Source of the DNA: Spirochaetota bacterium
Lineage (GTDB): Bacteria; Spirochaetota; Brachyspiria; Brachyspirales; JACRPF01
NCBI GenBank assembly: GCA_016214035.1
Contig: JACRPF010000001.1
Coordinates: forward strand, 1 to 64,000
Length of the DNA: 64,000 bases
Direction: 5' to 3'
Below, piece by piece: positions 1-64,000 of this stretch. The translations under genes were made by a program, and so were the position numbers. The notes beneath the pieces are model-generated. The model searched no databases and was not told the DNA's origin. It was given only the letters and a program-made list of their open reading frames with translations. Every line of letters begins with the position of its first letter. The first letter of the stretch is position 1.

Positions 1-126
1 ATGCATCCACCGCCTTCTGAATGGCCGCGGTATCCTTCGTATCACCGTCACCCTTCGCGCCGTAGGCGGTCACATCATATCGGGCCGCATATGCTGTCGT
101 GACCAGCGCAGTGCAGATCAGGAGGA
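1..126. repeat. Exact 126-bp repeat, copy 1 (second copy 8515-8640)
   Basis: Bases 1-126 are identical to 8515-8640 and then diverge abruptly at 127/8641. The repeat lies inside the 5' end of a GH28-like gene on the minus strand. Beyond the break, the second copy resumes weaker similarity to about 221-262 of this window (for example GTGATGAATCTTGTACTTAT versus GTGATGTATCTTCTACTTAT), which implies a deletion of roughly 94 bp in the second copy. The identity begins at the very first base of the window, so its true left end is not visible here. Confidence 0.9.
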
Positions 127-148
127 TGAACGCCGGTATGTTTCGCAT
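1..148 (-). CDS. Secreted glycoside hydrolase family 28-like protein (polygalacturonase), N-terminal part only
   Basis: The reading frame starts at 148 and leaves the window at base 1, so only about 49 residues are visible. The start ATG follows a good ribosome site (GGGGAG, 6 bases upstream). It opens with a signal peptide (basic start, hydrophobic AFILLICTALVTTAYA), followed by YDVTAYGAKGDGDTKDTAAI. The YGAKGDGxTxDTxAIQ pattern is typical of the first beta-helix turn of GH28 and related pectin-degrading proteins. The likely role is cleavage of polygalacturonan outside the cytoplasm, which fits the PL22 oligogalacturonide lyase at 56638. The family call is firm at superfamily level; the exact substrate is inferred. 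Bases 1-126 recur exactly at 8515-8640. Confidence 0.75.
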   Translation of the reverse strand, partial: MRNIPAFILLICTALVTTAYAARYDVTAYGAKGDGDTKDTAAIQKAVDA

Positions 149-336
149 GTAAACTCCCCTGGACAGGTTGTTGCTATGGAATAGTATAATAGAAATAACC
201 GGAAATGCATTACACTGAAGTGATGAATCTTGTACTTATACGGGTTTTTGTGTGGAATGCGGCAGTGCATTAATACCGCATCCGGAAGGCAGAATATGTC
301 ACTCAGGAAATCTGTAATCGCTCCGTATTCTCAGAC

Positions 337-365
337 TTGACGACGGTATCGGAGAGAAGTATACT
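337..365 (+). promoter_or_regulatory. Sigma70-type promoter, leaderless start of the ICMT-like gene
   Basis: TTGACG (337-342), a 17-bp spacer and TATACT (360-365). Six bases separate the -10 box from the ATG at 372, so the predicted transcription start falls on the start codon. No Shine-Dalgarno sequence is present. Confidence 0.7.
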
Positions 366-371
366 GCGTTC

Positions 372-1046
372 ATGACAGATGGTAATGTAGAAAAAATTAA
401 ATCCCTCCCGCAACATATTTTCCGCGGGTTGCTGTCGACGGTACTGATCATTCTGGTACCGCTCCTCGGCAACCATGCTGCATACCGGGCCTCTGTCGTG
501 TGGGTCGTTTTTATTCTGGTACTGGCCGCGCAGTTACTGCAGCCGCATTATCAGCTGGCGGTCAACAGATCGAACCGACATGACAAAGGCACTGAAGCGC
601 AGATAATCTGGTCGGTGGGGATAATGCAGGCGCTTGCGATGTGTGAAGCATCCTATCTCCGGTACGCAACGATCTTTTCCTGGGATGCCGTGCGTATCAT
701 CGCGTTATGTGCCGCCGCGGCCGGACTGGCGTTACGGACATGGGCGGTAACCGCGCTGGGTTCCTATTTCACCATGCAGCTTCATATTCAGAATTCCCAT
801 ACGGTGATCACCGCCGGACCGTATCGCTATCTGCGGCATCCGAGCTATGCGGGCGCATTTCTGATTTTCATCGGCATTCCCGTGGCGCTTCATGCCTGGT
901 ATGCAGCCGCCGCGGCGCTTATAATACTCCCGGCCGCCTGGGCGCGCCGTATCTTCCATGAAGAACAGATGCTGCGGGAAACCCTCGGCACGCACTATAC
1001 CGAATACTGCGCACGGGTCAAACGAATAATCCCGGGGATCTGGTGA
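372..1046 (+). CDS. Isoprenylcysteine carboxyl methyltransferase (ICMT)-like membrane methyltransferase
   Basis: 224 residues with several hydrophobic segments (roughly residues 14-34, 39-57, 77-95, 105-125 and 165-190). The C-terminal half carries TVITAGPYRYLRHPSYAG, the GPYRYxRHPxYxG signature of the ICMT / phospholipid N-methyltransferase fold, in which SAM binds near the membrane face. Bacterial members methylate lipids, quinone-like compounds or polyketide-type products; the substrate here cannot be read from sequence. The gene is preceded by a consensus promoter with no leader. It is followed 52 bases later by a beta-propeller-like gene on the same strand. The adjacent adenylate-forming and enolase-family genes make a small-molecule role plausible but unproven. 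Confidence 0.75.
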   Translation: MTDGNVEKIKSLPQHIFRGLLSTVLIILVPLLGNHAAYRASVVWVVFILVLAAQLLQPHYQLAVNRSNRHDKGTEAQIIWSVGIMQALAMCEASYLRYATIFSWDAVRIIALCAAAAGLALRTWAVTALGSYFTMQLHIQNSHTVITAGPYRYLRHPSYAGAFLIFIGIPVALHAWYAAAAALIILPAAWARRIFHEEQMLRETLGTHYTEYCARVKRIIPGIW

Positions 1047-1098
1047 TCATGTTTTCCCGTCTCATCCCGGTACAAAGCATCATCTGCGGGACCGCATC

Positions 1099-2418
1099 GT
1101 GACATCGCATACCATTCCGGTCTCGTTCGATACATGGGCGCTCACGGGGGAACGCCGGGCGGAATGCGCCGTGGTGCCCTCGATCAGCGACTCACGTGTG
1201 ATGAAATACGCGCGCCATAGGTACTATTTTTATAATTTTGCGCAGGGTACTGCTCAGCGCGTAAGCATCAGTCACAGAGATATCATGGGGCCCGGGATTT
1301 CCCGTTTATCCAATTCCGCATATTTCAAAGGCGCGCCGTTATTTGCAAAGCTCGCGCAGCACTATCATTACGGCTTCAACTTCCTTGAGATGTTCATGCT
1401 CTGGACCGTTCCTCACACGGTGACATCGCTCGGGGACGGAAGATTCACCATCGGATTGTGGGCGTATTACGGATACCTGGAAGTGGACTGCAGACAACGT
1501 TCTGTAACGTACCACATGCTGGATGCGGATGACGGAAATGAACTTCTCGGCTCCCGTCAGTGGTACGATGCTGAACGTGACGAGAAATATTTCATCACCT
1601 TTTCCGCCGAGGATTCACTCGCCCGCACCCAAGATCCGCATCATCCGGTGGCATGCAGTATAATCAGGCAGCATGAAACAACAAAAGCCGCCGTACCGGT
1701 CTGGAACGGCGCATTCACCGATTATGTCCATGAGATCATCCTCGATAAAAACCGGCGATACTGTGTTGTCTGCGAATTGGGTATGTTCACCGGCGCGGAC
1801 GGCGCCATCATCCCCTCGAAAGTTCTGGTGGTCGATCTGAACCGGGGCGGGCATTGGATCATATCGCGTTTCTCCGTTGCGGCGCATGCTCAATTCGATC
1901 CGGTCGATCCTGATATCGTATATTTCTCCAACCATAATTTCCAGTTCCTGCACAGCGGTCTTTTTCAGATGATAACAAACGCCAATTTCAAACTCAAATT
2001 TCACGGTCCCGCGGCGGTGTACAAATACCGCCTGACGCCGGACGGTCCGGTGGAACTGGGTGTATTCACCGACCCGCGTTTATTCCGGCTGACAAACGTC
2101 CATATATTTCTGCACCGGGGCAGAAATATCCTCGCGGCCACCGGTGCGCCAAACCATATATTCATCGCCGATGCGGGCACGATGACGCTGATAAAGATCA
2201 TCGATGTCAGCGACCATACGGATGATCCGTCACGCCGTGAACCGGCGTACATCGGCACCTTTGCGCCGTCGCTTGATGGTGAATCCCTCTATGTACACAC
2301 GAAGTATGCATTCCATATGATCGATGTGGCGACGGGACGGACGTACATGTTGCGCGGTCATCGTTACGGGCATTCCTGTTCGAATCACATGATCGTCTCG
2401 TCAGACACTGCGTGGTAG
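1099..2418 (+). CDS. Uncharacterised beta-propeller-like protein
   Basis: 439 residues, no signal peptide and no membrane segment. I do not recognise a named family. The sequence has repeated blade-like stretches with aromatic and turn-rich strands. Segments such as AAHAQFDPVDPDIVYFSNHN (about residue 255-275) and GTFAPSLDGESLYVHT (about 390) resemble the way PL22-type oligogalacturonide lyases and other seven-bladed propellers build their blades. Several His residues sit in these loops, so a metal site is possible. The start is taken as GTG at 1099 because the frame opens there; there is no strong ribosome site, so the start is uncertain. It probably shares a transcript with the methyltransferase at 372 and ends 10 bases from the convergent GH3-type gene. 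Confidence 0.55.
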   Translation: MTSHTIPVSFDTWALTGERRAECAVVPSISDSRVMKYARHRYYFYNFAQGTAQRVSISHRDIMGPGISRLSNSAYFKGAPLFAKLAQHYHYGFNFLEMFMLWTVPHTVTSLGDGRFTIGLWAYYGYLEVDCRQRSVTYHMLDADDGNELLGSRQWYDAERDEKYFITFSAEDSLARTQDPHHPVACSIIRQHETTKAAVPVWNGAFTDYVHEIILDKNRRYCVVCELGMFTGADGAIIPSKVLVVDLNRGGHWIISRFSVAAHAQFDPVDPDIVYFSNHNFQFLHSGLFQMITNANFKLKFHGPAAVYKYRLTPDGPVELGVFTDPRLFRLTNVHIFLHRGRNILAATGAPNHIFIADAGTMTLIKIIDVSDHTDDPSRREPAYIGTFAPSLDGESLYVHTKYAFHMIDVATGRTYMLRGHRYGHSCSNHMIVSSDTAW

Positions 2419-2428
2419 AGACTGTAGT

Positions 2429-4102
2429 TCAGATAGTCTGCATGATGAACCGGCTGTCCATCGAGACCGGTTCCATCGACATCGTTTTCCATTTGAATTG
2501 GGCATCACGGCAGCCGGCGGCGATACTTGCCCTGCGGACGCTCTCTTCCCAGCGCGGACTCATGATGTGAAACCGCGGCGGATTCAACCGCCGGCTCCTC
2601 CGTTTACTGCGATACTCAACATTGACCTGCGCCAGACAGTCATCGATCCCGGCAAGCACATGGTTTCTGGCGGACGCGGCGGGCGCGTTATCGAGCGAAA
2701 GAGAGATCTCGTAGCGGAGGTCCTCGAAATTCGGCACCACACGGAATTGACGGATGGTGATGCCTGAACGTTCCGTTATCTTTTTGAAACTCGTCAGAAA
2801 ATGATTGACGTGTAGTTTTTCACCGGTGATGTTGAGCATATCAAGCCCCTTGCGGACGAATGCGATGACCGGTGTCCTGTTATAAAAATCGATGACCTCT
2901 ACCACGTCATCGATATCATACCGGTACAGACCGTTCTCGCCGGTGAATATCATTTTGTACCGCTCCCCGCGCGTAAGCTCGTGACAGCGGTATATCGCGG
3001 GATTCGCGCATACCGTATCGTCCTCACGGATGAACTCGTAGTAATTGTTCTGTATGGCGAGAATGCCGCCGGGGGTGTTATCCTGATACGGAATCGAGAA
3101 GCCGCCTTCACTGGCAAGAAATCCGAGATCACGTTTCGGGACATGGGCTCCGTAGAGCTCGTTCAACCGGTCGGCATGATATCCCACACTGCCGCCGAGC
3201 CAGCATCCTATCATGGCAAGGTTCGGCCAGCACCATGACGGCAGCAGCGACCCGTGTGTTTCGATGATATCGGAAAGAAAATCGGCACGTCCGGGCCGGG
3301 GACGGAGTTTTCTGTTGAGAACCCGTATTATCCGCTCATCCTCATGTGAAGCATTCTCGAACGCATGTTCCGGAACGGCGACACCTTCACGTATGGACTG
3401 AACGATGAGATCCTGATAACGTATGCCGAATTCCGCGATCTTGATAAGAGTAACCGGGTTGGGCGTGGTGATGAACGTTATATCCTTTTCCATCGCATAA
3501 CGAATCATCAGGAAATAGCGTAAGTCGTAATCACTGATTCCACTTACGGTCAGTGGCACTTCAAAGAGGTCACCAAGAAACGTTGATGACTGTTCCCGGA
3601 TATATCCCGAAATACTTCCGAACGGCACCCCGCCCTCCGTGATACCCTCCACCGCTCCGGCAGCAATATTGAATCCGGAACCTGTCAGCAGCTTTGGATG
3701 ATCGACAGACGCCCGGTACAGCCACTGACTCGTCAGCGCCATCAGATGATCTTTCGTTTTCGCGGTGAAGGGAATAAACTTCGACCTGTCGGTGGTGCCG
3801 CTCGTCAACGTGAACATGAAGGGCATGTCTGCCGTCAATACGTTCTTTTTACCGTTCTTAATCTTTTCAATATTGGACTCAAGATCGCCATAGGTGCTCA
3901 CCGGAACGTTCTTCGCATATCCGTCACTGTCGTGTATGGATGAAAAGTGATGCTTCCGTCCGAATTCGGTTTGCGCATTGCGATGAAGTATCTTTGAAAG
4001 CAATTGCTGCTGCACCGTAATCGGATCCATTGTTGCGGCATCAAATTCCGCGGTTAACCGTTCCCCCCGGAAGCGTATGACACTGTTAATTATACTGTTC
4101 AT
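2429..4102 (-). CDS. GH3 auxin-responsive-promoter family acyl-adenylate amide synthetase
   Basis: 557 residues. FTLTSGTTDRSKFIPF (about 97-112) matches the ATP/AMP-binding motif of GH3 proteins. Further family features are the acidic YRYDIDDVVEVIDFYNRTPVIAFVRK block and the late GEKLHVNHF segment. Plant GH3 enzymes adenylate a carboxylate and join it to an amino acid; bacterial homologues mostly have unknown substrates. The ATG at 4102 is preferred over an upstream TTG because AAAGGAG lies 7 bases before it. It is the last gene of a three-gene minus-strand operon, 11 bases after the enolase-family gene. An amide- or ester-forming step on an adenylated acid is the natural inference. Confidence 0.85.
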   Translation of the reverse strand: MNSIINSVIRFRGERLTAEFDAATMDPITVQQQLLSKILHRNAQTEFGRKHHFSSIHDSDGYAKNVPVSTYGDLESNIEKIKNGKKNVLTADMPFMFTLTSGTTDRSKFIPFTAKTKDHLMALTSQWLYRASVDHPKLLTGSGFNIAAGAVEGITEGGVPFGSISGYIREQSSTFLGDLFEVPLTVSGISDYDLRYFLMIRYAMEKDITFITTPNPVTLIKIAEFGIRYQDLIVQSIREGVAVPEHAFENASHEDERIIRVLNRKLRPRPGRADFLSDIIETHGSLLPSWCWPNLAMIGCWLGGSVGYHADRLNELYGAHVPKRDLGFLASEGGFSIPYQDNTPGGILAIQNNYYEFIREDDTVCANPAIYRCHELTRGERYKMIFTGENGLYRYDIDDVVEVIDFYNRTPVIAFVRKGLDMLNITGEKLHVNHFLTSFKKITERSGITIRQFRVVPNFEDLRYEISLSLDNAPAASARNHVLAGIDDCLAQVNVEYRSKRRSRRLNPPRFHIMSPRWEESVRRASIAAGCRDAQFKWKTMSMEPVSMDSRFIMQTI

Positions 4103-4113
4103 AGCCAACTCCT

Positions 4114-5256
4114 TTACACTACCTGTAGTATGTCACGGGAATATCGTCGTATCGACTGTTCCCGTATATCACAACCGAGACCCGGCGATGACAACGGGCG
4201 TGCAGCGCCGCCCCATCCGAAGCGGATGCTCTTCGTTGCAATATCATGCTGCAGCAGGAACGTCCCATACGACCCTTCGAGAAAGCGGATACCGTCGATA
4301 TGAAAAGCCATATGCCTGCCGACGGCTGACAGTATGGATGTTTCGCCGACCATACATCCAAGCTGCACATCGATGCCGTTCTTTTCCGCATGCGCGATGA
4401 TCTGCAGTGCGTTATATATGCCGCCGCATTTCGAGACCCGAACGTTGAACAAACCGCATGCCTGCCGTTCGATCAGCCGCCGTGCATCATCGATGGTTAC
4501 GAGCGATTCATCAGCCATCACCGGTACCGGTGACCGCCGCATGATGTCCGCGAGTTCATGTTCCGCTCCCCGCGGCTGGGGCTGTTCAATGCATGCAATA
4601 TCATAGCGGCTTGCCGCGTCGATGAACGCTAGCGCGCGGTCTCGGTCAAATGCGCCGTTTGCGTCCAGCCGGATCGAAACGCCGCCCCCGACGACCTTTC
4701 TGACCGTTGCGATACGTTTCAAATCGTTGGCTCCGCCGACCTTTATCTTGATATCGGTGATCCCCGCAAGCCTGCACAGCCATGCCGTTCGTTCCGCCGC
4801 CGTCACCGCTCCGCTGCCAATGACCAATGAATAATGGACAGCGTCATTGCGCCGCGGCAGTACCGCCGACAGTGACTGCCCGTGTGTTTTGAGATAACAG
4901 TCCAGCAGCGCAGTTTCAACGGCAGTACGCGCCGCATTCCATGCAATAACCCCTTCGTCGGCCGCCGGCGACGGGATGACAGTGTTCAGATACTCGAGCA
5001 CATCGTGTACCGGCGTATCGATTCGTATCTTCATGACCGCCGGCAGCAGCACGCGCCGGATATGTTCAACTGCCGCTGCGGTTGTCTCTCCGGTGACATA
5101 CGGACGTGCGACACCCTCTCCGAATCCGGCAATACCGTCTGATGAGACTACTTTCACAATGATCGAATCCGAATATGACCTGCGAAAACTGCTGTGCCCG
5201 AACGGATGCCGCAGAGGGATATTCATTGAATAGATATATGCCTTAATGATCTTCAC
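4114..5256 (-). CDS. Enolase-superfamily protein of the muconate-lactonising / dipeptide epimerase type
   Basis: 380 residues with the two-domain enolase-superfamily layout: a capping domain (about 1-130) and a TIM barrel. The catalytic set is visible: IKIKVG (K170-x-K172), metal ligands D198 (LDANG), E224 (IEQP) and D249 (ADES), and K276 (VSKCGG). This pattern belongs to the MLE subgroup, which includes dipeptide epimerases, muconate cycloisomerases and o-succinylbenzoate synthases. Placement between two acyl-activating enzymes favours action on a small acid or amino-acid conjugate, for example an epimerase, but specificity cannot be read. GTG start at 5256 with AAGGAG upstream. Second gene of the operon. 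Confidence 0.85.
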   Translation of the reverse strand: MKIIKAYIYSMNIPLRHPFGHSSFRRSYSDSIIVKVVSSDGIAGFGEGVARPYVTGETTAAAVEHIRRVLLPAVMKIRIDTPVHDVLEYLNTVIPSPAADEGVIAWNAARTAVETALLDCYLKTHGQSLSAVLPRRNDAVHYSLVIGSGAVTAAERTAWLCRLAGITDIKIKVGGANDLKRIATVRKVVGGGVSIRLDANGAFDRDRALAFIDAASRYDIACIEQPQPRGAEHELADIMRRSPVPVMADESLVTIDDARRLIERQACGLFNVRVSKCGGIYNALQIIAHAEKNGIDVQLGCMVGETSILSAVGRHMAFHIDGIRFLEGSYGTFLLQHDIATKSIRFGWGGAARPLSSPGLGCDIREQSIRRYSRDILQVV

Positions 5257-5278
5257 GGTATTAGCTCCTTCTGTTCCG

Positions 5279-6817
5279 TTATCCGTGCTGAAGCGTCCGC
5301 ACCTGTTTTATCCGTCCTTTATCTCCGGCGAACGGACCCGTACCGGGAGCAAATATTTCAATTAAAGGAGACGCGCTTGCCGCATGTTCGCGCATCGCCT
5401 CTCTGAAGTCAGCATTCAGCGCGACGAGACGTGACGTGATGCGCGTGCGGAACGTCTCCGTCAGCCCGGTGGAAAGTTCACCGCTCACCTCGAACGCGAT
5501 ATGCGGACGCACCGATGCATCGCCGTCCTCATGAAGCCCCAGACAGTACGAACGGGTGACCGCGGCGAGGGCGGGTTCGTCGAAGAGGCACTGTTCGATA
5601 TCCTCGGGATAAATGTTGGCGCCCATCACGCTTACGGTAGAATCCTTTCTGCCGTACACCCAGAGGAACGGGAGCGGCACAGACCCGGTACCCGTGTCAG
5701 CCGCCGCGGCACGCAGATCGAAACCAGCCGCGCGGCAGCGTTCCTCGATGACGGCGAACGGCGCAACGCCGCCTTCGTCGTGAATATTGTAGTTGATGCG
5801 CGGTGAAAGCACGTTCAGGCGCGTGATCGTGAACGACAATTCACCGTTCGCATCCGCCGTGATGTGATGCATGAGCGGATTGTACTGGAAGAGCATCGGC
5901 AGACGTGAACCGTCGCCGAAGAGCGCCGCGCGCAGCCGTTCATTGTGCCGCGCTTCACGGCGTATGGCCGTACTCAGCAGTGTTTCGCCGGCAATACCTA
6001 TCTCGACATCGGTGGCGCCGTACCCGCTGTACACCGTTTCAAAACTGCCGAGAAGATAATCCCTGAGCCCCTCGGAATTACCCTCGCCGCCGAGGAGCGC
6101 GGCAAGACTGTATTGTCCGAGCGGAAACCGCCGTACACGGGCTTCGTCGATGAGGTGTTTCAGGAACGGCGGATATCCGCAGATGCAGTAGCGGTGCGCG
6201 GTGCCGAAGAATGCGAGCGTATTGAATATTTTGTCCGGATCCGGACCGGTATTCTTCACCGCGCTTCTCCGCTCAAGCGCCTGCCCCATGGTAAGACCGG
6301 TCGCCCATGCGCCCATGGAAAAGGCGTTGATCGTTATCATAGGACCGCCGCCGAAGCAGTATCGGCTGAAATGGCTGATGAACGTGCGGCTTGTGTGCCG
6401 CTCACCGCCCGAACGCACCCAGTTGTACGGCGTGCCGGTGCTACCGGACGATTCGTCGATGGTGACGTTTTGGAGCGGGAGCACGCCGTTCACGCAGCGC
6501 TGTTCTACCGCGTTCCGCTTCACATAATTCTCCTTATCGGTGAACGGAAGTGACAGCCGGAGCAGATCGTCTGCGGACGTGCCGTTCTGCCGCAGGAATG
6601 CCCGGTACGCGGGGACGTTCCGCGCCGCGTTGTCGGCAGCGCGCACGGCCCTGATGCGCGCAATACATGCGATGACGGGCGCGGGCACCGTTCTGAAAAG
6701 TCCGATGAACAGGTCGAAGTGCGGTCCGATACAGCGGAGGATGAGGTCAATGGGCAGCAGTACCGCGCGTATCGCCGCGATGCAAAGCGATGCGGTCATC
6801 CGTTCAATTGTCTTCAT
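5279..6817 (-). CDS. PaaK/CapK-like adenylate-forming enzyme (phenylacetate-CoA ligase family)
   Basis: 512 residues from the ATG at 6817, chosen because AGGGAG lies 8 bases upstream; an extension of 19 residues to 6874 is possible but unlikely. ESSGSTGTP (about 122-130) is the phosphate-binding loop. YSGYGATDVE (about 260) and VYGRKDSTVSVMGANIYPEDIEQ (about 395) match the adenylate-binding and hinge regions of the phenylacetate-CoA ligase / CapK family. The reaction would be ATP-dependent activation of a carboxylic acid, to a CoA thioester or directly to a transfer product. It is the first gene of a minus-strand operon with the enolase-family (22-base gap) and GH3-type genes. Two dyad repeats at 6921-6982 probably control it. 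Confidence 0.85.
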   Translation of the reverse strand: MKTIERMTASLCIAAIRAVLLPIDLILRCIGPHFDLFIGLFRTVPAPVIACIARIRAVRAADNAARNVPAYRAFLRQNGTSADDLLRLSLPFTDKENYVKRNAVEQRCVNGVLPLQNVTIDESSGSTGTPYNWVRSGGERHTSRTFISHFSRYCFGGGPMITINAFSMGAWATGLTMGQALERRSAVKNTGPDPDKIFNTLAFFGTAHRYCICGYPPFLKHLIDEARVRRFPLGQYSLAALLGGEGNSEGLRDYLLGSFETVYSGYGATDVEIGIAGETLLSTAIRREARHNERLRAALFGDGSRLPMLFQYNPLMHHITADANGELSFTITRLNVLSPRINYNIHDEGGVAPFAVIEERCRAAGFDLRAAAADTGTGSVPLPFLWVYGRKDSTVSVMGANIYPEDIEQCLFDEPALAAVTRSYCLGLHEDGDASVRPHIAFEVSGELSTGLTETFRTRITSRLVALNADFREAMREHAASASPLIEIFAPGTGPFAGDKGRIKQVRTLQHG

Positions 6818-6920
6818 GTGGTAACTCCCTGCGGCATTCGTTCTGAATACCGTCAATGAATCAGCGGTCATCATTTTCCGCTTCTACGGGTAAGGTACGC
6901 CCGATAGTGCATTCTGTATG

Positions 6921-6982
6921 TAGCCCGATTGAGCTAACGTCCCTTAAATTCGCGTTTTTCGATTAGCCCGGTTGAGCTAACG
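6921..6982. promoter_or_regulatory. Direct repeat of a dyad operator in the divergent region between the acyl-activating operon and the LuxR-type gene
   Basis: TAGCCCGATTGAGCTAACG (6921-6939) and TAGCCCGGTTGAGCTAACG (6964-6982) match at 18 of 19 positions and start 43 bp apart, about four helical turns. Each contains TAGC-N8-GCTA, an imperfect 16-bp palindrome of the size bound by LuxR/FixJ-type helix-turn-helix dimers. The pair lies 104-165 bp upstream of the operon start at 6817 and 87-148 bp upstream of the regulator start at 7069. The regulator next door is the obvious candidate to bind here. Confidence 0.65.
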
Positions 6983-7068
6983 GCCGACATTAATGATACA
7001 TTTCATACATATCAAGAATCCGGGCATTGTTTTTTATACGAGTACGGATATACTTTGTGAGAAATCAT

Positions 7069-8031
7069 ATGATACACGTCGTATTTCTCGGCTATATAGT
7101 GTCATCGGGGCTCGGTATCGCAGCGATGATCCTGTTCGTCCTTGCGTGGAAACGTACGGGACTGCAGGGGCTGTTTTACTACCTGTTCCTGATGGCGGCG
7201 CTTATGCTGATATTCCTTGCCGACGGCGCCTCAACGTATGCAACACTCCTGTTTCAGGGCGGCACAGCACAGGCAGCGATTCACGCCTTTCGTCTCTACG
7301 GCAATATGCTCGCAAAAACGGTATTTGTTTATGTACTCGTCCGCAGCTGTAGTACGCTTGCTTCGATACCGCTTTCCCGGAAAGCTCACGCGGGCAGTAT
7401 TGCAGCCTCGCTCATCTACGGCGGTTTTTCGGCATTCGGTCTGCTCCGCGGAGGCAGGAGCTTCATCGATATTTCTTACTATATAATGTTCATCATGGTC
7501 ATCGGCGGTATTCTGTTCGCCTGGCGCTCCGCCGGCGCGGCACATCCGGGTATGCGTCGTTTCCTCGGCATGCAGGCTGTATTCAACTGCATCGCCGTGG
7601 CCGCCTGTTTCCTTTATGCCGGCCTGGCCTACACCCTGCCCTCGTTCAGCGCGCTGTCGAAATACCCCGTGGTCATGATCGGTTATTACATCGCGTGGAA
7701 CGTGATCAATCTTATCGCCGTCGGTCAGCAGCTGTTCAACGCCCCCTTAATGGCGGATACGGGCGCCCGATCACCCGCGCCATCCGTGGCTGATATCATG
7801 CGGCGTTACGAGATATCTGAGCGCGAGATGGAGATCATACGCATGATAATCAGCGGCAGTTCAGCAACGGTCATTGCCGCGAGTCTTTCGATATCACCCC
7901 ATACCGTCCGCAATCACATCAAACGCATCTACCGCAAGACCGGCACAGGTGACCGGATAAATCTGAGCAGAATTTTTTTCGGCGCGGAAGATGCAGCCAG
8001 CAGTACACAGGAGAAACTCTCCGACAGATGA
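7069..8031 (+). CDS. Membrane-bound LuxR-type transcriptional regulator
   Basis: 320 residues from the ATG at 7069. The first ~215 residues hold about seven hydrophobic helices. The C-terminus is a LuxR/FixJ-type helix-turn-helix: ISEREMEIIRMIISGSSATVIAASLSISPHTVRNHIKRIY. A TATACT box at 7049-7054 would start transcription near 7061, leaving a leader of about 8 bases and excluding the upstream in-frame starts. There is no Shine-Dalgarno sequence. The protein probably senses a membrane-soluble or external ligand through its membrane domain and binds the two dyad repeats in front of the divergent acyl-activating operon. The ligand is unknown. Confidence 0.8.
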   Translation: MIHVVFLGYIVSSGLGIAAMILFVLAWKRTGLQGLFYYLFLMAALMLIFLADGASTYATLLFQGGTAQAAIHAFRLYGNMLAKTVFVYVLVRSCSTLASIPLSRKAHAGSIAASLIYGGFSAFGLLRGGRSFIDISYYIMFIMVIGGILFAWRSAGAAHPGMRRFLGMQAVFNCIAVAACFLYAGLAYTLPSFSALSKYPVVMIGYYIAWNVINLIAVGQQLFNAPLMADTGARSPAPSVADIMRRYEISEREMEIIRMIISGSSATVIAASLSISPHTVRNHIKRIYRKTGTGDRINLSRIFFGAEDAASSTQEKLSDR

Positions 8032-8317
8032 ATGCGATGAAAGCAAGCAAACTTCCATATATAGCAAACCGCACTACATACCTCCGGCGCATGCTGTTAT
8101 ACTGAGCACATCGTACTTTTTTATTATTGGGAAAGCGCAGCGAACGAGAAAATCACGTATACGCGCATATGACAGGGCGCAGCGGGGATGTTTTCCGAAC
8201 GCGTTTGCGTTGTGCGAGCATAGCCTACGCAGCAGCGTGAAGAAAGCGTATGATGCCGGAAAAACCATAACGGGAAAAATACGGCAGCGAGTTACGCTGA
8301 CGCGGGAGGAAAATATC
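8032..8317. other. Non-coding stretch between the LuxR-type gene and the GH28 remnant
   Basis: No convincing reading frame, ribosome site or RNA gene was found. The segment lies downstream of the regulator and borders the break point of the truncated GH28-like copy, so it may be rearrangement debris. Confidence 0.5.
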
Positions 8318-8640
8318 CCCGCCGCCCTCGATGCCCGTCTTCTCAACATCCTCGGCGTTGATGAGCGCTCCTTTCGTGTAGTCCGCTATGTTCGTGCTGC
8401 CGCGCATTACGGCGTCCGGCGAAATAAAAAGCGTAACACCGCTCTTAAGTATTATCGATCCGCTGAGAAAAACGCCTTTCGGGAAAAAGACTTCACCGTC
8501 TCCCGCATCGGCGCATGCATCCACCGCCTTCTGAATGGCCGCGGTATCCTTCGTATCACCGTCACCCTTCGCGCCGTAGGCGGTCACATCATATCGGGCC
8601 GCATATGCTGTCGTGACCAGCGCAGTGCAGATCAGGAGGA
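8318..8640 (-). pseudogene. Truncated GH28-like gene copy
   Basis: Read on the minus strand, this encodes the first ~107 residues of a GH28-like protein: YDVTAYGAKGDG, then DGEVFFPKGVFLSGSI, TLFISPDAVMRGS and NAEDVEKTGIEG. The similarity stops near 8318, where the rest of the beta-helix should follow. At the other end the copy has lost the start codon, the first residues of the signal peptide and the ribosome site: it is identical to window bases 1-126 and then skips about 94 bp. With both ends gone it is very unlikely to be functional. The intact copy starts at 148. Confidence 0.8.
8515..8640. repeat. Exact 126-bp repeat, copy 2
   Basis: Identical to window bases 1-126. It forms the 5' part of the GH28 remnant. 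Confidence 0.9.
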
Positions 8641-8773
8641 GTGATGTATCTTCTACTTATATGGTATTTTTATGGAATACGGATCGAACAGCAACAATTA
8701 AAATGACCCGTACCCCCGGCCACTGCTTCATCACCAGAGGAGAAAGGCCGCACTGACGCTGCATGTAAACACA
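8641..8773. other. Non-coding stretch with a degraded copy of the GH28 upstream region
   Basis: Bases 8641-8685 resemble 221-262 at roughly 80 percent identity. The remainder up to the DUF202 gene shows no recognisable feature. Confidence 0.5.
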
Positions 8774-9049
8774 CTATTTATGCTTAATAACTGATATTTT
8801 TTTATGCATCAAATAAAATCGTATAGTTCCGGTTATCCCTGATGCAATCCCAAGAAAAATACAAATACCGCCGAAAATAGAAAATGCTGCTGATTTCGAC
8901 ACGTTCATGATGGTGATACCTGCAATCAGTAACGCTACAGAGAACCGCAAATATGACAATAATGTCCTTTCAATCGCCAAAATAGTCCGGTCTATCGCCA
9001 GATCATCTCTGAGAATTATTTCTTCTTTTTTATACCTTGCATAGCTCAT
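8774..9049 (-). CDS. DUF202-family small membrane protein
   Basis: 91 residues with a charged N-terminus followed by LAIDRTILAIERTLLSYLRFSVALLIAGITI, the LAxxRTxLAxxRTxLxxxR pattern of DUF202 (YidH-like) membrane proteins, and a second hydrophobic segment at about 55-77. The molecular function of the family is unknown. The start at 9049 is supported by GGAG 7 bases upstream. The gene lies just downstream of the alpha-2-macroglobulin gene on the same strand (78-base gap) and could be read from the same transcript. Confidence 0.8.
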   Translation of the reverse strand: MSYARYKKEEIILRDDLAIDRTILAIERTLLSYLRFSVALLIAGITIMNVSKSAAFSIFGGICIFLGIASGITGTIRFYLMHKKISVIKHK

Positions 9050-9127
9050 GGTAATTCTCCATTTTTATTTTTTGGTGAAGCGCACCTCACGAGCCGACGC
9101 GTAGTGTGCGCCGGGCGGGCGGGTGTC

Positions 9128-12100
9128 CTACTTCTCCACCACCGTAACATCCGCCTGTCTGAGATACCCGAACACCGACGGATTGTACATCTCCTCGGCC
9201 TTCAGATGCGGCACCGAGAAATTTCCGAGCACCGTAGCACGCACCACATAGGTGAGCCTGTGTGTCCCGGACCTGAGATATTCCGCCGAGAAGAACACCC
9301 GGTCGCGATATTTCTCTTTATGAAAGAACGATCCCCACCACGCATCGGAACCTTCCCTCACTTTTTTCTCGTTACCCTCGGTGGCGAAATCGAGATTCAC
9401 CGCTTCGAACCCCGCGGGAAGCATGTCGTCGAGTACGGCGAACGTACGGTCACTCGGCGTGTGCACGGTGATCTCCGCCACATACCGTTTGCCGCGGACA
9501 TAGGTATTATTGACAACTTCCTTACCCGTGTCGTAATCGGTGATACGTTTGGAAAGCGAAAAGCCCGCTTCACGCCGCGGCGGATATTGTTTCAGATAGT
9601 ACTGATACCGCGCATTGTAGTAGAGCGTGCCCGTACCAGTCTTCGTCACGTCAAGCGCAAGTGATGCGGGCGGAGCGGCTTCAATGCGTTCAGTCTTGGC
9701 CGCGGCCTTCGCGGTGCGTGATGCGAACATCGCCTGCATCATCTCTTTTCCGGCGAACGAAACCGACGCCTTGAACGAGGGCTCGTCCTTTTCGTTCTTC
9801 ATGAGATATGAACTGAACGCCCAGAAGACAAGCGCATTCTCATGCGTCGTCTGCCAGCGGTCGACCTTCCGCATGCTGATGAGCCAGCGTATCACTTTAT
9901 GGTCGTCGGGGAACGATACGTCCGCGTCGATGAGCGCCTGCAGCGCCACCGCGGTGGTGATGACGTCCGAATAATAGAACCATCCCCACTTGCAGAAGCC
10001 GTCGAAATGCGCCTGCGTACCCTCCGTGCGGAGCCGTGAGAGGAACATTGACGCGATATGATTGACCATATCGCGCTTCGATTTATCCGGATACAGCGCC
10101 GCCGCTTTCATGAGATACGCCTGCGCGCTGATGTTGTCCGCGTTTCCGCTCTTCAGACGTATGAACGCTTCATCGAGCGCGCCGTTGTTGAAATGCCCGT
10201 TCAACGCCGACACATAGAGCGCGAACGCCCGTACGAGCCAGCGGTGATATTCCTCGCCGTTCACAGACCAGTACCAGCCGGTCTCATATCGGCCGCCGCC
10301 GTTGGCGTATTCCTTCACTTTGCCGATAGCCTTCTCATAAAGCTGCGCGTCCACTTTGTAGCCTTTCTGTTTCGCCATGGTGAGCACGAAACCGGCGTAG
10401 ACGGTGAGATACGGATGCGGACTGTCCGTTGAGTCCGGCCAGTATTTGAATCCGTCAGACGTCGTGTACTTCGGGAACTCGCCGAGTATCGTGTTCACCA
10501 CGTTCTGCATATCGGCGCGCGTTTTGTCGCGGAGCATCTCCTGCTTGATTATCATGTCCTCGCCGATGATGAGCGGGAGTATGCTCGAACTTTTCTGCTC
10601 AAGACAGCCGTAGGGATAATGCACGAGATAGTCAACGCTGCCCGTGAGCTCCGTAAACGCCGACGGCGATAGTGTCATCGATAATTTACTGAGACCCGGC
10701 CGCACATTGTCGGACAGTTCAATCGTATGATGCGCCGCGCCGGCGGTCTTTTCATAGATGGCAACGGTCTCCGGAATATCCGGCTGACGCAGCGGTATCT
10801 TTTCCACCACCCCGTCCGCATTGTCGCCGGTCTTAGCCTTTATTGTCACCGGCAGATCCTCTTTGCGGCTCTGCGAGACAACCGCATCGAACAGCACTTC
10901 GGCGGATTTTCCCTGCGCGATGGAAACCGTTTTTGAACGGACTCCGGTAATGCCGAATGCGTCATCCGCGTCGATGAGAACGGTCACCGGAGCGTCCTTC
11001 CCGGTGTAATTATGCACCGTGGCGCCGAGCTGCATGCGGTCGCCCTCGCGTACAAAACGCGGCAATGACGGCAGTATCATGAGCGGCTGACCCACGGTAA
11101 CCGACGCCTCGCCGTAACCGAACTCGGATCGTTTCGTGTGCGCCACGGCCATGATGGTGAACGTGGTGAGATTGTCGGGAAGCTTGAACGATATCTTTCC
11201 TTCGCCGCTCTCCAGACGCAGCGTATGCGTATAGAACGCGGTTGACTTGAAATCCGAGCGCGGCGTTATCATGCCGAAGCCCGCGCCGCCGTCACCGCCG
11301 ATGAGTTCTCCCTTTTCGGCGAGATACCGCTGTCCGAGTATGAGCTTCGCCACTTCGCTCGTAGATACGGCAAGTCTCCGCGACGCGTAGAAATGCGATA
11401 ATGGATCGGGCATGCGGTAATCCACAAGATTGAGCACACCCTTGTCCACTGCCGCTATGGTCACTTCAGCAGGCATCGTGCCGGTGATTCCCTTCACGCG
11501 CACGATTGCCGTAACTTCCTCACGCGGCTTATACTGTTCGCGTGACGGCGTTATGGTAACCGACAATTTTTTTTCGCGCGGCACCACGGGCAGATTGATG
11601 TAGCCCATGCGGTAGCGCGGTTTTTCGGGATCGTCGCCCTCCTCGGTGACCTTATTGGTCCCGGTGCGTCCGGTGAAAAGCATCGCCGATACGTACACAT
11701 TGGGTATATGCTCCGCGGTAATGGGAATGTTCAGCACTATCATGCTGTCATTCGCGGTGAAATCGCGCGCCTCGAATATCTTTTCGCGCTCAACGCTGGT
11801 GAGCACGAGCGCCGTTTTATACGGGTTCTTGATGAGCACTTTTGCAGTGTCGCCAACCTGATATTCTTTTTTATCTGATTCCATGTCGATGGAATAACCG
11901 TCCTCAACGCGCCAGCCGTAATCGCCCTTGCCGAGTACGTAGTACCATCGCGACGCACTGCGTTCGTTCCCGCGTACTTTGTAGGTCGCGCGCACGCGGT
12001 AGAATCCCGCCTCGCGCATCGGTATCGAGAACGTCTCATTGCCGACGCGCACGTCTTTTTTGTACACCGAGGTGACCACTTCACGCCATTCCCAGCCGAA

Positions 12101-14776
12101 CAGCCCGTTCACGCCCGCCTGCTGGAACGATTTCCATTCGTGGCGGTCTATGGAGAGCGTCACCGTCTGCCCCTGCACTATCGTCTCATTATCACCGAGC
12201 GCGATAAGCCCTATCTCTGCATTCCTTCCGGCGTCTATGAAATATGAACCGGTCTTTAATCCCACATGCACGGGATTGCGCACGAGTATCCCCGTCTTCG
12301 CCCCATACACGGTGCTCTTATCCTCAAGTGTGGTCGTCGCGCGAATTGTTATCGCTGCGTCGCCCTTGAACTCCGCTTTGATGATCGGTTTCGACACCCG
12401 TATTTTTCCGTCGTCGGGCGGCGTCACTTCCTCATCGGCAAGCGTGAACGAATAATCGCGCTGCGAGCGGTATCCGCCGTAGTCCTCATCGTAATAATAC
12501 CCTTCGCCGAAAGAATATTCGGGATAGCGTGTGCTTTCATACGGCGATGATTCAACCTCGATGGCGTACTTTATCGGTTTGATGATGGGCGCGCCGAAGA
12601 GATACCAGCCGAGCACGTCGGCGGTGAACGTATCGCCCCAGAGATAGGAATACCTGCCGGGGATTATCTTCATCTCGGCGGTGGCCGGTTTAAAGTCCTC
12701 AACGCGGAACGTTATCTGCGTATGCCGGTTCCCGTCCCACTCATTGCTTCTGAATGATCGCAGCACCGGATACTGTATGCGGTAATAACCCGTTGGCGCG
12801 TCAGGCGCTATCGATATGGAGAACGCCATCGAGCCCCAGTCGTCGTAACGCAGCTGATAATTCGTTATCTCCTCGTCACGCGAATTGAACACTTTGATAT
12901 CGAGTTCGTTCGTGGCGGCTTTCGTCTGCCAGCTGTCGTTTACGCGGTGCCGGACAATGCCTTTCACCTCTACCGTGTCGCCGGGGCGGTAGAGATAGCG
13001 CTCCGTAAAAAAGAACGGCAGTATTTCATTGACCGCATGACGGTACGCGTAATTGACAACTCCCACCCGCGCTTTGCCGAACTGGTCCTTACCGCCGCCG
13101 TAGCCGTCCTCATACGAATAATCGTCGCCGTTGTATGCGTCGTCGAAAAGCTGCCCGAAGTTAAGCGCTATATCCTTACCCGATATTACGCACACAACCG
13201 GATCGCGGTCGTTCGTCTCGCGTATACGGGCGATGCCGTTCCAGCCCGTTTTGCCGCGGAGGACCCCGTCGATATACACCGAGGCTCCCGCCAAGGGATA
13301 ATTGTCGCGAAGACTTCGCGCGAAGACGAGCGTCTCATCGGCCGAACATTTCGCCGTAAGCGCTATGTCGGTCACGAACACGCGGCCGGTGCGCGTATCC
13401 CAATTCGTCGCACCTTTCTGTTTGGCGCGCACGCTGTACAGCAGCATGCCCGAAGCACCGCCGCTCACGCTTGCGACGTTGAAGTTGTATGTATACGGCT
13501 GGCCGCGCTTCCATTCTGAGGATATGTTCTTCGTCTTCGCGTAGGCAATATCTTTGTTCGTAAGATTTCCGTGAATGGCGGCGATGTCTGCGAAGAACGT
13601 ATAGTCTATCGCCAGCTGCTCCATATTGCAGACCTTGATAGGCAGTATCTGCGGGAGATTGCGCTCCATAATCATGACGCCGCGCGGGGCGGAGAACCAC
13701 GGGGCGGAACTCATGACGAAGAACGATACTTCCTGTTTCTCAAGCACCTGTCCGAAAACGTCCATGAGATTTTTTAATGTCATGGTATACTTCGTGTCGC
13801 CCTCGAACTCTGCGCGTACGGACAGTCCATGCGGCTCCTGCACGATGTCAAGTATCTTCACCTCGGGCGTAATGCTGACGGCAGCCTTGAAATCCTGCGG
13901 TGCAAGATCATTATTGAACCGGACCGTCACGGGCTGGTCGGGCGGGATATCGTTGCGCCCCTTGAAAAAACCGCCGCGGCTTTCATCGGACAGTTTGAGC
14001 GGCTGATAGGTGGTGAAGTCGAGTTTATAATCGTTCTTCATGCCGAGATTGCCGCCGGTCGGGAGAATATCTTTGTTCACAGCGAACGTATACCTGGTCG
14101 CTTTCGTGAGCCCTTTCGGCTGTATGATAAAACCGCTGTCGCTCGTGATGATGTTCGTCACTTCCGTATCATTGGTGAACACGATGTTGGTTACGATGAG
14201 CGGCGCGATATCATACGGTATTACATGAAGACCGAACATGTTCTTTATCGACACATGGTCCTTCACCATCTTCGCCGTCACGGGCATGTTGAACTGTACA
14301 ATGAACGGAGCCGTCAGATGCGTTCCCGTCTGCCGTGTCTCAACAGCGATACGCGGCGTCTCGAAAAAGAATTCCTTGCCGGTAAGCGCCATGCCGCTCA
14401 CCGATGCCGATACCTTTTCGCCCTTGATGGATTTCATCTCTGCCGCATTGACGGTAACCGTGTAGCGCGTCGAGCGCCGCGGCGCTTCCGTGATGCGGTA
14501 TGCGGCATTCCGATTATCGATCGACACCCATTCACCCGCAAGTGCCGGTTCGAAGCTGATGCGCAGTTTCTTCCGGTACGCCGCCGTCATCGCGTCGATA
14601 TCGGAAAGCGGCAGCACGGCCTTATCAAAGATTATCGTTATCTCGCCGTAAAATCCCGGACGTGTGGATTCGGGCGAATATGTGTACTGGACAACAGGGG
14701 CTTTAGTGCCCCGCACCGGAAAGATACCCGCGTGAAGTGATGCTGCCGCGCATGCGATGATGAAAAAATGTTTCAT
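9128..14776 (-). CDS. Bacterial alpha-2-macroglobulin, secreted, with thioester motif
   Basis: 1,882 residues. The start at 14776 is chosen because the signal peptide begins there (MKHFFIIACAAASLHAG) and AGAGGG precedes it; a frame extension of 14 residues is ignored. Repeated macroglobulin beta-sandwich domains lead to an alpha-2-macroglobulin core (TFTIMAVAHTKRSEFGYGEASVTV). The thioester-bearing YPYGCLEQ motif is near residue 1389, followed by the helical thioester domain and a C-terminal receptor-like sandwich. Family members trap proteases by covalent attachment through the Cys-Gln thioester, protecting the periplasm or surface. Many bacterial genes sit beside a penicillin-binding protein 1C gene; none is present here. 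There is no clear lipobox, so a soluble or otherwise anchored form is likely. Confidence 0.93.
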   Translation of the reverse strand: MKHFFIIACAAASLHAGIFPVRGTKAPVVQYTYSPESTRPGFYGEITIIFDKAVLPLSDIDAMTAAYRKKLRISFEPALAGEWVSIDNRNAAYRITEAPRRSTRYTVTVNAAEMKSIKGEKVSASVSGMALTGKEFFFETPRIAVETRQTGTHLTAPFIVQFNMPVTAKMVKDHVSIKNMFGLHVIPYDIAPLIVTNIVFTNDTEVTNIITSDSGFIIQPKGLTKATRYTFAVNKDILPTGGNLGMKNDYKLDFTTYQPLKLSDESRGGFFKGRNDIPPDQPVTVRFNNDLAPQDFKAAVSITPEVKILDIVQEPHGLSVRAEFEGDTKYTMTLKNLMDVFGQVLEKQEVSFFVMSSAPWFSAPRGVMIMERNLPQILPIKVCNMEQLAIDYTFFADIAAIHGNLTNKDIAYAKTKNISSEWKRGQPYTYNFNVASVSGGASGMLLYSVRAKQKGATNWDTRTGRVFVTDIALTAKCSADETLVFARSLRDNYPLAGASVYIDGVLRGKTGWNGIARIRETNDRDPVVCVISGKDIALNFGQLFDDAYNGDDYSYEDGYGGGKDQFGKARVGVVNYAYRHAVNEILPFFFTERYLYRPGDTVEVKGIVRHRVNDSWQTKAATNELDIKVFNSRDEEITNYQLRYDDWGSMAFSISIAPDAPTGYYRIQYPVLRSFRSNEWDGNRHTQITFRVEDFKPATAEMKIIPGRYSYLWGDTFTADVLGWYLFGAPIIKPIKYAIEVESSPYESTRYPEYSFGEGYYYDEDYGGYRSQRDYSFTLADEEVTPPDDGKIRVSKPIIKAEFKGDAAITIRATTTLEDKSTVYGAKTGILVRNPVHVGLKTGSYFIDAGRNAEIGLIALGDNETIVQGQTVTLSIDRHEWKSFQQAGVNGLFGWEWREVVTSVYKKDVRVGNETFSIPMREAGFYRVRATYKVRGNERSASRWYYVLGKGDYGWRVEDGYSIDMESDKKEYQVGDTAKVLIKNPYKTALVLTSVEREKIFEARDFTANDSMIVLNIPITAEHIPNVYVSAMLFTGRTGTNKVTEEGDDPEKPRYRMGYINLPVVPREKKLSVTITPSREQYKPREEVTAIVRVKGITGTMPAEVTIAAVDKGVLNLVDYRMPDPLSHFYASRRLAVSTSEVAKLILGQRYLAEKGELIGGDGGAGFGMITPRSDFKSTAFYTHTLRLESGEGKISFKLPDNLTTFTIMAVAHTKRSEFGYGEASVTVGQPLMILPSLPRFVREGDRMQLGATVHNYTGKDAPVTVLIDADDAFGITGVRSKTVSIAQGKSAEVLFDAVVSQSRKEDLPVTIKAKTGDNADGVVEKIPLRQPDIPETVAIYEKTAGAAHHTIELSDNVRPGLSKLSMTLSPSAFTELTGSVDYLVHYPYGCLEQKSSSILPLIIGEDMIIKQEMLRDKTRADMQNVVNTILGEFPKYTTSDGFKYWPDSTDSPHPYLTVYAGFVLTMAKQKGYKVDAQLYEKAIGKVKEYANGGGRYETGWYWSVNGEEYHRWLVRAFALYVSALNGHFNNGALDEAFIRLKSGNADNISAQAYLMKAAALYPDKSKRDMVNHIASMFLSRLRTEGTQAHFDGFCKWGWFYYSDVITTAVALQALIDADVSFPDDHKVIRWLISMRKVDRWQTTHENALVFWAFSSYLMKNEKDEPSFKASVSFAGKEMMQAMFASRTAKAAAKTERIEAAPPASLALDVTKTGTGTLYYNARYQYYLKQYPPRREAGFSLSKRITDYDTGKEVVNNTYVRGKRYVAEITVHTPSDRTFAVLDDMLPAGFEAVNLDFATEGNEKKVREGSDAWWGSFFHKEKYRDRVFFSAEYLRSGTHRLTYVVRATVLGNFSVPHLKAEEMYNPSVFGYLRQADVTVVEK

Positions 14777-14898
14777 GGTTGTAACCCTCTGCAACGTGCT
14801 TCTTCTATTATATAGCATCAGCTTTATTCTTCAACGCCGCACACTCTATACGGCATCTATCAGCGGATTTATGACATTTTTCGACTGCGGGCACGAGC

Positions 14899-15060
14899 AC
14901 CTTCCTCCAGCTGGCCTCGACTACGCTCGGCCCACCGCCATTCCCCGCTACGCGGGGCAGGAGAGCGCCCTTTATAAGGTGAAGGTCAGCACTCTTTTTT
15001 GCCATCTACTTTCAAGCACCGGTATGACCAAAAGACACAACGGCATTCGAGCGTTGGAAT
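14899..15060. repeat. Dispersed intergenic repeat module, copy A
   Basis: This segment aligns with 35350-35530. Shared blocks include CGCCATTCCCCGC, CTTTCAAGCA and CCAAAAGACACAACGGC; copy B carries about 20 extra bases in the middle. It ends in a small palindrome with arms ATTCGA (15045-15050) and TGGAAT (15055-15060) around GCGT. Both copies lie between divergently transcribed genes. No protein is proposed: frames through the two copies do not stay aligned across the insertion. Confidence 0.7.
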
Positions 15061-15162
15061 AGCAACGATATCTTCAACCACTGTCATCATTCATTTTTCA
15101 CACACAGTAAACATTGTTTCTATATCATTTCATATACTCTCATTCCACAGTAAAATGTAGTA

Positions 15163-15258
15163 CGGAGCGAACGGGGTGTTGCTGGAGCGCCGCCGCTATT
15201 GTCAAGTCCCCCGGGACTAGTTTTGCGGCGGTGCGGAAGCAATACCCCGTCCGCTCCG
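15163..15258. other. Large imperfect palindrome upstream of nuoL
   Basis: The arms 15163-15196 and 15225-15258 are complementary at about 28 of 34 positions (for example CGGAGCG/CGCTCCG, ACGGGGT/ACCCCGT, CGCCGC/GCGGCG). The loop holds a second perfect hairpin, AGTCCC (15205-15210) with GGGACT (15213-15218). The structure lies 100 bases after repeat module A and about 100 bases before the nuoL promoter. It has no T-run, so it is not an obvious intrinsic terminator. Confidence 0.7.
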
Positions 15259-15357
15259 GGCGTAATCACCCACCCATCCGCACTGCCCGCGCCTTCGGCG
15301 CTTAACATCCGGAACCACTCTGCGAACCCAGCGCTCACGCACTTTTTTCACGTTCGT

Positions 15358-15386
15358 TTGACTTTTTCATATCCCGATTATACAAT
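15358..15386 (+). promoter_or_regulatory. Sigma70-type promoter of nuoL
   Basis: TTGACT (15358-15363), a 17-bp spacer and TACAAT (15381-15386). It lies 47 bases before the nuoL start at 15434. Confidence 0.65.
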
Positions 15387-15433
15387 GCCAGAACTGTTTT
15401 GCGGCGGGAAAAATGCCCGCACGAGGAGCTTTC

Positions 15434-17377
15434 ATGTCGTTGATAACGACGTATACACCCTATATTCCGCTAATCCTGTTCGCGGGTTTTCTGCTGAATG
15501 CGCTCTTCGGTTCACGTTTTTTTTCTCGTCAGGCGGTTACCGCGGCCGGTGTTGGGAGTTCATTGACGGCATTCGCACTCGTTATCACCGTTTTTGTCGG
15601 ATTCCTCTCACGTCATGATCATTCGCCGGTCATCATCCCGCTTTTCACCTGGATTCAGGCGGGAACGTTCACGGTAAACGCGGCGCTCCGCATCGATGCG
15701 CTTTCGCTCGTAATGATGCTCGTGGTCACCGGTGTCGGCACCATCATCCACCTCTTTTCCGTCGGTTATATGGCCGGCGATAAGGGATATGCCCGCTTCT
15801 TCGCGTATATGAACCTGTTCATGTTCTCCATGCTCGTACTCGTCATGGCCGACAACGTCATGCTCATGTTCCTCGGCTGGGAAGGCGTGGGACTATGCTC
15901 GTATCTTCTCATCGGTTATTATTACGACAAAGAATACGCTGCAAAAGCGGCGAACAAGGCGTTCATCGTCAACCGCATCGGCGATGCAGGTTTCATCCTC
16001 GGCATGTTCTTTCTTTTTTCCGTCTTCGGCACCTTCGACTTCGAGGCGATAAAAAACGCGCTCGCGGCGGCCCCCATTGCGCGTGAACTTGCAACCGTTA
16101 TTACGCTCCTCCTCTTCGTAGGAGCTGTAGGGAAAAGTGCGCAGCTCCCGTTATCCATATGGCTTCCCGACGCGATGGCCGGCCCCACACCCGTTTCAGC
16201 GCTCATCCACGCGGCGACGATGGTCACCGCCGGTGTGTATCTCATCGCACGGCTCAATTTTCTGTTCGTTCTCTCGCCGTTCACGATGACGGTCATCGCC
16301 ATCATCGGCGCGCTCACCGCACTCGCCGCGGCGACGGTAGCCGTCAAACAGACCGACATCAAAAAAGTGCTTGCATACTCCACGATAAGCCAGCTCGGTA
16401 TCATGTTCACCGCTATGGGCGTGGGCGCATTCTCGGCCGGCATCGGACACCTGATAACGCATGCGTTCTTCAAGGCCCTGCTGTTCCTCGCCGCCGGTTC
16501 GGTGATACACATGCTTCATCACGAACAGGACATACGCAAAATGGGCGGCCTCAAGAAATTCATGCCGCTTACCTTCGCCGCGTTCTTCATCGGCACGTTC
16601 ACGCTTGCCGGTGCGCCGTTCTGCTCGGGTTTTTTCAGCAAGGATGAGATCATATTCCTGTCGCTCACCGCAACGCAGGGGCACTGGGCTTTCACCGCCG
16701 TGCTCCTGCTCACGAGCGGACTCACCTCGTTCTATATCTTCCGCGTGCTCTTCGCCGTGTTCTTCGGTGCTCCCCGTGACGGCGGACATAACACCGCTGT
16801 GAAAGAAGCCCCGGCCGTCATGTGGCTTCCGCTCATGATACTCACCGTCGGCGCTATTACCGCGGGTTATCTTATGCTGCCGAAGATGTTCGGCCAGAAC
16901 GTTCTTGATACGTTCCTGCACAGCGTACTGCCGCAAAGCACATTGCAGCCGCGGTTCGAGGACAGCGAATCACTCTTCGGCCTTTCGGGACTCATGGCGC
17001 TTCTGTCGTTCACGGCATTCCTCATCGGCTGTTATGCGGCGTACCGGCGCTACATCGTGCGCGCCGCCGTGCCGTTCGGTATTGAAAAGGCGAAAGGATT
17101 CGCGGGGCTCCTCGTGCATGCGTATCACTTTGACGCGTTTCTGAACGCGGTGGTTGTCATACCGCTCATGGGCATCGGCGCGGTGTGCAAGAATGTTTTT
17201 GACGGCACGGTGTTCTACGGATTTTCGCAGCTTACCGCGGCCACATACATCTCATTCTCCAAGAAGATGCGGCGCCTGCAGACGGGCGTTCTCACGGATT
17301 ATACGCTCGCGTTCACGGCGAGTATCGTCGTACTTGTCGCCGCCGTGCTTATTGTCGTGATGAACACCGCGCGGTAA
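15434..17377 (+). CDS. nuoL: NADH-quinone oxidoreductase subunit L, standing alone
   Basis: 647 residues, near the usual NuoL length. Many hydrophobic helices carry the conserved proton-channel motifs: GWEGVGLCSYLLIG with its channel glutamate, GAVGKSAQLPLSIWLPDAM with its lysine, ALIHAATMV, HAFFKALLFLAAGSVIH and CSGFFSKDEI. These identify the antiporter-like subunit L of respiratory complex I. The ATG at 15434 is preferred because GAGGAG precedes it. No other nuo subunit, hydrogenase-4 or Mrp gene is adjacent; glyS follows 39 bases later on the same strand. It may belong to a complex whose other genes are elsewhere, or serve as a separate ion-translocating module. Confidence 0.9.
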   Translation: MSLITTYTPYIPLILFAGFLLNALFGSRFFSRQAVTAAGVGSSLTAFALVITVFVGFLSRHDHSPVIIPLFTWIQAGTFTVNAALRIDALSLVMMLVVTGVGTIIHLFSVGYMAGDKGYARFFAYMNLFMFSMLVLVMADNVMLMFLGWEGVGLCSYLLIGYYYDKEYAAKAANKAFIVNRIGDAGFILGMFFLFSVFGTFDFEAIKNALAAAPIARELATVITLLLFVGAVGKSAQLPLSIWLPDAMAGPTPVSALIHAATMVTAGVYLIARLNFLFVLSPFTMTVIAIIGALTALAAATVAVKQTDIKKVLAYSTISQLGIMFTAMGVGAFSAGIGHLITHAFFKALLFLAAGSVIHMLHHEQDIRKMGGLKKFMPLTFAAFFIGTFTLAGAPFCSGFFSKDEIIFLSLTATQGHWAFTAVLLLTSGLTSFYIFRVLFAVFFGAPRDGGHNTAVKEAPAVMWLPLMILTVGAITAGYLMLPKMFGQNVLDTFLHSVLPQSTLQPRFEDSESLFGLSGLMALLSFTAFLIGCYAAYRRYIVRAAVPFGIEKAKGFAGLLVHAYHFDAFLNAVVVIPLMGIGAVCKNVFDGTVFYGFSQLTAATYISFSKKMRRLQTGVLTDYTLAFTASIVVLVAAVLIVVMNTAR

Positions 17378-17416
17378 TACGCGCATACACGCTATACTTA
17401 TACGGAGACTGCTGTA

Positions 17417-19516
17417 ATGAAAGACCTTTTTATCGAACTGCTTGTCGAAGAGATTCCCCATGCGGTACTGCCCGCGGCTGAAAAAAGTTTTACGTCGCTG
17501 GTAACCGCGCTCCTGAAAGGCGAACAGCTGGCGCACGCGTCGGTGACGTCATACGCAACGCCGCGCCGGCTCGCCGTGCTCGCCACGGACGTCGCCGAAG
17601 AGCAGAAGGATGTGGTGTCGGAGCAGAAAGGTCCGCTCGTTGACATCGCGTTCAAGGACGGCGCGCTCACCAAAGCAGGTGAGGGGTTCTTCAAGAGCAA
17701 TGGCCTCGCTCCGGTCACGGCGGACAGTCTCACGGAAACCGAAAAAACGCAGGGCGCATTCATACGCGTTATCGGCGGCAAACGCTATCTCGCATTTAAA
17801 AAAGAAAAGAAAGGCAGAAAAACCGAGGTCATCATCACCGAGGCGTTCCCGAAGCTCATGGACGACATCAATGTGCCTAAAAAGATGCGCTGGGGCGACG
17901 GGACGTTCAGTTTTGTGCGTCCGCTCCGCACCGTCACCGCTCTCTTCGGCACCACGGTCATCCCCCTTTCCGCCGGCGGAATTACCGCGGCCGACATGAT
18001 CGTCGGCCATCGCGTGCTCTCGTCCGAGCGCGTGAAACTCGCCTCCCCGCGCGGCTATGAAGAACAGCTCATGAAAAAGAACGTCATCGTCGACCCCGCG
18101 AAACGACGCGAATCGATAATGCAGCAGCTTGCGGCTATTGAAAAAAAAGAGCAGTGCACGGCGGTTGACCGTGACCGCGTAGCCTCCATGGTCGTCAATC
18201 TCGTCGAATGGCCGTGTCTGGTCACCGTATCGTTCGACCCGGGCTTCCTTGAAGTACCCGAAGAAGTGCTGATATCGGAGATGATAGAACATCAGATGTA
18301 TTTTCCGCTCCGCGATGCGAAGGGAAAGCTCACGAATAAGTTCGTCGTCACGGCGAATCAGCCGGAGACCGCGTTCATTAAAAACGGAAATCTCCGCGTG
18401 CTTACCGCGCGGCTTACCGACGGCGCCTTCCTCTATCGCGAGGACGTCAAGCGCGGCCTGAAGACCATGCGCGACGGACTCAAAACGCTTCTGTTCCGCA
18501 AAGAACTCGGCTCGGTATATGATAAAGTAACACGCATGCTCAAACATGTCGAAGCGCTCATCCCGCTTCTGAAACTCGAATCTGAAAAGAGCTTTATAAT
18601 CGAGACCGTCACATATATGAAAGCGGATCTCGTGAGCGCCATGGTCTATGAATTCCCGCATCTGCAGGGCGTCATGGGCGGTTACTTCGCGGCCGCGGGC
18701 GGTTTCCCGAAACCGGTGGCTGACGCGATACGCGAACATTACAAGCCGCAGCATGCGAAAGATACGCTCCCGGAAAGCGTGCCGGCCAGGGCCGCGTCGC
18801 TTATCGACAAGCTCGATAATATCATCGCCGGTTTTTACGTGGGCGATATACCGACGGGTTCGCAGGACCCTAACGCGCTCAGGCGTCAGGCGCTCGGCGC
18901 GGTGCGCATCATCATGGAATCGCAGTGGGACCTCGACCTCGCCGCGCTCGTACGCGCATGCATTTCACATTTCACGCAGAAACCGGTGAAGGCGCCCGAC
19001 GCCATCGAACGCGATGTGCTTGCGTTCATCGCCACACGGTACGCGGTGTACCTTGAAGAGCAGTTCTCATACGACGCGGTACGCGGCGTGCTCGCGCTCG
19101 GCACCTCAAACATCCTCGACAGCTTGAAGAAAATCACCGCTGTTGATGCGTTCCGCAAGGACGAGCAGGCGGTGTTTGACAAACTCATCACCGTATTTAA
19201 ACGCGTGAAGAACATCATCGGCGACAATACCGACGGCACGGTGGATGAGAAACTGTTCCAGCACGACCGCGAACGGGAACTTTTCGCCGATTACAAACGC
19301 ACGCGCGGCGAGCTCTCCGCGCTCCTCCAGAAAAAGGAATACGGCAGGGCATTCGCTCAGCTCGCGAAACTGCATGCGCCGCTCGATGTGTTCTTCACCG
19401 ACGTGCTCGTCATGGACAAAGACGAGGCGCTGCGCACGAACCGCATACGGCTCCTTACCGCCATAGACGCGCTCTTCAAGAACATCCTCGATTTCAAAGA
19501 AATCGTCTCGCGGTAA
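17417..19516 (+). CDS. glyS: Glycine--tRNA ligase beta subunit
   Basis: 699 residues, the normal size for GlyS. The start MKDLFIELLVEEIPH is characteristic of the family. FLVTANQPE-like FVVTANQPETAFIKNGN, FLYREDVKRGL, ELGSVYDKV and DNIIAGFYVGDIPTGSQDPNALRRQALG are conserved GlyS blocks. The beta subunit binds tRNA-Gly and works with the catalytic alpha subunit GlyQ in an alpha2-beta2 enzyme. No glyQ gene is visible next to it. It lies 39 bases after nuoL and is probably co-transcribed. A weak hairpin with two bulged bases follows the stop codon at about 19518-19540. Confidence 0.95.
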   Translation: MKDLFIELLVEEIPHAVLPAAEKSFTSLVTALLKGEQLAHASVTSYATPRRLAVLATDVAEEQKDVVSEQKGPLVDIAFKDGALTKAGEGFFKSNGLAPVTADSLTETEKTQGAFIRVIGGKRYLAFKKEKKGRKTEVIITEAFPKLMDDINVPKKMRWGDGTFSFVRPLRTVTALFGTTVIPLSAGGITAADMIVGHRVLSSERVKLASPRGYEEQLMKKNVIVDPAKRRESIMQQLAAIEKKEQCTAVDRDRVASMVVNLVEWPCLVTVSFDPGFLEVPEEVLISEMIEHQMYFPLRDAKGKLTNKFVVTANQPETAFIKNGNLRVLTARLTDGAFLYREDVKRGLKTMRDGLKTLLFRKELGSVYDKVTRMLKHVEALIPLLKLESEKSFIIETVTYMKADLVSAMVYEFPHLQGVMGGYFAAAGGFPKPVADAIREHYKPQHAKDTLPESVPARAASLIDKLDNIIAGFYVGDIPTGSQDPNALRRQALGAVRIIMESQWDLDLAALVRACISHFTQKPVKAPDAIERDVLAFIATRYAVYLEEQFSYDAVRGVLALGTSNILDSLKKITAVDAFRKDEQAVFDKLITVFKRVKNIIGDNTDGTVDEKLFQHDRERELFADYKRTRGELSALLQKKEYGRAFAQLAKLHAPLDVFFTDVLVMDKDEALRTNRIRLLTAIDALFKNILDFKEIVSR

Positions 19517-19593
19517 GTGCCGTTCACTCTTGACGAACACGGCATTTATTTATACCATAGTAGTGTTGTAATCATTCGCCAAGGAATTCCCGC

Positions 19594-20832
19594 ATGAAAA
19601 AAGTGGTCATCATCGGTGCCGGTACAGCAGGAACGATAACGGCGAATCTGCTTGCCAAACGCGCCGGAAAAGACGTCGCCATCACTGTGGTTGATGCCGA
19701 CCCCTGGCATTACTATCAGCCCGGTTTTCTCTTTATCCCCTTCGGCATGTATACGAAGGAACAGGTGCGCCGCGAAAAAAAGAAGTATCTTCCCCGCGGG
19801 ACCGAGTTCATCCTTAAAAAAGCCGACCATATCGATACGGCGCAGAAAAAGATAACGCTTGCCGGCGGTGACACGCTGTCGTACGACTACCTCGTCATCG
19901 CCACCGGCTGCGACATCGTCCCGGAGGAAATACCCGGAATGAGCGACGGCTGGCGGAAAAACATCTTCGATTATTACACCTATGAAGGTTCGTGCGCGCT
20001 CTTCGACGCCATGCACAATTTTACCGGCGGAAAGCTTGTGGTGCACGTAAACGAGATGCCGGTGAAATGTCCGGTGGCGCCGCTGGAATTCCTGTTCCTG
20101 GCGGACTGGTTCTTCACAAAGCGCAAAACCCGTACGGCCACGTCAATCACCTTCGTGACACCGCTTCCCGGCGCGTTCACCAAACCGGTGGCGGCAAAGA
20201 AATTCGGCACCATGCTCGCGTCGCGCAACATCAGCATGGTGTCAGATTTCGGCACCGAACGCATCGACGCTGCAGCAAAAAAGATAGTCGGCTATGACGG
20301 ACGCGAGGTGTCGTATGACCTCCTCGTCTCCATACCCACGAATATGGGAAGTCCGCTCATCGAAGACTCGGGTCTCGGCGATGAATTCCGGTTCGTACCG
20401 GCGGACAACAATACGCTGCAGTCTAAAGCGCATGAGGATGTGTTCGTCATCGGCGATGCCACCAATCTGCCGTCGTCGAAGGCCGGCGCTGTCGCCCACT
20501 TCGAGGCCGAAACGCTTGTGGAGAATCTGCTCTGCCGCATGAGCGGGAAACCGCTTCACAAAGGTTTCGACGGACACTCGAACTGCTTCATCGAAACGGG
20601 GTTTAACAAAGCCATACTCATCGATTTCAATTATGCGCAGGAGCCGGTTGAGGGACGCTTTCCGTTCCCGGTAATCGGCCCGCTGTCGCTCCTCAGGGAA
20701 AGCGTCATCAATCATCTGTCAAAGCTCGCGTTCGAATGGATATACTGGAACATGCTTCTCAAGGCAATACCGATTCCGTTCATCCCCACGAACATGAGCC
20801 TGCTCGGAAAAAAAATACCCAAACAACAATAA
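19594..20832 (+). CDS. Sulfide:quinone oxidoreductase-family flavoprotein
   Basis: 412 residues. FAD-binding GAGTAGTITA (8-17), ATGCDIVP (104-110) and VFVIGDAT (283-290) give the two-dinucleotide-fold layout. Cys159 in CPVAPLE and Cys331 match cysteines that form the sulfide-oxidising site in the SQR family; Cys106 is a further candidate. The hydrophobic, amphipathic C-terminus (FEWIYWNMLLKAIPIPFIPTN) suits membrane attachment. The reaction would be sulfide oxidation to sulfur or polysulfide with electrons going to quinone. It is followed 15 bases later by a DsrC/TusE-like gene and then a DsrE-like gene, so the sulfur product is probably handed to sulfur carriers. A possible promoter (TTGACG, 17 bp, TACCAT) lies at about 19530-19558. 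Confidence 0.85.
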   Translation: MKKVVIIGAGTAGTITANLLAKRAGKDVAITVVDADPWHYYQPGFLFIPFGMYTKEQVRREKKKYLPRGTEFILKKADHIDTAQKKITLAGGDTLSYDYLVIATGCDIVPEEIPGMSDGWRKNIFDYYTYEGSCALFDAMHNFTGGKLVVHVNEMPVKCPVAPLEFLFLADWFFTKRKTRTATSITFVTPLPGAFTKPVAAKKFGTMLASRNISMVSDFGTERIDAAAKKIVGYDGREVSYDLLVSIPTNMGSPLIEDSGLGDEFRFVPADNNTLQSKAHEDVFVIGDATNLPSSKAGAVAHFEAETLVENLLCRMSGKPLHKGFDGHSNCFIETGFNKAILIDFNYAQEPVEGRFPFPVIGPLSLLRESVINHLSKLAFEWIYWNMLLKAIPIPFIPTNMSLLGKKIPKQQ

Positions 20833-20847
20833 TTACGGAGGCTTGCT

Positions 20848-21165
20848 ATGGCAGCGCAGAAGACATTCGGTACGGCAACGGTAGAGGTCGACGACGAAGG
20901 CTTCATGCAGAACCCGACACAGTGGAACAAAGAGATCGGTGAAGCGATCGCCAAAGAAGAAGGCATCACGCTCACACCGGCGCACTGGAAGGTCATCGAC
21001 TACATGCAGAATGAGTTCAAGACCACAACCGCCGTCCCCACGATACGCAAGATGAATAAATCCGGTGTGGTGACCACGAAAGAACTGTACGATCTCTTTC
21101 CCGGCGGACCGGCTAAAAAAGCGGCTAAGATAGCGGGGCTGAAAAAACCGGTCGGCTGCGTATAG
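20848..21165 (+). CDS. DsrC/TusE-family sulfur carrier with one C-terminal cysteine
   Basis: 105 residues. WNKEIGEAIAKEEGITLTPAHWKVIDYMQ and PTIRKMNKSGVVTTKELYDLFPGGPAKKAAKIAG are typical of the DsrC/TusE/DsvC family. The C-terminus ends PVGCV, keeping the penultimate cysteine that carries sulfur. The second cysteine found about 11 residues earlier in true DsrC is alanine here, so the protein resembles TusE or a single-cysteine carrier and could not form the DsrC trisulfide. Start at 20848 with ACGGAGG upstream. It sits between the SQR and DsrE-like genes. Confidence 0.9.
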   Translation: MAAQKTFGTATVEVDDEGFMQNPTQWNKEIGEAIAKEEGITLTPAHWKVIDYMQNEFKTTTAVPTIRKMNKSGVVTTKELYDLFPGGPAKKAAKIAGLKKPVGCV

Positions 21166-21207
21166 CGCGGGACAACTCACCAAACATATCAAACAAGGAG
21201 CAGTACA

Positions 21208-21702
21208 ATGGCTGAAGGCAAAATAAAAAAGGTTTCCATCGTCGTGTCAAAAGGTTCTATCGAGGGTTCGTACCCGGGGCTCATCATGGCCAACGGCGCC
21301 CGCATGGAAGGCATCGAGGCGAATCTCTTTTTCACATTTTTCGGGCTCGATGTCATCGTAAAAAACCGCATGGGACATATCGGCGTTGCAACCGTGGGCA
21401 ATCCCGCAATGTATTTCCCGCCGAAGAACGGCATACGCATTCCCACGCTGCTCGGCATGCTCCCGGGCATGTCGGCGTTCGCCACCTGGTTTTTCAAGAA
21501 AAAAATGGACAAACTCGACATACCGCCCATTCCCGAATTCGTCGAGATGGCGCATGACGCCGGCGTGAAATTCTACGCCTGCAAGGCGACGGTGGATATG
21601 TTCAAATACACCATGAAGGATTTCTGTCCGCAGGTGGAGGCCGTCATAACCGTGGGAGATTTCTACGAGAAGGCAGCGGGCGGAGAGATTATTTTTACGT
21701 GA
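21208..21702 (+). CDS. DsrE/DsrF/DrsH-like family sulfur-transfer protein
   Basis: 164 residues, soluble. KKVSIVVSKGSIEGSYPGLIMANGARMEGIEANLFFTFFGLDVIVK is the N-terminal half of the DsrE-like fold. YACKATVDMF (about 131-140) holds the cysteine expected to bind sulfur. Members of this group move sulfane sulfur between carriers. AAGGAG lies 9 bases before the start. It is the third gene of the SQR-DsrC-like-DsrE set, so a role in handling sulfur released by SQR is likely. Confidence 0.88.
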   Translation: MAEGKIKKVSIVVSKGSIEGSYPGLIMANGARMEGIEANLFFTFFGLDVIVKNRMGHIGVATVGNPAMYFPPKNGIRIPTLLGMLPGMSAFATWFFKKKMDKLDIPPIPEFVEMAHDAGVKFYACKATVDMFKYTMKDFCPQVEAVITVGDFYEKAAGGEIIFT

Positions 21703-21737
21703 GATGACGCAACGCGATTCATCCGGGAAGGAATTGG

Positions 21738-22115
21738 CTACTTCAATCCGAGCAGCTTCATGACACTGCCGGCGATGTCGTTCTGCGGAAGTTTGCCGCC
21801 CGGCGTGAGCTTGTCAACAATATCGGGCAGATGATTGGCAAGCATCGACGCCGCATCGTTATGCGATACCCCGGCGCGCGATGCGATATTCTTTATTACG
21901 TCGGGACCAAGCCCCTTCGTTATCTGCTCGGGCGTTATGGGACTATTCGCGCCCGTACCCACCCATGAATTGACGATATCGCCCAGACCGCTCGCGGTGA
22001 GCTTTGTAACGAGACCGGACAGTCCGGCGCCGCCGCCGAGAAGTCCGGCAATACCGTGCGCAAAATCGGTGCTCTTGCCGCCAAGGCGACCCGCTATGCT
22101 GTCGAGGATTCCCAT
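21738..22115 (-). CDS. YidB-like (DUF937) protein
   Basis: 125 residues from the ATG at 22115, which has AAGGAG upstream; a 33-residue extension is rejected. The sequence is Gly-rich at the start (GILDSIAGRLGG, GIAGLLGGGAGLSGLV). It continues with NSWVGTGANSPITPEQITKGLGPDVIKNIASRAGVSHNDAASMLANHLPDIVDKLTPGGKLP, which closely fits the YidB/DUF937 family. The function of the family is unknown. The gene is convergent with the DsrE-like gene and lies 153 bases beyond the end of the thioredoxin reductase operon. Confidence 0.88.
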   Translation of the reverse strand: MGILDSIAGRLGGKSTDFAHGIAGLLGGGAGLSGLVTKLTASGLGDIVNSWVGTGANSPITPEQITKGLGPDVIKNIASRAGVSHNDAASMLANHLPDIVDKLTPGGKLPQNDIAGSVMKLLGLK

Positions 22116-22268
22116 GATGTGCTCCTTATGCTGGATGTTCAGTCTAGTGAAAGTATACGTATATGACATGGAACTGTCAAGGCGCAGAACTACAAACAAC
22201 TTTTTCTGAAACACAGCGGCACTTATGTCGGGTAAAGCACGATGCAGCCCGGAGGCCGATGGTGAAGA

Positions 22269-23549
22269 CTATCCAATCTCCCGCGAAATATCCAGCGCGG
22301 CAACGGTTCCCTCGGCCGCGGCAATGGTGATCTGCCGGAACGGTTTGCTCGCGACATCACCGACCGCATACACGCCGTCGATACCGGTTCGCATGAGCGC
22401 ATCGGTTTTTATGTAACCGGTATCATCATACGAGAACAGCTTCGGAAACAGTTCCAGGTTCGGGAACATGCCGATGAAAATGAAAATTCCATCAGCTGCC
22501 AATCTGCGCATGGAATTATCCGCATTCACGCGCGATTCGAGGACCATCATCTCACCTTCTTTTGATATTCCCGCCGGCGTGTGACCCGACAGGAATGATA
22601 TATTCTGATGCGCGAACGCTTTCTCCTGCGCTTCCTTATTCGCCCGGAGCATGTCCCCGCGATAGACGATGGTAACATGCTTCGCGAACTTGGCGATATA
22701 ACACGCCTCCTCGACGGCTGAACTCCCGCCGCCGATGACGATGACTTCCTTATCCTGATAATACTTCGCGTCGCAGATGGCGCAATATGATATTCCGTGC
22801 CCCCGGAACTGCGATTCACCCGGTATGGAGAGCGGCCGCGGTGATGCGCCAGTGGCTACGATTATCTTTTTCGCGTAGATGGTCTCCTCATCGTCGATGA
22901 CAACCGATTTTCCGGCGAGGTCTATTCCTGATATCTCGCTCGCGGCCCGGAACTGAACGCCAGCCGCGCGTGCCTGCTCTGTTGTCTTGTGCATGAGCAT
23001 ATACCCGTTTTCCGGTTCGATGAAACCTGGATAATTCGAGACCTGATGCGTTGTGGACACCTGGCCGCCGGGCATAGCGCGGTCAACGACGATAACCGGT
23101 ATCTTCGCCTGCGCAAGGTAGATAGCCGCGGTAAGCCCCGCAATGCCGCCGCCGATGATGAGCACGCCCGTCTCCGTTTCCCGCACGCTGCGCCCCGCAA
23201 GCATTGAACGTCCGCGTTCCTCTCCCACGAGGAGATTGAGGTTCCGGATGATGTCGTTCTTTTTTATCCCGCCGGTGAGCTTATCACCGACACAGGCTCC
23301 GTTGTCGAAGAACAGCAGTGTCGGCGATGACGATACGCCGAGTGAAGTCGCGAGCGGACGGTTCTCCTGACGGAATATCTTTACGAACCGTACATCGCTG
23401 CCATACAATCCGGCAAGCTGTTCGAATTTCGGCGCGAGCGCGTCGCAGGGCGGGCACTCGCTCGAGTAGAAATCAACCACTACCTTGCCGCCCTTAAGCA
23501 CGTCCGCTTCGAATGTCTGCTGATCGCTGTGTTTGATGTGTTCCGCCAT
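22269..23549 (-). CDS. Thioredoxin-thioredoxin reductase fusion
   Basis: 426 residues. The N-terminal ~110 residues form a thioredoxin domain with CPPC (32-35) and SSSPTLLF holding the cis-proline. From about residue 128 there is an FAD/NAD(P)H thioredoxin reductase: GGGIAGLTAA (133-142), the redox pair CAIC (256-259), a second nucleotide motif GGGSSAVEEA and the terminal GVYAVGDVASKPFRQITIAAAEG. Fusion places substrate thioredoxin and reductase in one chain, so it would recycle cytoplasmic disulfides. It starts 2 bases after the radical SAM gene stop, so translation is probably coupled. It supplies reducing power in the Cys-rich peptide operon. Confidence 0.92.
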   Translation of the reverse strand: MAEHIKHSDQQTFEADVLKGGKVVVDFYSSECPPCDALAPKFEQLAGLYGSDVRFVKIFRQENRPLATSLGVSSSPTLLFFDNGACVGDKLTGGIKKNDIIRNLNLLVGEERGRSMLAGRSVRETETGVLIIGGGIAGLTAAIYLAQAKIPVIVVDRAMPGGQVSTTHQVSNYPGFIEPENGYMLMHKTTEQARAAGVQFRAASEISGIDLAGKSVVIDDEETIYAKKIIVATGASPRPLSIPGESQFRGHGISYCAICDAKYYQDKEVIVIGGGSSAVEEACYIAKFAKHVTIVYRGDMLRANKEAQEKAFAHQNISFLSGHTPAGISKEGEMMVLESRVNADNSMRRLAADGIFIFIGMFPNLELFPKLFSYDDTGYIKTDALMRTGIDGVYAVGDVASKPFRQITIAAAEGTVAALDISREIG

Positions 23550-23551
23550 TG

Positions 23552-24859
23552 CTATTCCGCCTTATGAAAATATGTAGCCAGACCCAATCCGATGAGCTTA
23601 TCAACCGGACGGCAATCCGGCGAATTTATTGAACCGCTGCTGTTCTCTGCCACCGCACCGCAGCCCCCGCCGCAGGCAAGCTGCAGGGCACAGTTCCCGC
23701 ATGCGTCGATACTTGTAACATCACGCTGCTGCCAGTGTGCTATCGCCGCCGCGTCATGCGTTACATCCGGAAAGAATGTTCCGAGCTCCTCGCCTTTCTT
23801 TCCGACATTCGCCGTGCAGGAGTATATTGTCCCGGTATAATCAAACGCCCATTCCGTCTTGCATGCGGGACAGGAGTCGAATAACGGCTGCGGCAGTTCG
23901 CCGTTTTCGAAAAGAAACTTCGCTATCGAGAATGCCGGTTTGTGAAAGTCAAGGATGACCGGATTATCCGGTATCATTTCCGCAAGGCGGCTGTAGAGCG
24001 ACAGCCGTGAGAAAAGCTTCGAGCGTTCGGACTGGCAATGATGCAGTTCGTAATTGCGTCCGAGCTGTGTCTTGAAATGCTTCAACGCCGTCCATCCGCG
24101 GTCTTTCGCGAATTGCGCCAGGGCGGGCAGTTCGCCGATATTTTCCGCGTCAACGACCACACGGAGATTGACGGTCATGCCGGCGGCAAGCGCGTCGTCA
24201 ATTCCGGCGACGACGCGGTCGAAACTGCTGCCGCCGTTCTTGAGCGGGCGCCTTGCATCGTGCGTTTCCCGCATGCCGTCGAGTGTCACCTGCACCTCGC
24301 GAAGGCGCGCCCCTGACAGGAGGGGCACATATGACGACAGCGTATAGCCGTTCGTCACCACGGCGATATCGAGTTCCGCTGTTTTCGCACGATCGATGAT
24401 ACCCCCGATAGACGCGCGCGCCGCTGGACCGTCGAGCAGCGGCTCCCCGCCGAAAATGGTGATATATTTTTTACGGCCTGCAAAATTATTTTCAACATAA
24501 TTAAAAAACGCGTCGACAACACCGGTTGAAAGCGTCTGTGAAGGGTTTGTGTATTGGTCCTGATAGCAGTAGGTACAGGCGAAGTTGCACGCATACCATG
24601 GGACGAAGAAAAGCTGCACCTCGTCATTTGCGCGTGATGCAATGAATTCCCGGTAGGCTTTTTCATACCGAACCGCTTCCACCGCCGGATCGACGATATA
24701 TCCCTTCGCGGCATAATCGTCCTTGTGCTTCCACCGTCCGCTGGTGAAATCATCCATCCATGCGGGGTCGAGTATATCCGCATTCCCGCTGAGCGGGTTC
24801 ACGATGAAGTGACGCCCGTCGGATGTTACCCCGGTAATGTTGTGTTTTGAGTAATTCAT
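23552..24859 (-). CDS. Radical SAM/SPASM peptide-maturase-like enzyme
   Basis: 435 residues. A leader region of about 85 residues (FIVNPLSGNADILD) precedes the radical SAM cluster CNFACTYC (C91, C95, C98), then IFGGEPLL and VTNGYTL. The C-terminus holds a full SPASM set: C330, C333, C348 after YTGTIYSC, then CGNCALQLACGGGC (C387, C390, C396, C400) and C416. SPASM enzymes of this build modify peptides or proteins through auxiliary iron-sulfur clusters. The partner candidate is the 30-residue Cys-rich peptide encoded 40 bases upstream. There is no clear ribosome site at 24859, which with the preceding hairpin suggests lower expression than the peptide. Confidence 0.9.
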   Translation of the reverse strand: MNYSKHNITGVTSDGRHFIVNPLSGNADILDPAWMDDFTSGRWKHKDDYAAKGYIVDPAVEAVRYEKAYREFIASRANDEVQLFFVPWYACNFACTYCYQDQYTNPSQTLSTGVVDAFFNYVENNFAGRKKYITIFGGEPLLDGPAARASIGGIIDRAKTAELDIAVVTNGYTLSSYVPLLSGARLREVQVTLDGMRETHDARRPLKNGGSSFDRVVAGIDDALAAGMTVNLRVVVDAENIGELPALAQFAKDRGWTALKHFKTQLGRNYELHHCQSERSKLFSRLSLYSRLAEMIPDNPVILDFHKPAFSIAKFLFENGELPQPLFDSCPACKTEWAFDYTGTIYSCTANVGKKGEELGTFFPDVTHDAAAIAHWQQRDVTSIDACGNCALQLACGGGCGAVAENSSGSINSPDCRPVDKLIGLGLATYFHKAE

Positions 24860-24870
24860 AGTATGTCATA

Positions 24871-24892
24871 CGGGGGATATCGCTATCCCCCG
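24871..24892 (-). terminator. Perfect hairpin between the Cys-rich peptide gene and the radical SAM gene (probable attenuator)
   Basis: CGGGGGATA (24871-24879), a four-base loop and TATCCCCCG (24884-24892) form a perfect 9-bp, GC-rich stem. It begins 7 bases after the peptide stop codon. No long T-run follows on the minus strand, so it may act as a partial terminator, RNA-end stabiliser or processing site rather than a full stop. Confidence 0.65.
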
Positions 24893-24899
24893 GTGACCG

Positions 24900-24992
24900 C
24901 TAGTCGTGACAACCGGCGATCGTTCTCGAGACCTTTGCGCAGCACTGAGCTACAGTACAGCACGCGGCCTTTTTCGTGATGAGAGAAGTCAT
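24900..24992 (-). CDS. 30-residue Cys-rich peptide, candidate RiPP precursor or thiol peptide
   Basis: The frame reads MTSLITKKAA followed by CCTVAQCCAKVSRTIAGCHD. It has five cysteines: two adjacent pairs (11-12 and 17-18) and Cys28. The start has a near-perfect ribosome site, AAGGAGGT, four bases before the ATG, stronger than that of any neighbour. The gene lies within a minus-strand operon between the ArsM-like methyltransferase (30-base gap) and the radical SAM/SPASM gene. I do not recognise the peptide. A short basic N-terminal part could serve as leader and the Cys-rich part as core, or the vicinal thiols could bind a metal or arsenite directly. Confidence 0.75.
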   Translation of the reverse strand: MTSLITKKAACCTVAQCCAKVSRTIAGCHD

Positions 24993-25022
24993 GAGTACCT
25001 CCTTACAATTTTATACAAGCGA

Positions 25023-25646
25023 TCACACAGCGGGCTTTTTCCCCGCAATGGTGATACTCGCCACCGTGACGGCGCCTTTTGCGTACGGTTCGCTTTCTTC
25101 TAGCAGCTGTATGTGAACGAAGCCTGCCTGCCTGAGCGTCGCGAGATATTCCTCACGGGTGACAGCGCCGGCCCAGCACTCGGCCACGGCTTTCGGGTCG
25201 TTGCGGAAACGTTCCGGCACCGGTTCTGTGGAATAAATATCGCTCACGACGAAACGGCCGTCCGGCTTGAGTATGCGCCACACCTCATGCCACACCGCGG
25301 CTTTTTCACGCGCATGATTGATGGTGCAGTTCGATATGACTACATCGGCGATCGCATCATCGAGCGGAAGCGATTCCAGTTCGCCTTTCAGGAACGATAC
25401 GTTATCGACACCGGCCTCGCGAGCGTTCTCGCGGGCCTTTGTCAGCATCCCGTCGGAAATATCTACACCATAGGCGAATGCAACACCCTGATGAACTGCT
25501 TTTATGACGTCGTTACCGCGGCCGCTTCCCAGATCGACGAGGACTTCTCCTACCCTGATTCCCGCCCGGGCCAGTGCTCCGCCGCAGGAGAGACAGGTCT
25601 TTTTTTCCGCGAGCGCGGAATACCGTTCATTGATGGCAATACTCAT
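25023..25646 (-). CDS. ArsM-like SAM-dependent methyltransferase
   Basis: 207 residues. VLVDLGSGRGND (35-46) is the SAM-binding loop, followed by GVDISDGMLTKARENA and LPLDDAIADVVISNCTINHA. Cysteines are Cys18/Cys21 (CLSC), Cys107 (SNCTIN) and Cys157 (ECWAGA). The 50-residue spacing of Cys107 and Cys157, and their sequence context, match the two arsenite-binding cysteines Cys174/Cys224 of algal ArsM as I recall them. Arsenite methylation is therefore possible, as is methylation of the peptide product. GGGAG precedes the ATG. It lies 13 bases after the secreted thioredoxin-like gene. Confidence 0.82.
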   Translation of the reverse strand: MSIAINERYSALAEKKTCLSCGGALARAGIRVGEVLVDLGSGRGNDVIKAVHQGVAFAYGVDISDGMLTKARENAREAGVDNVSFLKGELESLPLDDAIADVVISNCTINHAREKAAVWHEVWRILKPDGRFVVSDIYSTEPVPERFRNDPKAVAECWAGAVTREEYLATLRQAGFVHIQLLEESEPYAKGAVTVASITIAGKKPAV

Positions 25647-25659
25647 GATGGCTCCCGCA

Positions 25660-26109
25660 TTACCGCGCTTTACCGGATATGATGTCTTTCACATGATCCG
25701 CATACAGCGCACCGCCGCCCTGACGATATCCGGTGGTACCGGCAAGCTCACCCTTCGGGGTCAGCACAAGAACGGTGGGAAATCCCGGAACGCCGAACTG
25801 CCGAGCCAGCTCCTGGTTCTGCTTTTTCAACGTATCGCTCTGTTTTTTCGCCCGGGGAAAATCGAGTTCGACACAAATGAGGTTCTTCTCCGCGTACTTC
25901 TGGAATTCAGGTGTCGCGAACACTTCATCACGCAGACGGAAACACCAGGGACACCAGTCGGAACCGGTGAAGTTCAGCAGCAGATGTTTCGAAGTTTTCT
26001 GCGCTTCGGCAAGGGCTTGAGCGTAGTCTGTTTCCCATCGTATCGGCGCCGCCCACATAAGTGAGACCATTGCGCCCAGTACTATCGTAAACAATGTTCT
26101 TTTATTCAT
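25660..26109 (-). CDS. Secreted thioredoxin-like protein
   Basis: 149 residues from the ATG at 26109, which has GGAGGT upstream. Residues 1-21 form a signal peptide (TLFTIVLGAMVSLMWAAP). TGSDWCPWCFRLRDEVF carries the CxxC pair (Cys53, Cys56) in the context of periplasmic thioredoxin_7/DUF255-type proteins, and VPGFPTVLVLTPKG supplies the cis-proline loop. It probably handles disulfides outside the cytoplasm. It begins 4 bases after the thioredoxin stop codon, so the two are co-translated. Confidence 0.88.
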   Translation of the reverse strand: MNKRTLFTIVLGAMVSLMWAAPIRWETDYAQALAEAQKTSKHLLLNFTGSDWCPWCFRLRDEVFATPEFQKYAEKNLICVELDFPRAKKQSDTLKKQNQELARQFGVPGFPTVLVLTPKGELAGTTGYRQGGGALYADHVKDIISGKAR

Positions 26110-26113
26110 ATAC

Positions 26114-26449
26114 TCATACCTCCGTATATAATTTTTCAAGTGCGCTTTGCAGTGTTGCTTCCGACTGCACGCCGACGAAACCGGCAACCGGTTCCCCGTC
26201 CTTGAATATGATCAGGGTCGGTATGCTCGTGATGCCGAGCGCCTGCGCTGCGGCGGGGCTTTCATCCACATTGAGTTTGGCTATTTTCGCCTTGTCGCCG
26301 ATTTTCTTTGCGAGCGTCTCGAGAATGGGTCCCTGCATGCGGCAGGGCATGCACCATTCCGCCCAGAAATCGACGAGGGTAACGCCTTTGGCTACGGCTT
26401 CCTGAAAGCTGGTATCATCGAGCTTGATTGTAGTATCGGTTGCAGTCAT
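26114..26449 (-). CDS. Thioredoxin with CMPC active site
   Basis: 111 residues from the ATG at 26449, chosen for the AAGGAG site; a 60-residue upstream extension is rejected. LVDFWAEWCMPCRMQGPILE has the redox pair Cys33/Cys36 as CMPC rather than the usual CGPC, and ITSIPTLIIFKDGE gives the cis-proline. It is a soluble thiol-disulfide oxidoreductase. As first gene of the operon it is controlled by the palindrome and -10 box at 26477-26517, and its electron donor is probably the thioredoxin reductase fusion at the end of the same operon. Confidence 0.92.
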   Translation of the reverse strand: MTATDTTIKLDDTSFQEAVAKGVTLVDFWAEWCMPCRMQGPILETLAKKIGDKAKIAKLNVDESPAAAQALGITSIPTLIIFKDGEPVAGFVGVQSEATLQSALEKLYTEV

Positions 26450-26476
26450 GGTAAACTCCTTACTTTGATTGATTAT

Positions 26477-26517
26477 AGTATATGAAAGAACAATCCTAAT
26501 GTCTGTGACAATATCAC
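26477..26517 (-). promoter_or_regulatory. Promoter and Crp/Fnr-type site of the thioredoxin / Cys-rich peptide operon
   Basis: On the minus strand a TATACT -10 box occupies 26482-26477, giving a predicted start near 26470. GTGAC-AAT-ATCAC (26505-26517 as read on plus) is centred at 26511, which is position -41. There is no good -35 box. A palindrome replacing the -35 region at -41 is typical of class II activation by Crp/Fnr-family proteins. The same motif at the same distance occurs at 32343-32355. Confidence 0.6.
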
Positions 26518-26619
26518 CTAATTCATGACAGGTGTAATAATAGTCTCCCTGGGCGGGTATATTCCTTTGTAGAGTGTGTTTCAACAGCAACGACAAACGA
26601 TGAAAAGGAGACACTTCAG

Positions 26620-27207
26620 ATGAGATCATTAATGATCATCGGCTTGGCACTCATCGCGTTCAACGTAAACGCCCTCAGTATCCAGGCGGGAGTAAAGGCA
26701 CCGGCAATGCTTGGAATGAATATCACCGGCAATGCCGGGACATGGACGGGTTTTTTCTACGGCGGCGGGCTCGCGGTCGATATCGATTATCTCACATTGA
26801 CGAAAGATATGTCCTTGAGCGGTGAGGCATGGGGCATGTTTACCCTCGACCGCTATGCATTACCCCCAGACCTGTTCGTTCCGGGCGCCTATCAGCAGTA
26901 TTACAGCATCCGGTGGGGAGTTCTCGCGAAGTTCCATTTTTTCCGTCACGCCTATGCCGGTATCGGACCTACGTTCGTGACACACATGGCGGGTACCTAC
27001 GGCGATGCAGATACCGAACGGGCATTTATCGCCGCGAATCTCGGCACCGACGCGTTTCTCACGGCAGCCGGAGGGTATGCTTTTCCGGTCTTCGGGGCGT
27101 TCACTATTCCGGTAGAGATACAATTCGATTGGGGGCCCGGCATTACCGGCGCCGTTCCCATTTCATGCAGCATCAACGCCGGATTCGCCTATGTTTTCAA
27201 GTTATAG
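26620..27207 (+). CDS. Outer-membrane beta-barrel-like protein
   Basis: 195 residues with a short signal peptide (MIIGLALIAFNVNALS). Alternating, aromatic-rich strands follow, such as GTWTGFFYGGGLAVDIDYL and YYSIRWGVLAKFHFF. The end SINAGFAYVFKL has an aromatic near the terminus, as expected for an outer-membrane barrel. No specific family is recognised. AAAAGGAG lies before the start. The lipoprotein gene follows after 9 bases, so the two form a small transcription unit divergent from the thioredoxin operon. Confidence 0.65.
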   Translation: MRSLMIIGLALIAFNVNALSIQAGVKAPAMLGMNITGNAGTWTGFFYGGGLAVDIDYLTLTKDMSLSGEAWGMFTLDRYALPPDLFVPGAYQQYYSIRWGVLAKFHFFRHAYAGIGPTFVTHMAGTYGDADTERAFIAANLGTDAFLTAAGGYAFPVFGAFTIPVEIQFDWGPGITGAVPISCSINAGFAYVFKL

Positions 27208-27216
27208 GAGCCGCCC

Positions 27217-28293
27217 ATGAAAAATCTGATATTCAGTCTGAGCGCCGCATCGCTGGTGTTTTTCAGCCTGGCATGCACGCAGGATAACCCGTTATCACCG
27301 GCATCGTCGTTTTATACCGGTCCGTTCAGGGCTCAGTTCGTCAAAGCAGCGATTGTGGTATACACGGCTGCGAACGGCTCCATCATTCGGGCGAATGTCT
27401 CGAACGGCGGTGATGTGAAAACGCTTGCCGTTACCAATACATACGGCAATGCGCTTTCATTCAAAGCACTGACGCCCGACGAAAAATACGTGCTGTTCCG
27501 CGGCCGCAAACAGGGCGAGAGCAACGCATTGTTCCGTATCGACGCCGACGGTCTCAATGAACGCCGGTTCACGCAGGACTCGGCGACGATGTCATATATG
27601 CTGACAGCATCGTTCATCAATGACAACCGGCTTATCATACGGGAGCAGCCGGCAGGCTCCGCACTCTATGATTATCAGTATGCCGTATATTCAATAGATG
27701 CCGTGCGCGGCGATGCCATCGTGAACGATCCGGCCGGATCGGCGACGAATATCGGCGGCGTCTTCCCTTCCGCTGACGGAAGCGCGGTTTTCTATAACCG
27801 CCGGATCACCGCGGGAATTACCAATACATTTGAATTCGTGCGTTATAACACAGGCACCCGTACTGAGACGTCGCTTTCGTCATTCACGCTTACGAACCTT
27901 TCAGGACAGCTATCAATGACGGTTTCCCCTGATGCGGGACAGATCCTCTGCTATTATGCACTTGCATCAGGCACCGCAGGTCAGCGCTTCATACGCACCA
28001 TGTCAGCATCCGCGCCGGGTACGGCAGCCGAAGCCGGCTCCTTTACCGTCGCATCACCTGCCGTGCTCTGGTGGGTGACCTGGTCGCCATACAGCGACTG
28101 CGCGTATGCTTTTTATGCAGCCGACGGCTCGTGCGAAACAGGACTGCTTTCGATTACAACAGGACTCATGAGCCGCGTGAAAACGGTTACTGCGGCGGAT
28201 GTCGCCTCATCATATGCGGCAAATGACTCATTCGGCAGGGCATATTTCATCGGCACAAACGCTCCCCCGAATGCCCCCGTCACTCTGTGGTAG
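27217..28293 (+). CDS. Lipoprotein with a TolB-like beta-propeller
   Basis: 358 residues. MKNLIFSLSAASLVFFSLACTQ has a clear lipobox (SLAC, Cys20), so the mature protein is lipid-anchored. The rest shows propeller-type repeats (TPDEKYVLFRGRK, SADGSAVFYNRR, SPDAGQILCYYA, SPYSDCAYAFYAADGS), like the WD40-like/TolB repeats that read as X-P-D-G-x-x-hydrophobic. Partner and ligand are unknown. It starts 9 bases after the barrel protein gene and is probably co-expressed with it. A 164-base gap separates it from the sigma factor gene. Confidence 0.75.
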   Translation: MKNLIFSLSAASLVFFSLACTQDNPLSPASSFYTGPFRAQFVKAAIVVYTAANGSIIRANVSNGGDVKTLAVTNTYGNALSFKALTPDEKYVLFRGRKQGESNALFRIDADGLNERRFTQDSATMSYMLTASFINDNRLIIREQPAGSALYDYQYAVYSIDAVRGDAIVNDPAGSATNIGGVFPSADGSAVFYNRRITAGITNTFEFVRYNTGTRTETSLSSFTLTNLSGQLSMTVSPDAGQILCYYALASGTAGQRFIRTMSASAPGTAAEAGSFTVASPAVLWWVTWSPYSDCAYAFYAADGSCETGLLSITTGLMSRVKTVTAADVASSYAANDSFGRAYFIGTNAPPNAPVTLW

Positions 28294-28336
28294 TCACGTC
28301 ACATGCGCATGAACATCCGGCATGTATAAAATCTTC

Positions 28337-28365
28337 TTGACATGTGCGGCAATCTCGGTTAGGGT
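28337..28365 (+). promoter_or_regulatory. Possible promoter of the sigma factor operon
   Basis: TTGACA (28337-28342), a 17-bp spacer and TAGGGT (28360-28365). The -35 box is perfect and the -10 weak. It lies 92 bases before the start codon. Confidence 0.4.
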
Positions 28366-28457
28366 ACTACGCATCGGCTCATATGTGCAGCAGTGTGTAA
28401 TAAAAAATACCCGGACGGGCTATATCGTAACAGCATGAAAAAAGGATCTGAAGACGC

Positions 28458-29063
28458 ATGAGTCAAAGTCCGATAGATCGAGGCGCAAGCGACAGCCAGG
28501 ACATTCTCTGGGTGCGCCGTGTGCAGACGGGTGATACGTCCGCATTCCGCAATATCGTCGATAAATATAAAAACATCATCTATACATTGGCATACCGGCT
28601 CTGCGCGGACACGAATGATGCAGAAGACCTTTCACAGGACGCATTCATCCAGCTATTCCGCAAGATTGACCGTTTCGATCTGAAACGCCGGTTCTTTCCG
28701 TGGATGTATACGGTAGCCTACAATCACATCCGCAAAAAGAACATGAAAAAACGGCTTTCCACCGTCCCGTTCGATGAACTCACCGAAGTCATTGATACGG
28801 ACAATCCGGCAGAGCGCCGTGCGGTCGAAGATGCGGTACTCGCGGTGGTGAACCGTCTGAACGATAACCACCGGCGTATATTCATGATGCGCTTCTTCGA
28901 GCATCTTTCCTATGAAGAGATAGCCGGGGCGCTGAACGTTCCGATGGGTACGGTCGAAGGATGGCTGTTCCGTGCGAAGAATAAATTCCGTACGCTAGCG
29001 GCGGAGTGTAATATTCTCGACGCACTCCGGGTATATTGGGGTAAGGACGGAGAAAAAAAATGA
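28458..29063 (+). CDS. ECF-type RNA polymerase sigma factor
   Basis: 201 residues. Region 2 is visible as FRNIVDKYKNIIYTLAYRLCADTNDAEDLSQDAFIQLFRKIDRF with FPWMYTVAYNHIRKK. Region 4 reads LNDNHRRIFMMRFFEHLSYEEIAGALNVPMGTVEGWLFRAKNKFR. It would direct RNA polymerase to a specialised promoter set. The stop overlaps the start of the next gene by 4 bases (ATGA). That gene encodes a membrane protein suited to be the anti-sigma factor. Secreted and outer-membrane protein genes downstream may belong to its regulon. Confidence 0.93.
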   Translation: MSQSPIDRGASDSQDILWVRRVQTGDTSAFRNIVDKYKNIIYTLAYRLCADTNDAEDLSQDAFIQLFRKIDRFDLKRRFFPWMYTVAYNHIRKKNMKKRLSTVPFDELTEVIDTDNPAERRAVEDAVLAVVNRLNDNHRRIFMMRFFEHLSYEEIAGALNVPMGTVEGWLFRAKNKFRTLAAECNILDALRVYWGKDGEKK

Positions 29064-29569
29064 AACGCCGCATGAGAGACGATGAGTCAGACAAGTTTCT
29101 GAACGCGCTTGACGCGCACGGGCTTCCCGCGGCATCCAGGACGGCACCGGCGGGATTCACGGACGCGGTGATGCAGCGGCTTCCCAGGCGGGCCGCCCGC
29201 ACTCCGTTCACGCCGCCGCTTCGCGCCATACTGGCATCCGCTGCCGCGGTCGTCGTGTTGACCGTCAGCATCGGCATTGTCTCGTTCGTGCAGCAGCGCG
29301 CTCGGACCGTGGTGATCCGGTATGCCGGCGGCGGTGTACGGACGGTGGCGCTGGTGGGCGAGTTCAACAACTGGAATCCGGCGGCCGCGGCTATGCGGCG
29401 CTGCAGCGACGGAACATGGGAAGTGATCCTGAAAGTGCCGGCGGGACGCTACCGCTACCAGTTCATACTCGACGGATCGCGTTCCATACCGGACCCGAAT
29501 GCGTTCGAGTATGTCAGTGACCGGTTCGGCGGCACCAATTCGATATTGAACGTCAATGATGGAATATAA
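29060..29569 (+). CDS. Membrane protein with external CBM48/glycogen-binding domain, likely anti-sigma factor
   Basis: 169 residues. A charged cytoplasmic part (about 1-50) is followed by one membrane helix (about 54-76, LRAILASAAAVVVLTVSIGIVSFV). The external part is VVIRYAGGGVRTVALVGEFNNWNPAAAAMRR, then GTWEVILKVPAGRYRYQFILDG, which is the CBM48 / AMPK-type glycogen-binding sandwich. The gene overlaps the ECF sigma gene by 4 bases, the usual arrangement for an anti-sigma factor. There is no recognisable zinc anti-sigma motif, so the sigma-binding part is inferred. An external carbohydrate sensor that releases a sigma factor is a reasonable model. Confidence 0.75.
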   Translation: MKRRMRDDESDKFLNALDAHGLPAASRTAPAGFTDAVMQRLPRRAARTPFTPPLRAILASAAAVVVLTVSIGIVSFVQQRARTVVIRYAGGGVRTVALVGEFNNWNPAAAAMRRCSDGTWEVILKVPAGRYRYQFILDGSRSIPDPNAFEYVSDRFGGTNSILNVNDGI

Positions 29570-29591
29570 CCACACCACAAGGAGGCAGGTT

Positions 29592-30170
29592 ATGCTCACA
29601 AAGGTCGTAGCGATGTTCTGCTGTGCGGCGGCGTTGGCCGTGTACGCGCAGACGGACGGGGAGAAACGGGTCATGGCCCAGCTGCAGAAGGAAAATATCT
29701 GCACGGGCGAGGAAAAGGGACTGCGGCTGCAGGTCCGCGAGATGCTTGCGAACGGCAGCGGTGAACAGAAAGCGCTCTCGATGATACGCACCTGTGCGAA
29801 GAACGGGGTCACGGGCGATGAGATCGGTGCGACACTGGTCATCGCCAACCGCGCGATGCTTGCCGGCGCGAAAGCAGGAGACATTGAAAAAGATGTTGCG
29901 CTGGCGGCGAAAGAACGCGATCAGGAGCGCACGCGGGAACAGACGCGCACCCGCACCAAGGACGGCAGCGGCGAGGCGGCGTATGAGAACACGTTCAGCT
30001 ATCGCTTCATGAAAGCGGTAGAGTCGCGCCTTGAAAAGATGGATTCCAAAAAGGCCAAGGATACTGCTCAGCAGCTCAGACAGGAATCGCAGGAACGGCG
30101 GCAGGCGCAGGGTGAGAATAAAAAATCCGGCGGGAATACGGCTGCGGGAACCCCCGGCGGACGACGATAG
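29592..30170 (+). CDS. Secreted Arg/Gln/Lys-rich protein of unknown function
   Basis: 192 residues from the ATG at 29592, where AAGGAGG precedes. The signal peptide is MLTKVVAMFCCAAALAVYAQ. The mature part is helical and strongly charged. A middle section (KENICTGEEKGLRLQVREMLANGSGEQKALSMIRTCAKNGVTGDEIG) has two cysteines that could pair. A C-terminal tail is rich in Gln, Arg and Lys (TAQQLRQESQERRQAQGENK). No family is recognised. It lies 22 bases after the CBM48 membrane protein gene and probably belongs to the sigma-factor operon. Confidence 0.7.
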   Translation: MLTKVVAMFCCAAALAVYAQTDGEKRVMAQLQKENICTGEEKGLRLQVREMLANGSGEQKALSMIRTCAKNGVTGDEIGATLVIANRAMLAGAKAGDIEKDVALAAKERDQERTREQTRTRTKDGSGEAAYENTFSYRFMKAVESRLEKMDSKKAKDTAQQLRQESQERRQAQGENKKSGGNTAAGTPGGRR

Positions 30171-30254
30171 AAACCATCACTGACGTATCGATAGTGCGGC
30201 GGCGGGGCTGGCATGCAGACCCCGCCCGCCGTGATTTTAAATGAAAGGTGACCG

Positions 30255-30923
30255 ATGGCGATAAAAGGCAGACGACAATTGACCGGTATGCTTCTGGTGA
30301 TCCTGCTCTGTTCCGGCGTGAAACTTACAGCGGCCGGATATTTCTCACCGGAGCAGGAACGCTCAATAGATGCGGTCCTTTCCTCTATGAAAGACCGCCC
30401 CCTCGCGGCTGAATACTTCAGAAAACGTATCGACGAGGGGATCATGAAAAAAGCCGAACCCGCACGCATCATCGCGGCAATCGAGGATGAATGCCGGTAC
30501 TTTTTCCATCTCGAAGGCGCCGTGTTCAACCGGCTTCCGTTCCGGCTGAATGCCGCTGAGACAAATACCTTTTTCATGCTTTTTCTTGACGCACGGTTCA
30601 ACGGTCTTGATGACACCGCGCTCGCAGCGTCCGTAGCTGCGGCAAAAACGAATGCGGTATCGCGTGCCGATTTTTACGAAGCGGTCTCGTTCTATATATT
30701 TCTTCAGAACTTCATGCGTTCAGACATAAACCGCGGCGTCATACAGCTTCTGTTCGAACATCGTTACGACGCACGGGATATCGAATCGCTGAAACGCATT
30801 CTGCTGCATGCCGCACGTGAGAAAGTGGCACGCGCACGTATCGTTACAGCCGCCATTGACGGCATTCGTGAACATTATAAAGGCGCACGACTGGCGTCAT
30901 ACATCCAGCGTCAGATACAATAA
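30255..30923 (+). CDS. Secreted helical protein of unknown function
   Basis: 222 residues with an N-terminal signal segment (LTGMLLVILLCSGVKLTAAG). The remainder looks alpha-helical with no cysteine apart from one in EDECRYFF. No family is recognised. GAAAGG lies 8 bases before the ATG. The gene is followed 14 bases later by a barrel protein on the same strand, so the two are likely co-expressed, possibly as periplasmic and outer-membrane partners. Confidence 0.7.
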   Translation: MAIKGRRQLTGMLLVILLCSGVKLTAAGYFSPEQERSIDAVLSSMKDRPLAAEYFRKRIDEGIMKKAEPARIIAAIEDECRYFFHLEGAVFNRLPFRLNAAETNTFFMLFLDARFNGLDDTALAASVAAAKTNAVSRADFYEAVSFYIFLQNFMRSDINRGVIQLLFEHRYDARDIESLKRILLHAAREKVARARIVTAAIDGIREHYKGARLASYIQRQIQ

Positions 30924-30937
30924 CCAAGGAGCATCGT

Positions 30938-32056
30938 ATGCATACAGCCCGAAATATACTTGCGCTCATCACGTGCACCGGCATGCTGGCGGCGGCGCCG
31001 TTCTCGTCGTTCTTCACCGTGCAGGGTGACGCAGGATACACAACCGACATATTCTGCGATGCGAGCAGGATAGCCGACGGTTTCACGCAGCTTGCGGCAT
31101 TTTCCGGTTTTAACTGGCGTCTTGCGGACGGCGTCATCAACCGTACCCGCATTGACGCTGCGTATATGTTCTACTTTCAGAACAGCTGGGCCAATAATCT
31201 TGCCGCGGATGCGTCAACGATCCTTGAACTGCACCCGGCGGATTCGGTTACGCTGACGGCAGCAGGCGGGGCAAAAGTATTTTTTGACGCCCTGTCGCCG
31301 ACACTGCCCCGGTACACTACCAATGACAACATGAGCGGCACCGGCAGCGGCAGTGTGGAATTCGATATCGGCGATACCGCGTCATTATTCCTATCATATG
31401 ATTATCGTGCAACGGCGTATTGGAACTATGACCTTGACAGCGGCCGCCAGATCGCCTGGCTCGGTGTACGCTGGCACGCCGGCCTTTTCTCCGCATTCGA
31501 ACTGCGCGCCGGTTACGAACGGGCCGACTATCCGGAACTCCATACGCTCCGTCGTGTCGGCACGGCCATCAGCAATGACACTGCGCTGCGGGCAGACAAT
31601 GCCGGTTTGCTCGCATTTTCCTTCACCTATGAGGAGGATACGCATTTCTCAATGACCATCAATAATGAGGCGATCTATCGTGATTCGAACGGCGACCTTG
31701 TGATAACGAATAACAATACGCTCGACGATGAATATTATCGTGAGACACGAAATAGACTGTCCATCGGCATTGACATCACACCGCAGGAGGGCACGAAGAT
31801 AAGTATCGACGCGCGCGATACGATCTCATTTTTCCCGCAACGCAATGCCTTAAGCGCGCTGTATGCGGTCACGGGATCTCATGTCTGGAAGAATTATCTT
31901 GATGCCGGTATTACGCTCGACCAGGATCTTTTCAGAAATGAGAACACGGGATTGTCGTTCTCCATAGGTGCATTGTACTTCCGCTCGGACGCAAACGACT
32001 ACTTCGAATGCTTCGACGGATTCGATATCCGTCTGACTTTAAAATTCTGGCTCTGA
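30938..32056 (+). CDS. Outer-membrane beta-barrel protein
   Basis: 372 residues with signal peptide (NILALITCTGMLAAAPFSS). Long alternating strands with aromatic girdles follow (SLFLSYDYRATAYWNYDLDS, SAFELRAGYERADYPEL, TGLSFSIGALYFRSDAND). The C-terminus is IRLTLKFWL, ending in an aromatic-hydrophobic pair typical of barrel insertion signals. The number of strands suggests a mid-sized barrel. The specific function is unknown. AAGGAG precedes the start. It is the last gene of the plus-strand series that starts with the sigma factor, and converges on DUF2892. Confidence 0.75.
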   Translation: MHTARNILALITCTGMLAAAPFSSFFTVQGDAGYTTDIFCDASRIADGFTQLAAFSGFNWRLADGVINRTRIDAAYMFYFQNSWANNLAADASTILELHPADSVTLTAAGGAKVFFDALSPTLPRYTTNDNMSGTGSGSVEFDIGDTASLFLSYDYRATAYWNYDLDSGRQIAWLGVRWHAGLFSAFELRAGYERADYPELHTLRRVGTAISNDTALRADNAGLLAFSFTYEEDTHFSMTINNEAIYRDSNGDLVITNNNTLDDEYYRETRNRLSIGIDITPQEGTKISIDARDTISFFPQRNALSALYAVTGSHVWKNYLDAGITLDQDLFRNENTGLSFSIGALYFRSDANDYFECFDGFDIRLTLKFWL

Positions 32057-32065
32057 TGTCATCAG

Positions 32066-32281
32066 TTATTTCTTAGCGCGGGTAGTGATGCCGAACGGCA
32101 GATAGATCAGACACACACCGGTTGCCGCGGTGAAGAGCGCAACTGCACCGAGTATGATGATTATCACGGGAACCCATCCGCCCACAGCACCTGTCAGTTT
32201 GAGCGCAACTCCTGTTCCGGCAAGTCCGAGGCCGATGATAAGACGGATGACGCGATCGGCTGTTCCTTCGTTTTGTTTCAT
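32066..32281 (-). CDS. DUF2892 small membrane protein
   Basis: 71 residues from the ATG at 32281, with AAGGAG upstream; a longer frame is ignored. NEGTADRVIRLIIGLGLAGTG starts the family pattern, followed by two hydrophobic helices and TAATGVCLIYLPFGI, which corresponds to the TGxCxxYxxxGI motif of DUF2892 (YgaP-like membrane segment). These proteins often accompany rhodaneses or other sulfur genes, though their role is unclear. The promoter shares a Crp/Fnr-type palindrome with the thioredoxin / Cys-rich peptide operon. Confidence 0.88.
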   Translation of the reverse strand: MKQNEGTADRVIRLIIGLGLAGTGVALKLTGAVGGWVPVIIIILGAVALFTAATGVCLIYLPFGITTRAKK

Positions 32282-32314
32282 TGTAATTCTCCTTTTCTTT
32301 AACGTAGTGGATAT

Positions 32315-32355
32315 ATAATAGTATTTCCCGGGAGCTGTGACCGTGACAATGTCAC
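32315..32355 (-). promoter_or_regulatory. Promoter and Crp/Fnr-type site of the DUF2892 gene
   Basis: On minus, TATTAT (32320-32315) is a good -10 box with predicted start near 32308. GTGAC-AAT-GTCAC, a perfect palindrome at 32343-32355, is centred at 32349, position -41. The distance from -10 to palindrome centre is 34 bases, the same as at the thioredoxin operon. Confidence 0.6.
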
Positions 32356-32404
32356 CCATAACCGGGCGCTGATCGACATCGCCTGAAATATTCCCGCGTC
32401 GCGA

Positions 32405-35137
32405 TTACGAAAAGGAATAGCCTGATTTTGATTCAGTGTCGAGCACCGCTTTCGCGTGACGGGCGAAATGACCGCGCAGGTCATGTGTGTATGCCTCGAG
32501 TATCGTGCGTCCGAATCCGTCAGCATCACCCGCCATAAACAATCCATGCGCAAGATACAATTCACGGAGTGAACGGTTTCGCGCCAGTGTTTCAACATTA
32601 TCGCTATTGGCGGAATCGATTACGTCACGCGAGTTCTCCTGCACATGCCCCTGCATACCCGGAAGCTTCAATAAGTCCGCCAGCGCCCGTGTCAGCCGCG
32701 CATCGCGGAGCGTTCCGGCGGCAACGGCGACCGCCCGGCAATGTGAAAATGACGCGTCGGCGGTTAGCTTTTTGATCTTCGCTTCTATCACCGGAATCAC
32801 CGGAATGCCGGCGGCACCGCCCGAGCGGGCCAACGCGATGATGAGCGTGTCCATCCTGCTCATGCTTGCGCCGAACTGTCCCATGCCGCGGTAATTCCAT
32901 CCCTCATCCCAATCCTGTGCGCTGATCGTTTCCGCCAGGACCGGGGCAGCTTCCGGACGTCCCATCATCCCCAGTATCACCGCCGCATCGATACGCCGTT
33001 TAGATGCATCGTGAAGCGACTTGATAAGTATCGATTGACTTTCAGGATATGAAAAAAGAATTGCAACATTCTTTGCATTTTTCAGATCACCCTCCGCCGC
33101 GCACCGTACTGCTTCTGGGGTCAACGGGAATGAATCTTCATGCGTCAGGATATCCGGTGACAGATTGCCTATCGACACCAGCCGTTTCTGCAGCGCGCGT
33201 ATATCCAGATCCCGCAGGCGTTTCGAACCTTTCGCGGCTGTTGCCGCCGCCATGCCTGCGGCATAACCCTGGTTCTGCACGTCGGCCTGCATGCGGATAA
33301 CCGGCAGCGCATCGCGGTGCGCGCTTACGCCGAGTCCGGTGACGAGCACACCCTCAATGCCCCTCGGCAGCATGGAGCGGAACGGCACGTACGCCTGCAG
33401 TGCCGCATGATCGGGAACGGCCGTCATGAATAAGGGATGGATGATGAATCCATGCGTGTCAAAGTTACTCTTTGCGGTGACAATCGTATCGGGGAATGTC
33501 CGCTGCGCAAGGATATCAAGCGGCGACAGTTCATAATCGCCGTATATCTGACGGCGTTCGCGCGAGTTTACCATCGGCGAAACGTCGAAATCGTTTTTAA
33601 ATTTAGCACGCGCGTTGGCGAATGCATGCGATATGCCTTCGGGGTCGGTCTCATCGATGAAGGTGTGGTCGGAATTCGTAGTCCGCATACCGGGATTGGT
33701 GCGCGGCGAAAGGCCGGTTCCCTGTGTTGCGGCATGGTCCCTGCCAATCACACGGCACGGTGCCCCCGCGGCCGCGGCGATATCGGCATTGCCGGTAGCA
33801 TCCACCACGCATGACGTCTCAACAAGGCCGGCGCCGAACGGCGTTGCAACGAGAATGCCGTTCACGCGGTCACCGTCCATGCGCACGCCGAACGCATAAC
33901 TGCCGAACCATGACGCGCCGCCTGCATCCCTGAGCATGCGGCTGTATATGGCCGACTTCACCTCGAGATTCCACTGTGTGCCGGTGAATGCCGCATCAAT
34001 TTTTTTTACTTCATTATCAAGCTCTTTGGTGAATCCGGTGATATTGCCGTAATAATAGCTTGAGACAAATCCAATCGTCCCCACGCCGCCCAATCCGTGC
34101 TGTATATCCATCACTATTGTTTTTGAGCCGTCACGTGCAGCCGCTATCCCCGCGGGTGCGCCTCCGGTACCGCCGCCCACGACAGCCACATCGCATTTCG
34201 CCAGCAGCGGAAAAGCGGACGGGCTGATATCTAAATCGCCGGTCGACTGCCGGAGAAATGCCGGCGCAAACGAATAGTCTCCGTGCGCACCGGCGATACG
34301 CTTTGCCGGACGCTCGTGCGCGGCAGCCAATGCGCCGACACGTTTACCGAACGATTCCTGCACATCGCGGCGGTCAAGTGACTGCACGCTGGACAGGTTC
34401 AGCGGCAGAAGTCCGTTCAAGAGCATTATATCCGGCGCTGCTGAAAAGTCCGTATCTGAAACTGTGTTGTGAAGCGTCGTCCCGCAGAACACATCCGGAA
34501 CATCGGCGATGATATCGGCGGTGACAAATATCTTCCCTGAAAGCAGCGATGCACGGATCATATGTTCACGCACGACCGCTTCGCCGGAACGCGGAACGGT
34601 GAGCCGGTAAGCGTTATACGAAGACCCGCCATGACTGAACGGCGGATGCAGCTCTTCTGCCGCAGACTCGAAACCCGCGGGCACGCCGTTTGATATCACA
34701 TTCCAGTGCACTGTCGACGGCATTTCCGGACGCGCTGTCAATTGTATATTGGTAAGCCGCGCGACCGCGCCGTAACGCGATGCATCCACTATCGTCCTGC
34801 AGGTCACCGCAATGAGCGATGTGCGCGCGGCAAGAATGACGCCGCCCACCCGGCCGTCTTCATCACGGATGAGCGATACCGGCCGCATGAGATACAGGAA
34901 CGGGATGCCGGCCTGAAGCAGTGCGGTTTCCAGTTCGCGTTTGATGGAAAGTGGAGATACCGGCGGCTTGTTTTCCAACCATAGATTCAGCGCGCCGGCC
35001 GACTCTTCGCCGAAATAACTCAGGTCACTGACCACAAGCACGCGGCGCCCCTGCCGCTGTATCTCCAGCGCGGCCGCAACAGCACCCGAAGAGGCACCCG
35101 CCACGAGGACATCAACATCGCTATATATCGGTATCAT
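32405..35137 (-). CDS. Tandem FAD-dependent oxidoreductase with C-terminal HEAT-like repeats
   Basis: 910 residues. A first FAD fold opens the protein (DVLVAGASSGAVAAALEIQRQGRRVLVVSD, about 8-37). A second begins near residue 313 (CDVAVVGGGTGGAPAGIAAARDGSKTIVMD) with LGGVGTIGFVSSYYYGN after it, characteristic of the FAD_oxidored group found in PVC and related bacteria. From about 700 to 890 there are helical repeats consistent with HEAT repeats (AVILGMMGRPEAAPVLAETIS, DARLTRALADLLKLPG). No signal peptide, so it is probably cytoplasmic. The substrate is unknown; sugar or polyol oxidation is only a guess. ATG at 35137 with AGGAGC upstream. Confidence 0.82.
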   Translation of the reverse strand: MIPIYSDVDVLVAGASSGAVAAALEIQRQGRRVLVVSDLSYFGEESAGALNLWLENKPPVSPLSIKRELETALLQAGIPFLYLMRPVSLIRDEDGRVGGVILAARTSLIAVTCRTIVDASRYGAVARLTNIQLTARPEMPSTVHWNVISNGVPAGFESAAEELHPPFSHGGSSYNAYRLTVPRSGEAVVREHMIRASLLSGKIFVTADIIADVPDVFCGTTLHNTVSDTDFSAAPDIMLLNGLLPLNLSSVQSLDRRDVQESFGKRVGALAAAHERPAKRIAGAHGDYSFAPAFLRQSTGDLDISPSAFPLLAKCDVAVVGGGTGGAPAGIAAARDGSKTIVMDIQHGLGGVGTIGFVSSYYYGNITGFTKELDNEVKKIDAAFTGTQWNLEVKSAIYSRMLRDAGGASWFGSYAFGVRMDGDRVNGILVATPFGAGLVETSCVVDATGNADIAAAAGAPCRVIGRDHAATQGTGLSPRTNPGMRTTNSDHTFIDETDPEGISHAFANARAKFKNDFDVSPMVNSRERRQIYGDYELSPLDILAQRTFPDTIVTAKSNFDTHGFIIHPLFMTAVPDHAALQAYVPFRSMLPRGIEGVLVTGLGVSAHRDALPVIRMQADVQNQGYAAGMAAATAAKGSKRLRDLDIRALQKRLVSIGNLSPDILTHEDSFPLTPEAVRCAAEGDLKNAKNVAILFSYPESQSILIKSLHDASKRRIDAAVILGMMGRPEAAPVLAETISAQDWDEGWNYRGMGQFGASMSRMDTLIIALARSGGAAGIPVIPVIEAKIKKLTADASFSHCRAVAVAAGTLRDARLTRALADLLKLPGMQGHVQENSRDVIDSANSDNVETLARNRSLRELYLAHGLFMAGDADGFGRTILEAYTHDLRGHFARHAKAVLDTESKSGYSFS

Positions 35138-35349
35138 GACAGCTCCTGAAAATGACTATCCATCAATAGTAAGGTATTCACCCTGCAGCGTCAATGGATT
35201 TTGCTACGATGCTGCTGTACTTTTCTCCGATGAGCTTTTGCCGGAAAAAAGACAACAGGCATACCGTGAAAACCGTCATCGCACATGCGAAAACGATACA
35301 AACGATGCAGGATTCGACTGCTATGCTGCTGAAACGGATGTGATTGCGC

Positions 35350-35530
35350 CACTCCCTCCTGCCGGCCTCGGCTACGCTCGATCCATCGCCATTCCCCGCA
35401 TGTTCGCCTGCAGCTCACCGACGGCAGGGCAGGATAGCGCCGGATACATAGTGAAGGCCAACGCTCTTTTTTTCATTTGCTTTCAAGCAAGTGCATACCA
35501 AAAGACACAACGGCGTTCAAGCGTTTGAAC
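35350..35530. repeat. Dispersed intergenic repeat module, copy B
   Basis: Aligns with 14899-15060, with about 20 extra bases after CGCCATTCCCCGC. Ends with a perfect palindrome, arms GTTCAA (35515-35520) and TTGAAC (35525-35530) around GCGT. Relative to copy A, the outer pair changed from A-T to G-C on both sides, consistent with pairing being kept. Like copy A it lies between divergent genes. Confidence 0.7.
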
Positions 35531-35584
35531 TGCAATAACATGATTATAAACTACCTACATCCATTCACACCGCGCGTAAAGTGA

Positions 35585-35754
35585 GGAGGAAATGTGTTTC
35601 TTCGCACCGCGATTAATCTCAATAAGACAGAGCCTTACGTCATCTATAAATTGCGATAAATATTTGCGCGCACCACGATAGCGCGAATGCGACGAATCCG
35701 TCCAGGGAAGGACGGCTGAGTCGCATTCGCGGTGCGAAGAAATACATTTCCTCC
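35585..35754. other. Long nested palindrome upstream of the receiver-like gene
   Basis: Arms 35585-35612 and 35727-35754 are complementary over 28 bases with a single G-T pair as the only departure. Inside are two further stems: GCGAATGCGAC (35683-35693) with GTCGCATTCGC (35720-35730), and CCGTCC (35698-35703) with GGACGG (35710-35715). The inner stem overlaps the outer arm at 35727-35730, so the two folds compete. No coding potential is seen. Confidence 0.75.
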
Positions 35755-35783
35755 GAACGACAAGCGCGTATCCCCCGCGCTCC

Positions 35784-35812
35784 TTGACAAACCCGATATT
35801 GGGCTATAGATT
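35784..35812 (+). promoter_or_regulatory. Promoter of the receiver-like gene
   Basis: TTGACA (35784-35789) with TAGATT after 17 bp (35807-35812), or TATAGA after 15 bp (35805-35810). It lies immediately after the long palindrome and 35 bases before the start codon. Confidence 0.5.
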
Positions 35813-35847
35813 GTAGCAGTACACGGCAAATCCCCCGAGGAGTGTCC

Positions 35848-36495
35848 ATGGACGGCCGCATCGTATACCTGTTCCGCTGGATGAAAGCCGATAAACCGTT
35901 TTATCAATCCGGTGAGATAGTCATGATCGGCGAGAAGCGCTTTATGCCCCGCCCCCCGGATTCATTTCAGTCGCTCTCAACGGCGCTGCAGCTCATCGGC
36001 CGTAAATACCAGCATGTTACCATAATCCTCCTGACGATGGGGTTTGCCGGTCAGGAACTCGCCCAGCTCGATGCCTTCGTAAAAAAATCTACCTTTATCC
36101 GGGGCATGCGCGATATCAGCCGCCCCATCGGCAAAAACAAGGACGGCGGACCGCGGCGGGTGTTTCTCATCGGTTCATCAATGGATACGCTCAAGGTGCT
36201 CAAGGATACGCTGATACGTGAACACTTCGAGATAGTGGGCCTTGCGCGCTCCGAACCGGACGCCCTCAGGACCATTTACCGCATGAGCCGCAACATAGAC
36301 CTGGTTCTGATTGAAAAAACGAATGACCGCTCGCTGCAGGAAGAGACCATTAAAAGCGTCCGTTCCATGAGCGGCGGCATAAAAGTGCTTTCGTTCGGGA
36401 CTATAACCGACGCCCCGCTGTCGACGAACGGACATCTGGATCCTCCGTATACCAGAGAGATCGTGGTTGAGATACTCAAGAAGGTATATGCGTGA
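35848..36495 (+). CDS. Protein with a degenerate response-regulator receiver domain
   Basis: 215 residues from the ATG at 35848 (GAGGAG upstream). The first ~95 residues are unrecognised and hydrophilic. From about 100 the sequence follows a CheY-like pattern: RRVFLIGSSMDTLKVLKDTLIREHFEIVGLARSEPDALRTIYRMSRNIDLVLIEKTNDRS, then IKVLSFGT. The position of the phosphorylated Asp is Glu or shifted (DLVLIEKT), and the acidic pair after strand 1 is missing, so classical phosphorylation is doubtful. Such pseudo-receivers usually bind partners. The 3' end is followed by the PPC-domain gene on the same strand. Confidence 0.65.
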   Translation: MDGRIVYLFRWMKADKPFYQSGEIVMIGEKRFMPRPPDSFQSLSTALQLIGRKYQHVTIILLTMGFAGQELAQLDAFVKKSTFIRGMRDISRPIGKNKDGGPRRVFLIGSSMDTLKVLKDTLIREHFEIVGLARSEPDALRTIYRMSRNIDLVLIEKTNDRSLQEETIKSVRSMSGGIKVLSFGTITDAPLSTNGHLDPPYTREIVVEILKKVYA

Positions 36496-36571
36496 CGGCA
36501 ATACAGCGCGGGGAACTATAAACCGCGATACTGCGTCATACAAAAGAATAATGCATCTGCCGGAGGCGTGC

Positions 36572-38497
36572 GTGAAAACAAGATTACTCTTCATCGCAGT
36601 GATGGCATCCATCTCCCTTGTGTACCTTTCCGCACAACGTCCGCATGTGGGGTATATGTATCCGGCGGGTGTGCAAAAAGGCGGGACCGCAACGGTCACT
36701 ATCGGCGGCATGCAGCTTGAAGATGCGACTAATGTCATCTTTGACGGAAAGCTGATACCGGGCAATGTACTGTCGCTGACACGCGACCTTGACAAAAAAG
36801 AGCTGAACGGACTGAACCGGAAACGCGAGTATCTTGAAGGTAAGATACCCAAGACAACAGGCGCTGAAAAAACAGCACTTGAGAAACAGCTTGCGCGTGT
36901 GATGGCATATCTCGCCACCAGGGAAAAGATGCCCGAAGAACACGACATGAAGATGTATATGAAGGATATTGAGGCGAAAAAACAGCCCAACGCGCAGCTT
37001 AAGGACATGCTGCATCTTGAGGTATCGATACCGGCGGACGCGGCGGCCGGCAGACACGAACTGCGCCTCGGCGGAAGTGAAGGCGTTTCGGAACCGCTTG
37101 TATTCTACGTGGGCGCATATTCCGAGGTCATGGAAAAAGAGCCCAACGATGACAATGCCGATGCCGTGCCGCTTCCGGCATTCCCCGTGGTGATCAACGG
37201 GCAGATACTCCCCGGCGAGGTGGACCGTTTTCACTTCAAGGCTGTCAAGGGACAGAAACTGGTATTCACGGTGCTGGCACGCGCACTCATGCCGTATCTT
37301 GCCGATGCGGTGCCGGGATGGTTTCAGTCGGTACTCACCGTCTATGATAAAAAAGGAAAAGAGATCGCCTTTGCCGACGATTTTTATATCAATCCCGATC
37401 CGGTGCTCGCTGTTGTCATCCCCGCGGACGGCGATTACTATCTTGAGATCCGCGATTCCATCTACCGCGGTCGCGACGATTTCGTATACCGCATTACCGC
37501 CGGAGAGATACCGCTTGTCACCGGCATGTTTCCGCTCGGCGGCCAGCTCAACAATGCCACCACCGTATTGCTTTCGGGGTATAATCTTACGAAAAAAGAG
37601 ATCGCACTCACTCCCGCTGCTGCGCTTCCGGGAATAGTCACCATGCAGCTTGCCGATGATGTGGCGCTCAATGCCGTCCTCTTCCATGCGGACGATCTGC
37701 CTGAAATAACGGCGGTGACGAATGCTCCCGGCACACCGGTACCGGTGAAGACTCCGGTGATAATCAACGGACGTATCAACAAGCCGGGAGAGATCGATCT
37801 GTATACGTTCACCGCGAAAGCGAATGACCGCATCGCGGCGGAAGTTTTCGCCCGGCGGCTCGGTTCTCCGCTCGATGCGGGACTGCGCCTCACCGATGCG
37901 AAGGGTGCGCTTGTCATGAGCAACGACGATTACATGGACGCGTCGTCGGGCCTCACCACGCATCACGCGGACTCATACTTCGTCACGCAGATACCTGCGG
38001 ACGGCGTGTATACCATTGCGCTCCGCGATATGCAGAACAAAAGCGGCGATCTGTTCGCGTATCGCCTGCGCCTCTCCGCGCCCCGGCCGGACTTCAAACT
38101 CAGGATGACGCCGTCGAGCGTTGCGCTCCCCCTCGGCGGATCGGTGAAGGTGGATGTTTTTCTCCAGCGCATCGACGGGTTCGCCGGCGACGTTACGCTT
38201 ACACTCGACAAGTCAACGGGACTGAACATGGACTCCGCAGTGTTCTCCGGCACGAACACATCGATGAAGGTAACCCTTAAATCCGACGTCTTCGCCCGTG
38301 CACGGCAGTGTCAGCTCCTCATGAGCGCACAGGCCGTCATCGACGGAAAAACGGTTGTTCGGACGGTGCAGCCCGCCGAGGATATGATGCAGGCATTCGC
38401 CTATCGTCACCTGGTTCCCGCCGACGAATGCATTGTCACCATCGGCGCTAAAAAAGCCGCCGGTGCGAAGGATGGCGGTCCGGGTAAGAAGAAATAG
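36572..38497 (+). CDS. Secreted protein with PPC (pre-peptidase C-terminal-like) domains
   Basis: 641 residues from GTG 36572, chosen because GGAGGC precedes and a signal peptide begins there (MKTRLLFIAVMASISLVYLSAQ). A first sandwich domain (PAGVQKGGTATVTIGGMQL) and a charged helical insert (about 75-140) lead to two PPC-type domains. The first has EKEPNDDNADAVPLP, INGQILPGEVDRFHFKAVKGQKL and GDYYLEIRDSIY near 185-310. The second has INGRINKPGEIDLYTFTAKAND and GVYTIALRDMQ near 390-490. A further beta-sandwich and a Lys-rich tail follow. PPC domains are common in large secreted proteins of planctomycete-like bacteria. No catalytic domain is visible, so an adhesive or scaffold role is likely. 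Confidence 0.75.
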   Translation: MKTRLLFIAVMASISLVYLSAQRPHVGYMYPAGVQKGGTATVTIGGMQLEDATNVIFDGKLIPGNVLSLTRDLDKKELNGLNRKREYLEGKIPKTTGAEKTALEKQLARVMAYLATREKMPEEHDMKMYMKDIEAKKQPNAQLKDMLHLEVSIPADAAAGRHELRLGGSEGVSEPLVFYVGAYSEVMEKEPNDDNADAVPLPAFPVVINGQILPGEVDRFHFKAVKGQKLVFTVLARALMPYLADAVPGWFQSVLTVYDKKGKEIAFADDFYINPDPVLAVVIPADGDYYLEIRDSIYRGRDDFVYRITAGEIPLVTGMFPLGGQLNNATTVLLSGYNLTKKEIALTPAAALPGIVTMQLADDVALNAVLFHADDLPEITAVTNAPGTPVPVKTPVIINGRINKPGEIDLYTFTAKANDRIAAEVFARRLGSPLDAGLRLTDAKGALVMSNDDYMDASSGLTTHHADSYFVTQIPADGVYTIALRDMQNKSGDLFAYRLRLSAPRPDFKLRMTPSSVALPLGGSVKVDVFLQRIDGFAGDVTLTLDKSTGLNMDSAVFSGTNTSMKVTLKSDVFARARQCQLLMSAQAVIDGKTVVRTVQPAEDMMQAFAYRHLVPADECIVTIGAKKAAGAKDGGPGKKK

Positions 38498-38550
38498 GAG
38501 CGGTTTCCGAACGCACGGGATAGAGAATATCAGGATGCCCGCAGACCGCA

Positions 38551-38578
38551 TTGACGGAACATCGTCGCGGGATATAAT
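38551..38578 (+). promoter_or_regulatory. Promoter of the AraC-family gene, leaderless
   Basis: TTGACG (38551-38556), a 16-bp spacer and a perfect TATAAT (38573-38578). The predicted start near 38585 is 4 bases from the ATG at 38589, with no ribosome site. Confidence 0.7.
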
Positions 38579-38588
38579 AACCGCATGA

Positions 38589-39449
38589 ATGACGATGGAA
38601 ACAGCACTTCACGCACCTGATATGAAACAGGTCAACCTGCATAAACTCAGAAGCGGTTTCCCCGTCCGCATGCATTATTTCAACGGCGACCGTTTCGGCG
38701 AGCACAAGCACGAGTATCTCGAAATACTCATCGTCACCGAGAACGGCGGCAAACATATCGTCGACGATACGGAATATATACTCAAGCGCGGCGATGTGTA
38801 TCTCATCGGTCCGTATCACTCGCACGCAGGGGCCATGTATGCCGGTGAAAAACTTCATTACTACAATATAGAACTCATGCCCGAGGTTATCGTAGGTTAC
38901 GGCACGGGCGCTGACACAACGACACTTCTGCGGCCGTTCTATGACCCCATGCGCTTCGCGCCGGTGACGCTCGATGCCGACGACATGACACAGTGTGAAT
39001 CGATCGCACGGGTGATGCTTTCGGAGATTCAGCGGCAGAAGCCGTGTTATGAGGAATCGGTGACGCATCTTCTGACAGCGCTTCTTTCCATAATCACGCG
39101 TCATATGCCGATCAAGGAAAACACTTCCGAGAACGCCGTGCTCGGTGTGCTGCGCCTCCTCAATGACAATTTTCAGCGCGACATGGACAACACCGAGATA
39201 GCCGCAAAGGTGGAACTATCCGCGGTGCGTCTCGCGCAGGTGTTTAAAAAATCAACCGGCATGACGGTCCGCGACGCGCTCGTTCGCCGGCGTCTGGCCG
39301 AGGCAAAGCGTCTGCTCACCACCACCGACATCCCCGTCATCGAGACGATGATAGCCTCCGGTTTCAACGATGTGAGCTATTTCAACCGCGTTTTCAAGCG
39401 GAGCACCGGCCTTACGCCCTCGGCATACCGCGATAAATTCAGTCCATGA
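38589..39449 (+). CDS. AraC-family transcriptional regulator with cupin sensor domain
   Basis: 286 residues. The N-terminal cupin part shows HKHEYLEILIVTENGGKHIVDDTEYILKRGDVYLIGPYHSHAG, the usual effector-binding fold. The C-terminal AraC double helix-turn-helix reads LNDNFQRDMDNTEIAAKVELSAVRLAQVFKKSTGMTVRDALVRRRLAEAKRLL and ASGFNDVSYFNRVFKRSTGLTPSAYRDKF. It probably senses a sugar-derived ligand and controls the Gfo/Idh/MocA genes that begin 100 bases downstream. The mRNA is predicted to be leaderless or nearly so. Confidence 0.92.
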   Translation: MTMETALHAPDMKQVNLHKLRSGFPVRMHYFNGDRFGEHKHEYLEILIVTENGGKHIVDDTEYILKRGDVYLIGPYHSHAGAMYAGEKLHYYNIELMPEVIVGYGTGADTTTLLRPFYDPMRFAPVTLDADDMTQCESIARVMLSEIQRQKPCYEESVTHLLTALLSIITRHMPIKENTSENAVLGVLRLLNDNFQRDMDNTEIAAKVELSAVRLAQVFKKSTGMTVRDALVRRRLAEAKRLLTTTDIPVIETMIASGFNDVSYFNRVFKRSTGLTPSAYRDKFSP

Positions 39450-39508
39450 ATATTTCGAATTTGTCCAAGATTACATACGCCCTACTGCTTATCTTTTGAC
39501 TCAACAAC

Positions 39509-39530
39509 GTCATACAAGCGTTTGTATGAC
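39509..39530. promoter_or_regulatory. Perfect palindrome upstream of the first Gfo/Idh/MocA gene
   Basis: Nine-base arms GTCATACAA (39509-39517) and TTGTATGAC (39522-39530) flank GCGT. The CAAGCGTTTG centre resembles LacI-family operators, and the same ten bases form the centre of the palindrome that ends repeat B (35518-35527). It lies 18 bases before the start codon and overlaps the likely leader, so it could be an operator or an RNA hairpin. Confidence 0.55.
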
Positions 39531-39548
39531 ATGTCAAAGGAGCAAGGC

Positions 39549-40601
39549 ATGAAACTCAAAGTAGGCATCATCGGCGTGGGCGGCATAGCCAAAACGCATG
39601 TACCGGGCTGGCAGGCGTCACCGGACACCGAGATCGTCGCCGCAAGCGACATCGTCGAGGATACGGTGAAGAAATTCGCGGCCGACAACAAGATCCCGAA
39701 ATATTCCACCAAGGCAGAGGATATCATCAACGACCCTGATATCGACATCATCGATGTCTGTACACCCAACAATTATCACGCCCCGCTCTCCATCGCGGCG
39801 CTCAACGCGGGCAAGAATGTGATCTGTGAAAAACCGCTCGCCGCCACGCCGAAAGAGATATTCGAGATGATAGCTGCACGCGACAAGTCGAAGAAGATGC
39901 TCATGACAGCACAGCACTTCCGTTTCCGCGGCAACTCGAAAGCGATGAAGCGGGAGATCGAGACCGGCGCTCTCGGCGATATCTATCACGCGCGAAGCTG
40001 GATGATACGCCGCGCTGCGGTGCCCACGCGTCCCGGTTTTGTGATGAAAAAGCATTCAAGCGGCGGACCCTGCATCGACATCGGCGTTCACATACTCGAC
40101 CTCACGCTCTGGCTTATGGGGAACCCCAAACCGGTGAGCGTATCCGGCACGGCGAAAGCGAAACTCGCGCACACACCCGGCGCGTTCAGCGTCTGGGGCG
40201 GCGCCGCCATTCCGAAGGAATTCGACGTTGAGGATTACGCCACCGCGTTCGTGCGCTTCGACACCGGCGCAACGCTCATGCTCGAAGTGAGCTGGATGAT
40301 GCATCACCCCACCGAGGGCGAGGACATGCAGATGTGGCTGTACGGCACCAAGGGCGGCTGTCACTGGCCCAAGTGCGAGATCTATCAGACCAACTACGAG
40401 ACGAAACAGCTCTACGACCGGTCGCTCAAATATACCAAGGACGCGCTCGAGCCGCACGCGCAGGAATGCGTTGAGTTCGCCGAGGCCATTGTCAGCGGGA
40501 AACCGTCACCGGTACCTGCGGAACAGTCGCTCGCGGTGATGAGCATTCTTGACGGCGTCTACCGGAGTGCAGTTTCGAATGCCGAAGTACGGCTTGATTA
40601 G
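39549..40601 (+). CDS. Gfo/Idh/MocA-family oxidoreductase
   Basis: 350 residues from the ATG at 39549 (AAAGGAG upstream). KVGIIGVGGIAKTHVPG (4-20) is the NAD(P)-binding loop. ICEKPLAATPKE holds the family's EKP lysine motif. GGPCIDIGVHILDLTLWLMG carries the D-x-x-x-H pair of the active site. Family members oxidise or epimerise sugars and inositols using NAD(P). It is the first of three paralogues on plus strand, which suggests sequential steps on a sugar derivative. The specific substrate is not readable. Confidence 0.92.
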   Translation: MKLKVGIIGVGGIAKTHVPGWQASPDTEIVAASDIVEDTVKKFAADNKIPKYSTKAEDIINDPDIDIIDVCTPNNYHAPLSIAALNAGKNVICEKPLAATPKEIFEMIAARDKSKKMLMTAQHFRFRGNSKAMKREIETGALGDIYHARSWMIRRAAVPTRPGFVMKKHSSGGPCIDIGVHILDLTLWLMGNPKPVSVSGTAKAKLAHTPGAFSVWGGAAIPKEFDVEDYATAFVRFDTGATLMLEVSWMMHHPTEGEDMQMWLYGTKGGCHWPKCEIYQTNYETKQLYDRSLKYTKDALEPHAQECVEFAEAIVSGKPSPVPAEQSLAVMSILDGVYRSAVSNAEVRLD

Positions 40602-40706
40602 AACCGCGGCGGCAGTATAATCTCGGTACGTTGTGCTTTCGGGCATTACGAATAAAACTATGGCCGGTTCATTTGAAAAAATGAAGCGGGAACAAGGAGC
40701 ATTGTT

Positions 40707-41762
40707 ATGGCGAAAGAATTCAAAGTAGGGTTCATCGGTGCGGGCGGCATCGCTCACACGCATGCGAAGAACCTCAAGAAGGTAGAGGACGTAACACTCG
40801 TCTGTGCGGCTGACGTGAGCGAGAAGGGACTCGAGAAGTTCACGAAAGAGCAGGGTGTCACCACCGTCTACACCGATTTCAAGGAAATGCTTAAAAAAGA
40901 AAAAGGCAATATCGATGCGGTATGCGTCTGCACGCCGAACGGCCTGCACGCTGAGAACTCCATTGCGGCGCTTGAAGCCGGCATGCATGTCATCGTCGAA
41001 AAACCGATGGCGATGAGCAGCAAGGAATGCCATGCGATGATCGATGCGGCGAAGAAAGCGAAGAAGCATCTCGTCGTGGGATTCCAGTACCGCTTCAATC
41101 CGAAGACAGCGATATTGAAAAAGCAGGTCGACGACGGCGAGTTCGGAAAAATACTTTACGTACGCGTTCAGGCACTCCGCCGTCGCGGCATACCGAACTG
41201 GGGCGTATTCGGCCGTAAGGACCTTCAGGGCGGCGGGCCGATGATAGACATCGGCGTTCACGCAAGCGAAATGGCGCACTACGTGATGGGCTGCCCGAAA
41301 CCCGTGTCGGCAACCGGTCAGACATGGACGTATCTCGGCAATAAGCCGATGCAGGCGCTCGGCATGTGGCCGAATTGGGATCATAAAACATATACGGTCG
41401 AGGACCTTGCTGTCGGCATGGTGCGCTTCGACAACGGCGCCATCATGACAATTGAATCGTCGTTTGCGGCGCATATCGAAAAGGATATATTCTCGTTCCA
41501 GATAATGGGCGAAAAAGGCGGCGGTACGTTCGACCCCATAGCCGTGTTCAAGGACCAGAACGGCTATATGTGGAATGAAACACCGGGCTTCGTCCCCAAT
41601 GACGACCACTTCGCCATCAAGATGAAGCACTTCGTCGACGTCTGCCGCGGCGAGCGCGAGAATGCGTCAACCGGCGAACACGGGCTTATGGTGCAGCAGA
41701 TTCTCGAAGGCATTTACACGAGCGCTGAAAAGGGAAAAGAAGTTCTGATAAAGGATCTGTAA
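40707..41762 (+). CDS. Gfo/Idh/MocA-family oxidoreductase
   Basis: 351 residues. KVGFIGAGGIAHTHAKNLKK (6-25) binds the nucleotide, IVEKPMAMSSKEC has the conserved EKP, and GGGPMIDIGVHASEMAHYVMG provides the catalytic Asp/His pair. AAGGAG precedes the start. It is the second of three plus-strand paralogues and is related to, but clearly different from, the first. The stop codon forms part of a stem in the structured spacer that follows. Confidence 0.92.
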   Translation: MAKEFKVGFIGAGGIAHTHAKNLKKVEDVTLVCAADVSEKGLEKFTKEQGVTTVYTDFKEMLKKEKGNIDAVCVCTPNGLHAENSIAALEAGMHVIVEKPMAMSSKECHAMIDAAKKAKKHLVVGFQYRFNPKTAILKKQVDDGEFGKILYVRVQALRRRGIPNWGVFGRKDLQGGGPMIDIGVHASEMAHYVMGCPKPVSATGQTWTYLGNKPMQALGMWPNWDHKTYTVEDLAVGMVRFDNGAIMTIESSFAAHIEKDIFSFQIMGEKGGGTFDPIAVFKDQNGYMWNETPGFVPNDDHFAIKMKHFVDVCRGERENASTGEHGLMVQQILEGIYTSAEKGKEVLIKDL

Positions 41763-41894
41763 CGCGGGTTTTGCATGGCAGTAAACGATTCATTACAATA
41801 TGTAGTACGCGCATGGATGCGCGGCAATAGCGAGAAATGGACGCTACCCGCGTTAGTCGAGCGCAAGCGACTCTGGATGAGTCGCGAAAGCGAC
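41760..41894. other. Highly structured spacer between two Gfo/Idh/MocA genes
   Basis: An outer 10-bp stem joins TAACGCGGGT (41760-41769, including the stop codon) and ACCCGCGTTA (41846-41855). Inside is GCGCAT/ATGCGC (41809-41822). After it come three mutually exclusive stems: AGTCG/CGACT (41855-41872), GCGACTC/GAGTCGC (41867-41885) and GTCGC-GAAA-GCGAC (41881-41894, GNRA loop). The last ends 21 bases before the next start codon. There is no T-run. Confidence 0.65.
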
Positions 41895-41915
41895 AAATAA
41901 ATTGGGAGAAACAAT

Positions 41916-42914
41916 ATGGACACCAACATCGCATTTTTATCGACAGCTCACATTCACACGAAAAGCTTCATCGAGAACGTGACGAAGGCCGCCGACGGAC
42001 GCAAGATCACCGTCATCTGGGACGATATCGCCGAACGCGGTAAAAAGTATGCCGCCATGTGCGGCGCTGCGTTCGAGCCGGATATCAACAAGGTCATCGC
42101 CGATTCGTCGGTGCAGGGCTTCGTGATATGCGCGGAGAACACGCAGCATCTGCCGCTCCTTGAAAAGGCGATGACGGCGGGGAAGCCGGTGTTCTGCGAG
42201 AAGCCGCTCGTCACAACTACGGCGGATCTCGCCAAAGTGAAAAAGCTCAAGGCGAAATACGATGTGCCGCTTTTCTGCGGATACTTCCAGCCGTTCTCCG
42301 GCATCATGAAAGGCGTTGCCGCGCAGGTGAACGCCAACGCGTTCGGGAAGATCACCCGGGTGAAATTCCGTAACGCGCATCACGCGGCGTACGGACGCTG
42401 GTTCGACAATCCGGACCTCGCATGGTTCCACGACCCGAAACTCGCCGGCGGCGGCGCGCTCATGGATATGGGAACGCATGCCGTGCATCTTCTGCGTTCG
42501 CTCTTCGGCCCCGTCACCGAGGCGTGGGCTATGATACGCAACGAAAGCGGCATCTATACCGAGGTGGACGATTTCGGCATTGCGCATCTGAAATTCGCGT
42601 CGGGTGTCGTCGGCACCGTTGAAGCGGGCTGGACGCAGACCGGCGGCATCGGCGGACTTGAGATCACCGGCTCGGATAAATGCCTCTGGAACGACGGAAA
42701 AAAATACGTCACCGGCGCGCCGAAAGCCGAACAGGCGGACGTGGCATCACTCGCCGAAGAGCCTACGCGCATGGACCGGCTTGTTGCTGCCATCCGCGGC
42801 GAACTTCCAAAAGAGGCGCTCGTGAAGGACATCGAAGCCATCTACGACACGGTAGCCATCATGGCTGCTATGTATGAGTCGGGCAGAAAAGGGACGTGGG
42901 TGAAGGTGCGTTAA
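41916..42914 (+). CDS. Gfo/Idh/MocA-family oxidoreductase
   Basis: 332 residues. The N-terminus (NIAFLSTAHIHTKSFIENV) lacks the usual GxGxxG loop, unlike its two neighbours, so nucleotide binding may be altered. FCEKPLVTTTADL keeps the EKP motif and GGGALMDMGTHAVHLLRSLFG has the Asp/His pair. GGGAG lies 8 bases before the ATG. It is the third of the plus-strand paralogues and is closed by a strong terminator. Confidence 0.88.
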   Translation: MDTNIAFLSTAHIHTKSFIENVTKAADGRKITVIWDDIAERGKKYAAMCGAAFEPDINKVIADSSVQGFVICAENTQHLPLLEKAMTAGKPVFCEKPLVTTTADLAKVKKLKAKYDVPLFCGYFQPFSGIMKGVAAQVNANAFGKITRVKFRNAHHAAYGRWFDNPDLAWFHDPKLAGGGALMDMGTHAVHLLRSLFGPVTEAWAMIRNESGIYTEVDDFGIAHLKFASGVVGTVEAGWTQTGGIGGLEITGSDKCLWNDGKKYVTGAPKAEQADVASLAEEPTRMDRLVAAIRGELPKEALVKDIEAIYDTVAIMAAMYESGRKGTWVKVR

Positions 42915-42940
42915 CCGCAGCCGCATACTGACAGCATACA

Positions 42941-42979
42941 GGGCAAGGGTCAATGATTGGAAACCCTTGCCCTTTTTTT
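42941..42979 (+). terminator. Rho-independent terminator of the Gfo/Idh/MocA operon
   Basis: A perfect 10-bp stem GGGCAAGGGT (42941-42950) with ACCCTTGCCC (42963-42972), a 12-base loop and seven T. Confidence 0.92.
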
Positions 42980-43039
42980 ATAGTTAAACGGTTTCGCATT
43001 CAATTTTTCGGCACCTTGGCCTGGTATTCCCTATTCATG

Positions 43040-43068
43040 TTGACAATATCCGCTTATTCTGGTATACA
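43040..43068 (+). promoter_or_regulatory. Promoter of the HAD hydrolase gene, leaderless
   Basis: TTGACA (43040-43045), a 17-bp spacer and TATACA (43063-43068). The start codon at 43075 lies 6 bases after the -10 box, at the predicted transcription start. No ribosome site. Confidence 0.75.
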
Positions 43069-43074
43069 CTCGGT

Positions 43075-43731
43075 ATGATACACGGCATCATCTTCGATAT
43101 GGACGGCGTGCTCGCCGATTCCGAGCCCATCATCATGGAATCCGCGGTGCAGATGTTCAAGGAACACGGCGTCATTGTACAGGCGTCGGATTTTCTGCCG
43201 TTCGTGGGCACCGGCGAGGCCCGTTTTCTCGGCGGTGTCGCCGAAAAATACGGATTTACACTTGACATCGAGCGCGACAAGACGCGCACGTACGACATCT
43301 ATCTCGACATCATCCGCGGACGGCTTAAACCGATACACGGCGCCGTAGAATTCGTACGCGCATGCAAGGCTGGCGGTAAACGCATCGCCATCGCCACGAG
43401 CGCCGACTCACGTAAGATGAACGGAAATCTCAACGAAATAGGCCTTCCGCCGTCGATGTTCGACGCGGTGGTGACCGGCAATGACGTTGTCAACAAAAAA
43501 CCCGCGCCCGACATCTTCCTCGCTGCGGCAAAGCGGCTCGGAATTCCTGCGGCGGACTGTCTGGTAGTCGAGGATGCACCGAACGGCATCATCGCCGCGA
43601 AAAGTGCCGGCGCGCAATGTCTCGGCATAACTTCGACGTTTGCTAAAGAGGTGCTTATACAAGCCGGAGCAGACCATACCGCGGCATCGCTTGCTGATGT
43701 ACCCGGCGCGATAATGCAATTTATTATCTAA
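43075..43731 (+). CDS. HAD-superfamily hydrolase of the beta-phosphoglucomutase type
   Basis: 218 residues. FDMDGVLADSEP (7-18) holds the nucleophile Asp and acid/base Asp. A helical cap follows (to about 80), then IATSADSRK (motif II), NKKPAPDIFLAAAKRLG (motif III Lys) and CLVVEDAPNGIIAAKSAG (motif IV). This arrangement fits sugar-phosphate phosphatases or beta-phosphoglucomutase-like enzymes. Motif I at the very N-terminus confirms the start even though no ribosome site exists. Its neighbours in sugar metabolism suit a sugar-phosphate substrate. The 3' end overlaps the convergent nucleotidyltransferase gene by 4 bases. Confidence 0.92.
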   Translation: MIHGIIFDMDGVLADSEPIIMESAVQMFKEHGVIVQASDFLPFVGTGEARFLGGVAEKYGFTLDIERDKTRTYDIYLDIIRGRLKPIHGAVEFVRACKAGGKRIAIATSADSRKMNGNLNEIGLPPSMFDAVVTGNDVVNKKPAPDIFLAAAKRLGIPAADCLVVEDAPNGIIAAKSAGAQCLGITSTFAKEVLIQAGADHTAASLADVPGAIMQFII

Positions 43732-44246
43732 TCGGGCTTATTGCTGCTGATATAAGACTCGTCAAGACCATCGCATTCCCGGCGTATCGTTTCGATATCA
43801 GCAACATCCTGTGGACGCTTCGACAGCATTTTCATGAGTATCAGATCCTCAGGACGCGCGACAGGTATGATGACGTTGTCGACGGAAAGCGGTATGGCCC
43901 GCTCAACCGCCTGCCGGTATATCGGATGGACCGGAAGCAGTACATCAAGGATCACAAAACCCGAACTGTTCTTCCCGCGTATCACTACACGCTGTATGAA
44001 CGCTCCGCTCAGATCAAGACGTTCTTCATTGAATTGAATGATGTCAAAAGCGGCATTCAGGATTTCCCGAAGCCTCGGTAATTCATCCGCATTGATGAGC
44101 AGCGTTATATCGATGTCTTCAGTCGCGCGGGGTGCGGCAACGATGCTGACCGCCAATCCTCCGACAAGACAGTAGCGCATACCGTGTGCCGTACAGACGG
44201 AACTCAGCGTTTTCAGTGTCCCGATGATGTCGTGCGGGATATCCAT
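43728..44246 (-). CDS. Nucleotidyltransferase-fold protein, possible toxin-antitoxin component
   Basis: 172 residues. YCLVGGLAVSIVAAPRATEDIDITLLI (25-51) has the GG-x-A-V-S and D-x-D motifs of minimal nucleotidyltransferases, including AbiEii-like and MNT-type proteins. IPVARPEDLILMKMLSKRPQDVADIETI is the usual C-terminal helix region. Such proteins transfer a nucleotide to a target, often as part of a two-gene stress module. The start lies 34 bases inside the end of a 62-residue gene upstream, which indicates a coupled pair. Confidence 0.82.
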   Translation of the reverse strand: MDIPHDIIGTLKTLSSVCTAHGMRYCLVGGLAVSIVAAPRATEDIDITLLINADELPRLREILNAAFDIIQFNEERLDLSGAFIQRVVIRGKNSSGFVILDVLLPVHPIYRQAVERAIPLSVDNVIIPVARPEDLILMKMLSKRPQDVADIETIRRECDGLDESYISSNKPD

Positions 44247-44401
44247 GCCTCTTCCTTCCGTCTGAGCATCGCTTTTTGCATCACGTGTTCTATCTGTTCA
44301 TCGGACCATTCGGGATGACGCGCATGCAGATACGCCTGTTTCAGCCTGTACACCGCATCGATCAGTTCAAGTGTCCGTGTAAGATTTCGCAGATAGTCCA
44401 T
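44213..44401 (-). CDS. Small helical partner of the nucleotidyltransferase
   Basis: 62 residues. The pattern VYRLKQAYLHARHPEWSDEQIEHVMQKAML (about 17-46) resembles small proteins I recall upstream of nucleotidyltransferase genes in other bacteria. It overlaps the nucleotidyltransferase gene by 34 bases. A TATACT box 6 bases before the ATG, with TTGCAC 16 bp further upstream and no ribosome site, predicts a leaderless message. Antitoxin or accessory role is inferred from arrangement only. Confidence 0.7.
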   Translation of the reverse strand: MDYLRNLTRTLELIDAVYRLKQAYLHARHPEWSDEQIEHVMQKAMLRRKEEAWISRTTSSGH

Positions 44402-44407
44402 GGGACG

Positions 44408-44435
44408 AGTATATCACACAGACAGGCCAGTGCAA
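44408..44435 (-). promoter_or_regulatory. Promoter of the nucleotidyltransferase pair, leaderless
   Basis: On minus: TTGCAC (44435-44430), 16 bp, TATACT (44413-44408), then six bases to the ATG at 44401. Confidence 0.55.
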
Positions 44436-44467
44436 CCTGCTATACTAAGATGCGATACAAACCCCGC

Positions 44468-45382
44468 TTACATGAACGCGCGCGCGCGTATGCCGGTGGG
44501 CGGTACGCGGAACTGCTTGGTGAACGCCCGGGTAAAGTAGTAGTGGTCGGTGAAGCCCACCATGCGGGCTATCTCTCGCACCTTGATGCCGGTGCGGAAC
44601 TGCAGCAGATGATACGCCTCGATGAGACGACGTTCCTGCAGATATTTACCGCACGGCCTGCCGATGGCCCGAGAAAAAACATAATTGGTATAGCGCGGCG
44701 AAACATTGATCTCGCGGGCCACGTCCGCAGGCGATATGTGTTCGGCGAAATGATGCTCGATATACTGTTTTGCCGCAAGGAACAGCCGCATCTCACGTTC
44801 GTTTGCCACGACGCGTTTCGCATCCTCAACCGCCGGTTCTGAAAGCGCCTCTGCGAAATTATGTCTGATGGTGAGATAGATGATGTCGTGAATCAGGAGC
44901 GCCGTGCGTTTCACCGCGTAAAGTTCTCCGCCCATTATCTCACGGTCAATTTCCGCGAACCGCGCGCGGACGGCCGGCGGCATCTTCAGGCGATAGTTCA
45001 TCCGCTCCGAAAGCGCCGGAAGCGAATCAATGAACGCGGCGCGTGCGGTGTCGGTGTGAAAGAATTCGAGCATGAACCCGTCGATGGATGCTGGAACGCG
45101 TGATGCGTGCCAGCGGTGCACCGTGTTCGGCGGCATGAAAAAAACCTCACCGGCGCGCCTGATAAGCGGCTTTGTCCTGATGCCGTAGTTGATGACGCCG
45201 CTCCGGACGAGGCTGAATTCATAATACGGGTGTGTATGCCACGTCGTCGGCGTCGCGTCAACGGCGTCATGACGGTGGAATATCGTTATCGACGCGGCGA
45301 ATCCGTCAAGATCGACGATGGGTATATGACGCACGACCTCGGCAAGGAATGCGTTCTTTACGTCACGCGCGGGAGTTTCCAT
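44468..45382 (-). CDS. AraC-family transcriptional regulator
   Basis: 304 residues. The N-terminal cupin includes WHTHPYYEFSLVRSGVINYGIR and GEVFFMPPNTVHRWHASR. The C-terminal DNA-binding region reads ISPADVAREINVSPRYTNYVFSRAIGRPCGKYLQERRLIEAYHLL and REIARMVGFTDHYYFTRAFTKQFRVPPTGIR. It probably controls the downstream or neighbouring carbohydrate genes. On the minus strand a TATACT box (45394-45389) ends six bases before the ATG and no ribosome site is present, so the message is predicted to be leaderless; the -35 region is poor. Confidence 0.92.
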   Translation of the reverse strand: METPARDVKNAFLAEVVRHIPIVDLDGFAASITIFHRHDAVDATPTTWHTHPYYEFSLVRSGVINYGIRTKPLIRRAGEVFFMPPNTVHRWHASRVPASIDGFMLEFFHTDTARAAFIDSLPALSERMNYRLKMPPAVRARFAEIDREIMGGELYAVKRTALLIHDIIYLTIRHNFAEALSEPAVEDAKRVVANEREMRLFLAAKQYIEHHFAEHISPADVAREINVSPRYTNYVFSRAIGRPCGKYLQERRLIEAYHLLQFRTGIKVREIARMVGFTDHYYFTRAFTKQFRVPPTGIRARAFM

Positions 45383-45418
45383 GCCGATAGTATATCACAA
45401 GATACGGTTTCCGGTACT

Positions 45419-46591
45419 CTACTGCTTTTCAACCTTCACATCGTCAATCCAGTATACGCCGGGTGTTGCGAAATTGAAAAAGAATACATGCGCTTCGGGT
45501 TTGAATCCCGCGGGAACGGTAAGCGTTGCGGAGAATTCCTTCCACTCCGTTCCCACCCCGGATTTGTGGTCGCCGTAGAGTTCGTACGGCGGTTTCTGTG
45601 TCCGCACATGTACCTGTATCGTCGCAGCCTGTTCGGCCCGGACGCGGTATGAGATGCGGTACGTTGCGCCGGGAGTAAGCATGGGTTTATGCTGATAGAA
45701 CTGCGCACCGGCCTTCAGCACGGTTATCTTCGCCGATTTTCCCGCATACGCTCCTTCATCGGTAATCGCAAGTGTGACGTTCTCTTCCTTGAATGGGTAT
45801 ACATTCCAGCCGCCGGTTTCCTCGAAATTACCGTTTTTCAATACCGGCCCCGCATCCGCAACCGTGGTTATCTTTCCGTCGGGCCCCGTATCGCTTGCCG
45901 CCGATGCGAGTGCTTTCTTCGCCTCATCTGCCGTCGCCGTTTTTCCGCCCATCACCGCGCGTATCGTTTCGGCAACCTGAGCAGCCTGCATCTTTTTCGC
46001 ATCATTATTGTAGTGATAGGTATCCGTCCAGTATTTTGCCCGTTCGAGCGGATCCATGAGCGAAAAGAGGTCGTTCACCGGAAGACCAAGTTCAGCAGCC
46101 ACTTTTGCGCCGATGGCATTGAGCGCTTTCGCCTTTTCGGTGAGCGCGCTGTCTTTCAGCGGCGTGGATGAACACCATATCAGTTTTGCCGACGGTTTCT
46201 TTTCACGGATCAGTTTTATCGCCGCACGGAGCCCGGCTTCCCATTCGGCGCGGTCGGTGCCGAGACTGTGCAGTCCATTATTGAAGTGAATGACCGTGTA
46301 GTCGTATTCGTCGAGGATATACGTGAGGGCCTTCAGATACGAGCGGTCGGTCACGCATTTTGACGTCGCATAAAACGAGACATATGCAGTCCCGGCAAGC
46401 GCGTCTCTTGCTGCCGTCTGATACCCGTTGCAGATCGAGTCACCGAGCAATAATACGCGCGGAAGTTTATTGTCGTTCGCGTTATACCAGTATGCCGTGT
46501 CCCATTCCGTACCCTCGCGCGGATGCGCTCCGTTTGCCGCCATGCTCATGAGAATTGCTCCTGTGATGATCAGAATGAACCTTCGCGTCAT
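45419..46591 (-). CDS. Secreted SGNH-family hydrolase with C-terminal carbohydrate-binding domain
   Basis: 390 residues with signal peptide (RFILIITGAILMSMAANG). RVLLLGDSICNGYQ holds the GDS nucleophile block. HFNNGLHSLG and LIWCSSTPLKDS are later SGNH blocks, and DTYHYNNDA supplies the catalytic Asp/His. From about 255 a beta-sandwich (VLKNGNFEETGGWNVYPF, ending YWIDDVKVEKQ) fits CBM_4_9-type carbohydrate binding. It probably removes acetyl or similar ester groups from polysaccharide. It lies 11 bases after the LamG/beta-helix gene on the same strand, so the two act on the same substrate. Confidence 0.85.
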   Translation of the reverse strand: MTRRFILIITGAILMSMAANGAHPREGTEWDTAYWYNANDNKLPRVLLLGDSICNGYQTAARDALAGTAYVSFYATSKCVTDRSYLKALTYILDEYDYTVIHFNNGLHSLGTDRAEWEAGLRAAIKLIREKKPSAKLIWCSSTPLKDSALTEKAKALNAIGAKVAAELGLPVNDLFSLMDPLERAKYWTDTYHYNNDAKKMQAAQVAETIRAVMGGKTATADEAKKALASAASDTGPDGKITTVADAGPVLKNGNFEETGGWNVYPFKEENVTLAITDEGAYAGKSAKITVLKAGAQFYQHKPMLTPGATYRISYRVRAEQAATIQVHVRTQKPPYELYGDHKSGVGTEWKEFSATLTVPAGFKPEAHVFFFNFATPGVYWIDDVKVEKQ

Positions 46592-46602
46592 ATGCTGCTC
46601 CG

Positions 46603-49600
46603 TTATTTTAAGTCAAGCGATATATCGTCGATATAACAGACGCCGTCAACGGTGTCACCGCAGACAAAACCTATCCAGCTCACCGCGGCGAATTCATCGC
46701 TGAGCGGGGATGATACTTTTTTTACCGTACCGTCGGCAAGCGTTACGGTGATGTCGGTTGTCCGGGCGGAGCCGAGTGAAAGCGATATTGTCACCGTTGT
46801 CCATGTGCCGGGGGGCGCCGTGGCGATCTCCGTACCGTTCGCGCTCACCGTACCCGCCGCCGAGAACATGACACCGGCCGCCGAAACGAATTCCTTCTTC
46901 GCGTTGCCTTTTTTTGAATAATCACGGAACGCGATGTCGATAGCCGCGGGCGCTTCCTTTTTCTGCATGACTGAAAAGGTAAATATCACCGTACCCTTCT
47001 CAAGATGTTTCGGCAGCATATGCGTCAGATACGGGTAGAACGGCTTCGGCGCGCTCTTGCTGTCGGTTGCCATGAGTGAACGCTTACCGCTTTTCGCCGT
47101 ACCTTCGACGACCTGAAAGTTAGCCTCCGGCGTGCAGCCGTTACAGGCAAAACCGCGCGGTGCCACGCCGAGGGGAATGTCCTCGAAATCGAACGAGAAA
47201 CCCGTAGCCGCGCGCGGTTCTGCCAATTTCATTGCAAAGAACGGCGGCTCGGTCACCTTCACCGGTGTTGCGACATCGCGGTAGGCTGCCGTAAGTCCGG
47301 CTTCCGATGTATCGAACGCCACGAAACCGAGCGCAAACGCTGGTGATGACGGTTTCAGCTTCGCGTCGCCGGTGGTTGAATTCTCCAGTAGCGGATCTGC
47401 AATGAGCGATCCCGCATCCTGTCCCATCGCCTGCCACTCGGCGAATGACTTGTCCTTGAACGTAAATGTTTTTCCGGCGAAATTCCAGTAGATGTTCGAG
47501 CTGCACAGAAACAGCGACTTATCCCACGGTTCATCCGCCATGTTCTCGCTGTCGCAATATGAAATATTCCGGGTGAATATATTATCGCGCGCATAGCTTT
47601 TTTTCGCGCTGCGTATATACGGCGCATGATTGCCGTATACCGGGCCCATCACATTGTTTCGTATGATGTTCTGCGCACCGCTGTTGATATTGAACCCGTG
47701 CGTGCCCACACGCCAGACAAAATTATTTTCCACGATCATCTCGGACGATCCTTCGTCGAGATAGAGTCCGAGCTGCCAGAATTCCTTGGCGAACGGGCTT
47801 TTGATGTTGTCGCGGAGCACATTGCCGCGTATCACCGTCCCCGGCTGACGTCCCAGCGTGTAGATGCTCGCGCCGTCGGCGACGACCGTAAGCACATTGC
47901 TGATATGATTGTAGGCGATGATATTCGACGAGCACGACGTGGGCGTATCACTCCAATTCCAGCCCACCGCGATGCCGCTGTAGGAAAAATTCCATATCGC
48001 ATTGTGAAGTATTTTCGTTCCGCTCACAATGCCGCCCCATACTGCGTTCGCCGAATAGTACATGATGCCGCCGTCGGATATCGCGCAATTCTCGACGATG
48101 TTGCCGGTCGGGAGCACCGGATACTTCGCCTTGCTGTCCATGCGCAGATCGCCCACTTTCACGCCGCCCCCGCCGAGATCGAACAGCCGGCAGCCGGTGA
48201 CGCGGTTCTCCTGGCAGCCGAGCCCCATCGCCACTCCGTAATTGCCCGTCTGCGACACGGTGCACCGCACGAGTGCGCAGTGTTTCGCGCCGGTCATCTC
48301 CACGATCGCGGGAAGATCGGGCTGCCCCTGCGAGCCGCCGTACCCCTCTTTAGGGAGCGGCGATTCGTTATGCGAGATGACGATGTTGCTGAGTATGATG
48401 TTCGACACGAACGCTTCGTTCGAGTAATCTCCGGAGAACGAGATCACCGTCGAAAGCGCCGGTACTACGAGCCGCGTATCGCCAATCGTTTCGCCGGTCA
48501 GCGGCAGATACGTGAATGAACCCGTGGGCCTGTCGAGATACCATTCGCCCGGGGCGTCAAGTTCTTCTTTCACATTCTCGATGAAATACGGCTGCAATCC
48601 GCCCTGGTCAACAGCGAACGTGGGCATGCCGGTGAATGTCACCACATTACGCTTCGTATCAATTTCTTTTACAAATAGACGCGATGAACTCCAGACATGA
48701 AGAACGACCACTTCGATATCGGAGAGATTCTCCCATGACTTAAAATCGCCGGGCGCGAATTGAAAATCTATCTGCGCGGCACGATGCGCCGCCGCTTTCC
48801 GCCGCGGTGAATACGTAAGCCCGTCAACGCGCTTCATCCCGATGTGCGGACGATACCGCCGCTCATACGGTTTGCCGCGCTGCTTGATGAACAATTGCCG
48901 GAATGTACGCTCGCCGGACTTAACGTCGGGGAAATCCGTATTCCAGCGGCGCATACCGTTCACCGTGCTTTCACGCAGTCCGTTCACCACACGTCCGCCG
49001 CTGATGACCGCTGTCTCGCCTTCGTACGAACGCCAGATGACCGGCGCATCGGGCGTACCTGAATCAGCGGATGTGAACTTCAGTGTTTCAGAAAGCATGT
49101 ATGCCCCGCCGCGCAGTTCAATGGACACCGGCGTTTTTCCGGCGCTGCCGCGGGCGGCCAGCAATGCACGTGCGGGCGTCGCAAACGGTTTTTCCAGTGT
49201 GCCGGGGTCGGTATCATTGCCCGACGGCGAAACATAGAACGTCGATGATATCATCGCATCCTTCCGGACTTCTGACGCCATTTCACCGGCAATTGCCTCG
49301 GCAGCAAGTGCACTGCCGAAGAATTTTATTTCATCCATGCGTCCGGCATAAAAGCCCGGCAGCTTCGTCGATTCGGGGTCACCGCCCCAGGCATCCCTGC
49401 CTATCTGTATGTCCTCGCTGTTGAACGATAATGGAGCGTTGACTGCATGCGTACGTACCAGCGCTCCGTTGACATAGAGTTTTACTGCTTTTCCTTCTTC
49501 CACAACCGCCGCAAGATGCGTCCAGACATTCGGCATTATCTGTGTTTTATCCGAATTGCAGATATACGACCACTTTCCCGTCTTGTCGCACGCTTCGAAC

Positions 49601-49977
49601 ACAAACAGTTTTCCGCGTATCGTAAGACCGAAGCTTGTAGCATTGTTCGATGTGCGTTTCATGATGAGCGGACGGCGCCCGGTCACCGAGTCCGGGTTCA
49701 CCCACAGCATCACGGTAAATGCGCCGCGGTTGACGACGGTCTGCCCGCCCGCGCCGAGCGTCACCGCCGCGTATGTCGATGTGCCGTCAAACTGAAGCGC
49801 TTTTCCGGTCTTTCCATCGGCAAGCGTTCCATTGCCTTTCACCTCGGCGGCGAACGTGTGCCCCGCCGGAGACACCGCAGCAAGCGACGTGCCGGAAATA
49901 GTGTCGCAGTTCCAGTAGATATCAGGCGCGCCCCAGACAAAACAGGCGCAGAGAAGAACGGCGATGGCGATACGCAT
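46603..49977 (-). CDS. Large secreted LamG / right-handed beta-helix protein
   Basis: 1,124 residues from the ATG at 49977, which has GGAGGG upstream and begins the signal peptide (MRIAIAVLLCACFVWGA). A LamG/concanavalin sandwich (about 25-235) precedes FYVSPSGNDTDPGTLEKPFATPARAL, the usual entry to a right-handed beta-helix, which continues to about 860. Its coils include NIVENCAIS, VIRGNVLRDN and MIVENNFVWRVGTHGFNIN. A final beta-sandwich (about 950-1124) ends VDGVCYIDDISLDLK. The fold suits a polysaccharide lyase or hydrolase, but no catalytic set is certain. Co-transcribed with the SGNH hydrolase. Confidence 0.85.
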   Translation of the reverse strand: MRIAIAVLLCACFVWGAPDIYWNCDTISGTSLAAVSPAGHTFAAEVKGNGTLADGKTGKALQFDGTSTYAAVTLGAGGQTVVNRGAFTVMLWVNPDSVTGRRPLIMKRTSNNATSFGLTIRGKLFVFEACDKTGKWSYICNSDKTQIMPNVWTHLAAVVEEGKAVKLYVNGALVRTHAVNAPLSFNSEDIQIGRDAWGGDPESTKLPGFYAGRMDEIKFFGSALAAEAIAGEMASEVRKDAMISSTFYVSPSGNDTDPGTLEKPFATPARALLAARGSAGKTPVSIELRGGAYMLSETLKFTSADSGTPDAPVIWRSYEGETAVISGGRVVNGLRESTVNGMRRWNTDFPDVKSGERTFRQLFIKQRGKPYERRYRPHIGMKRVDGLTYSPRRKAAAHRAAQIDFQFAPGDFKSWENLSDIEVVVLHVWSSSRLFVKEIDTKRNVVTFTGMPTFAVDQGGLQPYFIENVKEELDAPGEWYLDRPTGSFTYLPLTGETIGDTRLVVPALSTVISFSGDYSNEAFVSNIILSNIVISHNESPLPKEGYGGSQGQPDLPAIVEMTGAKHCALVRCTVSQTGNYGVAMGLGCQENRVTGCRLFDLGGGGVKVGDLRMDSKAKYPVLPTGNIVENCAISDGGIMYYSANAVWGGIVSGTKILHNAIWNFSYSGIAVGWNWSDTPTSCSSNIIAYNHISNVLTVVADGASIYTLGRQPGTVIRGNVLRDNIKSPFAKEFWQLGLYLDEGSSEMIVENNFVWRVGTHGFNINSGAQNIIRNNVMGPVYGNHAPYIRSAKKSYARDNIFTRNISYCDSENMADEPWDKSLFLCSSNIYWNFAGKTFTFKDKSFAEWQAMGQDAGSLIADPLLENSTTGDAKLKPSSPAFALGFVAFDTSEAGLTAAYRDVATPVKVTEPPFFAMKLAEPRAATGFSFDFEDIPLGVAPRGFACNGCTPEANFQVVEGTAKSGKRSLMATDSKSAPKPFYPYLTHMLPKHLEKGTVIFTFSVMQKKEAPAAIDIAFRDYSKKGNAKKEFVSAAGVMFSAAGTVSANGTEIATAPPGTWTTVTISLSLGSARTTDITVTLADGTVKKVSSPLSDEFAAVSWIGFVCGDTVDGVCYIDDISLDLK

Positions 49978-50136
49978 AATCCCTCCGGATGATGATAACT
50001 TCATATATAAGTATACACCGGAGAGCGGCATCTGTCTACAAAAATTCCGTGTCCGCAGCACGTAAAAAATCCGCGCACAAAAGCCCGTACACCACGGTTG
50101 CATGAATCATGCGCACGCACCTGCGCACGTACATAA

Positions 50137-50164
50137 TTGACAGTTGCCGATACCGTGATAGAAT
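50137..50164 (+). promoter_or_regulatory. Sigma70-type promoter of the STAS-like gene
   Basis: TTGACA (50137-50142), a 16-bp spacer and TAGAAT (50159-50164). Unlike the leaderless genes this one has a leader with AAGGAG before the ATG at 50202. Confidence 0.7.
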
Positions 50165-50201
50165 AGCAAATACCTTGTCAAATGCTAAGAAGGAGACAGT
50201 C

Positions 50202-50555
50202 ATGTCAGAGCGCATACGATGGGAGATACATGACGGCGTGGAAATCCTTGTTTCTGATTTTTCAAAGATCACTTCGCCGGATGACGCGCGTGCCGCGGCA
50301 AAAGAATCAGAAGAGGCGATATGCGCACGTCCGCTCGGTTCGGTGCGCAGGGTGAGCTGCGTATCGGACTCGTTTTTCACCGACGAACTTAAAAAAATCA
50401 CCGAGGAATACTCGAAGAATATACGGCCCTACACCAAAGCGGCTGCTGCGGTCGGTTTTACCGGCCTCAAAGGCATCATACTGAAAGCCATCAACCGCTC
50501 CATCAAATTCTGTGACACGCTCGATGAAGCCATTGATTGGCTTAAAAAACAATAG
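50202..50555 (+). CDS. Small STAS/SpoIIAA-like protein
   Basis: 117 residues from the ATG at 50202 (AAGGAG upstream). IRWEIHDGVEILVSDFSKITSPDDARAAAKESEEAI and VRRVSCVSDSFFTDELKKITEEYSKNIRPYTKAAAAVGFTGLKGIILKAINRSIKFCDTLDEAIDWL follow the alternating strand-helix order of the STAS/SEC14-type SpoIIAA-like proteins. Function is unknown; binding of a lipid or partner protein is possible. It stands alone, convergent with the Gfo/Idh/MocA gene at 50566. Confidence 0.6.
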   Translation: MSERIRWEIHDGVEILVSDFSKITSPDDARAAAKESEEAICARPLGSVRRVSCVSDSFFTDELKKITEEYSKNIRPYTKAAAAVGFTGLKGIILKAINRSIKFCDTLDEAIDWLKKQ

Positions 50556-50565
50556 TCTGCGCTGT

Positions 50566-51621
50566 TTACACAACCGCCTCTCTGCCCTCTGCCGCTGATC
50601 GGTAGAATGCATCGATGACTTTCTGAGAGATGATTACATTATCGATATGCGCCCGGTTCGGTTTTCCGTCGCCGCAGGAATCGATGAACGCGCGCATCTC
50701 CGCGTGAAAGTCGTTGATCTCTTTCGCGCGCGGCGTCTTTTCGAACAGGTTGCCGTTCTCCGAGCCGTACATCGTGAACCCTTTGCGGTATTCAAGCCTG
50801 AGACCGGCTTTGGTGCCGATGAAGTCGAGATACATCGACGGCTTGTCGATATTGTGCGCCCATGCCCCCTCGAAATTGATCGACGGCCCTTTGGTGCGTA
50901 TGACACCGGAAACGAATTCCTCAACATCATACACGCCCTCGTATTTCGGCGGTCCCGCCCACATGCTCGTGTACGCGTAGTCCTTCATGTTCCGCGCAAG
51001 TTCCGAATGCGCAACGCCGCTCACGCTCACCGGCTCCGGAAGTCCGAGTGCATAGAGCGCGAGATCGAGAAAGTGAATGCCCCAGTCTATCATCACGCCG
51101 CCGCCGGAATTTTTTTTCGTGGTGAACCAGCCGCCGAGTCCCGGAATGGAACGGAAACTTTTGAACGAGAACGATGCGTGATACACCTTGCCGAGTCCGC
51201 CTGAGGCGATGATATCCTTCGCCATATTCACATACGTGTTGTAGCGGTTGACGACACCGATGGCAAGCTGCTTCTTCTGTTTTTTCGCCTCAGCCTGCAT
51301 CGCTGCGGCTTCCTCAAGCGAAAGCGCGATGGGCTTTTCGCACATGACGTGCTTGCCCGCCTTGAGTGCGGCCAATGTCATCGGCGCATGCTGATCGTTT
51401 GGCAGGCATATGTTCACCGCCGTCACCGACGGGTCCGCAAACGCCGCTGCCGCATCGGTTATCGCCTTCGTCGCGCCGTATTTCGTGACGAAAGACTGTG
51501 CGCGTTCGGCGATCAGGTCAACCGCATACGCGATTTCAACACGTTCATCCTGTTTGTACGCATCCGCATGCGTATTCCCGATGGCTCCGCAGCCGATGAT
51601 AGCGATTTTTGTTTTGCTCAT
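50566..51621 (-). CDS. Gfo/Idh/MocA-family oxidoreductase
   Basis: 351 residues. KIAIIGCGAIGNTHADAYKQ (4-23) is the nucleotide loop. MCEKPIALSLEEAAA holds EKP, and GGGVMIDWGIHFLDLALYALGLPEPVSVSG provides the Asp/His pair. AAGGAAT precedes the start. It follows the DUF4838 gene on the same strand, after 76 bases, and may oxidise a sugar released by the secreted enzymes of this region. Confidence 0.92.
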   Translation of the reverse strand: MSKTKIAIIGCGAIGNTHADAYKQDERVEIAYAVDLIAERAQSFVTKYGATKAITDAAAAFADPSVTAVNICLPNDQHAPMTLAALKAGKHVMCEKPIALSLEEAAAMQAEAKKQKKQLAIGVVNRYNTYVNMAKDIIASGGLGKVYHASFSFKSFRSIPGLGGWFTTKKNSGGGVMIDWGIHFLDLALYALGLPEPVSVSGVAHSELARNMKDYAYTSMWAGPPKYEGVYDVEEFVSGVIRTKGPSINFEGAWAHNIDKPSMYLDFIGTKAGLRLEYRKGFTMYGSENGNLFEKTPRAKEINDFHAEMRAFIDSCGDGKPNRAHIDNVIISQKVIDAFYRSAAEGREAVV

Positions 51622-51697
51622 AGTAATTCCTTTTTATAATATTTTTTTCAAATTCAGTTCCGTAAAAATACGCGGGTGTCTCCCGAATACCCGTCGC

Positions 51698-54600
51698 TTA
51701 TTCCATCATAATCGACGCACCTGAGATCATGAACCACTTTGCGCCCGCTGCATCGGGGCTTGCCGCGGCGCTGATCGATACGCTGTTCAGGCCGGTTTTC
51801 AGCGCAGCCGAGGGAATGGGAAATGTAAGCATCGTCCAGTCGCGTTCGGCCGCCGTGTTTTCGCCGTTGAACACAACAACACCGTTCATGGAAATACGTA
51901 TCTTCGCCGCGCCCGGCTTGTCATCGTCAAGCGCGCTCAGGACAAGCGATGCCCGCGCGGGAATAACATGCAGCGAGAACCGCGCATGCATTTCACTCTT
52001 TCCATGCTTTTTCGGGTCCACCCAGACGGCAACGCGTTCAGGACACTGATACGAATACGAAGAAGGGCCTATGCCGCCTTTGAATGCCGTAAGCCTGAGC
52101 ATAATACCGCCCGGTGTATTCGACTGATGCAGTGCGGTCACGACATCCAGAATGTTTGCGGTGACCGGTGAATAGAGAAGCGCTGGAATAAGCGGTTCGG
52201 CATACCACGGGGAAACCGTTGTCGGTATGCCGAACGTTTTTTCAAACCATATCCTTCCGTCCTCACGGCGATTGAATGTCTGTATCGATCGAGCCTTGCA
52301 GATATCGTACAGATCCCGTAATTTCCAGAGCACATCCGGATCCGGCTGACCATCCGTGCCTATCAGATCGGTCGATGTATTGTCATTCAGGTCAGACCAG
52401 AGAATACCCGCAAATTCCTCGAACAGCACACGCTCGCTCAATACCGTATCGTTCTTAACCGCTGCTTTCGCTTTCGCAATGACCGCATACGCCTTCACGG
52501 CAAGCTCGGGCTTAACGAGTCCGCTGTTGCGCGATTCACAATGGAGATGATATCCCGCTTCACCCTCCCCCACCGAACGCTGCAGCAGATCGAAATAGGC
52601 GCGCATATCCGCGGCGGACGGTCCGTAATAGGCCTTCATGAATTCATCGATATGCTTTTCCGTATCGGTTGACGGATCCCACAGCATTTTACCGATGACA
52701 TACCGGAACAGCTGCCCGAACACCGCCGGTGTGCCGCAGAAGTTGATGCCGCGGATATTGTTCTTCGCGTAGAACTGTATCTTGTTCCTCATCGCATAGA
52801 ATGTCGGCTGTGATTCGTAATACTGATTGTATGCCCGCGGATAATCGTAGATATACATATTTCCGGGACTAACCGCAAGCCAGCCCATAAGATCCTTCAG
52901 CGCGCCTGCATTCTGCGGACAGGTAAGATCGTGCGTCTGACAGCCAGCACCGCCGGGCGTGGGATACGGACAGAACCAGAGGCGTACATTCGGTTCCGGC
53001 TTCAGTTTCACCGGAGGCGGCTGCGTTGCCGGGGTATAGGCAAGCGAGATGATCGTAACGCGCGGATATTTTTTACCGATCTCGCGCGCCATGTAATTCA
53101 CATAATCCAGAAGACGGTCGGAGACACCGAGCGAGTACCCGCCCGCCTTCCGTACCGGCACCGGGTCGATAGCCCGACAATTTTCGCAAAGACACCAGTC
53201 CGCCCCGTCGCCCTGCGTGACAACAAAGAACGTTCCGTCAGGATGCGCCTGAACCGCAGTAAGCATCCGTTCAAGCGCGATGCGCCGCACTTCGGGGTGC
53301 GAAAGACAGAGGTGCACGCCGCCCTTGAAATCCCAGTTCTTTCCGTTTGCATCCTTGGCATACCACTCGGGATGCTCCTTGCCGTATTTGTAGAACGGCA
53401 GCTGGTAATCCGAGGTGTGGTCCCAGTGCTGTTTACACTGCGGATCGAGTTTCGAAATGGCGGGCACATCCTCCACCGGCGTCTCGCCGAGTTTCGGGTC
53501 GCCCGCGCTCGACACGGAACGATATTCAAAAAACGGCTTCCGTGTTTCCGTGAACGACGGCACCGTGAGCGACGTGATCACGGGCGTTATCTCGCAGTCT
53601 TTCGCATAGAATTTGAATCCCAGCCGACCGAGCAGCGCATAGACACCGTAAAGCGTACCCAACCCGCGCGTGCCGGTCACGGCGATTGTACCGTTGCTCG
53701 AGACGATAGCATATCCGTCGGGGGAAACCGTGCCGATCATTCCGGTATCGATGAACCCCCGCTCCGCGGCGACGCTTCCCAGAACGATGGCGCCTCTGGC
53801 GTCAGTACCGTCCCCTGTGCGTATCGGAATATCCGACGCAGTCGCTTGTTTCAGGTACGCCTGCAGTTCCGCCGCTCCTTTTTTTTCATAACTGTTCGGA
53901 TTCGCGGGAATGATAATTGCCGTCAGAAGTGCGGGTGCATCCTTCGCAGCGATGTATATCGCGCCTTTATCCGTACGCTGCGGAACAACAGATATAAATG
54001 TCGTTACCGCCTGCCGCAGCAGGATGGCGCCGGACGCTGCGTTCACCCAGAACGCGCATCGTTCGCGCGGATGATTTTTATTGAAACGCGCATCGGTAAG
54101 CGATACGTTCACGCCGCTGCCGCGTATCTCAACAAGACCTAATCGCGCAGATATCCTGTAGCCGCGCGCAGCCGGCGCAAGCGTTACTTTGCCGTTGGTC
54201 TCGCCGGCTGAGGGGAACACGGCGGTTGATCCGCCCGGCATCATCTCGTATGCGCAGTCTGCCGCCAGCGCCGCGGGGAGAACGAACGCCGCGTACTCCT
54301 CTGCACCGATCTTCACCGATGCATTGACGGTATCGACGGTGAGCGACACCGTCACCCCGTTACTTCTCACCAACGCCGAATAGGTAAAAATGATCACACC
54401 GTTCGTTCCATTGAATGTCAGCCGCCTGCCGTCGCCCTCCGCGGTGATGAGCGTTTTTGCCGTACGCAGTGCGTCTTTTGCCGATACGCTGCCAAGGCCT
54501 TTACCGTATCCGGGCGCTTCCCAAAAAGAAAAATACGAGCCGTCGCTCAGGTGTTGCCCTTTATAAGAAATGATAAGTCCGTACGCCCCGGCACCGGCTT

Positions 54601-54709
54601 CGTAATCACCAACGCGCACCGTCGGCGACTCGGCAGCATATATCGATGCGGCACTCATGAGGACGCACAGCAGCATGCATATGCGTTCGCGTATTTTCCG
54701 AATTGTCAT
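51698..54709 (-). CDS. Secreted DUF4838-domain protein (alpha-glucuronidase-like fold)
   Basis: 1,003 residues with signal peptide (RERICMLLCVLMSAASIYAA). An N-terminal sandwich (about 30-230) is followed by IYIAAKDAPALLTAIIIPANPN and GTLYGVYALLGRLGFKFYAKDCE, which resembles the GH67/GH20-type domain. The DUF4838 region then reads FFVVTQGDGADWCLCENCRAID, TIISLAYTPATQPPP, VRLWFCPYPTPGG and HIDEFMKAYYGPSAADM (about 500-720). The C-terminal sandwich includes DDDKPGAAKIRISMNGVVVFNG. DUF4838 is related to alpha-glucuronidases; activity here is inferred. It starts a minus-strand pair with the Gfo/Idh/MocA gene. Confidence 0.85.
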   Translation of the reverse strand: MTIRKIRERICMLLCVLMSAASIYAAESPTVRVGDYEAGAGAYGLIISYKGQHLSDGSYFSFWEAPGYGKGLGSVSAKDALRTAKTLITAEGDGRRLTFNGTNGVIIFTYSALVRSNGVTVSLTVDTVNASVKIGAEEYAAFVLPAALAADCAYEMMPGGSTAVFPSAGETNGKVTLAPAARGYRISARLGLVEIRGSGVNVSLTDARFNKNHPRERCAFWVNAASGAILLRQAVTTFISVVPQRTDKGAIYIAAKDAPALLTAIIIPANPNSYEKKGAAELQAYLKQATASDIPIRTGDGTDARGAIVLGSVAAERGFIDTGMIGTVSPDGYAIVSSNGTIAVTGTRGLGTLYGVYALLGRLGFKFYAKDCEITPVITSLTVPSFTETRKPFFEYRSVSSAGDPKLGETPVEDVPAISKLDPQCKQHWDHTSDYQLPFYKYGKEHPEWYAKDANGKNWDFKGGVHLCLSHPEVRRIALERMLTAVQAHPDGTFFVVTQGDGADWCLCENCRAIDPVPVRKAGGYSLGVSDRLLDYVNYMAREIGKKYPRVTIISLAYTPATQPPPVKLKPEPNVRLWFCPYPTPGGAGCQTHDLTCPQNAGALKDLMGWLAVSPGNMYIYDYPRAYNQYYESQPTFYAMRNKIQFYAKNNIRGINFCGTPAVFGQLFRYVIGKMLWDPSTDTEKHIDEFMKAYYGPSAADMRAYFDLLQRSVGEGEAGYHLHCESRNSGLVKPELAVKAYAVIAKAKAAVKNDTVLSERVLFEEFAGILWSDLNDNTSTDLIGTDGQPDPDVLWKLRDLYDICKARSIQTFNRREDGRIWFEKTFGIPTTVSPWYAEPLIPALLYSPVTANILDVVTALHQSNTPGGIMLRLTAFKGGIGPSSYSYQCPERVAVWVDPKKHGKSEMHARFSLHVIPARASLVLSALDDDKPGAAKIRISMNGVVVFNGENTAAERDWTMLTFPIPSAALKTGLNSVSISAAASPDAAGAKWFMISGASIMME

Positions 54710-54731
54710 TTCCGGCCCCCGTTATAGCGAT

Positions 54732-55589
54732 CTATTTCCGAATCTTGTCCCGTAAGAACTGCACCGCTTTGGCGATATCCTTTGACGGATCAGCGCCCAC
54801 TTCCCGTTCGATGGTCAGATAACCCGTGTAGCCGATATCATCAAGCGCTTTAAGATACGCGTCCCATTGCACGCCGCCCTCGCCGAGCGGCACTTCGTTG
54901 AACAGTTTGCCGAAATCGAAACCCTCAATGCCGCCTTTGGCGAACGCGTCATACACCTGTTCCGCATCGCAGGGCGCGAGCTTAACGCCGTCCTTCGCGT
55001 GGGTGTGAACGATATACTTTGAAAGTGTCCGCACTGCTTTCACCGGATCGTCGCCGGTTACCATGACGAGATTGGCCGGATCAAGATTGACACCGATGCC
55101 TTTCGATCCTATATCGCCGAGAAACGCCCCGAGCACGTCGGCCGTTTCCGGACCCGTTTCGATGGCGAACGTGACGCCTTTCGATGCAGCATAGTGCGCA
55201 AGTGTTCCGCATGCATCGCGTAGTATGCGGTAGCGTTCAGCGTTTTTATCCTTCGGCACCACACCGATGTGCGTGGTGACCACGTTCGTACCGAGGTCCA
55301 CAGCAAGGTCGACGATGCGTTTTGACCGTTCAACTTTTGCGGTATTGTCTGCGGCTATCGCGAAACCATGGCCGCCAAGGTCACCGCAGAGCGCCGATAT
55401 CTCCAAGCCGAGCGCATGTATGAATGCGGCAAGGTCTTTACGGGCGGCGCCGTCCGTTTCGGGAGATACATCGCCCTTCACCGCATACATCTGCACGCCG
55501 TCGGCGCCGAGTTCCTTCGCGAGCCTGAGCGACTCGCGCACGGGACGCCGGAACGATTCAGTGATAATGCCGATTTTTTTCTGTTTCAT
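54732..55589 (-). CDS. Sugar phosphate isomerase/epimerase-family protein (xylose isomerase-like TIM barrel)
   Basis: 285 residues from the ATG at 55589 (TAGGAGC upstream). GIITESFRRPVRESLRLAKELGADGVQMYA opens the barrel. VVTTHIGVVPKD, FAIETGPETADVLGAFLGDIG, GVNLDPANLVMV, HTHAKDGVKLAP and YTGYLTIEREVGADP carry the Glu, Asp and His metal ligands expected of this family. These enzymes isomerise or epimerise keto sugars. The gene starts 8 bases after the Gfo/Idh/MocA-like gene, a common pairing in sugar or inositol catabolism, and the next downstream gene on the same strand is DUF4838. Confidence 0.92.
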   Translation of the reverse strand: MKQKKIGIITESFRRPVRESLRLAKELGADGVQMYAVKGDVSPETDGAARKDLAAFIHALGLEISALCGDLGGHGFAIAADNTAKVERSKRIVDLAVDLGTNVVTTHIGVVPKDKNAERYRILRDACGTLAHYAASKGVTFAIETGPETADVLGAFLGDIGSKGIGVNLDPANLVMVTGDDPVKAVRTLSKYIVHTHAKDGVKLAPCDAEQVYDAFAKGGIEGFDFGKLFNEVPLGEGGVQWDAYLKALDDIGYTGYLTIEREVGADPSKDIAKAVQFLRDKIRK

Positions 55590-55597
55590 AGTTGCTC

Positions 55598-56446
55598 CTA
55601 GTGTTCCACCGCAACCCACGTATCCGGCACGAGGATCGCTTTTTTCGCGGTGTCGATGAGCGCGATGACGGCGAGTGTCTCCTCCTCCTGCACGGGAATG
55701 GCGCGTGTTTTAAAAAAGGTCAGCATCGTCTCGATGAGTCGGACAAAAAACGCGGACTTGATTTCGCCGAACGCGATGCCTTTGTCTGTGTCGTACTGCG
55801 CCGCAAGTGAAAACTGGCCGGGCACCATGGCAGCCGTTGCGCGGGCACCGCCGTAATCGATGACGAACGACGGCGCCTCGGGCACGCCCGTCGACATCAC
55901 GCGTTGTGCGCCGGGACCGAGCAGGGATACGATCATTTCAAGCTGATGGATGATATAGATCTCGAATTTTCCGCCGCCGCGTGTCATCACCAGATGCAGG
56001 TCGTTTCGCGGTGCTTTCGCCTTAATCTCGTCAACTTCCGCTGCGTACCTGAGCGCCGAACTCGAGAACATCGGCGTCTTTCCGGCATGCGCCATCGCAA
56101 AAATGCGCTTTGCCGCCGCAAGATCATGGGCAAATGTTTTATCGACATATACCGGCTTTCCGGATGCGAGCGGCAGTCTGCAGAGCGCCTCATGCTGTTC
56201 GGGATTGTTCGGCGCCAGCACAATGAGCGCATCGGAACGCTCGATGACCTCTTCCATGGTAACGCATCTGGTGACGTTGAACTTTTTGCACCAGGCGTCG
56301 GTGGTCAATCCCGCGCCCGGCGCATCCTGCATAGCATACCCGTAGGTCACCGCAAAGCCTGATACCGCACTCTCGCGTATCCATTGCGGATAATTGTTCG
56401 CATGCCATTCATCGAGAAAATAATCGATAAATCCTATGTTCATCAT
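55598..56446 (-). CDS. Short divergent Gfo/Idh/MocA-like protein
   Basis: 282 residues, shorter than the usual 330-360. MNIGFIDYFLDEWHANNYPQWI opens without the standard GxGxxG loop. VYVDKTFAHDLAAAKRIF corresponds to the EKP region with DKT in place of EKP. IIHQLEMIVSLLG is the later helix. The altered motifs suggest changed or lost redox chemistry. AGGAGC precedes the start. It is the first gene of a minus-strand pair with the sugar isomerase and shares a divergent region, with a palindrome, with the PL22 gene. Confidence 0.8.
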   Translation of the reverse strand: MMNIGFIDYFLDEWHANNYPQWIRESAVSGFAVTYGYAMQDAPGAGLTTDAWCKKFNVTRCVTMEEVIERSDALIVLAPNNPEQHEALCRLPLASGKPVYVDKTFAHDLAAAKRIFAMAHAGKTPMFSSSALRYAAEVDEIKAKAPRNDLHLVMTRGGGKFEIYIIHQLEMIVSLLGPGAQRVMSTGVPEAPSFVIDYGGARATAAMVPGQFSLAAQYDTDKGIAFGEIKSAFFVRLIETMLTFFKTRAIPVQEEETLAVIALIDTAKKAILVPDTWVAVEH

Positions 56447-56520
56447 GTCGTGCTCCTGTTTGATACATACATAGTATAGACTGCCCTGTCCGGCGTCTAT
56501 GGTAAAAGGAACATGAATAT

Positions 56521-56536
56521 AGGTGAAAAGTCACCT
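56521..56536. promoter_or_regulatory. Perfect palindrome in the divergent region between the Gfo/Idh/MocA-like gene and PL22
   Basis: AGGTGA (56521-56526), four bases, TCACCT (56531-56536). The centre is about 70 bases upstream of the predicted PL22 start and about 62 upstream of the divergent start predicted from TATACT at 56478-56473. These are usual class I activator positions, so one dimer might serve both genes. Confidence 0.55.
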
Positions 56537-56563
56537 TTGCGCGACCCACTCCGCGTATCGCAT

Positions 56564-56591
56564 TTGACAAATTGCATTGCAGCGTTACTAT
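56564..56591 (+). promoter_or_regulatory. Sigma70-type promoter of the PL22 gene
   Basis: TTGACA (56564-56569), a 16-bp spacer and TACTAT (56586-56591). A leader of about 40 bases carries AAGGAG before the ATG at 56638. Confidence 0.65.
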
Positions 56592-56637
56592 TCCAAAGCC
56601 CGTCAGCACTATACTCTATTCACCGCAAGGAGCATCC

Positions 56638-57825
56638 ATGCCATACGGAACAATCATCTCTGAACCGCTGACACGATTCAAAGACCCGGTTACCGGACGG
56701 CAGATGATACGCGTCACCGATCTTGCCGCGCACTGCCATCATCCGTATTTTTACAGCCGCATGTTCACGCCGGACGGTAAAAAACTGATGTACACCTCAT
56801 ACCGCACCGGACGGCCGAACGCATATCTCGTGGATCTTGCAAGCGGCAGAAGCATGCAGCTCACCGATGCGAAAGCCATGGACGGCTTCATGTCTACGCT
56901 CAGCGCCGACGGCACATCGCTCTTCTACGTCGACGGGAATTCGCTCATGAGGCTCGCAATAGATTCCGGAAAAACGGAGACATTGTATACGCAGCAGCCT
57001 CCGTACGACGAACGCGCACTGTATCCGGGTTTCAGTTCTGACTACCGCTATGTACTGCTGAGCCAGATGCATCGCGACGACATCGTGAAAGGTAAAAGCG
57101 GATGGGATGCGTTCGAGCCGCAATTTCGGGCCGCCCCGCGCTGCCGGTTGCTGTATCTCGATCTGGTGCGCGGCACGGAACATGTCGTACTCGAGGAGCA
57201 ATGCTGGCTCGGTCATCCGCAGATACATCCGAAAGACCCGGGGCTGCTCATGTACTGCCATGAAGGCCCGGGACATCTCATCGATAACCGCATGTGGCTC
57301 ATCAGAAACGACGGCACGCAGCAGCGGCCGATACAAATATCCAACCGCGAGAAATTCGGTACACCGTCGAAAGAAATCGTGACGCATGAATACTTCACGC
57401 CCGACGGAACATATGCCGCCGCGGTGTATCTGCCGGGCCCCACGCCGGGGCGCATCGTGCTTGCTGCATTATCGACGGGAGACATAACCGATCTCGGCGA
57501 AGTGCACAGCTATCTGCATTTCATACATTCACCGGACATGCGGTATATCGTGGGCGATGAACGCTCATCCGCCATGAACACCGCCGCCATCTGGGTGTTT
57601 GATATGGCGACGAAGCAGGAGATGAAAATATGTCTTCACGCCTCAAGCCTGAAACCCAGAGGCGCGAGCACACAGGACGCACATCCGCATCCGTCATTCT
57701 CTCCCGACATGCGGTATATTCTTTTTTCCAGCGACCGCGAGACATCGCCCGACGGCAACTGCGCCGTATATCTTGCCGATGTGAACGACCTGAAACAGCA
57801 GCTTCAGACTATTTCGAACCGGTAA
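56638..57825 (+). CDS. Oligogalacturonide lyase-like protein (PL22 family)
   Basis: 395 residues from the ATG at 56638, no signal peptide, so probably cytoplasmic. The seven-bladed propeller is evident from repeated TPDGKKLMYTS, SADGTSLFYVD and SPDMRYILFSSDR segments. HCHHPYFYSRMFTPDG, CWLGHPQIHPKDPGLLMYCHEGPG and MWLIRNDGT match PL22 oligogalacturonide lyases, which use a metal bound by His residues to split unsaturated digalacturonate. The GH28-like protein at the window start would supply the oligomers. It overlaps the convergent outer-membrane-type gene by 17 bases. Confidence 0.85.
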   Translation: MPYGTIISEPLTRFKDPVTGRQMIRVTDLAAHCHHPYFYSRMFTPDGKKLMYTSYRTGRPNAYLVDLASGRSMQLTDAKAMDGFMSTLSADGTSLFYVDGNSLMRLAIDSGKTETLYTQQPPYDERALYPGFSSDYRYVLLSQMHRDDIVKGKSGWDAFEPQFRAAPRCRLLYLDLVRGTEHVVLEEQCWLGHPQIHPKDPGLLMYCHEGPGHLIDNRMWLIRNDGTQQRPIQISNREKFGTPSKEIVTHEYFTPDGTYAAAVYLPGPTPGRIVLAALSTGDITDLGEVHSYLHFIHSPDMRYIVGDERSSAMNTAAIWVFDMATKQEMKICLHASSLKPRGASTQDAHPHPSFSPDMRYILFSSDRETSPDGNCAVYLADVNDLKQQLQTISNR

Positions 57826-58366
57826 ATCGCCAGATTAATGCAAGACCAAGCTGCATGCTCCCGAGCATCGCCGGATTATGATAGATATCGGCGGCATACG
57901 CTGGGTTCGGCCAGAACCGGTAACCGAAATACGCCTGGCCCATGAGCTGTTCGAGGAAAAAATATCCGGCCCGCACCGTAGCCGTACCGTAGAATTGCGA
58001 TGTAGCCTGGGTAAACCGCCATCCGAAACCGCCGGAAAGATCGATGGGAACTTTTTCAACAAACCCGAACCTGCCTACCACATGCGCTTCCGCCAGCGGA
58101 AAAACCATGAATCCGGCCGATCCATTGATCCAGGGAAAACCGAGCGCGGCGGATATTCCCAGCCGGTTATATCCGCCTTCCTGCAGCGGTATGGCAAACG
58201 GCAGGAAAACGACTTCGGCGAACGGGGTGATTCCGGATACCGCTGATCCGGGCACAATGTTTATCAATCCCCGCAGACCTCCTTCAACAACGACGGGCGC
58301 ATTCTGTCCCCGCATGAATATTGCGGAACATGCGAAGATCAGGATCAGTGTGATGATGCGTTTCAT
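57809..58366 (-). CDS. Small outer-membrane-type protein
   Basis: 185 residues from the ATG at 58366 (AAGGAG upstream). Signal peptide RIITLILIFACSAIFMRGQ. The rest is rich in glycine and aromatics in alternating pattern (GISAALGFPWINGSAGFMVF, GGFGWRFTQATSQFYGTATVRAGYFF, LGLALIWRFTGSK), as in small beta-barrels. No family is recognised. It ends inside the 3' end of the PL22 gene on the other strand. Confidence 0.65.
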   Translation of the reverse strand: MKRIITLILIFACSAIFMRGQNAPVVVEGGLRGLINIVPGSAVSGITPFAEVVFLPFAIPLQEGGYNRLGISAALGFPWINGSAGFMVFPLAEAHVVGRFGFVEKVPIDLSGGFGWRFTQATSQFYGTATVRAGYFFLEQLMGQAYFGYRFWPNPAYAADIYHNPAMLGSMQLGLALIWRFTGSK

Positions 58367-58508
58367 AGCTCGACCACTCCTTGTGTGTATCCTTCGGCGG
58401 AAAACGCTCATCATGCGATGTACCTTCGATCTGCCGTTATATCAATAATAGCGTCGTATTGTCATTGCGTCAAGCTTGGCGCAGATGCATGCGACCGGAC
58501 ACCGCCGG

Positions 58509-59396
58509 TCAGCGTTTTTTCTCGAGCGGAAAGCGGAAACGGTTTATCGCGCCGGCATCGATGGCACTGCTCAGTACACGGCGCGAAAAATCCCGCGGCG
58601 TCATCCCGAGAAAGCGTCTGAACAGCCGGTTGAAATTCCCGAGGTCGTTGAAACCGGCCTGATACGCGGCATCCGAGACGGCGGCGTCTTTCACCGACAG
58701 TAGTTCACAGCATTTTTCAATGCGCACCCGGTTGAGGTACTGTATCGGCGTGATGCGCAGATGTTTTTTGAACAGCCGTATGAAGTAACGCTTGTTCATA
58801 TCCGTGGTAATCATGTCGTCCACCGATGTGATGATGTGATACTGCGATTCAATACGCTCAAGCGCGGCATAGATTGCCGGAGGCACGCCGTTAAAACGTG
58901 CAAGCACGTTCCGCTTCTCATGCACAAGCCGTTCAATGACGGACAGAAGCTCCGCCATGCGGCAGGCGAGAATACGCTCATAGCGGTGCATCTTGAATAT
59001 ATACTCGCGAAACGCGTCATTGATGAGCCGTTCGACAGCCGCTGCATGGTCGGGCGGCACGCTCACCGTATGAACACCGCTTGCGATACGTGCGCGCAGC
59101 ATCGAAACTTCTTCACGCATGCCGTGGCGGGCGAAGAATTCCTCATAGAGCGCGACACTCGTCTGATCATGGGTGTGCCCGTCGGCGAGGAATTCCTCGA
59201 TCGCGGACGGCGGGGTGAAAAGGATATCGTTGGCGGCGAACGGGTGCTGTATGCCGTCGATCGCATGATTCCCGCTGCCGCTGTGTATGAACGTCAGCTC
59301 AAGGAAATCGTGGCGGTGCGCGCGGTACGACGATATCACGCCGGTGCGCGACATCGCGAACGGCAGAATGCTTTTCCGATGCGACAGTATATGCAT
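58509..59396 (-). CDS. AraC-family transcriptional regulator
   Basis: 295 residues from the ATG at 59396. The N-terminal cupin has HRHDFLELTFIHSGSGNHAIDGIQHPFAANDILFTPPSAI. The C-terminus shows MNKRYFIRLFKKHLRITPIQYLNRVRIEKCCELL and AYQAGFNDLGNFNRLFRRFLGMTPRDF. The promoter TTGACG-16-TATACT ends 8 bases before this ATG, so translation from a leaderless message at 59396, rather than at an ATG six bases further upstream (59402) or at the frame opening (59489), is most consistent. It probably controls PL22 or the GH5-like gene. Confidence 0.9.
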   Translation of the reverse strand: MHILSHRKSILPFAMSRTGVISSYRAHRHDFLELTFIHSGSGNHAIDGIQHPFAANDILFTPPSAIEEFLADGHTHDQTSVALYEEFFARHGMREEVSMLRARIASGVHTVSVPPDHAAAVERLINDAFREYIFKMHRYERILACRMAELLSVIERLVHEKRNVLARFNGVPPAIYAALERIESQYHIITSVDDMITTDMNKRYFIRLFKKHLRITPIQYLNRVRIEKCCELLSVKDAAVSDAAYQAGFNDLGNFNRLFRRFLGMTPRDFSRRVLSSAIDAGAINRFRFPLEKKR

Positions 59397-59404
59397 ACGC
59401 ATGC

Positions 59405-59432
59405 AGTATAGGGCTTTTGCCCTGAGCGTCAA
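59405..59432 (-). promoter_or_regulatory. Promoter of the AraC-family gene at 59396, leaderless
   Basis: On minus: TTGACG (59432-59427), 16 bp, TATACT (59410-59405). The predicted start is close to 59398, two bases from the ATG. Confidence 0.7.
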
Positions 59433-59473
59433 GTGTCCGCGAAGAATCCCGATCACGCTGCCACCGGCCGGCC

Positions 59474-59530
59474 TTGACAAAAACGACATATTTGACGTAT
59501 AGTGTATGTACTCGTATGTACCAATACATA
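59474..59530 (+). promoter_or_regulatory. Promoter and palindromic operator of the GntR/LacI-type gene
   Basis: TTGACA (59474-59479), an 18-bp spacer and TATAGT (59498-59503) predict a start near 59510. Immediately downstream lie two GTATGTAC copies (59504-59511 and 59514-59521) and the perfect palindrome TATGTA (59515-59520), four bases, TACATA (59525-59530). An operator just after the start site would block transcription, so autorepression is likely. Confidence 0.65.
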
Positions 59531-59532
59531 GT

Positions 59533-60693
59533 ATGATATCAAAAAAACAGACAAACGTAACAAATCATGTCGAGCTCCGAAACGCCATCGAACGGACCAT
59601 CGAAGCGGCATCCCTGCGTGGAGAGACAAAGCTCCCCCGCGAGATGGATTTCGTCACCGAATACGGCGTAAGCAGAAACATGGTGCGCCGCGCATTGGCC
59701 GCTATCGCACGCGAAGGAACAATCATTAAAATCAAGGGCACGGGTACATTTATCAGCGGATCGCGTAACGACAAAAAACCTGAGACGCGCATCATAGGTC
59801 TCGTCGTGCCGCTTGCCACCTTTTCCGCCATCGCGCGCATCATCGAAGGCGTTGCGGAAATACTGTCCGCCGCGGGCTATACGCTCGCCGTGGAGAATTC
59901 GGGAAACAGCAGCCGCACCGAATTGGAAACAATCGAACGGCTGACATCGCGGCATGTTGACGGCATCATACTCTACCCGTCGACTGATACACGCCGGTCA
60001 GCTGCATTCAAGAACAAATTCCTCTCGCTCACCGGCCGGAATATCCCCATAGCAGTACTCGACCGGGAAATGGTTTTCGCCGACGGGAGCACGCCCGATG
60101 TCACCGTGGTTGCGTCTGACAACAGCGATGCGGTGACCCGTGCGCTCGGGTTTCTGTTCGACCGTGGACACCGCGGCATCGCGTTCGTAAATACGACGGA
60201 GCTCGCGACGAACAGCACCTACCGCGAACGTCAGAACGCATATATCGAATACATGACGCGGGTGAAACTTCCGCCGCACGTGCATGAAAACGCCCCGTTC
60301 GCCTACGACATCATTATCGCAAGGGCATATAACGGCGGACCGGCATACCGGTCCATCGCGGCATCGATCGCAAAAGACCGCGGGATAACAGCCGTACTCG
60401 CCAGCGACGACATTACCGCATATAATCTCGGGCAGGAATTTCTCAAACGCGGCATGCGCATTCCCGAGGACATCTCTATCATGGGTATCGGAAATGTGGA
60501 TTTCGATTTTGCCGCGTTCGGCGTAACCAGCATCGATCAGCGGCTTACGGAAACCGGACGGACGGCGGCGCGCGAGATACTGTCGCTTGCGGGGAAAAGC
60601 GGTGTTCAGAAACGCATCCTCATTACCGGCGCCGTAGTGGAGAAAGGGTCCGTCAGAAAAATCAGATTCAAACATCCGAAAAAAACACGATAA
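59533..60693 (+). CDS. Hybrid regulator: GntR-type DNA-binding domain with LacI-type sugar-binding domain
   Basis: 386 residues from the ATG at 59533. NHVELRNAIERTIEAASLRGETKLPREMDFVTEYGVSRNMVRRALAAIAREGTIIKIKGTGTFI (about 10-73) is a GntR-type winged helix. From about 85 the protein follows the LacI/periplasmic-binding fold (IIGLVVPLATFSAIARIIEGV, DGIILYPS, IPIAVLDREMVF, GHRGIAFVN, ISIMGIGNVDFDF, TSIDQR). It probably senses a sugar and controls itself and the GH5-like gene 24 bases downstream. No ribosome site is seen; the leader is about 23 bases, which excludes the upstream start at 59506. Confidence 0.9.
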   Translation: MISKKQTNVTNHVELRNAIERTIEAASLRGETKLPREMDFVTEYGVSRNMVRRALAAIAREGTIIKIKGTGTFISGSRNDKKPETRIIGLVVPLATFSAIARIIEGVAEILSAAGYTLAVENSGNSSRTELETIERLTSRHVDGIILYPSTDTRRSAAFKNKFLSLTGRNIPIAVLDREMVFADGSTPDVTVVASDNSDAVTRALGFLFDRGHRGIAFVNTTELATNSTYRERQNAYIEYMTRVKLPPHVHENAPFAYDIIIARAYNGGPAYRSIAASIAKDRGITAVLASDDITAYNLGQEFLKRGMRIPEDISIMGIGNVDFDFAAFGVTSIDQRLTETGRTAAREILSLAGKSGVQKRILITGAVVEKGSVRKIRFKHPKKTR

Positions 60694-60717
60694 ACACTTT
60701 CACGCAGGAGCCGCATC

Positions 60718-63700
60718 ATGAAAATCTTCACGATACTATTCGCCATGTGCTGCATGAGCAGCAGCATATTCGGCGCCGCCGCATCGATCTCGTTTTCAGA
60801 CGATTTCTCGGGAACCGACGGAAAACCGTCAGGCAGCTGGGAAATAATCTCCGGCACGTTTCCAGTTGCTGAAGGAAAACTGTCCGTTCGCGCCGACCGC
60901 GGCAGCGCATTCGCCGTAATACGTGACGTGCCGGAACTCGAGACGTTCGAATACAGCGTTCGTTTCAGCATCATGGAACGCGTGAATGCGAGCGGCTGGG
61001 TTACCGCCGGCGTCATGCTCTATCAGGACGGCGCGAATCACTGGCGCCTGCAGTTCGTTGAAGGCCCCGACAAAAAACGTTATTTCGAAATGGGCGAAAC
61101 GCTTGCCGGTATATGGCAGGCACACTCAAGCGGTCCGAACAAACTGCGAAGCGCCGATGTATCCGCCGGCACCTGGGAATACGGGAAGGAGTATCTCATG
61201 AAACTGTCGCTCACGACCAACGGCATCTACGGCGAGATCAGCGATACATCTGCGGGAAAGACCGTCGCGCGGTACCGCTATTTCTGGGATTCGGCGCGCG
61301 CGGTGCAGATGGGACGCCCCGGAATCACCGCGAACGGCTTTGCAGCTTCATATGCCCGGGCACGCGTCACCGCAGAGCGTATCATGGAGGCGCCGGCAGG
61401 CATCACCATTGAAGACGGCAAAGGCCGCTGCGCCGTACTGTCATCCGGCGACCCGGACAGCACTGCGCGCATAGCGGCGATAACGAAAACGGCCCGCGGC
61501 GCCGGTTTCGGTGTCACCGTACTTACCTGCGATGATATCATCCGGCCGAAAGTGCTGCGTCCGGAGAATTTCGACATATTTATTCTTCCCGACACGTCGT
61601 TTCCCGCGCCCGCCCGCGACATCGTACTCCGCTATTTCCGTAACGGCGGCAATGCGGTCATGCTCGGCGGCAGGGCGTTCGAATCGCTCCTCTATCCCGT
61701 TGACGGGAAGTGGCTGAAAAAACAGGATCTTGAGCGGACGATAGCAGCAACAGAACCGTCATCGGTACTGTTCAGCTTTTCCGGCGATACATCCGTATGG
61801 GAGCGCAGCAGCGATAAAAAGGACAACCTGTCAACGGCAACATCAGAATCAGGCAGCCTGCACATCGATATCAAAGGCTATACGCTCTGGGATACGTTCG
61901 CGACAACGCTCCCGCGCAAACTTGCGAAAAATGAATCGCTCATCATCGTGTCGATGAAAGGCGACGCTTCTACATCGCAGGTGGCCGTGGAGCTCAACGA
62001 ACAGGACGGTTCGCGCTGGATAGCGGTGACCGATATCACTCCCGAGATGAAACGGTATGTGCTTCTGCCGGCATATTTCAAGGCATGGGACACCAAAGCC
62101 AAGGAGAAAGCCGGCATCGATATGGAACGTGTGGAAAAAATATCAATCGGTCTTGCCGGAAGCCACACCACGCGCGTTTCCCGGGGCGATCATTCGATAT
62201 GGATTGATGCTATCGGCGTTGCGGAAAATCATTTCCGCGGCATCGATCTTTCCGCGACAATAAGCATCCCGGTATTCGGCGAGGATGACGATTCTGCGCT
62301 CACGGGCGTCATCGCCGCCCGTCATGTGAAATCTTCGCCATTCGCTTCGGATGAAAAAATTGCAGTGCCGATGAAAGGCCTCTCCGCGGTGGGTTTCGGC
62401 ATCCCCAATGAAAGCGTCTCTGTGCCGCTCATGGAAGCCGTCGACGCGCATGGAAGGAATCGCGGATATGCGGCGGGTATGCTCATGCATATCGGCGGCG
62501 GTTACCGCGGATCGACATGGCTCTATTCGGGTATCACCGGCGATGCGTTCTATACAGCCCCCGCGTTTGCAGCGTTTCTCGCCAAAGCGCTGCGCTCGAT
62601 GAAAAGCGGCGAGCTTTTGAAAAAAGCAGCCGTCGAAGATCAGACGCGGCCGAAAGGGCTTGCGCTCACCGCCGCGGCGCCGAAAGGATTCGTGCACATC
62701 AAGGATGGACACTTCGCGTATCCGGATGGGCGGCGCATGTTCATCACCGGCTGCAATTATATCGGTTCGTTTGCCACCGCGGTACGGTTCTGCCAGGACG
62801 AGAATTTCGATCCGCGCGAGATAGAGAATAATTTCCGCATGGCGCGCGACGCGGGCGTCAATGTCATGCGGCTCTTCCATGTGCACGGTCTCGTCGACGG
62901 AATCATGAAGGGCGACCGACGGAAACTCGACACGATACTCGAACTCGCCCGGCGCTACGGCGTCTATCTCCTGGTGGAGACAAGTGCCGGATTATCTGAC
63001 ACCGGCGGCGACATGAACGATGTCTGCAATATACTCACGCATGTAGCCGATGCGCTCAAGGACGAGCCGATGGTGTTCGGCTACGACCTTCGCAATGAAC
63101 CGCCGGTAAGCTACATCGCGGGAAGAAACTTTCCGGCAGGCAACAAACCAGCGATACACACCACGAGACTCATCGACCTGTATCCTGACGATGCGGCGGA
63201 TATCAAAAAAATCATCGAGACGCGTCCGTCATGGCTGCGTCTGTCGTCGGCCGTCACGGGAAGCGATGCGGAGAATGCCATAGCCGCGATATATCTCTGG
63301 AACAAATATTCGCGTGAATACAACATCAGCAGCACCACATTCGGCGCACTGCCGGCGACGGGACTCCCCACGCCGCCGAAATGGGAACCGCTGGTAAAGG
63401 CAGTTGATCAGAGTTACGGTCTGTGGATACAGATGCAGAAGGACGCCGTACGGAAGGCAGACCCCAATCACCTCATCAGTGTCGGATACAATCAGGTTTT
63501 TGCCGCATTGCCGTGCAATGATAAACTTGACTTTGTGTCACATCACGTATACGGAAAACCGTTCTCATACGCCGAGGTTATAGAGAACATCACCACGATG
63601 GATCGCCTGAAAAAACTTTTCCCGTCGCAGCCGGTGAGTCTCGGCGAGTTCGGCTATTCCACCGGGATATCCATGCCCGGCAGCGGCAATCTTGATCCGT

Positions 63701-64000
63701 ACACCGCGAGCGTCGGCGAGATGATACACTATCTCTACGCCTTTGCGAACGGCTACGAGGGCTGCAAAAAATGGATGCTTGTCGATTGGCCGCTTGCCGT
63801 CATGTACCGTTTCGGCAGCTGGGGACAGCACGGCATTGAAGGCAAACGGTATGAGGCGCGTTTCGGCATCTACGCCTATGACGGGACCGCGCACGGCAAA
63901 CCGAAACCCATAGCCTATGCGCTCAAATTCTTACGCGACTATGCGGATACAACCGCACCTTCCGGCGGCATCGCGATTACCGAGGGAACGCTGACCATCG
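60718..64000 (+). CDS. Large secreted multidomain GH5-like glycoside hydrolase, 3' end outside the window
   Basis: At least 1,094 residues; the frame is open to the last base. The start has CAGGAGC upstream. Signal peptide MKIFTILFAMCCMSSSIFGAA. A LamG-like sandwich (about 22-225, FSDDFSGTDGKPSGSWEI) is followed by a Rossmann/glutamine-amidotransferase-like domain (about 235-335, CAVLSSGDPDST, FDIFILPDTSF, YFRNGGNAVMLGG). A carbohydrate-binding-like sandwich follows (about 380-510). The C-terminal TIM barrel starts near 660 with FAYPDGRRMFITGCNYIG. GYDLRNEPP (about 792) gives the acid/base Glu and VSLGEFGYS (about 974) the nucleophile Glu. It probably cleaves a beta-linked polysaccharide. It directly follows the GntR/LacI-type gene. 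Confidence 0.82.
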   Translation, partial: MKIFTILFAMCCMSSSIFGAAASISFSDDFSGTDGKPSGSWEIISGTFPVAEGKLSVRADRGSAFAVIRDVPELETFEYSVRFSIMERVNASGWVTAGVMLYQDGANHWRLQFVEGPDKKRYFEMGETLAGIWQAHSSGPNKLRSADVSAGTWEYGKEYLMKLSLTTNGIYGEISDTSAGKTVARYRYFWDSARAVQMGRPGITANGFAASYARARVTAERIMEAPAGITIEDGKGRCAVLSSGDPDSTARIAAITKTARGAGFGVTVLTCDDIIRPKVLRPENFDIFILPDTSFPAPARDIVLRYFRNGGNAVMLGGRAFESLLYPVDGKWLKKQDLERTIAATEPSSVLFSFSGDTSVWERSSDKKDNLSTATSESGSLHIDIKGYTLWDTFATTLPRKLAKNESLIIVSMKGDASTSQVAVELNEQDGSRWIAVTDITPEMKRYVLLPAYFKAWDTKAKEKAGIDMERVEKISIGLAGSHTTRVSRGDHSIWIDAIGVAENHFRGIDLSATISIPVFGEDDDSALTGVIAARHVKSSPFASDEKIAVPMKGLSAVGFGIPNESVSVPLMEAVDAHGRNRGYAAGMLMHIGGGYRGSTWLYSGITGDAFYTAPAFAAFLAKALRSMKSGELLKKAAVEDQTRPKGLALTAAAPKGFVHIKDGHFAYPDGRRMFITGCNYIGSFATAVRFCQDENFDPREIENNFRMARDAGVNVMRLFHVHGLVDGIMKGDRRKLDTILELARRYGVYLLVETSAGLSDTGGDMNDVCNILTHVADALKDEPMVFGYDLRNEPPVSYIAGRNFPAGNKPAIHTTRLIDLYPDDAADIKKIIETRPSWLRLSSAVTGSDAENAIAAIYLWNKYSREYNISSTTFGALPATGLPTPPKWEPLVKAVDQSYGLWIQMQKDAVRKADPNHLISVGYNQVFAALPCNDKLDFVSHHVYGKPFSYAEVIENITTMDRLKKLFPSQPVSLGEFGYSTGISMPGSGNLDPYTASVGEMIHYLYAFANGYEGCKKWMLVDWPLAVMYRFGSWGQHGIEGKRYEARFGIYAYDGTAHGKPKPIAYALKFLRDYADTTAPSGGIAITEGTLTI

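Follow-up and report, generated by a model that had tools for sequence, protein, structure and literature searches.

A four-gene cassette around a 30-residue cysteine peptide and a radical SAM/SPASM enzyme suggests an undescribed cofactor or metal-binding system built on a peptide

On the minus strand of a 64,000-nucleotide stretch of DNA from a Spirochaetota bacterium, analysed here as a whole and referred to as the window, a short cysteine-containing peptide is encoded directly before a radical SAM/SPASM enzyme, within a gene set that recurs across several phyla. RiPPs are small peptides that are synthesised ribosomally and modified afterwards. We consider it probable (roughly 0.7) that the gene set serves to make an undescribed RiPP of the cofactor type, in which the SPASM enzyme would modify the core of the peptide. 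The features of the locus are as follows.

22269..23549, minus strand: Trx::TrxR fusion, a thioredoxin domain (ECPPC) joined to a thioredoxin reductase; core cassette member
23552..24859, minus strand: radical SAM/SPASM enzyme, 435 aa, with an RRE-like N-terminal domain and the full SPASM Cys set; nearest solved structure CteB
24864..24893, minus strand: RNA hairpin (predicted fold) in the gap that separates peptide stop and SPASM start
24900..24992, minus strand: 30-aa precursor-type peptide MTSLITKKAACCTVAQCCAKVSRTIAGCHD, invariant core at residues 15-30
25023..25646, minus strand: ArsM-like SAM-dependent methyltransferase of 207 aa (canonical ArsM is longer); C21, C107 and C157 invariant
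25660..26109, minus strand: DsbH/thioredoxin-7-like protein with a hydrophobic N-terminus; in the window operon, outside the conserved core
26114..26449, minus strand: thioredoxin TrxA; in the window operon, outside the conserved core

The preliminary description had treated all six genes as one operon, and the six minus-strand reading frames indeed lie at these coordinates, separated by gaps of exactly 4, 13, 30, 40 and 2 bases. The conserved unit consists of four genes, namely the ArsM-like methyltransferase, the peptide, the RRE-like/SPASM maturase and the Trx::TrxR fusion, while TrxA and the DsbH-like protein are local additions that are not conserved, and the six-gene operon was rejected as the unit. 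The complete four-gene set is present in 89 of 106 loci, most of the exceptions reaching a contig end or the end of the stored sequence. Gene distances are correlated within the cassette (Mantel r 0.92, 0.76 and 0.73; 0/999 permutations), the methyltransferase and SPASM protein distances among them with r 0.92. No plasmid match to the cassette was found at E 1e-40.

As described earlier, the peptide has CC pairs at residues 11-12 and 17-18 and a further Cys at position 28, and its start codon stands in the context AAGGAGGTACTC-ATG. Among the 829 ATG-started frames of 20-60 aa in the window, two contain two CC pairs with at least five Cys and four have an AGGAGG/GGAGGT site, the two features coinciding only in the frame of MTSLITKKAACCTVAQCCAKVSRTIAGCHD. 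SPASM homologues from Bacteroidota, Spirochaetota, Ignavibacteriota and Myxococcota are accompanied by a short ORF that ends in AQCC[AST]Kx[ST]xxxxGCH[D/N]-stop and as a rule lies some 70 bases upstream. Homologous peptides are 30-43 aa long and share three invariant Cys in a common architecture of an N-terminal MxSL[I/V], a variable linker and an invariant core, AQCC-K------GCHD. Across 85 copies there is no change at A, Q, C, C, K, G, C, H and D, while synonymous codons vary freely and all three stop codons are in use. Judged by this pattern of sequence conservation, the 30-aa frame is a genuine gene; the combination of conservation, codon freedom and recurrence across several phyla led us to reject a chance ORF. 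The cysteine pattern itself survives in part, since Cys17, Cys18 and Cys28 are invariant but the first pair, Cys11-12, is optional and found only in a minority of copies, and two CC pairs as a functional feature were discarded. No NCBIfam family was matched by the peptide at a meaningful E-value, and a single match at E 0.21, which suggested a link to ArsD/VcpD and came from one member only, was set aside. The gene is tiny, so gene finders and annotation pipelines can overlook it.

The peptide adjoins the SPASM gene in 85 of the 88 loci of the first pass; the other three are a GCHN variant (L063), a divergent copy that was not captured (L006, in genome G040, where it lies about 2.3 kb away) and a cut locus (L086). 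A search for homologous operons that lack the peptide, the finding that the preliminary description had named as a refutation, returned such cases only at contig ends, or in G040 with its divergent copy. In a survey of 247 spirochaete genomes the peptide was found in 33, with one match each, and the SPASM enzyme in 32, so that a gene-encoded, conserved precursor ORF stands beside its candidate maturase as in a RiPP system, and all 33 peptide genomes also have an ArsM-like match. The three mismatches between peptide and SPASM enzyme are incomplete genomes, the operon being cut by a contig end in at least two of them: G183 has its SPASM start at the end of a contig, G085 breaks off within the SPASM gene and in G218 the peptide is near a contig end. 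In a further genome, G061, which is 76% complete, the methyltransferase lies near a contig end and the peptide and SPASM enzyme are unmatched. The pairing that had been proposed for the window alone is thus strongly supported by recurring adjacency across phyla and by a near one-to-one co-occurrence in genomes.

The hairpin between the two genes is predicted to form a 9-bp inner stem (CGGGGGAUA/UAUCCCCCG) with additional outer pairs, and the segment 24856-24905 has an MFE of -21.3 kcal/mol (z -3.8). At 52% of loci a hairpin with z below -2 comes after the peptide stop, against 7-21% after the other genes, an enrichment that is expected if the precursor is made in excess of the enzyme. One could also speculate that the ORF is a regulatory leader, an attenuator whose Cys codons and hairpin regulate the SPASM gene while its product has no function of its own, as the consecutive Cys codons and the hairpin in about half of the loci might suggest. 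This seems scarcely credible, since the non-Cys residues Q, K, G, H and D are invariant despite free codon choice, the ORF of G040 is both divergent and distant, and a T-run follows only 11 of 103 hairpins.

The SPASM enzyme carries the complete cysteine set attributed to it, a CxxxCxxC motif (C91, C95, C98) together with the seven Cys of the SPASM domain, C330, C348, C387, C390, C396, C400 and C416, and all ten are invariant in 30 homologues, as would be required of a radical SAM/SPASM maturase. Its structural model (pLDDT 87.6) has CteB as the best solved match, with a TM of 0.71. The N-terminal domain (residues 1-80) is predicted to adopt a beta3-alpha3 topology (pLDDT 88), and its top two Foldseek matches are RRE-bearing proteins at non-significant E-values of 0.11 and 0.27, which makes the assignment as an RRE suggestive only. 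Over the length of the protein, the best NCBIfam matches are CefB (NF038107, the "Cys-every-fifth" maturase) with 142 bits against a cut-off of 600, and the RiPP maturase TIGR04463 with 127.8 bits against 525; the TIGR03974-type (SCIFF) maturase reaches 75 bits against 425. Scores this far below the cut-offs of the nearest RiPP-maturase families count against our preferred explanation, as does a conserved core that contains neither a protease nor an exporter gene, and the peptide does not show the Cys-every-fifth pattern of the CefB system either.

There is a close likeness to SCIFF and CteB, ranthipeptide systems in which an RRE-SAM-SPASM enzyme stands beside a short Cys-rich peptide, as the SPASM enzyme with its RRE-like domain does here. 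The cassette is nevertheless distinct from these, with three invariant Cys in 30-43 aa and a CC...GCHD end where SCIFF has six Cys in about 45 residues, with about 18% identity between its SPASM enzyme and CteB in the structural alignment, and with an ArsM-like methyltransferase and Trx::TrxR as its core partners. The arrangement of a small Cys-rich peptide with an RRE-like/SPASM enzyme is reminiscent of sacti- and ranthipeptide clusters, and this resemblance could be taken to indicate a secreted natural product, a bacteriocin or a signal. We regard this as very improbable: no protease, exporter or immunity gene is present in the conserved core, and the core sequence occurs as a single copy per genome and is fixed across phyla rather than diversified. 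The SCIFF peptide, too, is broadly conserved and has on that ground been argued to be non-antimicrobial (PMC8326336).

For the cofactor-type RiPP that we favour, the short N-terminus M-K-S-L-[I/V] would be bound by the RRE-like domain, and the SPASM enzyme would act on the constant C-terminal core AQCCAKxSxxxxGCHD, where a crosslink starting at Cys17, Cys18 or Cys28 is the likeliest change. The Trx::TrxR fusion may keep the peptide Cys reduced before and after modification, and the methyltransferase might act in the same pathway, on the thiols of the peptide or a soft metal(loid) bound to it, although operon linkage alone cannot establish its action on the peptide. The product would probably be cytosolic, a cofactor of redox or metal(loid)-thiol type. 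The conserved coding peptide, its co-occurrence with the SPASM enzyme and the four-gene core are observations, while the modification, its site and all later functions are inferred. The earlier suggestion that thioredoxins keep the thiols reduced is plausible; the fusion belongs to the core, but the separate TrxA and DsbH-like proteins do not.

The methyltransferase shares its fold with ArsM and has its closest solved relatives among the arsenite methyltransferases, and C21, C107 and C157, invariant in 26 aligned members, align to the arsenite-binding residues Cys72, Cys174 and Cys224 of CmArsM (PMC12608789). At about 210 aa it lacks parts of the longer ArsM, and it scores 194.7 bits on NF008823 (ArsM) against a cut-off of 263, other spirochaete cassette copies reaching about 242 bits. 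These features, together with C-terminal tails bearing at least two Cys in 58 of 79 methyltransferases, could indicate a role in arsenic or antimony metabolism, whereby As(III) is bound by the three Cys of the peptide and handed on to the methyltransferase for methylation, with Trx::TrxR providing the reducing power and the SPASM enzyme tailoring either the peptide or the arsenical. Some genomic contexts agree with this: the L121/G040 cassette stands beside ACR3, ArsC, an ArsR-type regulator, a canonical ArsM and CcdA, an ArsP-like permease is found near L120 and L052, and ACR3 occurs in L017. In raw counts that ignore lifestyle and kinship, ACR3 (23/34 genomes with the cassette vs 78/213 others) and canonical ArsM (9/34 vs 11/213) are both enriched. 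We nevertheless find this reading doubtful, as ars-type genes are neighbours at only some 4 loci out of about 100, without the regular linkage of an arsenic-resistance operon, the enzyme falls short of ArsM in length and score, and a canonical ArsM is present separately in nine of the cassette genomes, in G149 inside an ars island of its own, so that these nine do not have the cassette enzyme as their sole ArsM. Arsenite binding by the peptide, raised in the preliminary description, is possible given the invariant Cys of peptide and methyltransferase, but is weakened by the usual distance from ars genes and by these nine genomes.

ArsM-superfamily methyltransferases do work with radical SAM enzymes elsewhere, in the arsenosugar (ArsM and ArsS) and arsinothricin (ArsL and ArsM) pathways, but the radical SAM enzymes there belong to other families and no ribosomal peptide takes part. 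A long shot is an organometalloid cofactor built on a ribosomal peptide. As(III) or another soft metal(loid) would be held by the three core Cys, methylated there by the ArsM-like enzyme while Trx::TrxR supplied the reducing power, and fixed to the peptide by the SPASM enzyme; if true, this would be a beneficial metalloid-peptide cofactor.

The genes surrounding the cassette suggest yet another role, tied to sulfur. Recurrent same-strand neighbours include DUF302, DUF6132, DUF1847, SQR-like flavoproteins, thioredoxins, OsmC and methionine gamma-lyase; SQR type III, DsrC and DsrE2 adjoin the cassette in the window, and in spirochaetes MarR regulators with several conserved Cys residues lie upstream of it. 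The modified peptide might then carry sulfane sulfur, sulfide or methanethiol, as a carrier or cofactor, with the methyltransferase being a thiol methyltransferase. We hold this as a tentative possibility, given that the neighbours are clade-specific, with the DUF302/DUF6132/SQR signal coming mostly from related Bacteroidales, and that the invariant core contains no sulfur gene.

The cofactor-type RiPP remains our preferred reading, and its logic is that of mycofactocin and PQQ, where a short precursor with a conserved C-terminal core meets a SPASM enzyme (partly PMC8326336); the presumed cofactor role is a further parallel. No core sequence is shared with these systems, however, and among the core genes of the cassette none can be recognised as a downstream peptidase, dehydrogenase or glycosyltransferase. 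In agreement with the preliminary description, no system with this gene set was found in the main texts of the open-access papers searched, and the main text of a survey that annotates 22 unpublished rSAM-peptide pathways describes none like it.

With a 16-residue core that is nearly unchanged across several phyla and almost always accompanied by the same four genes, the peptide behaves like a housekeeping cofactor and not like a weapon. To our knowledge, ribosomal cofactors are few: PQQ, mycofactocin and perhaps SCIFF. An isolate, Carboxylicivirga linearis (locus L044), holds the entire four-gene set of this putative peptide-based cofactor or metal-binding system, so both chemistry and phenotype are directly testable. 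The cassette also raises the question of what role an ArsM-type enzyme may play outside arsenic detoxification.

The 30-residue peptide is a real, coding and strongly constrained gene. The window sequence bears out all six minus-strand frames, the gaps between them and the peptide itself, as claimed in a preliminary description of a RiPP-like operon, and is arranged as follows:

19594-21702, plus strand, SQR type III, then DsrC and DsrE2: sulfur-transfer gene group adjoining the cassette
22269-23549, minus strand, thioredoxin/thioredoxin reductase fusion (Trx::TrxR)
23552-24859, minus strand, radical SAM/SPASM enzyme
24900-24992, minus strand, Cys-rich peptide
25023-25646, minus strand, ArsM-like methyltransferase (MT)
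25660-26109, minus strand, DsbH-like gene
26114-26449, minus strand, TrxA

Of the window's 829 ATG-started frames of 20-60 amino acids, none but the peptide combines two CC pairs (at least five Cys) with an AGGAGG/GGAGGT ribosome site. Homologues of the SPASM protein were found at 80 named loci from Bacteroidota, Spirochaetota, Ignavibacteriota, Myxococcota and unassigned bins, and the locus set also takes in seven relatives from the window's phylum; a short ORF of the form AQCC....GCHD-stop is present in 85 of 88 loci. The other three comprise a GCHN ending (locus L063), a truncation by the contig end (L086), and a divergent peptide about 2.3 kb off (L006, genome G040). Across the 85 copies A, Q, C, C, K, G, C, H and D show no variation, synonymous codons are freely used for them, and each of the three stop codons occurs. 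Because the search pattern for these copies already required CC and CHD-stop, the independent evidence of conservation lies in A, Q, K and G, and L063 indicates that the D can vary. The copies have an MxSL[I/V]-like N-terminus and a linker of variable length and sequence, and in more distant spirochaete clades the motif reads QCC[AS]KxSxIISGCHD. The peptide stop in the window is followed by an RNA hairpin (50-nt segment, -21.3 kcal/mol, z -3.8); z falls below -2 at this place in 52% of loci, compared with 13% after MT, 7% after SPASM and 21% after Trx::TrxR, and a T-run is rare (11 of 103). A putative role that fits this pattern is to stabilise the precursor message or raise its output.

The peptide pairs one-to-one with the SPASM enzyme. 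Of 247 spirochaete genomes surveyed with both profiles, 33 match the peptide, once per genome, and 32 the SPASM enzyme, an outcome favouring the peptide where the preliminary description had named homologous operons without it as contrary evidence. G183, G218 and G085, on which the two profiles disagree, are 71-76% complete; a contig end visibly truncates the operon in G183 and G085. The peptide is very probably the enzyme's substrate. Among the aligned homologues no radical SAM or SPASM cysteine varies, and the AlphaFold model (pLDDT 87.6) most closely resembles CteB, the SCIFF maturase (TM 0.71). Its N-terminal 80 residues are modelled as a beta3-alpha3 fold, for which the top two Foldseek matches, not significant, are RiPP recognition element proteins. 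The nearest NCBIfam families are the CefB and TIGR04463 maturases, with scores far under the cut-offs; the tests made ruled out membership of SCIFF, CefB and TIGR04463.

The cassette of MT, peptide, SPASM enzyme and Trx::TrxR spans phyla. All four genes are present in 89 of 106 loci, a set that includes some overlapping records of one place, and most of the remainder run off the contig or stored end; the median peptide-SPASM distance is 70 bases. The operon had been described as a six-gene unit, from which the window TrxA and DsbH-like genes now fall outside the conserved core. Gene order is variable, Trx::TrxR being mostly last, yet ahead of MT in several clades. Many Bacteroidota carry a small thioredoxin-like gene between MT and peptide (L014, L016, L027, L055, L060, L071, L072, L078). 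Pairwise distances correlate at 0.92 (MT-SPASM), 0.73 (MT-TrxR) and 0.76 (SPASM-TrxR), values reached by 0 of 999 permutations. Phyla are modestly mixed in the SPASM tree, which is no proof of transfer.

MT is an ArsM relative, shorter than ArsM, with three invariant cysteines of the arsenite-binding type; 58 of 79 homologues have Cys-rich tails. Its substrate may be the peptide or a metal(loid). Nine cassette genomes hold a separate canonical ArsM above cut-off, which in G149 sits in an ACR3/ArsC/permease island apart from the cassette, and ars-type genes lie near the cassette at only about four loci. At the genome level ACR3 (Fisher p 0.001) and canonical ArsM (p 0.0004) are commoner in genomes with the cassette than in those without it, by tests that make no correction for lifestyle or ancestry. 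At L121:1-9001 (G040) the cassette lies within an arsenic island of canonical ArsM, ACR3, ArsC, an ArsR-type regulator and CcdA, the peptide gene being divergent from the regulator. L160 (G061, 76% complete) has a cassette-type MT near a contig end, with neither a peptide nor a SPASM match. One distant clade has a Cys-rich DUF5714 protein immediately before MT (L007:1-711, L009:3-698, L010:3589-4293).

Genes that recur beside the cassette on its strand in Bacteroidota code for DUF302, DUF6132, DUF1847, SQR-like flavoproteins, OsmC, thioredoxins and methionine gamma-lyase; the recurrent neighbour in spirochaetes is a MarR regulator bearing conserved cysteines. This regulator type stands upstream of MT at L012, L018, L049, L056, L077, L083, L099, L106 and L123; it usually carries one Cys (or CC) in its first helix and another close to the C-terminus, and could possibly be a thiol or metalloid sensor. 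The window's SQR type III scores above the cut-off for the NCBIfam selenoprotein subtype, yet has a full frame without internal stop. NCBIfam has no family for the peptide, and no description of the system was found among the open-access main texts that were searched. The cassette works like a cofactor-type RiPP system, for which it is a candidate, and its neighbours, clade by clade, lean towards thiol/sulfur biology.
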